Source: Gammaproteobacteria bacterium (GTDB lineage Bacteria; Pseudomonadota; Gammaproteobacteria; Pseudomonadales; Pseudohongiellaceae). From it: a DNA stretch of 42,147 nucleotides. The DNA lies in contig JAQWTK010000096.1 in NCBI GenBank assembly GCA_029242705.1, forward strand, positions 1 through 42,147, written 5' to 3'. This document shows, piece after piece, positions 1-42,147 of the stretch; the stretch's first letter is position 1; every line of letters begins with the position of its first letter. The translations under genes were made by a program, and so were the position numbers. The notes beneath the pieces were generated by a model. The model was not told where the DNA came from. It did not search any database and saw only the letters and a list, made by a program, of their open reading frames with translations.

Positions 1-40
1 TTTGGTGGCGTAAATATAGTGATTTTAAAAATATTTAATG

Positions 41-2287
41 CTAAGGCTGCCATGCGTAGCTGAACTTAGCGAAAAAAGTTCGATTTGTGTATTCGATAGA
101 ATTATATATATCGTCCTGAAATCCAGTATCAGAGTATCCAATAAAAAAACGTGTGCCAGCGTTTACCTTGTAGCTATAGAGTACCTGCGTACCTAAATCA
201 CGGCTTATTTTGTCGATAGCTCGAACATAATTATCCACATTTCTTTCACGGTTTGCGTATTGGATGGTTAGCCGAATAAAGCTACGTGCATCGAATTGGT
301 AAGTTGCTCTTAAATCTGTAAGGTTAGCTTTAAAAAGGGGTCTGCCCTCAGATTCGAATTCTTGGAACTGATGGCTGAGATTAATTTGGAAATGTCGCCC
401 TAGTCGATAGTCTATCCGTGGTCCCCAGCGTTTGGAATAACCCAATCTAGTGTTAGCAAAATCAACGACATCTTCGTATCGAATAAGAGAGCTAATATTT
501 AAATTTGGTCTAGGTGCAAACCCAATATTAATCATATTGAATTGCTCGTCAAAATATTGGCCATTCCAATAGGTTTCGCTGCCGCCGAAAAGCCCGTTTA
601 AATATGACTGCATAGGACCATTCATATTTAAGAAAAATTCAGTTTCCTCTTCTAACTGCAAGCCAGATTGATCTTCGGTACGATCATAATCGGCTGCTAT
701 GCGGATTCGGCTAAAAAAACCTTCGCCACCCCAGCGCCAAGTGTGACCCAAGGTTGCAACTGCGTGTTTGAAATCAACTCTGTTTATAAAGCCAAGATCC
801 GCCCGGAAATCGTCCCCCCAATCGTAATAACCTAATCGCCAGTCCCATCGGCGATCGTTATGCTGGTATTCAACTACATGACTACTATCGGTTAAGCTCG
901 CATTCTGATTATATTTGCTCTGAACCATTGCCGGATAATTCGAAGTTGAATGCATACTTTGGACCGAAATAGTGTCTTGATCAGTTGGCCTTATTGACGC
1001 ATCCAGGCTGAGAACAGTGTTATTATAGTCACCTCCTCTCCTGTCGGTTATCAGTACCCCAACGGTAGAATTTTCGAAAATGTCTCTACGGTAACGACCG
1101 ATTGCTATTTTGCTCTTCATATCTTTAATTGAAGCTACACGAGAACTAAGACTACTTGGAATTATAAAATTTGTAGTTTCGTCATTTGCAGCAACAATTC
1201 CATAGGTGTTATTTCCAGTTTTCCCAGTAATTTTTAGGCCATATTCTGGAGATGCTATGTTTCGCGTGTGAACTAAGTTTTCATATGTATCAAAGTAATC
1301 CGCGCCATCTAGAAAGAAAGTTCGGCGTTCGGGGAAAAATAAACTGAAGGTATTGTTTATATCGAGTTGGGTACTATCTGCTTCCACTTGGGAGAAATCA
1401 GGATTAACTGTTGCGTTAACATATATGTCTTGCGAAATCCCCCAGCGTAGGTCAAGACTTCCTTCCGGGTCAAAATTTTCTCGCTTCCAATCTCTGCCGA
1501 TTGCTAGATCTCGGTTCTCAATCGAAGAAGCAGTAAAGGTAGGGATAATTTCCAGATTGCGACTTTTTTCAAGATCTTCAAAACCTTCTAGCTTGCTTAT
1601 TTGACATAGATAGCACGAGATATCTCTATTAATTTCCTGGTTATGTATTTCGGTGCGTCGATCGCGCGGGTAGTGTCTATACAAGTCCATCCCCCAAGTT
1701 TGTATAGAATCATTTTCTGGAAAGCGCAATTGCTTTAGCGGAATAGCGAGTTCAACCGTATAGCCTGTTTCTGTAATACGACCAACACTGTCCCATATCG
1801 CATTCCAAGATTCATCCGTTCTTTGGTTTATATCATCAATTACCGAGTCCATTTGCACGCCGAGGGGATTTACATAAAATCCAAAAGCCCGGCGCTCATC
1901 ATTGAAGGTGTCGAGAATAATCCCCATATAATCCCCGTCCCAGCCGTTATCCCTATCTTGATAGAAACCGCGTATTTGGATTGGGTCAGGATCTTTTGCA
2001 ATGAAGGCTACGTAAATTACCTCCCCATCTTCCATAAGTAGTGCGTCGGCCGAGACGTCAGCGGTAACATTATCACGAGGGTCAACCTCAATATTTACGG
2101 GTATACGTACAGCCGATTCCCACTCCGAAGTTTCGATTATACCGTCTATGATTGGCCTTTCTGAGATGCGTGGGATTTCGACCTTAATACTAGTCTGCCC
2201 AATTACTTTATGCGCAGTAACTAGCAAAAATATCGCGCCAAAAAATAACTTTATTAGTGATTGGGATGAGGACATTCCAGCGGGCAA
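41..2287 (-). CDS. DUF5916 family outer-membrane protein with CBM9-like N-terminal domain
   Basis: A hydrophobic signal peptide covers about residues 10-30 (LIKLFFGAIFLLVTA). A CBM9-like domain follows (about 40-215, with PIIDGIIETSEW near its start and DGDYMGIILDTF in the middle). The remainder, to residue 748, is alternating polar and aromatic strands typical of an outer-membrane beta-barrel, ending FFAKFSYAWQP. This layout is that of DUF5916 proteins, whose biochemical role is not established; binding or uptake of a carbohydrate or another polymer is only an inference from the CBM9-like fold. The longest reading begins at TTG (2285-2287) with GGAG nine bases upstream; the ATG at 2273-2275 is the alternative and has no clear ribosome site. 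It stands alone, downstream of the redoxin gene in the same direction but separated from it by a likely terminator. Confidence 0.8.
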   Translation of the reverse strand: MPAGMSSSQSLIKLFFGAIFLLVTAHKVIGQTSIKVEIPRISERPIIDGIIETSEWESAVRIPVNIEVDPRDNVTADVSADALLMEDGEVIYVAFIAKDPDPIQIRGFYQDRDNGWDGDYMGIILDTFNDERRAFGFYVNPLGVQMDSVIDDINQRTDESWNAIWDSVGRITETGYTVELAIPLKQLRFPENDSIQTWGMDLYRHYPRDRRTEIHNQEINRDISCYLCQISKLEGFEDLEKSRNLEIIPTFTASSIENRDLAIGRDWKRENFDPEGSLDLRWGISQDIYVNATVNPDFSQVEADSTQLDINNTFSLFFPERRTFFLDGADYFDTYENLVHTRNIASPEYGLKITGKTGNNTYGIVAANDETTNFIIPSSLSSRVASIKDMKSKIAIGRYRRDIFENSTVGVLITDRRGGDYNNTVLSLDASIRPTDQDTISVQSMHSTSNYPAMVQSKYNQNASLTDSSHVVEYQHNDRRWDWRLGYYDWGDDFRADLGFINRVDFKHAVATLGHTWRWGGEGFFSRIRIAADYDRTEDQSGLQLEEETEFFLNMNGPMQSYLNGLFGGSETYWNGQYFDEQFNMINIGFAPRPNLNISSLIRYEDVVDFANTRLGYSKRWGPRIDYRLGRHFQINLSHQFQEFESEGRPLFKANLTDLRATYQFDARSFIRLTIQYANRERNVDNYVRAIDKISRDLGTQVLYSYKVNAGTRFFIGYSDTGFQDDIYNSIEYTNRTFFAKFSYAWQP

Positions 2288-2409
2288 GTCGTTTTACTCC
2301 GTGATAAATGTTTGGCCGAATAAGATTTTAACCGATGAGTAATACAGGAAATTTTATAGACATTGATAGAATAATGTTTGGCAATTTGTAACTAATTAGA
2401 ATTGACCAG

Positions 2410-2428
2410 AAAATGCCTAGGCATTTTT
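2410..2428 (-). terminator. Probable intrinsic terminator of the redoxin gene
   Basis: An 18-bp perfect palindrome (AAAATGCC, then TAGGCATTTT) begins inside the stop codon of the upstream minus-strand gene. Its 3' arm ends in TTTT when read on the minus strand. Placement and shape fit a short intrinsic terminator separating this gene from the DUF5916 gene. The T-run is short, so efficiency is uncertain. Confidence 0.45.
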
Positions 2429-3014
2429 ACAGGTTAGAGCCTGCTTGAAGCACACTATCTAAGGTCGGCCTCGCTCGAAAACCCTCTTCGGCAAATTTTG
2501 CGCGAATTATCCCATCAGCACTAATAAGAAAAATGCCAGGATGGGGCACGCCGTAGGCTCTTGAGTCGGGTTCATATTGTTCATTAAGGATGCCGAGGGC
2601 GTTAACATGCCTAATGTTCAGGTCATTGAGAAGTGTAAAATTAATATTTTGATCTTCTTCCACCGTCTTCAGCATTTCAACTGGATCATATGTCATCGCG
2701 GCGATCTTTATCCCTATGGCTTCAAATTGCTCACTAATTTCTACTAGCTGCACGAGCTGATTTTTACAAAATGGTCACCAATCAAAAGATCGACTTAACA
2801 TAAATAATAAACCCTGCTCTCCAGTTAAATTGTTAAACGTGCGTAACGCGCCATTTTGGTCGTGAGCCGAAATATCTATAATGGGAGCACCCACAGGGAA
2901 ATCTGGCGCCCAATTATATTCTTGTGCTATCCCAAACTGAATCGAAGTAAACAAACTCAAGCCTAAGAGAGGCGTGTTTAAAAAAAATTTCAAGTTGACT
3001 AATTTTCGAATCAT
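2427..3014 (-). CDS. Exported redoxin (AhpC/TSA-like), probable selenoprotein with in-frame TGA at the UxxC site
   Basis: Two open stretches (to 2775 and from 2774) are in the same frame and separated only by TGA at 2775-2777. Read through, the protein has MLSRSFDW, TGA, then PFCKNQLVQL. The TGA sits exactly where redoxins of this type carry the first Cys of their CPFC/CPYC motif, and the second Cys is intact. The downstream part (YGVPHPGIFLISADG, then FAEEGFRARPT) is the normal thioredoxin-fold C-terminus, so the frame is under coding constraint on both sides. Sec replacing this Cys is known in peroxiredoxin-like selenoproteins from marine bacteria. An N-terminal signal peptide (MIRKLVNLKFFLNTPLLGLS, ending GIAQ) suggests a periplasmic thiol or peroxide reductase. 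I chose the ATG at 3012-3014 because it starts this signal peptide; an ATG at 3057-3059 is also in frame. It lies just behind lepB in the same direction. A nonsense mutation or read error is the alternative. Confidence 0.75.
2729..2757 (-). promoter_or_regulatory. Candidate bacterial SECIS hairpin downstream of the TGA
   Basis: Read on the minus strand, GCUC (18-21 nt after UGA) pairs with GAGC (43-46 nt). Inside it, CUAGU pairs with AUUAG around an AGAA loop that starts 33 nt after UGA and carries G at its second position. Bacterial SECIS elements lie inside the coding region at about this distance, with a G early in the apical loop. A competing smaller hairpin (AGCU, CGUGC loop, AGCU) starts 17 nt after UGA. 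No folding energy was computed. Confidence 0.45.
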
Positions 3015-3086
3015 TATTTTATACACGAATAAGCTGTCACAATAAGTAGGAATTTTCATTAATCTTGTTTAAAAATTTATTGAGTA

Positions 3087-3782
3087 CTAATCCAATCCTG
3101 TAAGAAATCTTTCTGTTCGTGGCAAATAATAATTCTCTCCATCTAACGAAAAAACGACGGAAGAAGAGCGGCCGATAATTTCTTCTCTGGGTACAAAGCT
3201 ATAAATCCGACTATCAGCACTATTGTCGCGATTATCGCCGAGCACAAAATATTTATCGTCAGGAACAATATTTGGCCCGTAGCTTCGACTGCTACGATTT
3301 ACAAAACGTTGAGATAGTCTGGCCTGGTGCGTTTTATTCGGCAAATGTTCTTCTACTATAGTTGAATTATTTTCGCGCAATAAAACATCGTAATCTACAG
3401 GAACGTCGTTGATAACAAGAGCATTGTTTTGCATGTATATTGTATCTCCGGGAATGCCAATGATGCGTTTTATTAAGCGTTTCTTTGCCATTTTTGAGTC
3501 AAGTATCACAATATCCCCCCGCTTTGGATCCGCAAGTTTAGTTAGGGATATTTCGGTGAAAGGTATTTTTACGTCATAGGCTAGCTTATTGACCCACACT
3601 TTATCTCCGTCTAACAATGTTGGGAGCATTGAAGCGCCTGATATAGAACTGAGATCTGCAATTGCACTTTTGAAAAATACTATACAAAAGAGGATAGCGA
3701 AAAATTGGTGATTTTCTTTCCAAAAAGCAGAAATATAATTCAGTGTCCGTTGCATATAGTTTTGGCGAGTTATTTCTTTCAT
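3087..3782 (-). CDS. lepB: Signal peptidase I
   Basis: This inner-membrane serine protease removes signal peptides from exported pre-proteins. Numbering from the ATG at 3782, the catalytic Ser is about residue 51 in SGASMLPT. The general-base Lys is about residue 105 in LIKRIIGIPGD. The C-terminal signature FVLGDNRDNSADSR is present. A single membrane span (about 25-45, FFAILFCIVFFKSAI) precedes the catalytic domain. Size fits the short LepB type. An in-frame GTG at 3807-3809 would add nine residues; neither start has a strong ribosome site. lepA and rnc, frequent partners, are not adjacent; the probable selenoprotein redoxin follows about 70 nt downstream and may share its transcript. Confidence 0.93.
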   Translation of the reverse strand: MKEITRQNYMQRTLNYISAFWKENHQFFAILFCIVFFKSAIADLSSISGASMLPTLLDGDKVWVNKLAYDVKIPFTEISLTKLADPKRGDIVILDSKMAKKRLIKRIIGIPGDTIYMQNNALVINDVPVDYDVLLRENNSTIVEEHLPNKTHQARLSQRFVNRSSRSYGPNIVPDDKYFVLGDNRDNSADSRIYSFVPREEIIGRSSSVVFSLDGENYYLPRTERFLTGLD

Positions 3783-3841
3783 GTGCGGATATTCTCTACT
3801 AGAGGCCACTAATTTTTTGCATACCTAAATCCAATTTGAAA

Positions 3842-3873
3842 AGTCTCGTTTATGCTTAAGCATAAACGAGACT
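3842..3873. repeat. 32-bp perfect palindrome
   Basis: AGTCTCGTTTATGC, TTAA, GCATAAACGAGACT: a perfect 14-bp inverted repeat around a self-complementary TTAA. It lies about 60-90 bp upstream of lepB. There is no T-run on the + side and only a short TTT on the minus side, so it is not a textbook terminator. It could be a protein-binding palindrome, a hairpin in the lepB leader, or part of a structured RNA. Confidence 0.8.
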
Positions 3874-3884
3874 CCGTCACATAT

Positions 3885-4041
3885 GGGAGCTAAGGACAGT
3901 TAATAAGCTAACTAGTCCTCCCCAGTTAAATAGTCAGTATACTAACTAATATAACTGGAGGCTCCCTTAATAGATTGACTATCGATGGGATCACCTCCTT
4001 TGAATACCAGGGTAGTAACGGATATTAGACGGATCCCCCTG
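3885..4041. ncRNA. Structured intergenic region, candidate RNA element of unknown type
   Basis: GGGAGC (3885-3890) pairs with GCTCCC (3961-3966) and encloses two hairpins. The first is AGGACAGTTA with TAACT and GTCCT (3893-3919). The second is CCAGTTA with TAACTGG (3922-3958) and an inner TAGT/ACTA stem. Together they make a potential three-way junction. Next come GGATCACCTCCTTT (3988-4001), identical to the 16S rRNA 3' tail, and GGGATC/GATCCC (3987-3992 with 4032-4037) or CAGGG/CCCTG (4008-4012 with 4037-4041) pairings. Strand cannot be settled from symmetry. On the minus strand the tail copy would be a perfect 14-nt Shine-Dalgarno sequence with no ATG, GTG or TTG at normal spacing. The 3783-4170 gap holds no convincing protein gene. 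Confidence 0.4.
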
Positions 4042-4170
4042 ATAGAACCACTAATATTACCTGAACTTTTTATATAACATACTCGGTTAAGAGTAAAGTC
4101 ATATGCCGTAGCTCATTTCAATTGCGCTTTGTGAAATACGCGTTCTATATTGAGATTAAGCTGTATTAAC

Positions 4171-4512
4171 TTAAAAGGAAATGAAAAATTGCAAAGAGAA
4201 ATAGAGTACAATTGCTATTGCTGCAATATAAATGCAAAAACGGGTAGGTGATTCTAAGAAAACCTGCCACATCGTCTTTGCCTCATGAAATTCATTGCGA
4301 ATTCTATTCGTTCTTTTATTTTGATAATCATCTATGAGATTGCGCGCTGTCTCAAACTGTTCGTCATACTTAAGCCAAAGAGCCGGAACAGAAATGCTCC
4401 AATTTCCGGCAAAAGTTTCAAAAAATTCTATATTATGTCGGCTCAACAACTGACGAATATCTTCCGCCTCATCTTCTGGAACATGCCGCATTTTGAATAA
4501 TAATCTCGACAT
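4171..4512 (-). CDS. DUF6164 family small membrane protein
   Basis: A 113-residue protein. The N-terminal domain has the conserved features MSRLLFKMRHVPEDEAEDI and the GNWSISVPALWL stretch, about residues 1-68, resembling a small ferredoxin-like sensor or adaptor fold. A single C-terminal membrane helix (about 91-111, FCIYIAAIAIVLYFSLQFF) anchors it with the N-terminal domain presumably cytoplasmic. DUF6164 proteins are widespread in gammaproteobacteria and of unknown function. It is transcribed toward lepB but is separated from it by about 390 bp of structured non-coding DNA, so co-transcription is uncertain. Confidence 0.75.
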   Translation of the reverse strand: MSRLLFKMRHVPEDEAEDIRQLLSRHNIEFFETFAGNWSISVPALWLKYDEQFETARNLIDDYQNKRTNRIRNEFHEAKTMWQVFLESPTRFCIYIAAIAIVLYFSLQFFISF

Positions 4513-4689
4513 AAATTATGTACTGCCATGAATAAGATATGCTTAATTTTGGGCTAGTTATTGGATGTTTCAGCTAGTAGGTGATTTGTTTGCCGACACT
4601 TTTTGATTTTTCGGTTGCTAGCTCTATAAAATCATCTAGCTAAACTGGGAAAGTAACTTTAGTTCAATAATGAAAGATATTATTTTATC

Positions 4690-4706
4690 TCCCAATATTT
4701 TTGGGA
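4690..4706 (-). terminator. Hairpin downstream of the SutA-like gene
   Basis: TCCCAA, TATTT loop, TTGGGA: a six-bp stem located 12-28 nt past the stop codon of the minus-strand gene and followed by AT-rich sequence without a clean T-run. The core CCAATATTTTTGG recurs at 7944-7956 in the same relation to another minus-strand gene. Confidence 0.35.
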
Positions 4707-4717
4707 AAATTTAATTT

Positions 4718-4894
4718 TCAACTGGTTTTATGGCTCAAAACAATCTGCCTTGGGCCGCTTGAAGAAGTCTGGCCACTGACGCCGGAAGGAATTTGTTGAA
4801 CTTTTCCTCCTGCTTTGAGAAAAGCCTCTATATGTTTTTCTAAGTCATCTCGGGATCTAATGGCAGCATCCCCTTTCGCTGATTTATTAGCCAT
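4718..4894 (-). CDS. Small SutA-like protein (possible RNA polymerase-associated regulator)
   Basis: About 58 residues from the ATG at 4892-4894. A short basic start (MANKSAKGDAAIRSRDD) leads into a helix and a glycine turn, IEAFLKAGGKVQQIP, with a disordered Ser/Gly-rich tail. The segment EKHIEAFLKAGGKVQQI closely resembles the central part of Pseudomonas SutA, a small RNA polymerase-binding regulator active in slow growth. The acidic N-terminal tail of SutA is missing, so functional equivalence is an inference. In-frame upstream ATGs exist at 4909 (with GGGGAAA directly before it) and 4948, and could add 5-18 residues. It is divergent from slyD. Confidence 0.55.
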   Translation of the reverse strand: MANKSAKGDAAIRSRDDLEKHIEAFLKAGGKVQQIPSGVSGQTSSSGPRQIVLSHKTS

Positions 4895-5045
4895 AATCTT
4901 TTTTCTCATTTTCCCCAAAAGCTGGAAAGTATATATTAGATAGCACATTTTCGCTAATTGCGGGGAATATGAAGGACTATACGTTGGTGGTTTAGTTGTA
5001 TAGAGTTAGTAGGAAGCGTATTTTGGCTACATTATATCTCTTACT

Positions 5046-5074
5046 AATTAAGTGTTTTGTGTGCACTCTATAAT
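5046..5074 (+). promoter_or_regulatory. Candidate slyD promoter
   Basis: A perfect TATAAT (5069-5074) lies 61 nt before the slyD start in the divergent 240-bp region. The -35 region 17 nt upstream (AATTAA) is a poor match, so the assignment rests on the -10 box. Confidence 0.35.
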
Positions 5075-5134
5075 CTTACAAATTTAGAAGTTGATCGTAA
5101 TAGGGTTCGATAGCACAGGGGAGTTAAAGAAAAT

Positions 5135-5698
5135 ATGGGTGAAATTGAATCAGAAGCCCAATCAGAAACTGGAGAAACAGCTACACCTGAGGAAATTGTT
5201 ACCTTAAATAAGGTTGTAGCTTTCGATTATCGTCTTTGTGAAGTTGATACAGAAGGAAACCGGAGCGAGTGGATTGAACAGTCAAAACGGAGCGAGCCGC
5301 TCTATTATTTGCATGGATTTCATAATGTCATAATCGGTTTGGAGAAAGCTCTCGAGGGGAAAAAGGCTGGTGATAAAATAGAAATTACTCTCCAGCCGGA
5401 AGAGGCATATGGAAAACGCGATCCAGAGGGTGTACGTAGAGTTCCATTAAAAAATCTCGAACTTCCTAAAGAAGTAAAAAATCCAACGGCGGGTGGGTTA
5501 GGTCGCGTTCGCTCCGAAAAAGGCTGGAATCATGTAATTATTCTTAAACCTGGCAAGTTTAATGTGGATGTTGATTTTAATCATCCTTTGGCTGGACGGG
5601 TACTGCACTATGAAATAGAAGTTCAATTAGTCCGAGAGGCAACTAGTGAGGAGATTCAGCATGGGCATGTCCATGGCGCAGGTGGCGAGGATCATTAA
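5135..5698 (+). CDS. slyD: SlyD-like FKBP-type peptidyl-prolyl cis-trans isomerase
   Basis: A 187-residue cytoplasmic isomerase and chaperone. After an acidic 24-residue lead, the FKBP core has ALEGKKAGDKIEITL and PEEAYGKRDP (about 75-100). The insert-in-flap chaperone region follows (about 100-150). The closing strand FNHPLAGRVLHYEIEVQLVREA is the SlyD signature. The tail HGHVHGAGGEDH is short but His-rich, consistent with the metal binding known for SlyD and relevant to nickel handling. GGGGAG upstream provides a ribosome site. The long N-terminal extension before the first FKBP strand is unusual compared with E. coli SlyD, which begins almost directly with the fold. Confidence 0.88.
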   Translation: MGEIESEAQSETGETATPEEIVTLNKVVAFDYRLCEVDTEGNRSEWIEQSKRSEPLYYLHGFHNVIIGLEKALEGKKAGDKIEITLQPEEAYGKRDPEGVRRVPLKNLELPKEVKNPTAGGLGRVRSEKGWNHVIILKPGKFNVDVDFNHPLAGRVLHYEIEVQLVREATSEEIQHGHVHGAGGEDH

Positions 5699-5850
5699 GC
5701 ACACTATTGTTTCATATTTTCAGGAGTTAGAAGTTCGACTATAGTTTAATTCATTCCGCGTTATCTGCGTTGCTACTAAGGATTATATTTATAGCATTTC
5801 TGTCAGCGAATGATTTCTTGTAAACTTCTAGTATATAGGATCATGTGGGG

Positions 5851-5878
5851 TTGATATGATAAGGTGATTGAATATGAA
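5851..5878 (+). promoter_or_regulatory. Candidate promoter of the molybdenum oxidoreductase
   Basis: TTGATA (5851-5856) and TATGAA (5873-5878) are spaced by 16 bp, about 90 nt before the start codon. The match is moderate. The AAATAAG repeat at 5925-5953 would lie inside the resulting 5' leader. Confidence 0.35.
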
Positions 5879-5924
5879 GGTATTATGTTAGTAGTGTGAA
5901 GTCTGAATGCAAAGTATTGTTCTT

Positions 5925-5953
5925 AAATAAGAAATAAGAAATAAGAAAATAAG
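5925..5953. repeat. Tandem heptamer AAATAAG (three perfect copies and one with an extra A)
   Basis: AAATAAG at 5925-5931, 5932-5938 and 5939-5945, then AAAATAAG at 5946-5953. It directly precedes the ribosome site (GGAAAGGAG) of the molybdenum oxidoreductase. A short tandem repeat here can vary by slippage and would change leader length without touching the coding frame. Confidence 0.85.
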
Positions 5954-5967
5954 AAAGAGGAAAGGAG

Positions 5968-7143
5968 ATGACGAACAAAAGTCTTGAAAATAAAGATAGA
6001 CGCGAAGTCTTAAAAAATGCGCTTAGTGTTGGTGCAGTCGCAGCAGGTGCAACAACGATTCCAAACTTACTTTTCCCGGCGCTTGCTCAAGGTGAAAGAT
6101 TGGTTCCCTTTACTGATGATGCGTCTGAAGCATTTTCTTGGCGACCAATTGAGCCTAATACGACGCATTGGCAAGACACAAGAGAAATAACTTCATTTTT
6201 TACTGGTAACGACGATTTCTACTTAGTCCAACATTATGGCCAGCCAGAGGTAGACAATGATGTTTATCGCCTTAAGGTGACAGGGATGGTGGATAATGAG
6301 CTCGATCTTTCCCTAGAGGAGCTGCAAAATGGCGATGTTATTGAGCAGCAAGTTGGATTTGAATGCGGCGGTAATAGTCAAAGATTACTCTATGGTTTAA
6401 TAGGAAATGCCAACTGGCGTGGTACAACATTAACTTCTATTCTTGAGCGCGCAGGTATTCAGGAAGGCGCGAAGGAGGTTGTATTTTTTGCGCAAGATAT
6501 TGCTACCGAAGAAATTCGTGGTCGCGAAGTAGAAAAAGCGTTTGCCCGCAGCTTGTCTATTGATGACGCTATGCGGCCTGAAAATATGCTGGCATTTGAG
6601 ATGAATGGTGAACCTCTCCCACATTATCATGGAAAACCCGTTCGATTATTAGTTCCGGGCTGGTATGGCGTTGCTAATGTTAAGTGGGTGAACCAGATTC
6701 ACGTGCAAGATACGCGTTATATGGGTCGTTTTATGGGTAGGGATTACGTAACCTTAAAAAGGACTAATGTCGGTGGCGTAGATCGCTGGGTTGAGAACTC
6801 GGTAACGACGATGAATTTGAAATCGGCCATTGCTAGAGTTATTGAAAATAACAACCAATATCGAATTCAAGGTTTTGTACTTAATGATGGCACGCCGTTG
6901 GAAAGGGTGGAAATTAAAATCGATGATGGACCTTGGGAGAGCGCGCAGCTAAACCCACGGAATACTAAATATTCCTGGAAATTATTTCAGTATGATTGGT
7001 CAAATCCTACTTCTGGTGAGCATACTATTGTGTCTAGAGTCACGGATGTTAATGGGAATGTTCAACCGACAAATGAGGAACTTCCAGAAAAGATTAGTTT
7101 TTGGGAAGATTTTGGTCAATTCCCGAGGCAGGTAATTATCTAA
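5968..7143 (+). CDS. Tat-exported sulfite-oxidase-family molybdopterin oxidoreductase
   Basis: A 391-residue protein with a twin-arginine signal (DRREVLKNALSVGAVAAG, RR at 11-12, ending PALAQ near 41). It should therefore fold with its cofactor in the cytoplasm and act in the periplasm. The molybdopterin domain (about 85-250) carries the Mo-ligand Cys at about 133 in VGFECGGNSQ. It continues through HYHGKPVRLLVPGWYGVANVKW. A Mo-co dimerisation domain (about 275-385) ends the protein. This two-domain order is that of SorA/SoxC-type sulfite or sulfane dehydrogenases. SoxC normally reads ECSGN, and no sox genes or cytochrome partner are near, so the substrate is not certain. Confidence 0.85.
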   Translation: MTNKSLENKDRREVLKNALSVGAVAAGATTIPNLLFPALAQGERLVPFTDDASEAFSWRPIEPNTTHWQDTREITSFFTGNDDFYLVQHYGQPEVDNDVYRLKVTGMVDNELDLSLEELQNGDVIEQQVGFECGGNSQRLLYGLIGNANWRGTTLTSILERAGIQEGAKEVVFFAQDIATEEIRGREVEKAFARSLSIDDAMRPENMLAFEMNGEPLPHYHGKPVRLLVPGWYGVANVKWVNQIHVQDTRYMGRFMGRDYVTLKRTNVGGVDRWVENSVTTMNLKSAIARVIENNNQYRIQGFVLNDGTPLERVEIKIDDGPWESAQLNPRNTKYSWKLFQYDWSNPTSGEHTIVSRVTDVNGNVQPTNEELPEKISFWEDFGQFPRQVII

Positions 7144-7309
7144 TCAGGGGACCTCTTGGTTTATACCTTTAAACAGGGAGCTGTGTAACTGTCGGCCTGT
7201 GGCGAAAACCCAGTTCTTTCTGTTCTTTATGCGGCTTAATAAAATGTATTTAGGTAATATTTGTTTCGATCAATAGATTTGTTCGCTCTATTTCTTCTCG
7301 GGGATGTCT

Positions 7310-7822
7310 ATGCAAACATTTTTAGTATTGACCGTCATTGGTGAAGATAAACCAGGGCTTGTAGAATCAATAGCGCAAGTTATCATGGATAATTCCGGTA
7401 ATTGGTTGGAAAGCAGTATGAGCCAACTTGCCGGTAAATTCGCGGGTATATTGCGTGTAAGTGTTAAGAATGAAAAAGCCGACAACCTTGTTAGCGCATT
7501 AAATAATCTATCACAGAACCTCAAGGTTGTTATTGAACGGGTCGATGTTGAGCAGGAAAATCTAGCATCTCAATTGGTTGAACTCACTCTTGTAGGAAAT
7601 GACAGACCCGGGATTATCCGTGAGATTTCAGGTGCTTTGAATACACTTTCAGTAAATTTCGAGCAATTAACTACAGAGTGCACACCTGCGCCTATGTCGG
7701 GAGATATCTTATTTAAGGCTATTGCAAATTTAACATTACCAAGAAATCTAGATATTGATGTATTACGGGAAGATCTGGAAAAATTGACTGATGACCTTAT
7801 AGTAGAGATAAATCTCAAGTAG
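7310..7822 (+). CDS. gcvR: GcvR-like protein with two ACT domains
   Basis: Two ACT domains in tandem: about residues 3-80 (FLVLTVIGEDKPGLVESIAQ) and 90-170 (VELTLVGNDRPGIIREISGAL). This is the architecture of GcvR, which binds and restrains the glycine-cleavage activator GcvA. The family is also annotated simply as an ACT-domain regulator, and no gcv gene lies nearby, so the glycine link is from family knowledge. I prefer the ATG at 7310, which has GGGG six bases upstream; an ATG at 7304 sits directly against the GGGG. A good intrinsic terminator follows. Confidence 0.75.
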   Translation: MQTFLVLTVIGEDKPGLVESIAQVIMDNSGNWLESSMSQLAGKFAGILRVSVKNEKADNLVSALNNLSQNLKVVIERVDVEQENLASQLVELTLVGNDRPGIIREISGALNTLSVNFEQLTTECTPAPMSGDILFKAIANLTLPRNLDIDVLREDLEKLTDDLIVEINLK

Positions 7823-7840
7823 TTGGTGTTAGGTTAAGAA

Positions 7841-7863
7841 GCCAAATGTTCATTTGCTTTTTT
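7841..7863 (+). terminator. Intrinsic terminator of gcvR
   Basis: CCAAATG and CATTTG form a six-bp stem with a tight loop, directly followed by C and then TTTTTT (7858-7863). It starts 19 nt past the gcvR stop codon. Confidence 0.6.
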
Positions 7864-7942
7864 AAGTATTTTGAAATTACTAAAAAGTAATTGTTAAGAA
7901 ATCTTATAATTTAAGGTTAATAAAGCTAATAAATTACCTATA

Positions 7943-7957
7943 GCCAATATTTTTGGC
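7943..7957 (-). terminator. Hairpin downstream of the HAD phosphatase gene
   Basis: GCCAA, TATTT loop, TTGGC, 34-48 nt past the stop codon of the minus-strand HAD gene. It shares a 13-nt core, CCAATATTTTTGG, with the hairpin at 4690-4706. No T-run follows it. Confidence 0.3.
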
Positions 7958-7990
7958 AATGTAGACGCTTTAAAATCAGAGTAATACAAG

Positions 7991-8668
7991 TTATTCGCGC
8001 AAACTTAGTATTTGCCAATTCCTGTCTCGGCTTATTTGCAGTAATTTACGATCGGGATCGACAGCTATTGGCTCTTTGACAGCTTCTAACAAAGCTAGAT
8101 CGTTTACTGAATCAGAATAAAATACGCTATTTGCTATTGAAAGGTTATCTGACTGGGACGCCAGCCATTGTTTTAGTTTTACTACTTTACCGTCTTGATA
8201 ACACGGTGTGCCTAGAATTTTTCCTGTTAAATACTCTTCTGCAGTCTCAACTTCTGTCGCTATCAAATTATCTATTTTAAATGCATTGGCTATCGGTTTT
8301 GTAATAAAACTATTAGTTGCAGTGATTATGATACATAAATCGCCTTGAGATTTATGTTTATCAATTAAATTCCTTGCTTTGTTAAGTATCATCGAATTTA
8401 TTGAATATTTCATGAAATCTTTACACAAAGACTTTCTTTGTTCGTTTGTATATCTCAGGATAGGTTCCAGTGTGAATGCAACGTAAGCAAAAATATCTAG
8501 ATTTTCATCTAGATAATCTCTGTAGAATTGATCGTTTCTAGCTCGATGAATTTTCTTGTCTACTAGGCCGCGATCTATTAAAAACTCACCCCATGCGTGG
8601 TCACTATCGCCATCCAGCAACGTGTTATCTAAGTCAAAAAGCGCAAGGCGTTGCTGCATATTATTCAT
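7991..8668 (-). CDS. HAD-IB family phosphatase (SerB-like)
   Basis: A 225-residue soluble HAD hydrolase. Motif I is ALFDLDNTLLDGD with the nucleophile Asp12 and acid/base Asp14. A helical cap spans about 22-100. Motif II is IIITATNSF (about 113-121) and motif III/IV is FYSDSVNDLALLEAV with Asp186 and Asp190 for Mg2+. The class includes phosphoserine phosphatase and related sugar or histidinol phosphatases; the substrate cannot be read from sequence. A HAD-IB gene divergent from rppH is also found in Pseudomonas, which supports this as an ancestral neighbourhood. Confidence 0.85.
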   Translation of the reverse strand: MNNMQQRLALFDLDNTLLDGDSDHAWGEFLIDRGLVDKKIHRARNDQFYRDYLDENLDIFAYVAFTLEPILRYTNEQRKSLCKDFMKYSINSMILNKARNLIDKHKSQGDLCIIITATNSFITKPIANAFKIDNLIATEVETAEEYLTGKILGTPCYQDGKVVKLKQWLASQSDNLSIANSVFYSDSVNDLALLEAVKEPIAVDPDRKLLQISRDRNWQILSLRE

Positions 8669-8856
8669 TCCCAGAACTTAATTATATCCTAGTTCTCATA
8701 ATCGAGCGCATTGAATCATGTTTGAATTAGTGACATCTGCCATAATTTAAGTGTTTGATATAATTGCTAAATATAGATTTTCGTGCCTCTCTGATTGGTT
8801 GTATTCATAAATTTATGAAACAATAGCTAATTGTTTTTGTCTAAAGATTGATGAGT

Positions 8857-9354
8857 ATGATCGATTCAAAAGGTTATCGTCATAATGTTGGAATTGTAAT
8901 TTGCAATCATTCTGGTCAATTGCTGTGGGCGAAACGAATTAAGCAGAGCGCTTGGCAATTTCCGCAAGGTGGTATTAGGAAAACCGAAACTTTGGAGGAT
9001 GCTTTATATCGTGAGCTGGATGAAGAGGTAGGTCTTAGGGAGCAGGATGTAAAGATTATTTATAAAACGGCGAATTGGCTGCGCTATCGATTACCAGCGA
9101 ATTTTATTCGCTACAATAATGAGCGTATATGTATCGGACAAAAACAGAAATGGTTCCTATTAAGTTTAGAGTCTGATGAAAACAATGTTGAGCTTGGTAA
9201 GTCCGATAATCCAGAATTTGATGATTGGTGTTGGGTTGATTATTGGTACCCTGTCGAAAAAGTTATTGAATTTAAAAGGGACGTTTATAGAAAGGCACTC
9301 AAGGAGCTAGAAAAACCACTTAATAACCATATAAGGATAAGGCACCGACAGTAA
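8857..9354 (+). CDS. rppH: RNA pyrophosphohydrolase (Nudix)
   Basis: RppH removes pyrophosphate from the 5' end of mRNAs and so starts 5'-dependent decay. From the ATG at 8857 the protein begins [17 protein letters not shown], the family's usual opening, which is why this start was chosen over TTG 8848 and ATG 8851. The Nudix box G-x5-E-x7-RE-x2-EE-x-G is complete at about residues 38-59 (GGIRKTE, then RELDEEVG). WQFPQGG precedes it as in other RppH proteins. It is followed by ptsP about 90 nt later, the conserved gammaproteobacterial pair. Confidence 0.93.
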
Positions 9355-9443
9355 TTTGTTATAGAATTTTTGCTTTTGAGTTAAAAGAGTGCAATCAATT
9401 TAGGTTTTAGTGGGGATTTTTCTTAACGCAACTGAGGTAATGC

Positions 9444-11717
9444 ATGCTCGAAGAGCTAAGAAGCATTGTTCAAAAAGTTAACGCTGCTAAGGACCTGAAC
9501 TCTTCCTTACAAATTATCGTACATAGGGTGCGAGAAACACTTTCAACGCAAGTTTGTTCTATTTACCTTCTTGATAATGACATTAATGCACATGTTTTAA
9601 TGGCTTCGGAAGGCCTAAATAAAGCGGCCGTGGGCCATGTTAGCTTGGAAATTGGCGAAGGCTTGGTGGGACTAGTAGCAAAGTATGCAGAGCCTATCAA
9701 CTTACAAGATGCATCACTCCACCCTAGTTATTATTATCTAAAAGAGACCGGCGAAGAAAACTTTCATGCGTTTCTAGGAGTGCCTATCATACACCATAGA
9801 AAGGTGCTTGGCGTATTGGTAGTTCAACATGAAGAGAAACGCCGATTTGATGAGGGAGAAGAAGCATTTTTAATTACTCTTTCAGCACAACTAGCAGGTG
9901 TAATTTCCCATGCCGAAGCGACTGGAGCGATTGCAGGATTAAGTCCAGCCGGTCACAAAATTTCAGATGCAATTTTTACAGGAATATCGGGTTCTTCCGG
10001 TGTAGCTATTGGGCAAGCAGTAGTTGTTTTTCCGTATGCAAATCTTGAGCAAATTCCAGAAAGAAAAGTTGAAAATATAGAAAAAGAAATAGAGTTTTTT
10101 AATAATTGCTTAAACGCGGTCCAAGAGGATATGCGTGGGCTACATAGTCAGCTCGCGGGCCAAGTTGCGGAAGAAGAAAGACAGCTATTTGATGTTTATG
10201 TACGAATGTTAAATGATGATGCCTTGGGCAATGAAGTCGTTGAACGAATAAAACAGGGTTTTGGGGCCCAAAGTGCACTCGCCCATGTTGCAAAAGAGCA
10301 TATACATACGTTCGAAATGATGGATGATGATTATCTACGCGAGCGCTCGGTTGATATTAGAGATTTATGCGGTCGGGTATTATTCTATCTACAGGAAAAA
10401 GAACCGGTTGTTGTTGACTATAAGGACAATACTATATTAGTCAGTGATGACTTAACACCGACGATGTTAGTTGAAGTTCCGAAAGAAAAACTGACAGGAC
10501 TTGTTTCAATCAAGGGTTCTGGCAACTCCCATGTTGCCATTCTTGCGCGTACTATGGGAGTACCAACAGTTATGGGGGTCGTGGACTTGCCTTTAAATCA
10601 ACTAGATGGCCGAGAAATCGTACTAGATGGGTATAAAGGAATCATAATCAGCAATCCTTCTGAGCAAGTACTAAGTCGCTATAGCGATACAATTAAAGAG
10701 CAAGACGAATTAATAGAAGGCCTTGAAGATCTAAAGGACTTGCCTTGTGAGACCGAAGATGATTATCGAGTTCATCTTTGGGTTAACACCGGTCTGATGT
10801 CGGATGTAATGAACTCTCTCGATCAAGGAGCAGAAGGAATTGGTTTATTTAGGACAGAAGTTCCTTTTTTGCTTAGTGAGCGTTTCCCCTCCGAGCAAGA
10901 ACAAGCTGATATTTACCGTGAGCAGCTTGAGGCATTTGCACCTAATGTCGTGACCATGAGAACGTTAGATGTGGGTGGCGATAAAGACTTACCGTATTTC
11001 CCGATCGAGGATGAAAATCCTTTTCTAGGATGGCGAGGTATTCGCGTTACTCTTGATCATCCCGAAATATTTATGGCACAAATTAGAGCTATGTTAAGGG
11101 CAAGTATGGGGCTAGAAAATCTGCAAATCATGCTGCCAATGATAAGTAATGTGAATGAAGTTAATTCTGCGGCGAAACTGATTAAAAGAGCCTACCATGA
11201 ACTCTCCCAAGAAGGTCTTAAAATTAAATTTCCTCCAATTGGAGTTATGATTGAAGTGCCAGCTGCGGTATATCAGACTCGTGCGCTAGCAAAGCTTGTA
11301 GATTTTGTTTCGGTAGGAAGTAATGATTTGACACAATATCTTTTAGCAGTAGATAGAAATAATTCTAGAGTTGCTAATTTATATAGCTCATTTCATCCTT
11401 CGGTTCTTAGTGCCTTGCAATATGTAGTATCTCAAGCTCGATTAGAAAATAAACCTGTAAGTATTTGCGGTGAAATGGCCGGCGACCCAGGAGCTGCTGT
11501 CTTGTTGATGGCTATGGGGTTCGATGTATTATCGATGAATGCCTCAGCTTTACTAAAAGTTAAATCGGTAATACGTAGTGTGAGTCTTAAATCGGCAAAA
11601 GATTTATTGAATCAAGTACTTGATATGGATGATGCTCAATCAATAAAAAACGCCGTTGATCTAGAACTTTATAATGCTGGAGTTGATCGGTTATTACGCT
11701 CCTCTCGCATAAATTAA
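9444..11717 (+). CDS. ptsP: PEP-protein phosphotransferase PtsP (enzyme I-Ntr)
   Basis: First enzyme of the nitrogen-type phosphotransferase system: it takes phosphate from phosphoenolpyruvate and passes it to NPr and then EIIA-Ntr. Domains are a GAF sensor (about 15-155), a PEP-utilising N-terminal domain (about 178-300), a phosphohistidine swivel domain with His363 in GSGNSHVAILART, and the PEP-binding TIM barrel (about 425-720) containing GLFRTEVPFL, SVGSNDLTQYLLAVDRN and the SICGEMAGDP cysteine motif. The length of 757 matches PtsP rather than sugar-PTS enzyme I. GAF domains in PtsP respond to glutamine or other small ligands in studied species. Neither ptsN nor npr is in this window. Confidence 0.95.
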   Translation: MLEELRSIVQKVNAAKDLNSSLQIIVHRVRETLSTQVCSIYLLDNDINAHVLMASEGLNKAAVGHVSLEIGEGLVGLVAKYAEPINLQDASLHPSYYYLKETGEENFHAFLGVPIIHHRKVLGVLVVQHEEKRRFDEGEEAFLITLSAQLAGVISHAEATGAIAGLSPAGHKISDAIFTGISGSSGVAIGQAVVVFPYANLEQIPERKVENIEKEIEFFNNCLNAVQEDMRGLHSQLAGQVAEEERQLFDVYVRMLNDDALGNEVVERIKQGFGAQSALAHVAKEHIHTFEMMDDDYLRERSVDIRDLCGRVLFYLQEKEPVVVDYKDNTILVSDDLTPTMLVEVPKEKLTGLVSIKGSGNSHVAILARTMGVPTVMGVVDLPLNQLDGREIVLDGYKGIIISNPSEQVLSRYSDTIKEQDELIEGLEDLKDLPCETEDDYRVHLWVNTGLMSDVMNSLDQGAEGIGLFRTEVPFLLSERFPSEQEQADIYREQLEAFAPNVVTMRTLDVGGDKDLPYFPIEDENPFLGWRGIRVTLDHPEIFMAQIRAMLRASMGLENLQIMLPMISNVNEVNSAAKLIKRAYHELSQEGLKIKFPPIGVMIEVPAAVYQTRALAKLVDFVSVGSNDLTQYLLAVDRNNSRVANLYSSFHPSVLSALQYVVSQARLENKPVSICGEMAGDPGAAVLLMAMGFDVLSMNASALLKVKSVIRSVSLKSAKDLLNQVLDMDDAQSIKNAVDLELYNAGVDRLLRSSRIN

Positions 11718-11774
11718 AGATCGAACTCAAAAAAGTGATTGGAGATTTCTCTTTTAAGTCAATCTATTTATTTT

Positions 11775-12377
11775 TTAGTCTAGAAAGTTAACTTTACCAG
11801 AAGACAAACAATATTCGGCGCCGATAATTTTAAGATCGTCCCTTTTGATTAGTCTACTTAGAATTTCAGAGTTGTTGCTCAGTTTATCGACCGAGACTTG
11901 AATATTAGCCTTAACTGATTTTTCTATTGTTTTTTCAATCGAGTCGCCCGCTGAGACGAACTCAGAAATTCCCGGTTTAATTGCATTAATAATTTTTTGA
12001 AAGTTAGGGGAATGATTATTATGGCGACCACTTATTGACTCTATTGTTTCCTTAATAGCCCCACATTGTGAGTGCCCTAACACAACTATAAGGCGTGCCC
12101 CAAATTTTTCAGCTGCTAGCTCGATACTGCCTAGTTGAGAAGAAGTAACAATGTTGCCCGCAACTCTAATGGTAAATAGATCGCCGGGTCCTTGCGAGAA
12201 GACAATTTCTACAGGCACGCGGGAGTCTGAACAGCCGAGGATTATCGCAAAGGGCTCTTGTTTAGTCACAAGGCCTTTCTGAGCAACTGGATGCGCAGCA
12301 TATTTTTTTGGGTTATTGGCTAAAAACTCCTTATTCCCTTCCTTGAGGCGCAAAAGGGCTTTATTTGATTCAAGCAT
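11775..12377 (-). CDS. Beta-class carbonic anhydrase
   Basis: Interconverts CO2 and bicarbonate in the cytoplasm. Zinc ligands are visible: Cys49 and Asp51 in LGCSDSRVPVE, His102 and Cys105 in LGHSQCGAIK (numbered from the ATG at 12377). The fold signature FTIRVAGNIV lies between them. With about 200 residues it is a typical short bacterial Can/CynT-type enzyme. An in-frame TTG at 12389 would add four residues; the ATG has GGA nine bases upstream and is preferred. It converges on ptsP. No cyanase or sulfate transporter is adjacent, so a general housekeeping role is likely. Confidence 0.92.
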   Translation of the reverse strand: MLESNKALLRLKEGNKEFLANNPKKYAAHPVAQKGLVTKQEPFAIILGCSDSRVPVEIVFSQGPGDLFTIRVAGNIVTSSQLGSIELAAEKFGARLIVVLGHSQCGAIKETIESISGRHNNHSPNFQKIINAIKPGISEFVSAGDSIEKTIEKSVKANIQVSVDKLSNNSEILSRLIKRDDLKIIGAEYCLSSGKVNFLD

Positions 12378-12418
12378 AATTAGTTCCAAAAAAAGTTTAC
12401 ATGTGATTCTAATAATAG

Positions 12419-13198
12419 TTATCGATAGAATTCATAATAATGTCGGTTTGTCGGAGTTCCCTCTTCGTTATAGCTTTGTTCGTTAAATTTTATTAATCCG
12501 CTATCAGACAGAATTATTCCAGTTGTGCATAAGGTACCATAGCCCTGTTCTGGAATTGTAATGAAAGAAGGTGATAATTTTCGTTCCATTTCAATTGATA
12601 TACCTGTATTAGGTAAAAACTCATCAGCTGCTATGCATTGATCATACATCATGGTAATAAGATTATCGGTAGTAATATCTTTATCATGCATCAATAAATT
12701 TTTGAGTCTGTCTCGACCGTTATTTATTTTCGGCCAATTTGCATTTATTATCCCGTTTGATAATCCATATACTCCCGGTTTGAGTTCTGAAACTAATTCT
12801 TCATGGCTGTTTATATAAACTAAATTTTTTGTATCTCCTATAAGTAAATTAAATCCTGCATATTGCGTGAAATTGGTTTTTAGTTGACTAGCAAATTCGA
12901 TAGGAGTTTTTAAACTAAGCAGAAAATCTACCGTTATTTGGCCTCTCGACTTAAGTTTATTCTCTGTCTGTGAAGGGTCTCTAATATTTGTAATCGCCGC
13001 GAATTTTCCCGTTCTTGTTATACCAATCCAAGTACCACTAGCTTTCAGATCTTTGCCTGCGAGTAAAGATGATGATCTTTTTGAAAATTTCCAAAACGCG
13101 CTACTTTTAGCTGGGCGCGAAAAGAATTCATCTCGATTTGCAGCTAACACAAGAGGTAATTGGGGCGTTATCCGATAGGAAAATATGATAAGACACAT
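12419..13198 (-). CDS. NRDE family protein (TANGO2-like)
   Basis: A 259-residue protein opening MCLIIFSYRITP with the family's conserved Cys2 and the naming motif AANRDEFFSRP near residue 20. Further family blocks follow: LAGKDLKASGTWIGITRTGKFA, then ITNIRDP, then GLSNGIINANWPK. The family is related to eukaryotic TANGO2. Function in bacteria is not established, though an Ntn-hydrolase-like fold and a role in heme movement have been proposed for family members. It sits just upstream of the carbonic anhydrase in the same direction and is divergent from lgt. Confidence 0.85.
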   Translation of the reverse strand: MCLIIFSYRITPQLPLVLAANRDEFFSRPAKSSAFWKFSKRSSSLLAGKDLKASGTWIGITRTGKFAAITNIRDPSQTENKLKSRGQITVDFLLSLKTPIEFASQLKTNFTQYAGFNLLIGDTKNLVYINSHEELVSELKPGVYGLSNGIINANWPKINNGRDRLKNLLMHDKDITTDNLITMMYDQCIAADEFLPNTGISIEMERKLSPSFITIPEQGYGTLCTTGIILSDSGLIKFNEQSYNEEGTPTNRHYYEFYR

Positions 13199-13251
13199 GT
13201 AAGAGTTCCTTTAATAAATGGTACCTTAATTGACCTAGAATTAGTGCAAAA

Positions 13252-13281
13252 TTGATATACTCCGAAAAAATTTTATAGAAT
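13252..13281 (+). promoter_or_regulatory. Candidate promoter of lgt
   Basis: TTGATA (13252-13257) and TAGAAT (13276-13281) are spaced by 18 bp, about 30-40 nt ahead of the lgt start in the divergent gap. Confidence 0.4.
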
Positions 13282-13311
13282 TATTATTAAATTCAATTTT
13301 CTTGGGATAGG

Positions 13312-14112
13312 ATGGCCTTCATTATGTTAGTTTTTCCTCAATTTGATCCTGTCGCAATTTCAGTTGGCCCAATTAATATCCATTGGTATGGCATCATGTA
13401 TATCATTGCTTTTGGTGGTGCGTGGATATTAGCTGACTATCGCCGCAAGCAAGCTCCAAGTCAGTGGTCTTCTGAGCAGATTTCAGATTTAGTCTTTTAT
13501 GGCGCTATGGGAGCAGTATTAGGAGGAAGATTAGGGTCGGTATTTTTTTACAATATCGATCGATTTATAGAGGATCCTTTCTGGTTATTTCGTGTTTGGG
13601 AAGGTGGCATGTCTTTTCATGGTGGATTTATCGGCGTCCTAATTGCCATGTATTTATATTCAAATTCTATTGGTAAAAAATTTTGGGAAACATTAGATTT
13701 TATTGCTCCTTGCGTACCTTTGGGGATTGGCGCTGGACGATTAGGTAATTTCATAGGTGGAGAGCTTTGGGGTCGGCCTACTGATGTTGCCTGGGGGATG
13801 GTTTTTCCTCATGTTGATAATTTCGCCAGACACCCTTCACAGCTATATGAAGCAGTGTTGGAGGGAATTGTACTATTTATTATTGTCTGGTGGTTTTCTT
13901 CCTCTCCTAAACCACGAATGGCTGTTTCAGGCATGTTCGCAACTTTTTACGGATTCTTCAGATTTTGCATAGAATTCTTGCGGGAGCCAGACCTACACAT
14001 TGGTTTTGTTGCCTATGAATGGTTAACGATGGGACAATTGCTGTCATTTCCAATGTTAATAATTGGCGTATTGTTGTTAATGCTTTCATATAAAAATCAC
14101 CATAAAATCTAA
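13312..14112 (+). CDS. lgt: Prolipoprotein diacylglyceryl transferase
   Basis: Inner-membrane enzyme that attaches diacylglycerol to the lipobox cysteine of pre-lipoproteins, the first step of lipoprotein maturation. The family opening INIHWYGIMYIIAFGGAW, the core GGMSFHGGFIG and the signature GIGAGRLGNFIGGELWGR (about 140-160) are all present. RHPSQLYEAVLEG and FRFCIEFLREPD follow. About seven membrane segments are visible across 266 residues. A start at ATG 13324 (MLVFPQFDP) is also possible and has AGGATGG upstream. It leads an lgt-thyA-folA run with about 28-nt and 3-nt gaps. The LptM lipoprotein encoded at 33863-33982 is one likely substrate. Confidence 0.95.
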   Translation: MAFIMLVFPQFDPVAISVGPINIHWYGIMYIIAFGGAWILADYRRKQAPSQWSSEQISDLVFYGAMGAVLGGRLGSVFFYNIDRFIEDPFWLFRVWEGGMSFHGGFIGVLIAMYLYSNSIGKKFWETLDFIAPCVPLGIGAGRLGNFIGGELWGRPTDVAWGMVFPHVDNFARHPSQLYEAVLEGIVLFIIVWWFSSSPKPRMAVSGMFATFYGFFRFCIEFLREPDLHIGFVAYEWLTMGQLLSFPMLIIGVLLLMLSYKNHHKI

Positions 14113-14140
14113 TTAGCTCAAGCCATAGGATAGTCATTTA

Positions 14141-14992
14141 ATGCTTCAATACTTGGATCTTTGCCGCAGAATTATGGATGAAGGGGAATGGATTCAAAAT
14201 GAACGTACAGGGAAACGCTGCCTCACGGTTATCGACGCCGATCTGACCTATGATGTCGATGCTAATAAATTCCCATTGGTGACTACTCGGAAAAGTTTTT
14301 GGAAAGCAGCCATTGCAGAATTTCTCGGGTACCTTCGTGGATACGATAATGCTAAGGATTTTCGAGATCTTGGGGCAAAAACTTGGGATGCCAATGCAAA
14401 TGAAAATAAATCCTGGCTTAATAATCCTTCGCGAATTGGTACAGACGACATGGGCAGAGTATACGGTGTTCAAGGGCGTAGTTGGAAAAAACCCGATGGG
14501 AGCACATTAGATCAGCTGCAAAAGGTTGTAGATAACTTAAGCCTAGGTTTAGATGATAGAGGTGAAATATTGTCTTTCTATAATCCTGGAGAGTTCGATT
14601 TAGGCTGTCTTCGCCCGTGCATGCATACTCATACTTTTTCTTTATTAGGAGAGAGGCTATTCCTCACTAGTTACCAGCGATCTTGTGATGTGCCGCTAGG
14701 GTTAAATTTTAATCAAATCCAAGTATTTACTTTTTTGGCACTTATGGCACAGATTACCGGTAAAAAAGCTGGTAAGGCATATCATAAGATTGTAAATGCT
14801 CATATTTATGAAGATCAAATTGAACTTATGCGGGATGTGCAGCTTAAGCGGAAACCTTTCTCACCACCTAAATTAGTTATTAATCCTGATATTAAATCAT
14901 TGAAGGATATAGAAACTTGGGTAACTCTTGACGATTTCTCCATCGAGGGATATCAGCATCATGATGCCATTGCCTACCCATTTGCTGTGTGA
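14141..14992 (+). CDS. thyA: Thymidylate synthase
   Basis: Makes dTMP from dUMP using methylene-tetrahydrofolate and releases dihydrofolate. The nucleophile Cys160 lies in [11 protein letters not shown], and the dUMP-binding segment [16 protein letters not shown] contains Arg180, Ser181 and Asp183. WGKR-type N-terminal contacts are represented by [11 protein letters not shown]. The 283-residue length is slightly longer than E. coli ThyA. The usual motif around the nucleophile is PPCH; here it is RPCM, as in some other long bacterial ThyA forms, with the cysteine itself intact. folA begins 3 nt after its stop, so product and recycling enzyme are co-expressed. Confidence 0.95.
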
Positions 14993-14995
14993 TTA

Positions 14996-15508
14996 ATGAC
15001 TATGAAAATAGCGTTAATTTGTGCAATGTCAGATAACAGAGTTATTGGAAAGGGCAATAGTCTTCCTTGGCATTTACCAGAAGATCTCAAATATTTTAAG
15101 AGAACGACTATGGGTAATAGTATTATTATGGGAAGAAAAACTTGGGAATCTATTGGGAGGGTTTTGCCGGGAAGAAAAAACATAGTTATAACTAGGAATC
15201 CTAGACTGCAAGTAGAAGGTATAGAAATGGCTAATTCCTTGTTAGAAGCAATAAAGTTAGCTGGTAAAGCCGCCATAATAGATGGGTCGAAGGAAGCCTT
15301 TGTGATCGGTGGAGCAGAAATCTATAAAGAAGCACTGCCTATAGCACAACGATTTTACTTAACACGTGTGCATGCAGAAGTTGAGGGCGATACTTTCTTG
15401 TCAGAATTTGATGAGTCGGATTGGCGAGAAACGTCCCGCAAAGAATATGAGAAATCCGATTCGAATCCATTCAATTATAGTATTTGTATTTTAGACAGAA
15501 GAATTTAA
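14996..15508 (+). CDS. folA: Dihydrofolate reductase
   Basis: Reduces dihydrofolate to tetrahydrofolate with NADPH. The 170-residue protein shows MSDNRVIGKGNSLPWHLPEDLKYFK with the catalytic acid in the LPEDL helix. IIMGRKTWESIGR and LPGRKNIVITRN (NADPH binding) follow, then FVIGGAEIYKEAL near the C-terminal third. All are standard for FolA. A second Met at codon 3 could be the true start. It closes the lgt-thyA-folA run and converges on argE with a short gap. Confidence 0.95.
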   Translation: MTMKIALICAMSDNRVIGKGNSLPWHLPEDLKYFKRTTMGNSIIMGRKTWESIGRVLPGRKNIVITRNPRLQVEGIEMANSLLEAIKLAGKAAIIDGSKEAFVIGGAEIYKEALPIAQRFYLTRVHAEVEGDTFLSEFDESDWRETSRKEYEKSDSNPFNYSICILDRRI

Positions 15509-15561
15509 CCACGCTATATCAAAGACTTCCCTATTTCTTTAATTTATTCTGAGTAATTAAT

Positions 15562-16716
15562 TTAGCTAAGGCAGTAGCGCGAAATAAATTTCCTAAGAAT
15601 TCCAATGGATGGGTTAATCATATCCATTGACATATATTCGTCAGGTTGATGTGCTTGATCTATATTTCCCGGGCCTAAGATAATCGTATCCATACCTAGC
15701 TTTTGTAAAAAAGGTCCTTCTGTTCCGAATGCGACACTAACTCCATCATGGCCAGTCAATCTCTCGGCTGTTCTTAAGAGCACGCTGTTCTCTTCAGCAA
15801 AAAATGCTGGAATCCCGCTAAAAATTTGCACCATCTCATATTCAATCCCAAGAGGTTCAGCGACCTTTCTTATATTCTCTCGAATTTCTTCACGCACTGT
15901 ATCGATATTCATGCCGGGCGTTAATCGGACATCAAATTTCAGTTCACAATGACCGCAAATTCGATTTGGATTATCGCCTCCATGGATGCTGCCTAAATTC
16001 AAAGTAGGGTAAGGAATCGAAAAAAGCTCTGACCTATATTTATTTCTAAGATCTTTTCTATAGTTCATTAACTCGGAAATAATTTGATGCATTGCATCCA
16101 GTGCATTGATGCCAAGTGTCGAATCTGACGAGTGGCCACTTTTCCCTATTAGCCGAATGCAATCCATCATCATTCCTTTATGAGCTTTGACAGGTCTCAT
16201 TCCAGTGGGTTCTCCAATTATCGCGGCCCTCGCTTTCGGGCGACCAAGTTCCGCAATTGTCTTCGCTCCTTCCATTGATGTTTCTTCATCTGCGGTAGCG
16301 AGGATAATGAGAGGCTCCTTAAATTGCTCGTCTAAAAATGGTTTTAATGCTTCCATTATGATTGGGAAAAACCCCTTCATATCGGTTATACCTAAGCCAT
16401 ATATACGATTATTATTTTCGGTAAGTTGAAATGGATCGAATGACCATAGTTCTTCATCAAAAGGAACGGTATCTGTGTGTCCTGCTAGTACTAAGCCGCC
16501 CGGTCCAGCTCCTAAAGTCGCTATCAAATTATATTTACTGCTATTCGCTGCACATGGCACTATTTCACAAGAAAAGCCTAGTGATTCGAATGAGTTCGCA
16601 AGAAAAGCAATAACTGTCTTATTGCTCATATCTAGTTCAATATTGGTTGAACTTACACTTGGCAATCCAACAATTTTACTTAGTTGCTCTAATAGATTCG
16701 GAGATGTATTTGGCAT
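15562..16716 (-). CDS. argE: Acetylornithine deacetylase
   Basis: M20 metallopeptidase-family enzyme that hydrolyses N-acetylornithine to ornithine in arginine synthesis. Metal and catalytic residues are visible: His80 and Asp82 in LAGHTDTVPF, Asp112 in GLGITDMKGF, and Glu144-Glu145 in ATADEETSMEG. A dimerisation lid (about 175-290) has KSGHSSDSTLGINALDAMH, and GPGNIDQAHQPDEY supplies the last metal His. The length of 384 fits ArgE rather than DapE. It is the last gene of the long minus-strand run and starts 16 nt after the phhB stop. Confidence 0.92.
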   Translation of the reverse strand: MPNTSPNLLEQLSKIVGLPSVSSTNIELDMSNKTVIAFLANSFESLGFSCEIVPCAANSSKYNLIATLGAGPGGLVLAGHTDTVPFDEELWSFDPFQLTENNNRIYGLGITDMKGFFPIIMEALKPFLDEQFKEPLIILATADEETSMEGAKTIAELGRPKARAAIIGEPTGMRPVKAHKGMMMDCIRLIGKSGHSSDSTLGINALDAMHQIISELMNYRKDLRNKYRSELFSIPYPTLNLGSIHGGDNPNRICGHCELKFDVRLTPGMNIDTVREEIRENIRKVAEPLGIEYEMVQIFSGIPAFFAEENSVLLRTAERLTGHDGVSVAFGTEGPFLQKLGMDTIILGPGNIDQAHQPDEYMSMDMINPSIGILRKFISRYCLS

Positions 16717-16732
16717 AGATGTCAGAGTTTAC

Positions 16733-17074
16733 TTAATTTTTATTTATCATGTCAGTTTTCGCTGCCATTATGAAGTCATTAAGGTGTAAACCATTGATAT
16801 TATGCGACCACCATAGAACTGTAACCTTCCCCCACTCAATAATTAGTTTCGGATGGTGATTTTCTGTTTCCGATAGAGTGACAATTTCTGAAACAAATAT
16901 AAACGCGTCTTGATATTCCAAAAATTTGAACTCTTTGATTAACACTTCTTTTCCCTCGTGAAGTTCATTTTTCCAGCTTGGAATATCTAATTTTAAGCGC
17001 GCTACTTCATTAGGACTAATCGCAGTTCTCTTTAGCGAATTATCTCTGCATGAGCGTTGATATAAGGCCGTCAC
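16733..17074 (-). CDS. phhB: Pterin-4a-carbinolamine dehydratase
   Basis: Dehydrates 4a-hydroxytetrahydropterin so that the cofactor of aromatic amino-acid hydroxylases can be recycled. The core motif ENHHPKL with the paired histidines, followed by VTVLWWSHNINGLHLNDF, is complete. The GTG start shares its G with the TAG stop of hemW (TAGTG). GAGGAG lies eight bases before that GTG, so translation is probably coupled. No phenylalanine hydroxylase (phhA) is nearby; in such settings the protein may serve another pterin role. Confidence 0.9.
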   Translation of the reverse strand: MTALYQRSCRDNSLKRTAISPNEVARLKLDIPSWKNELHEGKEVLIKEFKFLEYQDAFIFVSEIVTLSETENHHPKLIIEWGKVTVLWWSHNINGLHLNDFIMAAKTDMINKN

Positions 17075-18231
17075 TATAGAAACTCCTCGAGTACACTATC
17101 TAAGAAACGATAACCAGTTTTTGTTGTAGAATAGAATTCTTCCCCATTTACTAATGAAACCTGCATCAATTTATTATTTATTAGATTTTTCACTTCTGTT
17201 GATACATCTATAAAACTCAAACCAGTCCTTTTTTCAAACATAGATCTGCTGAACCCTGTCTTTAATCTAAGCGCATTCATCAAAAATTCCACAGGCCGCT
17301 CCTCTATAGGAATTTCAAATATCTCCGCAATTTTGCCTTCTGTTGATTCGAGATAATGATTAGGTTGTTTTCTCTTTCTTGTGCGTAGTATTTTTTTTTC
17401 ATTTACCAAGGTAAATTTTCCATGAGCACCAGCGCCGATCCCGATATAGTCCCCAAAATTCCAGTAGTTGCGATTATGAGAGGACATTTTTGAAGGAATA
17501 GCGAATGCTGATATTTCATAATGATAATATCCTTTTTTTTCTAGAAATATTTCACCCTGCCTTTGAATTTCCGCAAGGATATCTTCATTAGGAAGTAAGG
17601 GGGTATGTCGAAAAAATATTGTATTAGGTTCAATCGTTAACTGATACCAACTAATATGTGCAGGTTCTGACTCGATCGCAATTTGTAAGTCATTTAACGC
17701 TTCTTCTGGGGTTTGTTTGGGTAATCCATGCATTAGGTCTAAATTAAAATTTTTGAAATCGGCTTCTTGAGCAATTTTTATTGCTTGGATGGCTTGCTCG
17801 GCGCTGTGGGTACGACCAAGCTTTTTCAAACTATTATTATTAAAACTTTGGATGCCTAATGATAATCGATTTATGCCTGCCTCTCGATATGAGTTGAATC
17901 GTTTCACATCCATTGAGCTAGGATTTGCCTCTAGGGTAATCTCTATATTATCGGCAAAATTTAAATGCCTTTCCAATTTTTGTAAAAGAGTCTGATAAGA
18001 TTCTCCTTCAAATAAGCTTGGTGTTCCGCCTCCTATAAAAATCGATTGTAATTTAATCTCCGGATTGGGAAGTTTCGAATATTCTTGGAGAAAGTCCGAA
18101 TAAAGTGCATTTATGTAATCTTTTTCGGGGATGGGTAAATTAGACGCGTGTGAATTAAAATCGCAATAGGGACATTTACGAGTGCACCAAGGAATATGAA
18201 TATAGAGACTTAAAGGTGGTTGTTCCAGCAT
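17074..18231 (-). CDS. hemW: Heme chaperone HemW (radical SAM)
   Basis: Relative of oxygen-independent coproporphyrinogen oxidase that binds heme and delivers it to target proteins. The 385-residue protein opens YIHIPWCTRKCPYCDFNSH, with Cys16, Cys20 and Cys23 binding the 4Fe-4S cluster. This is the CxxxCxxC spacing of HemW without the extra Cys of HemN. FIGGGTPSLF (SAM contacts), GINRLSLGIQSFN and the C-terminal winged-helix HemN_C domain (about 300-380) complete it. Its start overlaps the end of rdgB by 22 nt, the usual gammaproteobacterial pairing. Confidence 0.94.
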   Translation of the reverse strand: MLEQPPLSLYIHIPWCTRKCPYCDFNSHASNLPIPEKDYINALYSDFLQEYSKLPNPEIKLQSIFIGGGTPSLFEGESYQTLLQKLERHLNFADNIEITLEANPSSMDVKRFNSYREAGINRLSLGIQSFNNNSLKKLGRTHSAEQAIQAIKIAQEADFKNFNLDLMHGLPKQTPEEALNDLQIAIESEPAHISWYQLTIEPNTIFFRHTPLLPNEDILAEIQRQGEIFLEKKGYYHYEISAFAIPSKMSSHNRNYWNFGDYIGIGAGAHGKFTLVNEKKILRTRKRKQPNHYLESTEGKIAEIFEIPIEERPVEFLMNALRLKTGFSRSMFEKRTGLSFIDVSTEVKNLINNKLMQVSLVNGEEFYSTTKTGYRFLDSVLEEFL

Positions 18232-18812
18232 TTTACGAGCTGACCTAAGGCTTGACTACGATGGCTAAGAGTATTTTTAACTTTTGGATCAAGTTCGGCT
18301 GAAGCGCAATCATGAGTAGGAACATAGAAGAGGGGATCGTATCCAAAGCCATTGATGCCGGTCTCTTTAAACAAGATGCGACCCTCCCATGATCCTTGGC
18401 AAATTAGTGGCATAGGATCTTTTTCATGTTTTAAAGAGACTATGACACACTGAAACCGGGCAGTTCGATCTGCTTCAGGAACTTGTTCTAGTTCTAGCAA
18501 TAATTTAGCATTATTTTCAGCATCTGCCCTGGGGCCTTTAGTTCCGGCATAGCGTGCAGAATAGATGCCAGGTTGGCCTTTTAAAGCATCCACTTCAATT
18601 CCGGAATCATCAGCAATACTGGGGAGCCCAGTTTTTTTGCAAGCATGCCTAGCTTTTATTAGAGCATTTTCTACAAAACTTAATCCTGTTTCCGCAATTT
18701 CCGTTACATTAAGTTCCGACTGAGGTATCAAAGTTATTTCTTTGATGTTTAAAATCGACTCTAACTCTGTGAGTTTACCTTTGTTGCCACTAGCGAGAAC
18801 GATACGATGCAT
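18210..18812 (-). CDS. rdgB: XTP/dITP diphosphatase (RdgB/HAM1)
   Basis: Hydrolyses non-canonical purine nucleoside triphosphates (dITP, XTP) and keeps them out of DNA. Family blocks are ASGNKGKLTELESIL at the start, ADDSGIEVDALKGQPGIYSARYAG (about 66-90, with catalytic Asp), FQCVIVSL, and the closing GFGYDPLFYVP and LSHRSQAL. The length of 200 is standard. It starts 3 nt after metW stops. Confidence 0.95.
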   Translation of the reverse strand: MHRIVLASGNKGKLTELESILNIKEITLIPQSELNVTEIAETGLSFVENALIKARHACKKTGLPSIADDSGIEVDALKGQPGIYSARYAGTKGPRADAENNAKLLLELEQVPEADRTARFQCVIVSLKHEKDPMPLICQGSWEGRILFKETGINGFGYDPLFYVPTHDCASAELDPKVKNTLSHRSQALGQLVKCWNNHL

Positions 18813-18815
18813 TGC

Positions 18816-19418
18816 TTAGGCTCTTTCATTTCGGGCTAAGTGATAAATAGCAGTCTCTCCGAAAAGATTTGGCCAAAATTTCATAGCCCAGCTACCTTGA
18901 TGTTTTGAATCTACTACAGTTCGAGCTAGCACTCTAATATTTTTCCGCAAGCATAGTGTGTCAAAATCATTCACTGTACAAAAATGAATATTTGGCGTTT
19001 CATACCACTGATGAGGCATAAACTCTGATATAGGCATACGCCCTTTAGTAGCAAGATGTGTGCGACTCTTCCAATTACCAAAATTAGGAAAAGTAACAAT
19101 GCCTTTTTTTCCTATTCGAAGCATTTCATCGATTAAGTGATCCGGCCTGTTCAAGGCTTGCAATGTTTGCGCGAGCAGCACTGTATCAAAACTATTATTT
19201 TGAAAGTTTGAAAGACTTTCATCGAGATTTTGTTCTATAACGCTTACTCCCTTTGCAATGCAACTTTGTATATCTTTTGGATTAATCTCAAGCCCTATCC
19301 CAGTTACATCTTTTGACGTTTTCAAGAAATCTAATAGGGCGCCATTACCACAGCCCAAATCAAGAACATGGCTCTCTGGTTCTATCCAATTTTGAATTAT
19401 CTCTAAGTCAGGCCGCAT
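18816..19418 (-). CDS. metW: Methionine biosynthesis protein MetW
   Basis: SAM-dependent methyltransferase-fold protein that partners MetX in homoserine acylation for methionine synthesis. The SAM motif [16 protein letters not shown] lies near residue 18. [16 protein letters not shown] and [17 protein letters not shown], both typical of MetW, follow. The length of 200 is usual. The gene overlaps the end of metX by 11 nt, so the two products are made together. Confidence 0.93.
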
Positions 19419-20604
19419 TTTTTATTACTTCAGTATGGATGCGATTTAAATATGACCTCAATGCCTCAATATATCTAGGAACTGGAAGTAAAAATGCGTC
19501 GTGCCCTTGGTCGGCCTCTATTTCTAGATAAGTAACTTCCTTATTCGCTTTAAGTAAATCGTTAACTATTTCCCGAGATCGCTCAGGAGGAAACCGCCAG
19601 TCAGTACTAAAAGATATAAGTAAAAATTTGCAATTACTTTCAGAAAAAGCTTGACTTAAATCACTATCATAATCGATAGATGGGTCGAAATAATCGAGCG
19701 CCTTTGTCATTAGCAAATAAGTATTTGCATCAAAATTTTCAGAAAATCGTTCGCCTTGGTAGTGCAAATAACTTTCAACCTGAAAGTCTGCATCGAAACC
19801 GAAGCTTAATTCTTCTGACCTTAAATCACGACCGAAGTTATCGCCTTTTTTTTCGAACTTGCTAACGGTTTTCCCGAATTTTGAACGCATTGCGCTATCT
19901 GAAAGGTAAGTGATGTGTCCAACCATTCGCGCAAGTGTTAACCCTTTCTTGGGAGAAGTATTTCTTTCTAAATAGTGTCCCCCAAAAAACTCAGGATCAC
20001 TACTAATGGATTGTCGCGCTACTTCATTAAATGCAATATTTTGAGCAGAAAGTTTGGGAGCTCCGGCGATACAAATGGCACTGTGTAGTCGCTTTGGAAA
20101 ACTGATTGACCATTGAAGTACCTGCATACCGCCAAGACTTCCGCCTACCACTGCCGCCCATTTAATGATTTTAAGTTTTTCCATAAGCATAACTTGGCTT
20201 GTAACCCAATCTTTAACCGTAACTATCGGGAAATTCGGTCCGTAATGGCTGCCAGTTTCGGGATTAATTGAGGTTGGGCCGGTGCTGCCGCCACACCCGC
20301 CTAGGTTATTTAGGCTAACGATATAAAATAGATTTGTGTCTATTGCTTTCCCGGGGCCAATGCACGCGTCCCACCAACCAGCTTTCTTATCCTCCAAGCT
20401 ATGATATCCGGCTGCATGGTGGTCTCCGCTTAAAGCATGACAAATTAGTATAGCATTTGATTTGGCTGCATTAAGTTCCCCATAAGTCTCCACAATTAAA
20501 TCGAAGCAAGGGAGTATCCTGCCACTTGTTAAGTTAAGCGGTTTATCAAAGTGAAAATTTTGCGGTTCTATAATTCCAGCTGAATTACTAGGAATAGAAT
20601 TCAT
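19408..20604 (-). CDS. metX: Homoserine O-acyltransferase (MetX type)
   Basis: Alpha/beta-hydrolase enzyme that acylates homoserine at the start of methionine synthesis. The nucleophile Ser156 is in [14 protein letters not shown]. The catalytic Asp is in [10 protein letters not shown] and the His in [11 protein letters not shown]. The acyl-donor loop reads [15 protein letters not shown]. In gammaproteobacteria with the metX-metW arrangement the donor is generally succinyl-CoA (MetXS), but I cannot decide acetyl or succinyl from sequence alone. The length is 398. The 56-nt gap upstream is too small for a SAM riboswitch, and none is seen. Confidence 0.92.
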
Positions 20605-20660
20605 AATCTTTTGTATCTATAATTTTTGAAGGGTTCATTTCCTTTATTTGCCAAAGCATA

Positions 20661-21260
20661 CTAAAGTCCAATAACAACTAATGCGATTTGTTCAGTTACG
20701 CCGAAAGAATTATAAATGATGTCTCTAATTAAACCGATAAGAAGGAATATAAAGATAGGAGAAAAATCTATAGTACCCATAGGTGGTATGATTTTTCTAA
20801 CAGGAGACATTATCGGCTCTGTGATTTGCCATATCAATTGTAAAATAGGATGTGGGCTCGTATTGCCTGAGAACATCATCACAAAAGACATTACAATCGA
20901 TGCAATTAGTGCGTAATAATAAAACGTGACGATGAAATTTAGCACACCCAAGAATCCCCAGGTTATGACAAAACTTATGGAAGGAATATTTCCGCCATAT
21001 AATATTATCAATCCTACTATCGCTATACATTCGACCAAAAATGCTAAAATCAGGCTAGAAAAATCGATTCCTTTGTAGCCCGGAATAAAACTGCGGAATA
21101 TTTGTACCATAGGATCAGTGACTTTGAATACCGACTGTGAAATCGGATTATAAAAATCCGCGCGTGCCACTTGCAAAAGAAATCGCAAAATGACAAAAAA
21201 AAGATAAAGGCCAGCAATAGTGCTAAATATCAAAGCTGCTGAGCTTCCAATTACTTCCAT
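20661..21260 (-). CDS. yggT: YggT family membrane protein
   Basis: A 199-residue inner-membrane protein made of two similar YGGT repeats. Each has a conserved DFxxP-type segment (FYNPISQSVFKVTDPMVQIFRSFIP, and HPILQLIWQITEPIMSPVRKIIPP) and a pair of membrane helices. YggT proteins are linked to osmotic stress and, in other phyla, to division or chloroplast nucleoid placement; the exact role is unknown. It begins 12 nt after proC, its usual neighbour. Confidence 0.9.
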   Translation of the reverse strand: MEVIGSSAALIFSTIAGLYLFFVILRFLLQVARADFYNPISQSVFKVTDPMVQIFRSFIPGYKGIDFSSLILAFLVECIAIVGLIILYGGNIPSISFVITWGFLGVLNFIVTFYYYALIASIVMSFVMMFSGNTSPHPILQLIWQITEPIMSPVRKIIPPMGTIDFSPIFIFLLIGLIRDIIYNSFGVTEQIALVVIGL

Positions 21261-21272
21261 AATGTATACTCG

Positions 21273-22103
21273 CTATTTATCTGAGTCTTGTGACAGTTCT
21301 ATGGATCGATTTCTAGCTGCTCTCAATGCCTCATGAACAAGCTTTTTTAAATCACCAGATTCAAATACACTTATTGCATGCTGAGTTGTGCCTCCTCGTG
21401 AAGTCACTCTTTCCCTCAATTCCGCAATGCTATGCTCACTATTTTTTGCAAGCTCAGCGGCACCAATTGCTGTATTAAAAATTAAAGATTCGGCTAATTC
21501 TTTGCTTAAACCAAATTCTTGCGCAGCTTCTTGCATTGCTTCCATAAAAAGGAAAAAATAAGCTGGCCCGCTTCCCGATAATGCCGTTATGGAATCAATA
21601 TCTGACTCGTTTTTAACCCATTCGCTAGTGCCGACTGCCTCCATAACTTCTTGAGCTAAATTTTTCTGATTATCAGTCACTTTGTTATTAGCAAATAGTC
21701 CACTTGTACCTTTGCCGATCAAAGCTGGAGTATTAGGCATGCAACGAACAATTGCGGTGTTACTGCCTAACCATTTTTCTAGCTGAATTACTGTGGTTCC
21801 AGCTGCTATAGATACAATAAGCTTGGAAGAGGCAGGAGGAAAATTAATATCTAGACAGACCGACTCTATTACTTGAGGCTTGACAGCCAAGACAATCAAA
21901 TCTGCCTGGTCCGCGATTTGTTGATTTGACCTGATTTCAATCCCGGTATTTTTATATAGAGATTCAATTTTTTCCGCATCGATATCGGCAGCGAGGATCT
22001 TGGAAGGAGTCTTCCCTCTAGCCAATAGCCCTTTAATTAGGCTAGTAGCCATATTGCCAGCACCAATGAAGCCGATAATAGTGTTCTTCAAATCAACTCC
22101 CAT
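21273..22103 (-). CDS. proC: Pyrroline-5-carboxylate reductase
   Basis: Last step of proline synthesis, reducing pyrroline-5-carboxylate with NAD(P)H. The nucleotide-binding start IGFIGAGNMATSLIKGLL lies at about 11-28. IVRCMPNTPALIGKG and the C-terminal signature ALSGSGPAYFFLFMEAMQEA and TSRGGTTQHAI are complete. The length of 276 is standard. It lies between yggS and yggT, the conserved order. Confidence 0.95.
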   Translation of the reverse strand: MGVDLKNTIIGFIGAGNMATSLIKGLLARGKTPSKILAADIDAEKIESLYKNTGIEIRSNQQIADQADLIVLAVKPQVIESVCLDINFPPASSKLIVSIAAGTTVIQLEKWLGSNTAIVRCMPNTPALIGKGTSGLFANNKVTDNQKNLAQEVMEAVGTSEWVKNESDIDSITALSGSGPAYFFLFMEAMQEAAQEFGLSKELAESLIFNTAIGAAELAKNSEHSIAELRERVTSRGGTTQHAISVFESGDLKKLVHEALRAARNRSIELSQDSDK

Positions 22104-22175
22104 GAGTTTGGCTTGTCACTTATCCCAATTAACTAACTATTCTATCCCATTCAATCCTAGGTAGATAATCTGAAT

Positions 22176-22859
22176 TTATGTTCTAGGCCCGAATAGCGCT
22201 GTTCCTAAACGAACCAAGGTTGAACCTTCAGCGATCGCGGCTTCAAAATCATTACTCATACCCATTGACAAGGTATCCATGTTTGGAATTTTTTCTTGTA
22301 GTTCTAAGAACTTAGTTTTCAGTTTTTTAAGATTAGTTCTTTGATTGTCGAAATTCGGCTCTGGAGCCGGAATTGACATAAGGCCTCGTAATTGCAAATT
22401 AGATAGATTATTCACAAACATGCAAAGCTCTTCCGTTTCTTCAAGAGGAACGCCAGATTTTGAATTTTCGTTAGATAGGTTAACCTGCACACAAATTTTC
22501 AATGGATTTGGATGATTTTCACGGTGCTCATTAAGCCTTAGCGCAATTTTTTTTCGATCAATGCTGTGTACCCATTCAAAATTTTCAGCAATTTTAAGAG
22601 TCTTATTTGATTGTACTGGGCCGATATAATGCCAAGAAAGATTTAGTTTATTTAGTGCGTTTATTTTCGCCATAGCTTCCTGTAAATAATTCTCTCCGAA
22701 ATTGTTAATCCCATTCGCAGCCGCTTCCTTGATGCTTTCAATCGAGTGTCTTTTGCTAACGGCTAACAGGTCAACACTATTAGATAGGCGGCCGTACTTA
22801 GCCTCATATTCTCGTACTTTCAACGTTGTGGCGATTATGTTGTTTGTTATACAAGCCAT
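22176..22859 (-). CDS. yggS: PLP homeostasis protein YggS (PLPBP)
   Basis: Single-domain TIM-barrel protein that binds pyridoxal phosphate without known catalysis and keeps vitamin B6 and amino-acid pools balanced. The PLP lysine is Lys36 in LLAVSKRHSIESI. FGENYLQEA, WHYIGPVQSNK and SMGMSNDFEAAIAEGSTLVRLG are all family signatures. The length is 227. It is followed by proC. In Pseudomonas a pilT gene diverges from yggS at this point, but here ruvX lies upstream. Confidence 0.93.
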   Translation of the reverse strand: MACITNNIIATTLKVREYEAKYGRLSNSVDLLAVSKRHSIESIKEAAANGINNFGENYLQEAMAKINALNKLNLSWHYIGPVQSNKTLKIAENFEWVHSIDRKKIALRLNEHRENHPNPLKICVQVNLSNENSKSGVPLEETEELCMFVNNLSNLQLRGLMSIPAPEPNFDNQRTNLKKLKTKFLELQEKIPNMDTLSMGMSNDFEAAIAEGSTLVRLGTALFGPRT

Positions 22860-22966
22860 ATTTAATAACTTTTAAAACGTAAAGATTTCTTATAGTGCTA
22901 CCAAACTGCTATTTTGGCTTTATCTTATCTACTGGACTAAGTTGGCAGCTAGTTTGCCAGTAAATT

Positions 22967-23437
22967 CTATTTTAGAATTTTAGAAGACCGTTCTCTGTAT
23001 CCCTTGAGCCAACTTTCAAGAATAATTTGAGCAGCTATATCATCTATCGCTACAGATTTTTTTGCACTAATATTTTGTTCGTTAGCTCTCGTAATTGCGG
23101 CTTTTGAGGACAAGTGTTCATCCATGCCAAAAGCAGGAATGCCAAAACGTCCATATAGTCTATTGGCAAATTTCTGCGCTCGGGGAAGCAATTCCCCATC
23201 AGTTCCATCTGGGTTGTATGGCATTCCAACAACAAAAAAATCTGGCTTCCATTCCTCAACGAGATCTCCGACTATATCCCAATCTGGGATTCCATCTTTA
23301 GCTTTTAATATTACAATTGATCTTGCAGTTATCGAAATACTTTGACCAAATGCTACGCCAATTCTATGCGTGCCGTAATCGAAGGATATTGCTGAGATTT
23401 GGCTAGAACAATTGCTTGGGAAGTTTTCGATTGCCAT
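22967..23437 (-). CDS. ruvX: Putative Holliday junction resolvase / pre-16S rRNA nuclease YqgF
   Basis: RNase H-fold nuclease. The opening strand ISFDYGTHRIGVAFG carries the first metal Asp. VVGMPYNPDGTDGE supplies the central strand, and GMDEHLSSKAA with VAIDDIAAQIILESWL gives the later acidic residues. YqgF has been assigned both to 16S rRNA 5'-end maturation and to junction resolution. The length of 156 is typical. It follows yqgE by 20 nt. Confidence 0.92.
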   Translation of the reverse strand: MAIENFPSNCSSQISAISFDYGTHRIGVAFGQSISITARSIVILKAKDGIPDWDIVGDLVEEWKPDFFVVGMPYNPDGTDGELLPRAQKFANRLYGRFGIPAFGMDEHLSSKAAITRANEQNISAKKSVAIDDIAAQIILESWLKGYRERSSKILK

Positions 23438-23457
23438 AGTTTAGTGCAACAAGATCT

Positions 23458-24036
23458 TTATGAATGTCCTATCTCAGGCGATATTTGAAGAAGATCAATG
23501 CCTAGAAGTGCGGTAGCGTCATTTATTTTAGAGGAATAGTTATTAGAAAAAATAAGTTCTGACTTCGCTGGGACGGTGAGCCATGCATTCGCATTTATTT
23601 CTTCTTCTAGCTGTCCAGCTCCCCATCCAGCGCATCCTAGTGCGATTAGATAATTCTTTGGTCCCGTTCCATTTGCGATATCTTCCAAGATAGTTTTAGA
23701 AGTGCAGACCGTTATCCCGGGCACTACAGCTATAGACGAATCCCAGTAATTGTCTGAGTCATGTATGATGAACCCTTTGTCTTTCTCTACAGGCCCCCCT
23801 TCTAGAAGTTGCTTGTGAGCGATTAGGCTTTTATCTATATCGCAAACTATATTCAATTCATCAAAAATATCTGTAACACTGGCACTTAATGGCTTATTTA
23901 TAACTATTCCTAAGGCGCCATCTTCACTATGCTTCCAAAGGTAGGTGACGCTATTTTCAAAATAAGATCCAGACAGCTGAGGCATTGCAATAAGAAATTG
24001 GTTTTCTAAGTAGTTGTTGAGATTGTTATCTGCCAT
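23458..24036 (-). CDS. yqgE: YqgE/AlgH family protein (UPF0301)
   Basis: A 192-residue protein with the family markers LENQFLIAMPQLSGSYFENSV at the start, DGALGIVINKPL, LLEGGPVEKDKGFIIH in the middle and ALGCAGWGAGQLEEEI near the end. AlgH was first named for alginate regulation in Pseudomonas, but its molecular function is still unknown. The gshB-yqgE-ruvX order is strongly conserved in gammaproteobacteria. Confidence 0.93.
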   Translation of the reverse strand: MADNNLNNYLENQFLIAMPQLSGSYFENSVTYLWKHSEDGALGIVINKPLSASVTDIFDELNIVCDIDKSLIAHKQLLEGGPVEKDKGFIIHDSDNYWDSSIAVVPGITVCTSKTILEDIANGTGPKNYLIALGCAGWGAGQLEEEINANAWLTVPAKSELIFSNNYSSKINDATALLGIDLLQISPEIGHS

Positions 24037-24080
24037 TTATAAATTGAAGTATGAGCTAGAAGTTGAATTTAGAATATTTT

Positions 24081-25034
24081 CTAGTTTGCGTTTAGTTTTT
24101 TTTGTATGCAATCCAGCAACTTCCCAGGAATACCCACATTACGTTCTCGGTCTATCTCTCTAACGCAAGTTGGGCTAGTCACATTAATTTCTGTTAAATA
24201 CTCGCCAATTATATCAAGTCCGACAAATATTAAGCCTTTTTTCTGAAGAATCGGACTAACTTGGTCGCAAATCCAGCGGTCTCTCTCGCTGAGCTCTTGG
24301 ACTATACCATTCCCACCAGCCGCGAGATTGCCTCTTGTTTCGCCTATTGCGGGAACACGAGCCAAAGCATATTGTAGTGGCTCTCCATCCACTAATAGTA
24401 TTCTTTTGTCTCCATCCTTAATTTCTGGAATATATTTTTGCGCCATTATTTGGCATTGACCCTCGTTGGTAAGAGTTTCAATAATAACGCTTAAGTTACT
24501 GTCATCAATTTTAGCCCTGAAGATTGAGGCTCCACCCATGCCATCAAGAGGTTTATATATGACATCTTGATGATAATTGTGAAATTCTCTTAATTTTTCT
24601 GCAGAGCTTGCTACCAAAAATGGGGGACAGCATTGAGGGAATTGTGTGGCGAATAACTTTTCATTGCAATCACGGAGGCTCTGGGGGTCGTTTACAATAA
24701 GTGTGCCTCGCCTTTGGGCTTCTTCTAAAAGGTATGTAGAATAAATATAGTCGAGGTTAAAAGGGGGGTCCTTTCGCATTAAAACTACGTCTAGCTCTGC
24801 TATTTCTTGGTCTAAATCTCCTTCGAAATGATACCAATCAGTATTATCATCTTTAACCGACAATTCTCGCATTCTTGCTCTTGGGCAACCTTGATCTAAA
24901 TATAAATCAGATTGCAACATGTAGAAAATACTCCAGTTACGCTCTTGAGCTTCCAATAATATTGCTAAAGTGGTGTCTTTTTTAACGGTAATAGACCCGA
25001 TTGGGTCCATCACCACACCCAGTTTTAAAGTCAT
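24081..25034 (-). CDS. gshB: Glutathione synthetase
   Basis: ATP-grasp ligase joining gamma-glutamylcysteine and glycine. The 317-residue protein starts LKLGVVMDPIGSITVKKDTT. It carries LMRKDPPFNLDYIYSTYLLE, the ATP-grasp lysine loop YKPLDGMGGASIFR, and the closing GLDIIGEYLTEINVTSPT, which has the Mg-binding Glu and Asn. It heads the twelve-gene minus-strand run and is divergent from the 25216 gene. gshA is elsewhere. Confidence 0.95.
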   Translation of the reverse strand: MTLKLGVVMDPIGSITVKKDTTLAILLEAQERNWSIFYMLQSDLYLDQGCPRARMRELSVKDDNTDWYHFEGDLDQEIAELDVVLMRKDPPFNLDYIYSTYLLEEAQRRGTLIVNDPQSLRDCNEKLFATQFPQCCPPFLVASSAEKLREFHNYHQDVIYKPLDGMGGASIFRAKIDDSNLSVIIETLTNEGQCQIMAQKYIPEIKDGDKRILLVDGEPLQYALARVPAIGETRGNLAAGGNGIVQELSERDRWICDQVSPILQKKGLIFVGLDIIGEYLTEINVTSPTCVREIDRERNVGIPGKLLDCIQKKLNAN

Positions 25035-25159
25035 CTGCTCTGCCTTAAGCCTAAGATCTTCAATTTGGACTAATTCCTATTTTTTCTAGGCGAGATCATA
25101 TCTCACTTTATTATGTTTATCGACGTTATTATCCGTAAGCTCAGGTTCTTAAAGAAGTT

Positions 25160-25188
25160 TTCCGCTTTGTACTTATTGCGCATATAAT
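25160..25188 (+). promoter_or_regulatory. Candidate promoter of the 25216 membrane-protein gene
   Basis: A perfect TATAAT at 25183-25188 is preceded by TTCCGC at 25160-25165 with 17-bp spacing. The -10 box is strong and the -35 weak. It lies 28 nt ahead of the GTG start. Confidence 0.4.
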
Positions 25189-25215
25189 GAGTCTTTTATT
25201 GGGGGTGCTCAGCTA

Positions 25216-25743
25216 GTGAAAAAAGTTGGTTATTTTTGGGGGATTAGTGGAGTGCTTCTAATTTTGATACTAGCGATTTATCGTTTAACACCGATGGCGA
25301 TAGCCTTAAAAGATATTCCATTAGGTATATTGCACTGGCTATCGCTTATTTTTAGTGTTTTTTATATGGCTTACGCGGAAGGTTACAAAGGATTTCATTT
25401 AAATTTTGCCCCTAGAGTAGTAATCAGAGCAGATTATTTAAGTAAGAATCCAAAATTCGCACATACATTGTTAGCCCCGTTATTTTGTATGGGCTACATT
25501 CATGCTACTAGAAAGCGACAGTTTCTCTCATATGGGTTGACACTAATGATTATTGGTCTTGTGATTATAGTAAAATCTCTGCCGCAACCTTGGCGCGGAA
25601 TTTTAGATGCCGGGGTGGTGGTTGGATTAACAATGGGTTGCTTCTCTATTCTGTATTTTATCTACATTATAACTAAATATCCTGAAGAAATAACTGTTAG
25701 TTCAGATGTTCCTGAAGGTAATGATAAGTTAGATTTGACTTGA
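25216..25743 (+). CDS. Unknown four-helix membrane protein
   Basis: A 175-residue protein I cannot assign to a named family. Four hydrophobic helices are visible: about 6-25 (VGYFWGISGVLLILILAIYR), 33-54, 105-123 and 130-155. A conserved-looking loop, YAEGYKGFHLNFAPRVVIRA, follows the second, and there is a Cys-containing stretch (PLFCMGYIHATRKRQ). The tail after about 156 is acidic and polar. The start is GTG with GGGGGTG nine bases upstream. The first of the two plus-strand glycosyltransferases follows 29 nt later, so they may share a transcript; whether it acts with them is open. Confidence 0.65.
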   Translation: MKKVGYFWGISGVLLILILAIYRLTPMAIALKDIPLGILHWLSLIFSVFYMAYAEGYKGFHLNFAPRVVIRADYLSKNPKFAHTLLAPLFCMGYIHATRKRQFLSYGLTLMIIGLVIIVKSLPQPWRGILDAGVVVGLTMGCFSILYFIYIITKYPEEITVSSDVPEGNDKLDLT

Positions 25744-25772
25744 ATAATTTGAAAAAATTTTAGCCCGATATC

Positions 25773-26681
25773 ATGAGTAATGAACTTCACGCAGAAAGTT
25801 ATGCCATTGTAGTAACCTATAAGCCAGATGTTACTGCATTATTAAAATTGCTAGGGCAGTTAAACAAAGAGATAGAATTTATCATTGTTGATAATGGATC
25901 TCCGGATATAACTAGGCTCATCGAGTCGATTAAGGTTTATGAAAGATGTAGAGATATTATCTGTCTTAATCAGAATGAGGGTTTAGCAAGGGCGTTAAAT
26001 ATTGGGATAGATTGGGCTCTAAAGCATCAATGCAAGTTTTTTTTTCTATTTGATCAAGATAGTAGTTTATGTGACTTGTTCGTAAATAGAATGATAGGCA
26101 CATACTACGATGCGTACCAGAATAGTAAAAAAGGGCTTGCAGCAATTGGTCCAAGAATTATCAATCCTCAAACAATGCGTCAAACGCGATTTAAATTGTT
26201 CAATCGTATGATTCTAAGATCAGACCGCGCATTCTATGGAAGCTCCTCACATTATATAGCTGACTTTCTTATTACCTCAGGAACATTGCTAGTCCTTGAG
26301 CATATTGATGATATTGGTGACATGAAGGAGAATTATTTTATTGATAACGTTGATCTAGAGTGGTGTTTTCGGGCAAAGTCAAAAGGCTATGACTTAATTG
26401 GTACTGATGCGGCAGTCTTGTATCATGCAATTGGGGAGAGGAGCTCAAATCCCTTGGTTCGTTCCGGAGTTATGGCTCAGCATAACCCGGCCCGTTCTTA
26501 CTATACTTCTAGGAACAGAGTACATCTTTATGGTGCCGATTACTCTCCAGTTGGTTGGAAAATTAGGGACATAATTAGATTTGTAATAAAAACGCTTTGG
26601 CTACTTTTTACTTCAAAAGAAAGAGAACAATACTGGCGTTATATAAGTTCAGGAATTAAAGACGCGAAAACTCTAACCTAA
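25773..26681 (+). CDS. GT2 family glycosyltransferase, rhamnosyltransferase-like
   Basis: A 302-residue GT-A fold enzyme. YAIVVTYKPDVTALLKLLGQ and FIIVDNGSPD form the nucleotide-sugar site. FLFDQDSS (about 91-98) carries the DxD-type metal motif in the FDQDS form typical of dTDP-rhamnosyl transferases. FIDNVDLEWCFRAKSKGYDL supplies the catalytic acid region. No membrane helix is obvious beyond a weak one near the C-terminus. It probably adds a sugar to O-antigen or exopolysaccharide; the substrate is inference. The next gene starts immediately after its TAA. Confidence 0.85.
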   Translation: MSNELHAESYAIVVTYKPDVTALLKLLGQLNKEIEFIIVDNGSPDITRLIESIKVYERCRDIICLNQNEGLARALNIGIDWALKHQCKFFFLFDQDSSLCDLFVNRMIGTYYDAYQNSKKGLAAIGPRIINPQTMRQTRFKLFNRMILRSDRAFYGSSSHYIADFLITSGTLLVLEHIDDIGDMKENYFIDNVDLEWCFRAKSKGYDLIGTDAAVLYHAIGERSSNPLVRSGVMAQHNPARSYYTSRNRVHLYGADYSPVGWKIRDIIRFVIKTLWLLFTSKEREQYWRYISSGIKDAKTLT

Positions 26682-27614
26682 ATGAATATATCCCCAAAAA
26701 TTGCAATTCTCCTTTCAACTTATAACGGAGAAAAATACCTATCAGAACAACTTGATTCGGTATTGGCGCAGACTTATCAGAATTTAATTGTGATCGTTAG
26801 AGATGATGGCTCTTCAGATGGCACTCTAATGATACTTGAAAAGTATTCGCTTCTTTATAAAGGAAAAATACATATAGTTCCTAGCGAAAGTAAAAATTTT
26901 GGAGCATCTGGTAGTTTCTCATTTTTGATTGAATACGTGCTAGAAAAAAAGGAAGTATTGGGCCTTACTAGTACGTATATGATGTTTTGTGATCAAGATG
27001 ATATTTGGCTTCCAGAAAAAGTTAAGTTACAGATTTCAAAAATGCTAGCTACAGAAAGAAATTCCTTCGCTGGACCGATACTAGTTCATTCAGACTTGCG
27101 GGTTGTTTCTGCAACGAATCAACTAATTGCGGGATCATTTGTTCAGTACCAGGGGTTAGAAATCGGGCGCAATCGTTTTACAAATATAATAATTAGTAAT
27201 CTTGTGACAGGGTGTACGGCTTTAATCAATGAGCAGCTTGCCAGAAAAGCAATCCCTATACCAAAGAATGCGATAATGCATGATTGGTGGTTAGCGCTAG
27301 TCGCAGCTGCTTTTGGAGAAGTTATATTCCTTAATACTCCTCTGGTCTCTTATCGTCAGCATGGACGTAATACCATTGGTGCGAAGGAGTTTTCAAGAAT
27401 AAAAATTGATTCTATACCTTTTTGGCGCCGTGTATTTAAATCGGAGTCTAACCAGCATTTGCTGGAGGTGGCGATACAGGCTAAAGAGTTTCGAGAAATT
27501 TTTGGGAGTCAAATGAAAGCTAGAGCAAATATTTGCCTTTTAATATCTTCATTTATGAATATAGATTTAGAAATTTTGCAACGGGCCTTTTATCGTATTG
27601 CCCGCATGCTTTAA
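26682..27614 (+). CDS. GT2 family glycosyltransferase
   Basis: A 310-residue GT-A enzyme. IAILLSTYNGEKYLSEQLDSVL is the classic GT2 opening. IVRDDGSSDGT gives the donor-site acids, and MFCDQDDIWLPEK carries the metal motif. MHDWWLALVAAAFG with YRQHGRNTIGA is the acceptor-side block of RfbG-like rhamnosyl or related surface-polysaccharide transferases. Its ATG abuts the stop of the preceding gene (TAAATG), so the two are translated from one message. Its stop codon overlaps that of the opposing large glycosyltransferase in a shared TTAA. Confidence 0.85.
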   Translation: MNISPKIAILLSTYNGEKYLSEQLDSVLAQTYQNLIVIVRDDGSSDGTLMILEKYSLLYKGKIHIVPSESKNFGASGSFSFLIEYVLEKKEVLGLTSTYMMFCDQDDIWLPEKVKLQISKMLATERNSFAGPILVHSDLRVVSATNQLIAGSFVQYQGLEIGRNRFTNIIISNLVTGCTALINEQLARKAIPIPKNAIMHDWWLALVAAAFGEVIFLNTPLVSYRQHGRNTIGAKEFSRIKIDSIPFWRRVFKSESNQHLLEVAIQAKEFREIFGSQMKARANICLLISSFMNIDLEILQRAFYRIARML

Positions 27615-30600
27615 GTAACTAGCATTTTAAGGGTTTCTTCAAAAGCAGAGTCGGAGCAATCCCTTTTAACTGCGTCTAAGCCGTTTTTCCTAACCTTATT
27701 CCAAATTTTTGAATCTTGGTGAAGCCGCACACACTGCCGGGCAAACTGCGTTGCGTCCGTGCCTACTAGCAGTTCTTTGTCATTATGCCATTGAAGTTGA
27801 TGCGCTAGTAATTCAGTAGTTACGCTAGGTATACCCCGGGAGGCAGCCTCATGAACTTTATGTGGAATCCCTGCTGCAAATCTTGTGGGAGCAATAAATA
27901 CTCGGCACTGGTTGTACATTTCATCTACCGTATCAAGTTTGCCTTTAAATAAAACATTTTTCTTATTAATTGTAAAAAGAGACGCAGCGCCGTGGTCGCC
28001 CACAACGTAAAGCTTAATTGATGGAATCTCTCGCTCAATCAGAGGTAATACGTTAATCGTAAACCATAAAAGAGAGTCGATATTAGGTGAGCCTTCATCT
28101 CGGAGCGCTCCGACGAAAAGTAAGCCCACTCTTTCTTCAAACGTTTTTGTACCAGGGGCTGGGTCTATGCAATGACCAAGGACATGAACATTTTTAACGC
28201 CATTCTTTTCATAAATTTTAGCTTCTTGCCCAGAAACCGCTATCACAGAGTCTGCAATGCTAGCATGATTTATTTCGTTCTTAATACGCTCTTCTTTCTC
28301 TAATTTCGTAAAAGACTGATTATGAATTTCCATTTTCATAATGTCACGGTTAGCCGTTAGCGCTTCGGCATCATAGATAATATTTGTATTTTTTACTAAA
28401 TTTTCATCTGTAGTAATAATATTCTTAAAAAATTCCATATTATGCACGCGACTCACAATAATATGCTCGAAAAAATTCTTCCTTTCTGTTAGTAAAGTAT
28501 GCAATCCTGCTCTGCCTCCACCAAGAATAATTTCAATATTGTTATCTAATGTTTGATAGGAGGCATTCCAATCATCGATGGGAAATTGCAATGGATAGAG
28601 CGTAATATTAAGATCGAGTTGAGCTAGTTTATTTAAAAGATGCGCACATCGCGGGTAACCAGATCCTAGATTGGGGTGTGGTACCCGATCATCAATGAAA
28701 AGGATATTACTAAAGTTATTTGCGCTCCTCGCATTTAAAATACTACTTAGATCAGCTTCGTATTTTCCGGATAACCATTCTTTGTGTTTTCTACATAAAG
28801 TTTGCTGATTTTTTTTCTGTAAAAAAGAAGCTTCTTTGAAGCCTTCGGAGCTTCCGAATTCGTAATGCGTTACTTTTGCTTTCGGATCATATATTATTTT
28901 GAGGCCTCTTTTCTGTAATCGAATACAAAAATCGGATTCCTCATAATATGCTGGAGAATAATCCAGATCAAAGCCTCCTAAATCGTTAAAATGTTCTCTC
29001 CGAAACAATAAAAAAGCTCCTGAACAATAATCGACTTCTCTTTTAAACATGAAATCTGGGGCATCAGGACTTTGACCACGACCATATCCCATGCATGATC
29101 CGTCTTTCCAAATAATACTGCCGGCTTCCTGCAGTGTTCCGTCGGTTAGTTTTATCTGAGCTCCAACTGCTCCAACTTCGGGATTATCGCTAATACTCTC
29201 AAGGGAGTTAGATAAAGCGCTATTTTCAATTACCGCATCATTATTTAGGAGAAGAATGAATTTTCCAGTAGCGGCGGCAACGCCTTGATTTACGGCTTTA
29301 ACAAATCCAAGATTTTCTTGGTTTTTTATCAATCTTGCATTATCTATGCGATCCAGTAGGTGGTTTGTTTCCTTAGAGGAAGCGTTATCTACAATTACTA
29401 ACTCATAATCTACGTCAGCTTTTTTTAACAGCGACTCTAGACAAAGAAGCCCAAGGTGAGCTTGATTATAAAAGACCAAGATTATCGAAATTCGAGGATC
29501 TTTATTTTTAGGGAATACGAGTCGATCATCGGATTTTAACAGTGAAGAGAGTTTGGTTTTAGCATTTTCAGCGTATTGTTTTTTACTATTTTCTATTTCA
29601 TTGGAGATAACGGCGACTTTTAAATTTCCTTTTGGTCTCGCCTCATCTTTGGGCTTATCATTATTAAAGTCATTCTCCTTTGTACCGACATTTTCTGTTT
29701 TATTCCTAGATATTAAAGGCCAAAAGATTACCTTAAATAATCTAGTAATTATTCTTAAGGGGCCAAGCATGCGCCATGTTGCCGAGTTAATTACTTTATT
29801 ATATGCATCTTCAAGTTGGTTTATATGTAATTGTAAGTGTTTTTCAATCTCTATCTTATGAGTTTCTATATTTTGTATTTCATTAGATAGTTTGTTAATC
29901 GCTGATTTCTTTTCGAAAATTAATTTATCGGTTTCATTTTTTTTAATACTCAGTAATTTATTTGATTTACTTAAATCCTTTTTAATACTTATATTGTCGC
30001 TTACTAGTTCTATATTTTTATTTTCAAGGCCTATATTTTTATTTTCAAGGCCTGTAATTTTACTTCTAAGGTTGGGAATTTTATATTCAAGCTCGGCGGT
30101 CTTCTTTAGCTCTTCTTCGAAACGACTCTCAATTTTTTGGGAGTATTTGGATAAATCGTTAAATTTTTTGGAGATATCCATCCGCATGGTATCGGCAAGA
30201 AGCAAGTTTATTTGGTTGCCATCCCATCGACTTTTCCATTTCTTAAAAATATCAGCCCTTGCTTTGCCAAGCTTACTATGAGGCTTAAATCGAATCGTAT
30301 CATCTGTTGTATCTGTATCTGAATCACCGCCCGCTCTGTAAAAGGCAGAAATATTTGGTATGTGCTCGAACTGTGTGTGTTGAGAGAGTTGCAGCCAAAA
30401 GTCCCAATCTTCATAAATATCGAATAAATTATCAAATCGACACCCCTTATCAATTAACGCTTTTCTAAACAGCATAGTATGAATAGGAATATAATTGTCC
30501 CGCATTAAAAGGTAGGGGTTAAAGTCAGTGTTGAAAATATGATCTAAAGCTTTTCCTTCGAAATTTGTTTTCTGGGCGCTACTATAGACCGCTTGGATGT

Positions 30601-30943
30601 TAGAGTTTGCTTCGAGCGCGGAAACCAAATTTGTCACATGATCAATAGCAATCCAGTCATCGTCGTCAAGGAACATCAGATAATTGCCACTTGCGGCGTC
30701 TAAACCACTGTTCGCAGCCTCAGCCCTAGACAATATTTTTGTTGGTTCTACTACTGTGATTTCTTTCTCATCAATATTAAAATAGCTCAGATCTATTTTG
30801 GCCGAGTTAACTAATATGGTTTCTATAGGCGAATAGGATTGGACAGCCACTGATTCGAGCGCTTGCGCGAGCTCAGCGCGACCTATCGTGCGGCAAATAA
30901 TAGAAACTAAATTGCTCGATTCAGCAGTTTTTTCAGTCGACAT
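27611..30943 (-). CDS. Three-module glycosyltransferase (GT2, coiled coil, GT2, GT4-like)
   Basis: An 1110-residue soluble protein. Module 1 is GT2 (about 10-235) with SIICRTIGRAELAQALESV and the DDDD acids at 93-96 in MFLDDDDWIA. A long coiled coil (about 260-385) rich in Lys, Glu and Asn follows, ending in the SATWRMLGPLR segment common in large surface-polysaccharide transferases. Module 2 is GT2 (about 480-725) with ISIILVFYNQAHLGLLCLES, LLLNNDAVIE and YYEESDFCIRLQKRG. Module 3 (about 750-1110) resembles GT4 and includes RVPHPNLGSGYPR, LLFVGALRDEGSPNID and FIAPTRFAAGIPHKVHEAASRG. Such fusions can build a multi-sugar unit in one chain. It lies after DUF484, where xerC is usual. Product and substrate are unknown. 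Confidence 0.85.
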   Translation of the reverse strand: MSTEKTAESSNLVSIICRTIGRAELAQALESVAVQSYSPIETILVNSAKIDLSYFNIDEKEITVVEPTKILSRAEAANSGLDAASGNYLMFLDDDDWIAIDHVTNLVSALEANSNIQAVYSSAQKTNFEGKALDHIFNTDFNPYLLMRDNYIPIHTMLFRKALIDKGCRFDNLFDIYEDWDFWLQLSQHTQFEHIPNISAFYRAGGDSDTDTTDDTIRFKPHSKLGKARADIFKKWKSRWDGNQINLLLADTMRMDISKKFNDLSKYSQKIESRFEEELKKTAELEYKIPNLRSKITGLENKNIGLENKNIELVSDNISIKKDLSKSNKLLSIKKNETDKLIFEKKSAINKLSNEIQNIETHKIEIEKHLQLHINQLEDAYNKVINSATWRMLGPLRIITRLFKVIFWPLISRNKTENVGTKENDFNNDKPKDEARPKGNLKVAVISNEIENSKKQYAENAKTKLSSLLKSDDRLVFPKNKDPRISIILVFYNQAHLGLLCLESLLKKADVDYELVIVDNASSKETNHLLDRIDNARLIKNQENLGFVKAVNQGVAAATGKFILLLNNDAVIENSALSNSLESISDNPEVGAVGAQIKLTDGTLQEAGSIIWKDGSCMGYGRGQSPDAPDFMFKREVDYCSGAFLLFRREHFNDLGGFDLDYSPAYYEESDFCIRLQKRGLKIIYDPKAKVTHYEFGSSEGFKEASFLQKKNQQTLCRKHKEWLSGKYEADLSSILNARSANNFSNILFIDDRVPHPNLGSGYPRCAHLLNKLAQLDLNITLYPLQFPIDDWNASYQTLDNNIEIILGGGRAGLHTLLTERKNFFEHIIVSRVHNMEFFKNIITTDENLVKNTNIIYDAEALTANRDIMKMEIHNQSFTKLEKEERIKNEINHASIADSVIAVSGQEAKIYEKNGVKNVHVLGHCIDPAPGTKTFEERVGLLFVGALRDEGSPNIDSLLWFTINVLPLIEREIPSIKLYVVGDHGAASLFTINKKNVLFKGKLDTVDEMYNQCRVFIAPTRFAAGIPHKVHEAASRGIPSVTTELLAHQLQWHNDKELLVGTDATQFARQCVRLHQDSKIWNKVRKNGLDAVKRDCSDSAFEETLKMLVT
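30011..30052. repeat. 21-bp tandem duplication inside the coiled coil
   Basis: TATATTTTTATTTTCAAGGCC at 30011-30031 is repeated exactly at 30032-30052 (shown here one base over 20 in total; unit begins TATATTTTTATTTTC). It encodes two copies of the heptad GLENKNI on the minus strand, so the coiled coil has grown by one heptad without a frame change. Confidence 0.85.
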
Positions 30944-31007
30944 GACTTGAAGGATACTGGTTTATAATACTTTCGTTAAGAGAAAAACACTCACAGCAGC
31001 ACAATGG

Positions 31008-31718
31008 CTAAAGGTGCCGACTTAAAACGGCGCCTACTACATTGCCTATAAAGTCTAAAAATAGAGTATCCAAATGTATATTAAAATAGTTTTCAGTTTG
31101 GTTGCCAAGTGCGATCAGGGCTAGTATTTCACCATTGTTCATGACCGGACAAATAGCTGTCGAATGAATTTTTTCCCCTGACACGGGGAATAGGCGAGTT
31201 ATTTGCTTTGTGCTTAAAGATCCGCAATAGGTGCGTTTTAATCGAAAAACGTCACCAAAGTCGCTTTTTAGACTATCCATGGGCTCAAGCCGAACAGATT
31301 GAAGAGTATTTAAACTCTGCTGCTGAATTAAAATTACTTCGCAGGCCTCAATGTTTTGATGATTGGAAAGTTGGTCCTGAGCGACACTACTGATTTCAGT
31401 GATATTTTTAGCCCTTAATAGCGACAGTACAAGGCTTTTTATAGTATCGAAGAGATGATCATTATTACGCGCATTTTGAAGCAAATCACCTAGTTTTTTC
31501 CTAGTCTCTATCCCTCGATTTCGTAATAAAGTGACTTGCTTCTCTAATAAGGAAATCGCTTTTCCACTTTTATGCGGAAGGGATAAATCTGCTAGCAAAT
31601 CTTCCTCATTATGAAAAAAATCATTATTTAATCTAAGATATTGCGCAACTTGCTCTCTGGTCAAATCGCTCTTAATAGAGTCTTTTAAATCTTCTGCTGC
31701 TGAGGATTCATTATTCAT
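31008..31718 (-). CDS. DUF484 family protein
   Basis: A 236-residue protein. The N-terminal DUF484 helix block is LTREQVAQYLRLNNDFFHNEEDLLADL, then LPHKSGKAISLLEKQVTLLRNR. A GAF-like domain follows (about 90-230) with TAICPVMNNGEILALIALGNQ. DUF484 genes sit between dapF and xerC in many gammaproteobacteria; their function is unknown. The ATG overlaps the dapF stop by four bases. The expected xerC is not downstream; the large glycosyltransferase starts after 64 nt. Confidence 0.88.
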   Translation of the reverse strand: MNNESSAAEDLKDSIKSDLTREQVAQYLRLNNDFFHNEEDLLADLSLPHKSGKAISLLEKQVTLLRNRGIETRKKLGDLLQNARNNDHLFDTIKSLVLSLLRAKNITEISSVAQDQLSNHQNIEACEVILIQQQSLNTLQSVRLEPMDSLKSDFGDVFRLKRTYCGSLSTKQITRLFPVSGEKIHSTAICPVMNNGEILALIALGNQTENYFNIHLDTLFLDFIGNVVGAVLSRHL

Positions 31719-32554
31719 AAGTCGATTGTCCCTTCGTAAACTATTTTTGTCGGCCCCGTCATAACTACAGAAGAACCTTTTTCCCAGCGTATGTCCAAAT
31801 TTCCTCCGGGCTGCCCAACTTTAACATTATTATTTAATCTATTGAGTAACCTTCCTGCAACTACCGCAGCACATGCCCCAGTACCACAGGCCAGTGTTTC
31901 TCCAGTACCGCGTTCAAATACTCTTAATTTTATCTGCTTTTTCGAAATTATTTGCATAAATCCAACGTTTACGCCGCTTGGAAAATCAGGATGGTTTCCT
32001 AATGCCTCTCCAATATCTTTTACGGCAGTATTTGCTAGGTCTTCAACACAAATTACTGCGTGTGGATTGCCAATAGATAGAGGAATAAACTCAAACTCTC
32101 TATTTTTGCCTTCAATTTCTAGTTCTCTAGTGTAAACAATGTCTTCTATGTCTGTTTTAAAAGGAATCGAGATCGGGTTAAATTCGGGGGCTCCCATATC
32201 GACACTGACGTCACCATTTCCAGTAACTTGAAGCGATAAAACGCGATTAATAGTTCTAACTTTTAATGGATTCTGGTTCGATAAATTTTTGTCCCGGACG
32301 AACGTGGCAAAGCAACGGGCCCCATTACCGCAATGCTCTACCTCAGTCCCATCCGTATTGAAAATTCTATAGTCGAAATCTACTTCTGGTGAGCTAGCGG
32401 ATTCGATTTGCAACAGTTGGTCAAACCCTATGCCAAAATTCCGATCAGCAAGCTCGCAAATTTTTTCTGGCGATAGCTCAATTTTTCTCTCAGTCAGGTC
32501 TAAGATTACAAAGTCGTTACCAAGCCCATGCATCTTCGTAAAAGGAATTTTCAT
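31715..32554 (-). CDS. dapF: Diaminopimelate epimerase
   Basis: Cofactor-free epimerase converting LL- to meso-diaminopimelate for lysine and peptidoglycan. The two catalytic cysteines are visible: Cys75 in VEHCGNGARCF and one near 219 in TLACGTGACAAVV. The N-terminal FTKMHGLGNDFVILD and the middle GNPHAVI block are standard. The length is 279. It starts four nt after lysA ends. Confidence 0.95.
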   Translation of the reverse strand: MKIPFTKMHGLGNDFVILDLTERKIELSPEKICELADRNFGIGFDQLLQIESASSPEVDFDYRIFNTDGTEVEHCGNGARCFATFVRDKNLSNQNPLKVRTINRVLSLQVTGNGDVSVDMGAPEFNPISIPFKTDIEDIVYTRELEIEGKNREFEFIPLSIGNPHAVICVEDLANTAVKDIGEALGNHPDFPSGVNVGFMQIISKKQIKLRVFERGTGETLACGTGACAAVVAGRLLNRLNNNVKVGQPGGNLDIRWEKGSSVVMTGPTKIVYEGTIDL

Positions 32555-32558
32555 GAGG

Positions 32559-33818
32559 TTAATTTCTCAATTCAGGTAACAAGTATTCTTTTCGGTATAA
32601 ATCCGAGATAGTTTCTCTATCCCTAATTAAATAATGGTTAGGCCCGTTAACCATCACTTCAGGTGCTCTAGGGCGAGAATTATAATTTGAACTCATTGCA
32701 AAACTATAAGCACCCGCGGATCTCACGGCAAGCAAATCGCCGGATTTAACATCTAGCTCGCGATCCTTACCAAGGAAATCAGCGGATTCGCAAATTGGGC
32801 CTACGACGTCATATTTTTTTAGTACGTTTTTTGGAGACCGCCTTACCGTCATTATATCTTGCCAAGCATCATATAGGGCAGGTCGAATTAAATCATTCAT
32901 TGCCCCATCAACGACCGCAAAGTTTTTGTAATTATTGTTTTTGAGATACTCAATGCGAGTTAAAAAGACCCCAGCATTGGCAGCGATGGAGCGCCCTGGC
33001 TCTATGATTATCTTTAATTCTCTGCTAACAAATTTTTCTTTAACTGATTTGATTAAGTCTGAGATTTCTGGTGGTTCTTCTAGCCCGTAGTTGACTCCGA
33101 GCCCTCCACCGATATCAATATGAGAGAGCGAGATGCCCTCAGTTTCTAGTTGGTCAATTAATAAAAGCAAGCAATCTATTGCATCCAAAAAAGGGCCGAT
33201 AGTTGTCAACTGGGAGCCTATGTGGGCATCAATGCCGATAATATTGACCCCAGTCATCTTGGCCGCTCCCTGATAAAGAGTCAGCGCTAAACTTGCTGGT
33301 ATACCAAATTTATTTTCATTAAGCCCTGTTGAAATATATGGATGAGTGCCAGCATCAATGTCAGGATTAACCCTTATAGAAATAGGAGCAACAGTATTTT
33401 GGGTTTGTGCAATCTCGTTAATTCTGTGGAGTTCTGCCTCAGACTCAATATTAAAACACTTAATACGAGCTTTTAGCGCTTTACGAATCTCCGCTTCTGT
33501 TTTGCCCAGACCTGAAAAAACGACTTTTTGAGGATCTCCGCCTGCCGCTATAACTCTGTCTAATTCGCCCCCAGAAACTATGTCAAAACCTGCGCCTAAT
33601 TTGGCTAAAACATTTAGAATTGCGAGATTTGAATTCGCTTTAACTGCATAGCAGATTAAATTTGGATGGCCATCGAATGCCTCTTCATAAGCTTTATAGT
33701 TATGCTCCAGTGCAGTTTTGGAGTAGATAAAACAGGGAGTTCCGTATTCTTTTGCTAAAGATTCAATTGAGACTCCTTCCGCAAAAAGCTCATCACCTTG
33801 GTAGTTAAAATAGTCCAT
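32559..33818 (-). CDS. lysA: Diaminopimelate decarboxylase
   Basis: PLP enzyme forming L-lysine from meso-diaminopimelate, fold III. The PLP lysine is Lys60 in ICYAVKANSNLAIL. FDIVSGGELDRV, HIDIGGGLGV and IIEPGRSIAANAG bind the phosphate and substrate. CESADFLGKDR (the Cys from the partner subunit) and AGAYSFAMSSNYNSRPR close the active site. The length of 419 is normal. It lies 44 nt after the LptM-type lipoprotein gene. Confidence 0.95.
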   Translation of the reverse strand: MDYFNYQGDELFAEGVSIESLAKEYGTPCFIYSKTALEHNYKAYEEAFDGHPNLICYAVKANSNLAILNVLAKLGAGFDIVSGGELDRVIAAGGDPQKVVFSGLGKTEAEIRKALKARIKCFNIESEAELHRINEIAQTQNTVAPISIRVNPDIDAGTHPYISTGLNENKFGIPASLALTLYQGAAKMTGVNIIGIDAHIGSQLTTIGPFLDAIDCLLLLIDQLETEGISLSHIDIGGGLGVNYGLEEPPEISDLIKSVKEKFVSRELKIIIEPGRSIAANAGVFLTRIEYLKNNNYKNFAVVDGAMNDLIRPALYDAWQDIMTVRRSPKNVLKKYDVVGPICESADFLGKDRELDVKSGDLLAVRSAGAYSFAMSSNYNSRPRAPEVMVNGPNHYLIRDRETISDLYRKEYLLPELRN

Positions 33819-33862
33819 GATTTAGTTAAACCTAAATATTAGTAATTATTTGTATGAATTGA

Positions 33863-33982
33863 CTATTTTTCAAATGTAGTGAAATTATTTTGCTCGGGTC
33901 GGGTTAGCCCGCCCTTCTGCCCACATTGGACAATAGAAGTGGCTATTAGCAGGGTTAATAATGCTCCTAGAATCTTCTTCAT
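33863..33982 (-). CDS. lptM: LptM-like small lipoprotein
   Basis: A 39-residue frame. MKKILGALLTLLIATSI is a lipoprotein signal peptide, VQC is the lipobox with Cys20, and the mature part starts CGQKGGLTRP, the motif of LptM (YifL). LptM associates with the LptD-LptE complex and aids LptD disulfide maturation in E. coli. The position immediately upstream of lysA-dapF matches Pseudomonas and related genomes and supports the call. The ribosome site is weak. The remaining 33983-34251 stretch holds only a candidate promoter. Confidence 0.82.
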   Translation of the reverse strand: MKKILGALLTLLIATSIVQCGQKGGLTRPEQNNFTTFEK

Positions 33983-34118
33983 GCCGCTGGTTAACTTTTA
34001 GATTTTTTAGAATTGTTGATTATACCGCTGGAATTTCTATAAACCTACCCTAATTCTGAGACAGTCGTTGACGCTCCTTTATGACCAAATTAATCGAGTT
34101 CAATATTTTCTGATCATC

Positions 34119-34147
34119 TTGAATATTTTTGGTAGTACGAATATATT
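34119..34147 (+). promoter_or_regulatory. Candidate promoter of the Gld-type ABC operon
   Basis: TTGAAT (34119-34124) and TATATT (34142-34147) with 17-bp spacing, about 100 nt upstream of the ATPase start. A small GC hairpin (TGGC, GGAA, GCCA) lies within the predicted leader. Confidence 0.45.
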
Positions 34148-34251
34148 CCTATCCTCATATCCCTTAATTAGAGGTATTAATCTTTTTTAGCGGTGGCGGA
34201 AGCCAGCTTTTACTAATTAACTACGTTACTGTCAGAAGGATTGGCGACTTA

Positions 34252-35184
34252 ATGATAAAGATAAAGAATTTAACAAAGAAATTTGATCAGTTCGTGGCGA
34301 TAAATGATTTAAATTTTGATGTTGCAGAAGGAGAAGTTTTGGGCTTTCTTGGGCCGAATGGTGCAGGGAAGTCGACAACAATGAAGGTGATAACAGGTTT
34401 CTTGTCCCCTACGGCTGGAACTGTGGAGATAGATGGGCACGATATTCTTAAGAATCCGATAAGAGCAAAATCGTCCATAGGCTATTTACCGGAGGGCGCT
34501 CCTTGCTATGGGGATATGTCTGTCTCTGAGTTCTTGAGCTTCATTGCTAAAATTCGCGGTTTTCGTAACGAAGAAGTGTATAAACGTGTTCAAAGTGTGT
34601 TGAATGCAGTGGCTCTTCATAGTGTTCATCAACAATCGATTGACACTTTGTCGAAAGGGTTTAAACGAAGAGTCGGTTTAGCACAAGCAATTATGCACGA
34701 CCCTAAGGTATTAATTCTTGACGAGCCCACCGATGGTCTTGATCCTAATCAAAAGCATCAGGTTCGAGAATTAATAAAAAATTTGGCGAAAGACAAGATC
34801 GTTATTATTTCGACCCATATTCTGGAAGAAGTCTCAGCTGTATGCAGTCGAGCAATCATAATCGATTCCGGAGAAATTGTTGCCGATGGTACTCCGACGG
34901 AATTGGAGTCAAGGTCTAAATACCACCATGCTGTAAGTGTAAGATTTACTGAAAATTATAATCCTAGAGCAGATTTGTCAGAGCTTTTTGGTATAGGTGA
35001 GATTGTAGAAGATGAAAACGAAATTTTTACTATTTTATCTGACACCAAGGAACCAATTTTCAATCAAATTTCAGAAGTTGCACGGTCTAAAAATTGGCCG
35101 GTGGCAGAGTTTCATGTAAATCGAGGCCAACTGGAAGACGTATTTCGTTTAGTTACTAGTCAGTCGAGGGAGGGTGATCGGTGA
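34252..35184 (+). CDS. ABC transporter ATP-binding protein, GldA-like
   Basis: A 310-residue ATPase. Walker A is GPNGAGKST at 34-42. The signature region is TLSKGFKRRVGLAQAI and Walker B is VLILDEPTDGLDP, followed by the H-loop in ISTHILEEV. The 70-residue C-terminal extension and the order ATPase, permease, GldG-like protein are those of the Gld/Nos-type ABC group found in many non-gliding gammaproteobacteria. The cargo is unknown. It overlaps the permease start by four nt. Confidence 0.88.
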   Translation: MIKIKNLTKKFDQFVAINDLNFDVAEGEVLGFLGPNGAGKSTTMKVITGFLSPTAGTVEIDGHDILKNPIRAKSSIGYLPEGAPCYGDMSVSEFLSFIAKIRGFRNEEVYKRVQSVLNAVALHSVHQQSIDTLSKGFKRRVGLAQAIMHDPKVLILDEPTDGLDPNQKHQVRELIKNLAKDKIVIISTHILEEVSAVCSRAIIIDSGEIVADGTPTELESRSKYHHAVSVRFTENYNPRADLSELFGIGEIVEDENEIFTILSDTKEPIFNQISEVARSKNWPVAEFHVNRGQLEDVFRLVTSQSREGDR

Positions 35185-35915
35185 ATAATTTGTTGATTAT
35201 ATTCCATAGGGAATTACGAAGTTATTTTGCAACGCCACTTGCCTATATTTTTATCGTCATTTTCTTAATAACTAATGGAGTTTTTACCTTTGATCTAGGT
35301 GGGTTTTACTTGCGTGGGCAAGCAGATTTATTACCATTTTTTAGTTTTCACCCTTGGCTTTATTTATTTATGGTGCCGGCAATTGCTATGACCCTTTGGG
35401 CTGATGAGAGGAAAACAGGCACCATTGAATTGTTATTAACTTTACCAATTAAATTATCAGAAGCGGTATTCGGGAAATTTTTGGCAGCGTGGGCTTTAAT
35501 GGGACTTGCTCTAATGCTAACTTTTCCCATTTGGATCACCGTTAATTATCTTGGCGACCCTGATAACGGCATAATATTTGCGGCGTATGTGGGTAGTTGG
35601 TTTATGGCTGGTGGTTTTCTTGCTATTGGGTCTTGTATGTCTGCTTGCACGAAGAATTCTGTTATAGCGTTTATATTAACAGTCTCAATATGTTTTACAT
35701 TTGTGATTATGGGATCCCCTATTCTTCTGAATACTTTCCCAGAATGGATTCCGCAGTTTGTTGTTGATGCATTTTCAGCGCTGGGATTTCTACCGCATTT
35801 TGACTCGATCTCAAGGGGGGTCCTAGATATTAGAGATTTCCTTTACTTTACTATTTTTATTGCTGCTTGGCTCTTAGCGACCGCTGTGGTGATTGAAATT
35901 AAGAAAGGAAACTAG
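35181..35915 (+). CDS. ABC-2 type permease, GldF-like
   Basis: A 244-residue integral membrane protein with about six helices. The N-terminal IIFHRELRSYFATPLAYIFIVIF and the cytoplasmic TLWADERKTGTIELLLTLPI coupling segment are the landmarks of this permease type. The start is GTG within the end of the ATPase gene. It pairs with the ATPase; the GldG-like subunit follows after 12 nt. Confidence 0.88.
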   Translation: MNNLLIIFHRELRSYFATPLAYIFIVIFLITNGVFTFDLGGFYLRGQADLLPFFSFHPWLYLFMVPAIAMTLWADERKTGTIELLLTLPIKLSEAVFGKFLAAWALMGLALMLTFPIWITVNYLGDPDNGIIFAAYVGSWFMAGGFLAIGSCMSACTKNSVIAFILTVSICFTFVIMGSPILLNTFPEWIPQFVVDAFSALGFLPHFDSISRGVLDIRDFLYFTIFIAAWLLATAVVIEIKKGN

Positions 35916-35927
35916 CGGAGTGGCGCG

Positions 35928-37907
35928 ATGAATAAAAAAGCATTTTTTTCGTCTTTTGGATTAGTAGTGATTGCGGTAGTTTTACTTATCAGTGTTTTAT
36001 TAGTCAGTTTTTTGCCCGGGCTTCGAATAGATCTGACTGAAGATAAGTTATACTCACTTTCTGACGGGACTCGTAATATCGTTTCGAGCTTAAATCAACC
36101 TATTGAGCTCTTATTTTTTTACTCCGATTCGGCAACGGAAGACATTCCACAAATTCGCACTTATGGTAATCGTGTTCAAGAATTATTAAGAGAAATTGTA
36201 ATCGGCAGTAATGGTAATTTACGGCTCAATGTCATAGATCCCGAACCTTTTTCGGAAGACGAAGATTTGGCGACTCAGTATGGCGTTAGGGCTGTTCCTG
36301 TTACACAAGGAGGGGAAGGTGTTTATTTTGGTTTAGTAGCGATGCAAGATAACGAGCAAGTTCCAGATAACCTTAGGCCCTCGCAAACTATCCCCCTTAT
36401 CCGGCCTGATCAAGAAGAATTTTTAGAATACGAGTTTATGAAGTTAATTAGTCAGGTCAATAATCCCGAGAGGACGATAGTTGGCCTACTTACTGAACTT
36501 GATATAGATGGTGGATTTGATCCGATGAGCGGGCAAAGTACTCAGCAATGGATGATAATGGATCTAATCCGTCAGCTCTATGAAGTTCGTCGAGTTGATA
36601 TTAGTGGCGCCGAAATTGACGAAGATATAGACATACTTATGATTGTGCATCCAGAAGGTTTGTCTGACCAAATTTTGTATGCTGTAGATCAGCATGTAAT
36701 GCGAGGAGGCAAAACATTACTTTTCCTTGACCCCAATGCTGACTCTATGGTGTCAAGATCGCAGCAGGGCAATTTGATCCCTGCGGGCATGAGCTCAGAA
36801 CTGCCTGGCTTACTTGAAGCGTGGGGCATCGGGTTTGATAACACGAAAGTTCTCGCCGATAACCAGCTAGCGCTTCGTGTCATGATGGGGCAAGGTCAGC
36901 GGCCAGTGCCTCACCTAGGCATGTTAGGAGTACAGGGCGATTATCTTACTCAAGGAGATATAATTACAAATCGCCTTGAAACCGTAAATCTCTCATCTGC
37001 TGGAGCAATTAACCATATTGATGGAGCTACTACAATTTTTGAACCGTTAATTGTCTCTTCGTCTGATGCGATGCTAATGGATCGCACATTTGTTGAAAGC
37101 GTTACTGACCCTTCTGTGTTATTCGATGAATTTGAGTCTGATGATCAAAGCTTCGTAATTGGAGCAAGAATTAGCGGCGTAATAGACAGTGCTTTTCCAG
37201 ACGGTCGACCGGAAATACCAGAAGAATCAGATTCCAATGAAGAGTTGGATGAATCTCTTTCGGAGCGCTCGGACTTAGAAGGCGCAGAGAATGATGTTGC
37301 AGAAGAAATTGAGGTCTTGTCGGAACATGTACCCAGCTCTATTGGCCCCGCCAGTATAGTGGCTTTTGCGGATACCGATATTCTTAGTGACAGACTATGG
37401 GTGCAGGTATCTCAATTCCTCGGTCAGCGCATTCCTCAACCGTTTGCTAACAATGGTGATATTGTTATTAATGCGATGGATAACTTGAGCGGTGGTGTAG
37501 ACCTTGCGAGCATAAGAAGTCGTGGTCGCTATTCAAGACCTTTTACTAGAGTTCTAAATCTTCAACGTCAAGCAGATGATCGCTTGCGTGTAGAGGAAGC
37601 AGAATTAATGAGCGGGCTCGCGGAAACTGAAGCGTCATTAGCCCAGCTGAATACGGACGAGGAAGGTAATCCGATAGGTGAGATAACTGCTGAGATTCAA
37701 ACAGAAATCGATCGCTTTAACGCTGAATTGGTGGAAACTAGAAGGCGGCTTAGAGATGTTAGATTTCAGCTTACAGAGGACATTGAGCAATTGGGTACGA
37801 GTTTGAAAGCGGCCAATACAATATTGATTCCAATTTTATTGACTATCATGTTACTAGCTAGGTACTACTTGAGGACTCAACGGCGTAGATTGTCTAATGG
37901 ATCTTAA
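35928..37907 (+). CDS. GldG-like ABC transporter auxiliary protein
   Basis: A 659-residue protein. An N-terminal membrane helix (about 9-30) is followed by RIDLTEDKLYSLSDGT, the standard GldG opening. A large periplasmic ABC_transp_aux region (about 40-520) includes LLFLDPNADSMV. A very acidic linker sits at about 425-465 (EESDSNEELDESLSERSD). A coiled coil (about 545-630) and a final membrane helix (about 632-650) end it. In most gammaproteobacterial clusters a DUF4340 gene follows; here the next gene is convergent, and both stop codons share TTAA at 37904-37907. Confidence 0.85.
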   Translation: MNKKAFFSSFGLVVIAVVLLISVLLVSFLPGLRIDLTEDKLYSLSDGTRNIVSSLNQPIELLFFYSDSATEDIPQIRTYGNRVQELLREIVIGSNGNLRLNVIDPEPFSEDEDLATQYGVRAVPVTQGGEGVYFGLVAMQDNEQVPDNLRPSQTIPLIRPDQEEFLEYEFMKLISQVNNPERTIVGLLTELDIDGGFDPMSGQSTQQWMIMDLIRQLYEVRRVDISGAEIDEDIDILMIVHPEGLSDQILYAVDQHVMRGGKTLLFLDPNADSMVSRSQQGNLIPAGMSSELPGLLEAWGIGFDNTKVLADNQLALRVMMGQGQRPVPHLGMLGVQGDYLTQGDIITNRLETVNLSSAGAINHIDGATTIFEPLIVSSSDAMLMDRTFVESVTDPSVLFDEFESDDQSFVIGARISGVIDSAFPDGRPEIPEESDSNEELDESLSERSDLEGAENDVAEEIEVLSEHVPSSIGPASIVAFADTDILSDRLWVQVSQFLGQRIPQPFANNGDIVINAMDNLSGGVDLASIRSRGRYSRPFTRVLNLQRQADDRLRVEEAELMSGLAETEASLAQLNTDEEGNPIGEITAEIQTEIDRFNAELVETRRRLRDVRFQLTEDIEQLGTSLKAANTILIPILLTIMLLARYYLRTQRRRLSNGS

Positions 37908-39232
37908 ATAGCTTTCGCATTATTTGTGGCATGTTGTGGTAGATTCACAGAAATTCGAGTTCCCTTACCAATTTTGCTATCGATGATTAGCTCGCCACCG
38001 TGCGCTTGAGTAATCAGGCGGCAAAGATATAGGCCTAGGCCAAATCCCCCTGTGTTGCGCTGTCTTGAACTGTCTGCGCGATAAAAAGGTTCGGCAATCT
38101 GGGATAGATGCTCTTCAGAAATGCCTTCTCCATTGTCCTTAACTTCTATAATACCTTGTTCTTCAGCGAAAGTTACTTTGACACTGACTAAGTTTGCCCT
38201 TCCATGTCGCATTGCATTATTTAATAGATTAGTAATAAGGAGCCTGATTCGCAATTTATCAATTTCACACTCTTTATCTTCATCAGGAATTTCTATAGCA
38301 AGTCCTCCTTCATAAGAACCAAATTGCTCTGCTACAGATTTAACGAATTCGGCTAGCTTAGTTGGTTCCGATACAAGTACAGAATGATCGTTATTTAATC
38401 TTTCGGCCTCTAGGAGGTCAGAAATCAATAAATCAATTTCATCAATATCTTCTTTGAGTTGCTCTTTCTCTTGGCTATCCGGCATAAATTCCATGCGCAA
38501 TTTCGCTTTTGTTATCGGCGTGCGCAGTTCATGGCTAATTGCCATCAACAATTGCCGTTTTGCTTCAAGCATTGATTGTAAAGAATCAGCCATATGATTA
38601 ATGCTCTCAGTGAGCTCTCCAAGTTCGTCTTGTAAGTTGCTTTTAACCCTAAAACTTAAGTCACCTTCCCGGATTCTTTCTGCCCCCCGTTTCAATAGCC
38701 GAATGGGATCGAGCATTTTATTAACCATGAAATAGTTAAGGAATAGAATCAAGATAACAAGCGACATCGCAACATAAAGAACCAAATAATTAAACTGTCC
38801 ATCATCTTGTGCACTTCGGTACATATAAAAATCGTAGCCACCTCGCTCTACGCGAATTATGTCTTCGCCGCCTATTGACCTCATTTCGGCATCGGGTGTT
38901 AGTGATTCTTCGTATTCTGATATGTCTACGTTTAAGCGATTTTGCGCGTCTGAACTCCATTCCATAATTGGATTACGAATGTTTATAGTCCAATTTAACT
39001 CGCCAGCTAGTCGCATAGCATTAGAAAGATTCGGCGGGGTACCTATATCCTCTATTATTGATTCGACATGCCGGGTGAAATAATCTGGAATTGTCTCTAT
39101 TGTTTCGTTTTCGTTATTTATAGTTTGCAATGAGATTAAGATTATTATTAGAAAAAAAACTACAGTGGTCCCGAATATTGCCAGCAGTCTAAAGAAAAGC
39201 GATTTTCGAAAATATTGAATTACAGCAGTCAC
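37904..39232 (-). CDS. Sensor histidine kinase, OmpR-partner type
   Basis: A 442-residue kinase from the GTG at 39232. A first membrane helix lies near 12-38 and a periplasmic sensor at about 40-147. A second helix (about 148-170) leads into HAMP with DPIRLLKRGAERIREGDLSFRV. The HisKA box MAISHELRTPITKAKLR has the phospho-His at about 234. The ATPase domain shows NLLNNAMRHG, VKDNGEGI and GGFGLGLYL. The GTG overlaps the regulator's stop as GTGA, which is why it was chosen over a longer frame opening at 39268 that would overlap by 40 nt. It most resembles RstB/CpxA-type kinases; the signal is unknown. Confidence 0.9.
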   Translation of the reverse strand: MTAVIQYFRKSLFFRLLAIFGTTVVFFLIIILISLQTINNENETIETIPDYFTRHVESIIEDIGTPPNLSNAMRLAGELNWTINIRNPIMEWSSDAQNRLNVDISEYEESLTPDAEMRSIGGEDIIRVERGGYDFYMYRSAQDDGQFNYLVLYVAMSLVILILFLNYFMVNKMLDPIRLLKRGAERIREGDLSFRVKSNLQDELGELTESINHMADSLQSMLEAKRQLLMAISHELRTPITKAKLRMEFMPDSQEKEQLKEDIDEIDLLISDLLEAERLNNDHSVLVSEPTKLAEFVKSVAEQFGSYEGGLAIEIPDEDKECEIDKLRIRLLITNLLNNAMRHGRANLVSVKVTFAEEQGIIEVKDNGEGISEEHLSQIAEPFYRADSSRQRNTGGFGLGLYLCRLITQAHGGELIIDSKIGKGTRISVNLPQHATNNAKAI

Positions 39233-39927
39233 AATTGTTCGCCAACAAAAGTGTATCCGCGACCCCAAACTGTTTTGATGAATCTTGGAGTTTTAGAAGT
39301 ATCGTTTAACTTATGTCTTAATCGACTGACTAAGGTGTCTACGGCTCTTGAAAAAAGTTCGGCATCAATACCTCGCAAGCGATTCATCAATTCGTCGCGG
39401 CTAAAGGTCTTATTGGGATACTGCATAAATAAAATAAGTAGTTCATATTCCATCGTAGTGAGATCTACAATTTTCCCATCTAGTTTCACTTCCCTACGAG
39501 GGATTTCAACCTCTAAGCCACTAATTGGTTTAATCTCTCTAATACCTTGATCGTCATTACTTCTTCTAAGGATATTATGGATTCTGGCAACTAATTCTCT
39601 TGGCTCGAAAGGCTTAGGCAAATAATCGTCAGCGCCTAATTCGAGCCCTACAATGCGGTCAGTTACCTCGGCATGTGCCGTAAGCATGAGGATGGGAAGC
39701 TGACCATAAATTGATGATTTAGCTCTTATTTCTCTACATATCTCAAAGCCATCTTTTTCCGGCAGCATTACATCAAGTATTAATAAATCAGGCTTAATTT
39801 TTTTAATCAACTCAAAGCCCTTGCTAGGTACCACAGCCACATGGGCTTTCATATCATAGCGTTGCAGGTATTGAGTTAATAACTGCCCCAGCTTTTCATC
39901 ATCATCTATGATCAGAATTTGTTTCAT
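39229..39927 (-). CDS. OmpR/PhoB family response regulator
   Basis: A 232-residue regulator. The receiver domain (1-120) has the acidic pocket IIDDDEKLG and the phospho-acceptor Asp52 in LLILDVMLPEKDGFEI. The switch residues lie in MLTAHAEVTD and DDYLPKPFEPREL. The winged-helix domain (about 135-230) has TTMEYELLILFMQYPNKTFSRDEL and VDTLVSRLRHKL, ending in KTVWGRGYTFVGEQL. It is closest to CpxR/RstA. It is the first gene of a two-gene operon with the kinase and is divergent from the ABC-F gene. Confidence 0.92.
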   Translation of the reverse strand: MKQILIIDDDEKLGQLLTQYLQRYDMKAHVAVVPSKGFELIKKIKPDLLILDVMLPEKDGFEICREIRAKSSIYGQLPILMLTAHAEVTDRIVGLELGADDYLPKPFEPRELVARIHNILRRSNDDQGIREIKPISGLEVEIPRREVKLDGKIVDLTTMEYELLILFMQYPNKTFSRDELMNRLRGIDAELFSRAVDTLVSRLRHKLNDTSKTPRFIKTVWGRGYTFVGEQL

Positions 39928-40039
39928 TTATAAGTTTTCATAAAAGTTAAATTGCGATTCGGGAATTAATAGTTCGAATTCAGTCTGCCAGAATCAATTA
40001 TGTAGTAGTATGTGTGGTAAGTAAATTCGTCTTTTTTTT

Positions 40040-41944
40040 ATGATTTCTTTGCAAAATGCGACCATGATGCGTGGTCATCAAATCCTTTTGAAGGATGCCA
40101 ATTTGGTTATCCATAAAGGCCAGCGTGTCGGCGTCATTGGCCGTAATGGTTGCGGCAAAACCAGTTTTTTTCGAGCGTTAGCCAGTGATATACAATTGGA
40201 ACAAGGAGACATTGCTATCCCGGCGGGGTTGCGTTTATCCGCAATGTCACAAGAAACACCGGGAATTGATCGATCAGCGATAGATTTTGTTCTTGATGCT
40301 CATAAGGAATACCGAAACTTAGAAAAGCGACTTCTGCTTGCTGAAGAGAGTGAAGATGGAGATGCAATCGCAAGGATTTATGATGAACTAGAGGCCATCG
40401 AAGGTTACGGTGTTCAAAATCTTGCAGAGCAACTTTTATCAGGTTTAGGCTTTAATACACAAGAATTTAATAATGCAGTAAAAACGTTTTCTGGAGGCTG
40501 GCGAGTTAGACTAAATTTAGCTGCAGCGCTAATTTGCCCTTCAGATTTATTGATGTTAGATGAGCCAACTAACCATCTGGATCTAGAAGCGACAGTTTGG
40601 TTAGAACAGTGGTTGCTCCGCTATCAAGGCACTTTACTCATTATTTCACATGATCGTAACTTTCTTGATGCCATCATTGATCATGTTGTTAGCATCGAGA
40701 ACGAAAAACTCGATATGTATGCTGGCAATTATAGTGATTATGAAAGATTACGCGCTAGTAAAATGGCATTACAACAATCTCTATTTGAAAAACAAAAACG
40801 TAGGCGTGAAGAGATAGAGCAATTCGTAACGCGTTTTCGAGTAAAGGCTTCTAAGGCGAAACAAGCACAATCAAGGCTGAAAGAATTAGCTCGGATGGAA
40901 GAAATTGTTCCAGCACATATAAATTCACCGTTTAAGTTCGATTTTACTAATCCTGGATCTCTCCCAGCACATCTTATGCAAATACAAGAACTAACAATAG
41001 GATTTAGAGAACCTTTAGTAGAAAACATGAATTTGGGGATTAATGCGGGTTCTCGGATAGGGTTATTAGGGTTTAATGGAAGTGGCAAATCTACTTTTCT
41101 GAAAGTTCTAGCTGGGCAGCTAAAAAAAATATCCGGGGAAATAATAACATCGAAGAAACTCAGGGTAGGTTATTACGCTCAGCACCAGGTCGATGCTCTT
41201 AATATGGAAGCGACGCCCATGGAGCTCGTCGACAAAGCGGATGGGAAAAAAATAGCTGGAACGCAGGCTACAGAACAGCAAATAAAAAATTTTCTGGGAG
41301 GGTTTGATTTTCGAGGTGATCGTGTACACGAAGTTATCAAAAATTTTTCTGGAGGAGAGAAGGCTAGGTTAGCATTGGCGATTATAGTTTGGTCAAAACC
41401 AAATTTGTTGTTAATGGATGAGCCAACTAACCATTTGGATATTGAAATGTGCCATGCCTTAGAAATGGCGCTTCAGGCTTATGAGGGAGCAATGATTATT
41501 GTGTCGCATGATAGGCATCTTCTTGCGAGTACCATTGACAAATTTTACTCTATTCGTAATGGCAACTTTGCAGAATATAATGGCTCAATTCATGATTATG
41601 AAACTTGGGTGAGAAAATTTAATGAAGTAGATGATATCGCCAACGCAGCCCTAGAATCGAAAAGTATTAAACTAGATAGGAAAGCGTTAAGGAAATCTTC
41701 TGCAGCCAAGCGAGAAAAATTAGCGCCATTGAGGTCTAGAGCAAAAATCTTAGAGAAAACTACTCATCGACTTGGGGAAAAACTCCGAAAAATAGAGGAA
41801 GAGCTTTTGGACCAAAATCTTTATACGGCCGCCAAAAAACCATATTTAAGCGATCTGCTTCGATTGCAAGGTAATTTGAAATCTGAATTAATAGAGTCAG
41901 AGAACGAATGGCTTACAATACAAGAGAAGCTAGAATTTCACTAA
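40040..41944 (+). CDS. yheS: ABC-F ATPase, YheS type
   Basis: A 634-residue soluble protein with two ABC domains and no membrane helices, the plan of ribosome-associated ABC-F factors. The first Walker A is GRNGCGKTS (about 34-42), with FSGGWRVRLNLAAAL and LLMLDEPTNHLDLEA. The linker (about 235-290) is rich in Lys and Arg (EKQKRRREEIEQFVTRF). The second Walker A is GFNGSGKST, with FSGGEKARLALAI and LLMDEPTNHLDIEM. A charged coiled coil occupies about 545-634. The order matches YheS rather than Uup or EttA. The ATG is preceded by a T-run (CTTTTTTT) with no Shine-Dalgarno sequence. Confidence 0.9.
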   Translation: MISLQNATMMRGHQILLKDANLVIHKGQRVGVIGRNGCGKTSFFRALASDIQLEQGDIAIPAGLRLSAMSQETPGIDRSAIDFVLDAHKEYRNLEKRLLLAEESEDGDAIARIYDELEAIEGYGVQNLAEQLLSGLGFNTQEFNNAVKTFSGGWRVRLNLAAALICPSDLLMLDEPTNHLDLEATVWLEQWLLRYQGTLLIISHDRNFLDAIIDHVVSIENEKLDMYAGNYSDYERLRASKMALQQSLFEKQKRRREEIEQFVTRFRVKASKAKQAQSRLKELARMEEIVPAHINSPFKFDFTNPGSLPAHLMQIQELTIGFREPLVENMNLGINAGSRIGLLGFNGSGKSTFLKVLAGQLKKISGEIITSKKLRVGYYAQHQVDALNMEATPMELVDKADGKKIAGTQATEQQIKNFLGGFDFRGDRVHEVIKNFSGGEKARLALAIIVWSKPNLLLMDEPTNHLDIEMCHALEMALQAYEGAMIIVSHDRHLLASTIDKFYSIRNGNFAEYNGSIHDYETWVRKFNEVDDIANAALESKSIKLDRKALRKSSAAKREKLAPLRSRAKILEKTTHRLGEKLRKIEEELLDQNLYTAAKKPYLSDLLRLQGNLKSELIESENEWLTIQEKLEFH

Positions 41945-42099
41945 ATTATTAACTAGTTTTTCGGACCACATAAATGCGGTGCAGCTTTAACTATTCTTAG
42001 TGCTATTTATTGCTAACTTGAAAAATTATAAAATGATCTTATTTATGATAGGAGTGGTTTAAATATTAAACCTAATTGATACTAAGAGGTTTTAGGGTC

Positions 42100-42147
42100 A
42101 TGAGAGTACTAAAGAGTTTTGGAATTGGTCTGTTGCTAGTTTGCATA
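42100..42147 (+). CDS. Start of an exported protein, cut by the window edge
   Basis: Sixteen codons from ATG 42100 are visible: MRVLKSFGIGLLLVCI, a positively charged start followed by a hydrophobic stretch, as in a signal peptide or first membrane helix. AGGG lies five bases upstream. Nothing of the mature protein is in the window, so no function can be given. Confidence 0.4.
   Translation, partial: MRVLKSFGIGLLLVCI

Follow-up and report, generated by a model that had tools for sequence, protein, structure and literature searches.

An apparently broken redoxin gene of a Pseudohongiellaceae bacterium is very probably an intact gene for an exported enzyme with an active-site selenocysteine

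Does a TGA in the middle of a redoxin frame mark a broken gene, or does it encode the catalytic residue of a working enzyme? The question is raised by a draft gammaproteobacterial contig (the window, i.e., the whole analyzed stretch of 42,147 nucleotides), where minus-strand positions 3059-2427 form one frame with a closing TAA at 2427-2429 and a single interrupting TGA at 2775-2777. The TGA sits between SRSFDW and PFCKNQL of an AhpC/TSA-family protein, such that the site reads SRSFDW[U]PFC. Gene callers split such genes in two, and bacteria can therefore seem to lack the enzyme. From the comparisons described here, we conclude that the apparently broken gene is very probably an intact one for an exported redox enzyme with an active-site selenocysteine (Sec). 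Specifically, we are highly confident in reading it as a predicted exported AhpC/TSA redoxin with the active site Sec-Pro-Phe-Cys, where the UGA would be read via SelB and a hairpin.

One frame, one TGA and its homologues

The extent of the gene had been given as 2427..3059 in an earlier note on this DNA, and its start is corrected here. While the frame is open up to an ATG at 3057-3059, the ATG at 3012-3014 is the more likely start, because a Met lies 78 or 79 residues ahead of the U in 20 of the 29 TGA-carrying homologues and because a typical signal peptide starts there. As judged by eye, this predicted signal peptide comprises an n-region with Arg/Lys, a hydrophobic core, and a putative cleavage site between GIA and QEY. 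When Cys is put in for the TGA, Pfam family PF00578 (AhpC-TSA) matches residues 56-187 at 67.8 bits (cut-off 26), a match that therefore spans the TGA.

Features of the locus and related loci of the same genome (window coordinates unless a locus is named)
Feature	Position	Strand	Remarks
Selenoprotein CDS	2427..3014	-	ATG 3012-3014 to TAA 2427-2429; alternative ATG 3057-3059
Likely Sec-type signal peptide	2925..3014	-	judged by eye; similar N-termini and A-Q junction in orthologues
TGA codon, read as selenocysteine; residue 1 of UxxC	2775..2777	-	TGA/Cys column in homologues
UxxC Cys codon, likely resolving Cys	2766..2768	-	Cys in 29/29 TGA rows and 10/10 rows of a second alignment (A2)
SECIS-like hairpin	2744..2760	-	arms 2755-2760 and 2744-2749, loop CGUGC 2750-2754
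lepB, signal peptidase I (PF10502)	3087..3809	-	immediately upstream, conserved neighbour
DUF5916/CBM9-like protein	41..2287	-	downstream, neighbour in most compared loci
Own SelB	L003 1459-3438 (C105)		one in-frame TAA ahead of conserved C-terminal part
Fused paralogue	L089 2348-3508 (C65)	-	386-residue frame, RSADWUPYC

Comparison with homologues confirmed that, as the earlier note had described, a single TGA is followed by a frame that continues to the normal C-terminus. Among 33 distinct close homologue rows, which comprise the matches from a search of 58 genomes and nine loci of named genomes, 29 carried a TGA at exactly the same codon and 4 carried Cys (L056-L059). Copies were left out of this count (L051 and L053, copies of L023 and L026), and L047-L050 lie outside it: L047 and L159 are one gene, L048 is a contig-end fragment that was dropped, and L049 and L050 were assigned to the fused paralogue discussed below. 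Orthologue-level matches (at least 55% identity over most of the protein) that were broken only by the TGA occurred in 26 of the 37 genus genomes within the 58 searched, the own genome included, and were absent in 11 (G030 had a contig-end fragment only, and G024, which is 99% complete, had none). Named relatives include an uncultured Pseudohongiella. At the order level, 28 of 293 genomes matched at an E value of 1e-30 or better, in 29 places. Of the 28 loci that were read (all but L147), 16 have TGA at the site and 12 have Cys. The two sets have a few rows in common, L137 and L141 repeat L021 and L045, and the pool after duplicate removal held 43 TGA rows and 16 Cys rows. At both levels, every row read had either TGA or Cys in this column. 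An in-frame TGA of this kind is far beyond chance.

Stops elsewhere in the gene of close relatives had been named in the earlier note as a sign of decay or of a read error, and we saw none in any orthologue read. The close rows contained no further stop inside the protein (two of them, L030, which starts at a contig end, and L046, which runs into N, are incomplete), and the apparent second TGA in G021 sits just ahead of the likely start codon of L027. We furthermore obtained dN/dS values of 0.02-0.18 after the TGA and 0.03-0.25 before it in nine of ten orthologue pairs (for the tenth, window versus L022, dS was saturated and the pair was not used). Selection is about equally strong on either side of the TGA, and the low dN/dS beyond it argues that the gene does not end there.

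These data bear on two alternatives. In the first, a redoxin gene would be in decay and the TGA would have arisen by nonsense mutation or by miscalling of a base, a reading that can point to the draft state of the genome and to the in-frame TAA that its SelB gene likewise carries. The same TGA, however, recurs in 29 distinct rows, which stem from many genomes, and at the order level in 16 of the 28 loci read. Together with the dN/dS that is as low past the TGA as ahead of it and the covariation of the hairpin behind it (see below), this recurrence renders decay or a base error extremely improbable. In the second, UGA would stand for another residue such as Trp throughout the organism, which the open frame alone would allow. 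A UGA = Trp code was rejected, as TGA terminates the same gene in L025, L028, and L035; moreover, Cys is the sole exchange partner seen, and a tRNA-Sec with anticodon UCA is present, so that we consider this second alternative practically negligible.

In a quickly built tree with 59 rows, the label Sec or Cys switched twice, with starred branches that force both changes, which suggests at least two Sec/Cys exchanges along this tree. The tree program gave a warning about long branches meeting at the midpoint. Loss of Sec to Cys would be the simpler direction, because Sec rows adjoin each of the Cys groups. A search of a plasmid collection yielded distant relatives only (23-33% identity).

The genomic surroundings of the TGA form were largely conserved. 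lepB adjoins the gene in 12 of 12 genus loci (L090-L101) and in all 4 named TGA loci (L052-L055). Downstream, 11 of the 12 genus loci had a DUF5916 match, with L091 as the exception, and so did 3 of the 4 named loci, L052 being the exception; each set included one short match. In the four Cys loci examined, neither lepB nor DUF5916 was a neighbour within the DNA compared. Upstream of lepB, at 3842-3873, the window also contains a perfect 32-base palindrome of two 16-base arms without a spacer.

The hairpin behind the TGA and the machinery to read it

A SECIS-like hairpin starts about 14-15 nt past the TGA and extends over nucleotides 15-31 behind it, which correspond to columns 18-34 of the alignment when counting starts at the TGA. 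In most rows, it takes the common form (U)CAGCU, loop CGUGC, AGCUG(A). In the window's own copy, the stem consists of four Watson-Crick pairs, then a C.A mismatch and, at the base, a U.G. When this sequence is folded alone, the structure of minimum energy differs from this hairpin. Upon aligning 29 orthologues and 8 fused paralogues, which are related sequences, we found pairing in 99.1% of 216 cells, compared to 7-50% in slid controls. Both sides had changed in 16 cells (shuffled mean, 3.3), and the covariation score was 0.263 (0.093 in shuffles); for paired cells, both-side-changed cells, and covariation score alike, 0 of 500 shuffles scored as high. The other two of the five measures lay within the shuffles, with 374 of 500 as high for pairs changed on both sides and 389 of 500 for further pair types.

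The pairing extended to distant families, with 255 of 258 cells paired in the 43 TGA rows, and 42 of these 43 rows carried GU at columns 25-26 of the loop. A loop GU is typical of bacterial SECIS elements. Codons +6 to +10 were nearly frozen, with a mean synonymous diversity of 0.05 versus 0.55 at 54 other conserved codons. In the 16 Cys rows, the hairpin is degraded and pairs poorly: 64 of 96 cells (66.7%) paired, and the excess over their slid controls (19-41%) comes from codons that are partly shared. The hairpin shows what one expects of a bacterial SECIS, namely compensatory changes and synonymous codons that hardly vary, and the selenoprotein proposed in the earlier note is strengthened by this covarying element 3' of its TGA. 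Rfam contained no family that matched the window at gathering score, and none of SECIS type that matched 2400-4200 at an E value of 5. We also built a model of the TGA plus hairpin, partly from rows of the window gene and of the fused paralogue themselves, which at an E value of 0.01 found two places in the own genome, namely the window gene and C65:3212-3253; it scored the window gene at 53.5 bits and others at up to 68.8 bits.

A search for selA, selB, selD, and tRNA-Sec, which the earlier note had proposed as a check, recovered all four in the own genome, but the SelB frame contains an in-frame TAA. SelA and SelD have open frames, SelD scored over cut-off, the tRNA-Sec has the anticodon UCA, and SelB scored 413.7 bits. 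Over-cut-off matches occurred in 51 of 61 genus genomes for SelB and in 50 of 61 for tRNA-Sec. The own SelD (L018, contig C75) lies within a 766-residue frame, with CAGC in place of Sec in the SelD part and an N-terminal part that by eye resembles NADH dehydrogenase; Ndh-SelD fusions with CxxC are described in a passage of PMC2398784.

The occurrence of SelB followed the form of the gene. Within the order, all 15 genomes that have the TGA form yielded an over-cut-off SelB, compared to 5 of the 12 that have the Cys form; for the named genomes, the figures are 3 of 3 and 1 of 4. These counts are not independent of kinship. Six genus genomes (G024, G030, G058, G063, G069, and G081) all had a tRNA-Sec over cut-off, and five of them SelB (not G081), with no match to the TGA-hairpin model in any; they may use Sec in other proteins.

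The TAA in the own SelB deserves closer consideration. No other internal stop occurs in the 52 SelB places that score over cut-off in 51 genus genomes, and the privacy of the TAA rests on this set, since the 29 relatives aligned with the own SelB were chosen as long open frames. The TAA falls on a position where these 29 relatives all have one same residue. The last 179 residues past it are 54-72% identical to theirs, the part before it 43-57%. The genome from which L052 comes, a named draft with the TGA form, contains a second irregular SelB (L183 269-2249), which lies in two overlapping frames; the frame changes ~27 residues earlier than the own TAA site, and the other frame runs to the end. 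Other genus members carry intact SelB genes. The SECIS is bound by the C-terminal winged-helix part of SelB, and a genuine TAA would probably leave this strain unable to insert Sec. Draft errors and recent losses would both fit the two irregular SelB genes, as would, least likely, a SelB made in two pieces.

Accepting the loss would mean that the window holds a selenoprotein gene by descent, whose strain recently lost Sec insertion through a truncated SelB. This could be argued from the uniqueness of the TAA among the 52 places, from the mismatch at the base of the window's hairpin and its 53.5 bits in the hairpin model, where scores reach 68.8, and from the frame change in the SelB behind L052. 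We nevertheless judge it unlikely, given that the 179 residues past the TAA are better conserved than the part before, that the tRNA-Sec resembles those of 15 relatives, that SelA and SelD are open, that both TGA genes are retained, and that a base error in a draft assembly would give the same picture. The own tRNA-Sec did score lowest (59.5 bits) among the best over-cut-off hits per genus genome and among the 16 sequences compared, the sole lower score in the genus set being a second hit in G035. A decaying tRNA-Sec was rejected: it has the same kinds of non-standard positions as 10 aligned relatives and the same general fold shapes (the fold comparison covered 15 of the 16 sequences; L182 was left out).

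A fused paralogue and a proposed function

The second TGA gene of the own genome joins a UxxC redoxin domain to a DsbD_N domain. Its frame matched AhpC-TSA at 97.2 bits and DsbD_N at 29.7 bits (cut-off 25), the latter being scored for this copy alone, and we found the same layout in eight copies from six genomes. The hairpin of these copies is GCAACUCGUGGAGUUGC or GCAGCUCGUGGAGCUGC, where the middle pair varies together, and the window gene and this paralogue both carry SECIS-like hairpins of one design. A TGA-interrupted match in a frame of 378-446 residues was present in 16 of 37 genus genomes, and G025 has at least three copies of the paralogue (L102-L104). Among the 293 order genomes, only the own one contained it at an E value of 1e-40, and two other genus members in that set had none at this threshold. 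For the C-terminal domain of the paralogue, a search of the PDB returned nothing meaningful.

We propose the following course of events. SelB loaded with Sec-tRNA(Sec) would meet the hairpin behind the UGA, upon which the UGA would be read as selenocysteine, and translation would continue to the normal C-terminus, as the comparison of homologues supports. Export and cleavage by signal peptidase would follow. The selenolate may then attack a disulfide or a peroxide in the periplasm, the neighbouring Cys would resolve the intermediate to leave a Se-S bond, and a DsbD-type reductase could restore the redoxin. Without selenium or SelB, the UGA would stop translation and yield a truncated protein that lacks the redox site.

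The most likely function is that of a periplasmic thiol-disulfide (or peroxide) reductase. The earlier note had likewise suggested a periplasmic Sec-dependent thiol or peroxide reductase. Its Sec reading is supported by the TGA/Cys column, the hairpin, and the machinery, with the SelB frame breaks as a qualification. Between the two reactions, we lean toward thiol-disulfide reduction in view of the UxxC site and the DsbD_N-fused paralogue. Sec often raises peroxidase activity, and a protein that acts chiefly as a periplasmic peroxiredoxin would fit the AhpC/TSA family and the PrxQ/BCP-type chains among the PDB relatives. This alternative is possible but, on balance, doubtful: the profile also matches ResA, with the UxxC aligned on the ResA CxxC, the paralogue is fused to a DsbD_N domain, and the motif is UxxC, while Sec-peroxiredoxins have TxxU according to PMC1088965.

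For a thiol-disulfide reductase, the paralogue also offers a testable idea for the source of electrons. As it fuses a UxxC domain to DsbD_N, it suggests that DsbD-type domains reduce these redoxins. Tentatively, the genus might even run a selenium-dependent periplasmic reducing pathway, where DsbD-type domains supply Sec-containing AhpC/TSA redoxins with electrons, in trans for the window gene and within one chain for the fused paralogue, though we would not yet favour so broad a scheme. The finding as a whole is well supported and ordinary in kind. It gains moderate weight from the Sec/Cys pairs, which provide a natural comparison of the two residues in one exported redoxin (the Cys forms having a degraded hairpin and often no SelB), from the fused paralogue, and from the SelB question in the own genome.

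Relation to known redoxin selenoproteins

The protein has relatives in several redoxin families. It shares the AhpC/TSA family with PrxU-type Sec-peroxiredoxins (TxxU), but its motif SFDWUPFC is of the UxxC type and contains no TxxU, and the PrxU model NF040737 was not among its matches at an E value of 0.01. Like members of the ResA/TlpA/DsbE family, it is a predicted exported redoxin with a CxxC-type site, and its profile matches ResA (PDB 3c71). The NCBIfam scores lie far under the cut-offs, however (ResA, 18.0 bits of 170; DsbE, 17.8 of 123.15), and Pfam places the protein in AhpC-TSA. Similarity to the SelL-related redox protein (NF040769) is partial, covering residues 60-148 (38.6 bits versus a cut-off of 120).

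The closest known kind is that of the "Prx-like" UxxC selenoproteins (PF00578), which are known from marine metagenomes since 2005 and 2008 (the Sargasso Sea and GOS sets). PMC1088965 lists a "Prx-like protein" with UXXC (22 sequences, 21 UXXC and 1 UXC) and keeps it apart from TXXU peroxiredoxins, PMC2398784 lists "Prx-like 1" (pfam00578, UxxC, 225 sequences), and PMC13188914 and PMC9312934 name a Prx-like thiol:disulfide oxidoreductase (PF00578, UxxC). The statement of the earlier note that Sec replaces Cys in some peroxiredoxin-like proteins of marine bacteria agrees with the first two of these sets. In the paper library searched, we found no paper that joins Pseudohongiella and selenocysteine and, among the matches listed, no redoxin-DsbD_N selenoprotein.

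Matched by family and motif, the window gene joins this known kind: it shares PF00578, a Sec-first UxxC (UPFC in the window protein, with Cys at +3 in 29 of 29 TGA rows), Cys homologues, and an association with marine bacteria. While the Sargasso and GOS sets consist of metagenomic sequences, the window gene comes with a genome context. What it adds to the known kind is the likely signal peptide, the kept place beside lepB, the at least two probable Sec/Cys changes, and a second gene of its genome, the DsbD_N-fused paralogue, whose hairpin shares the SECIS design.
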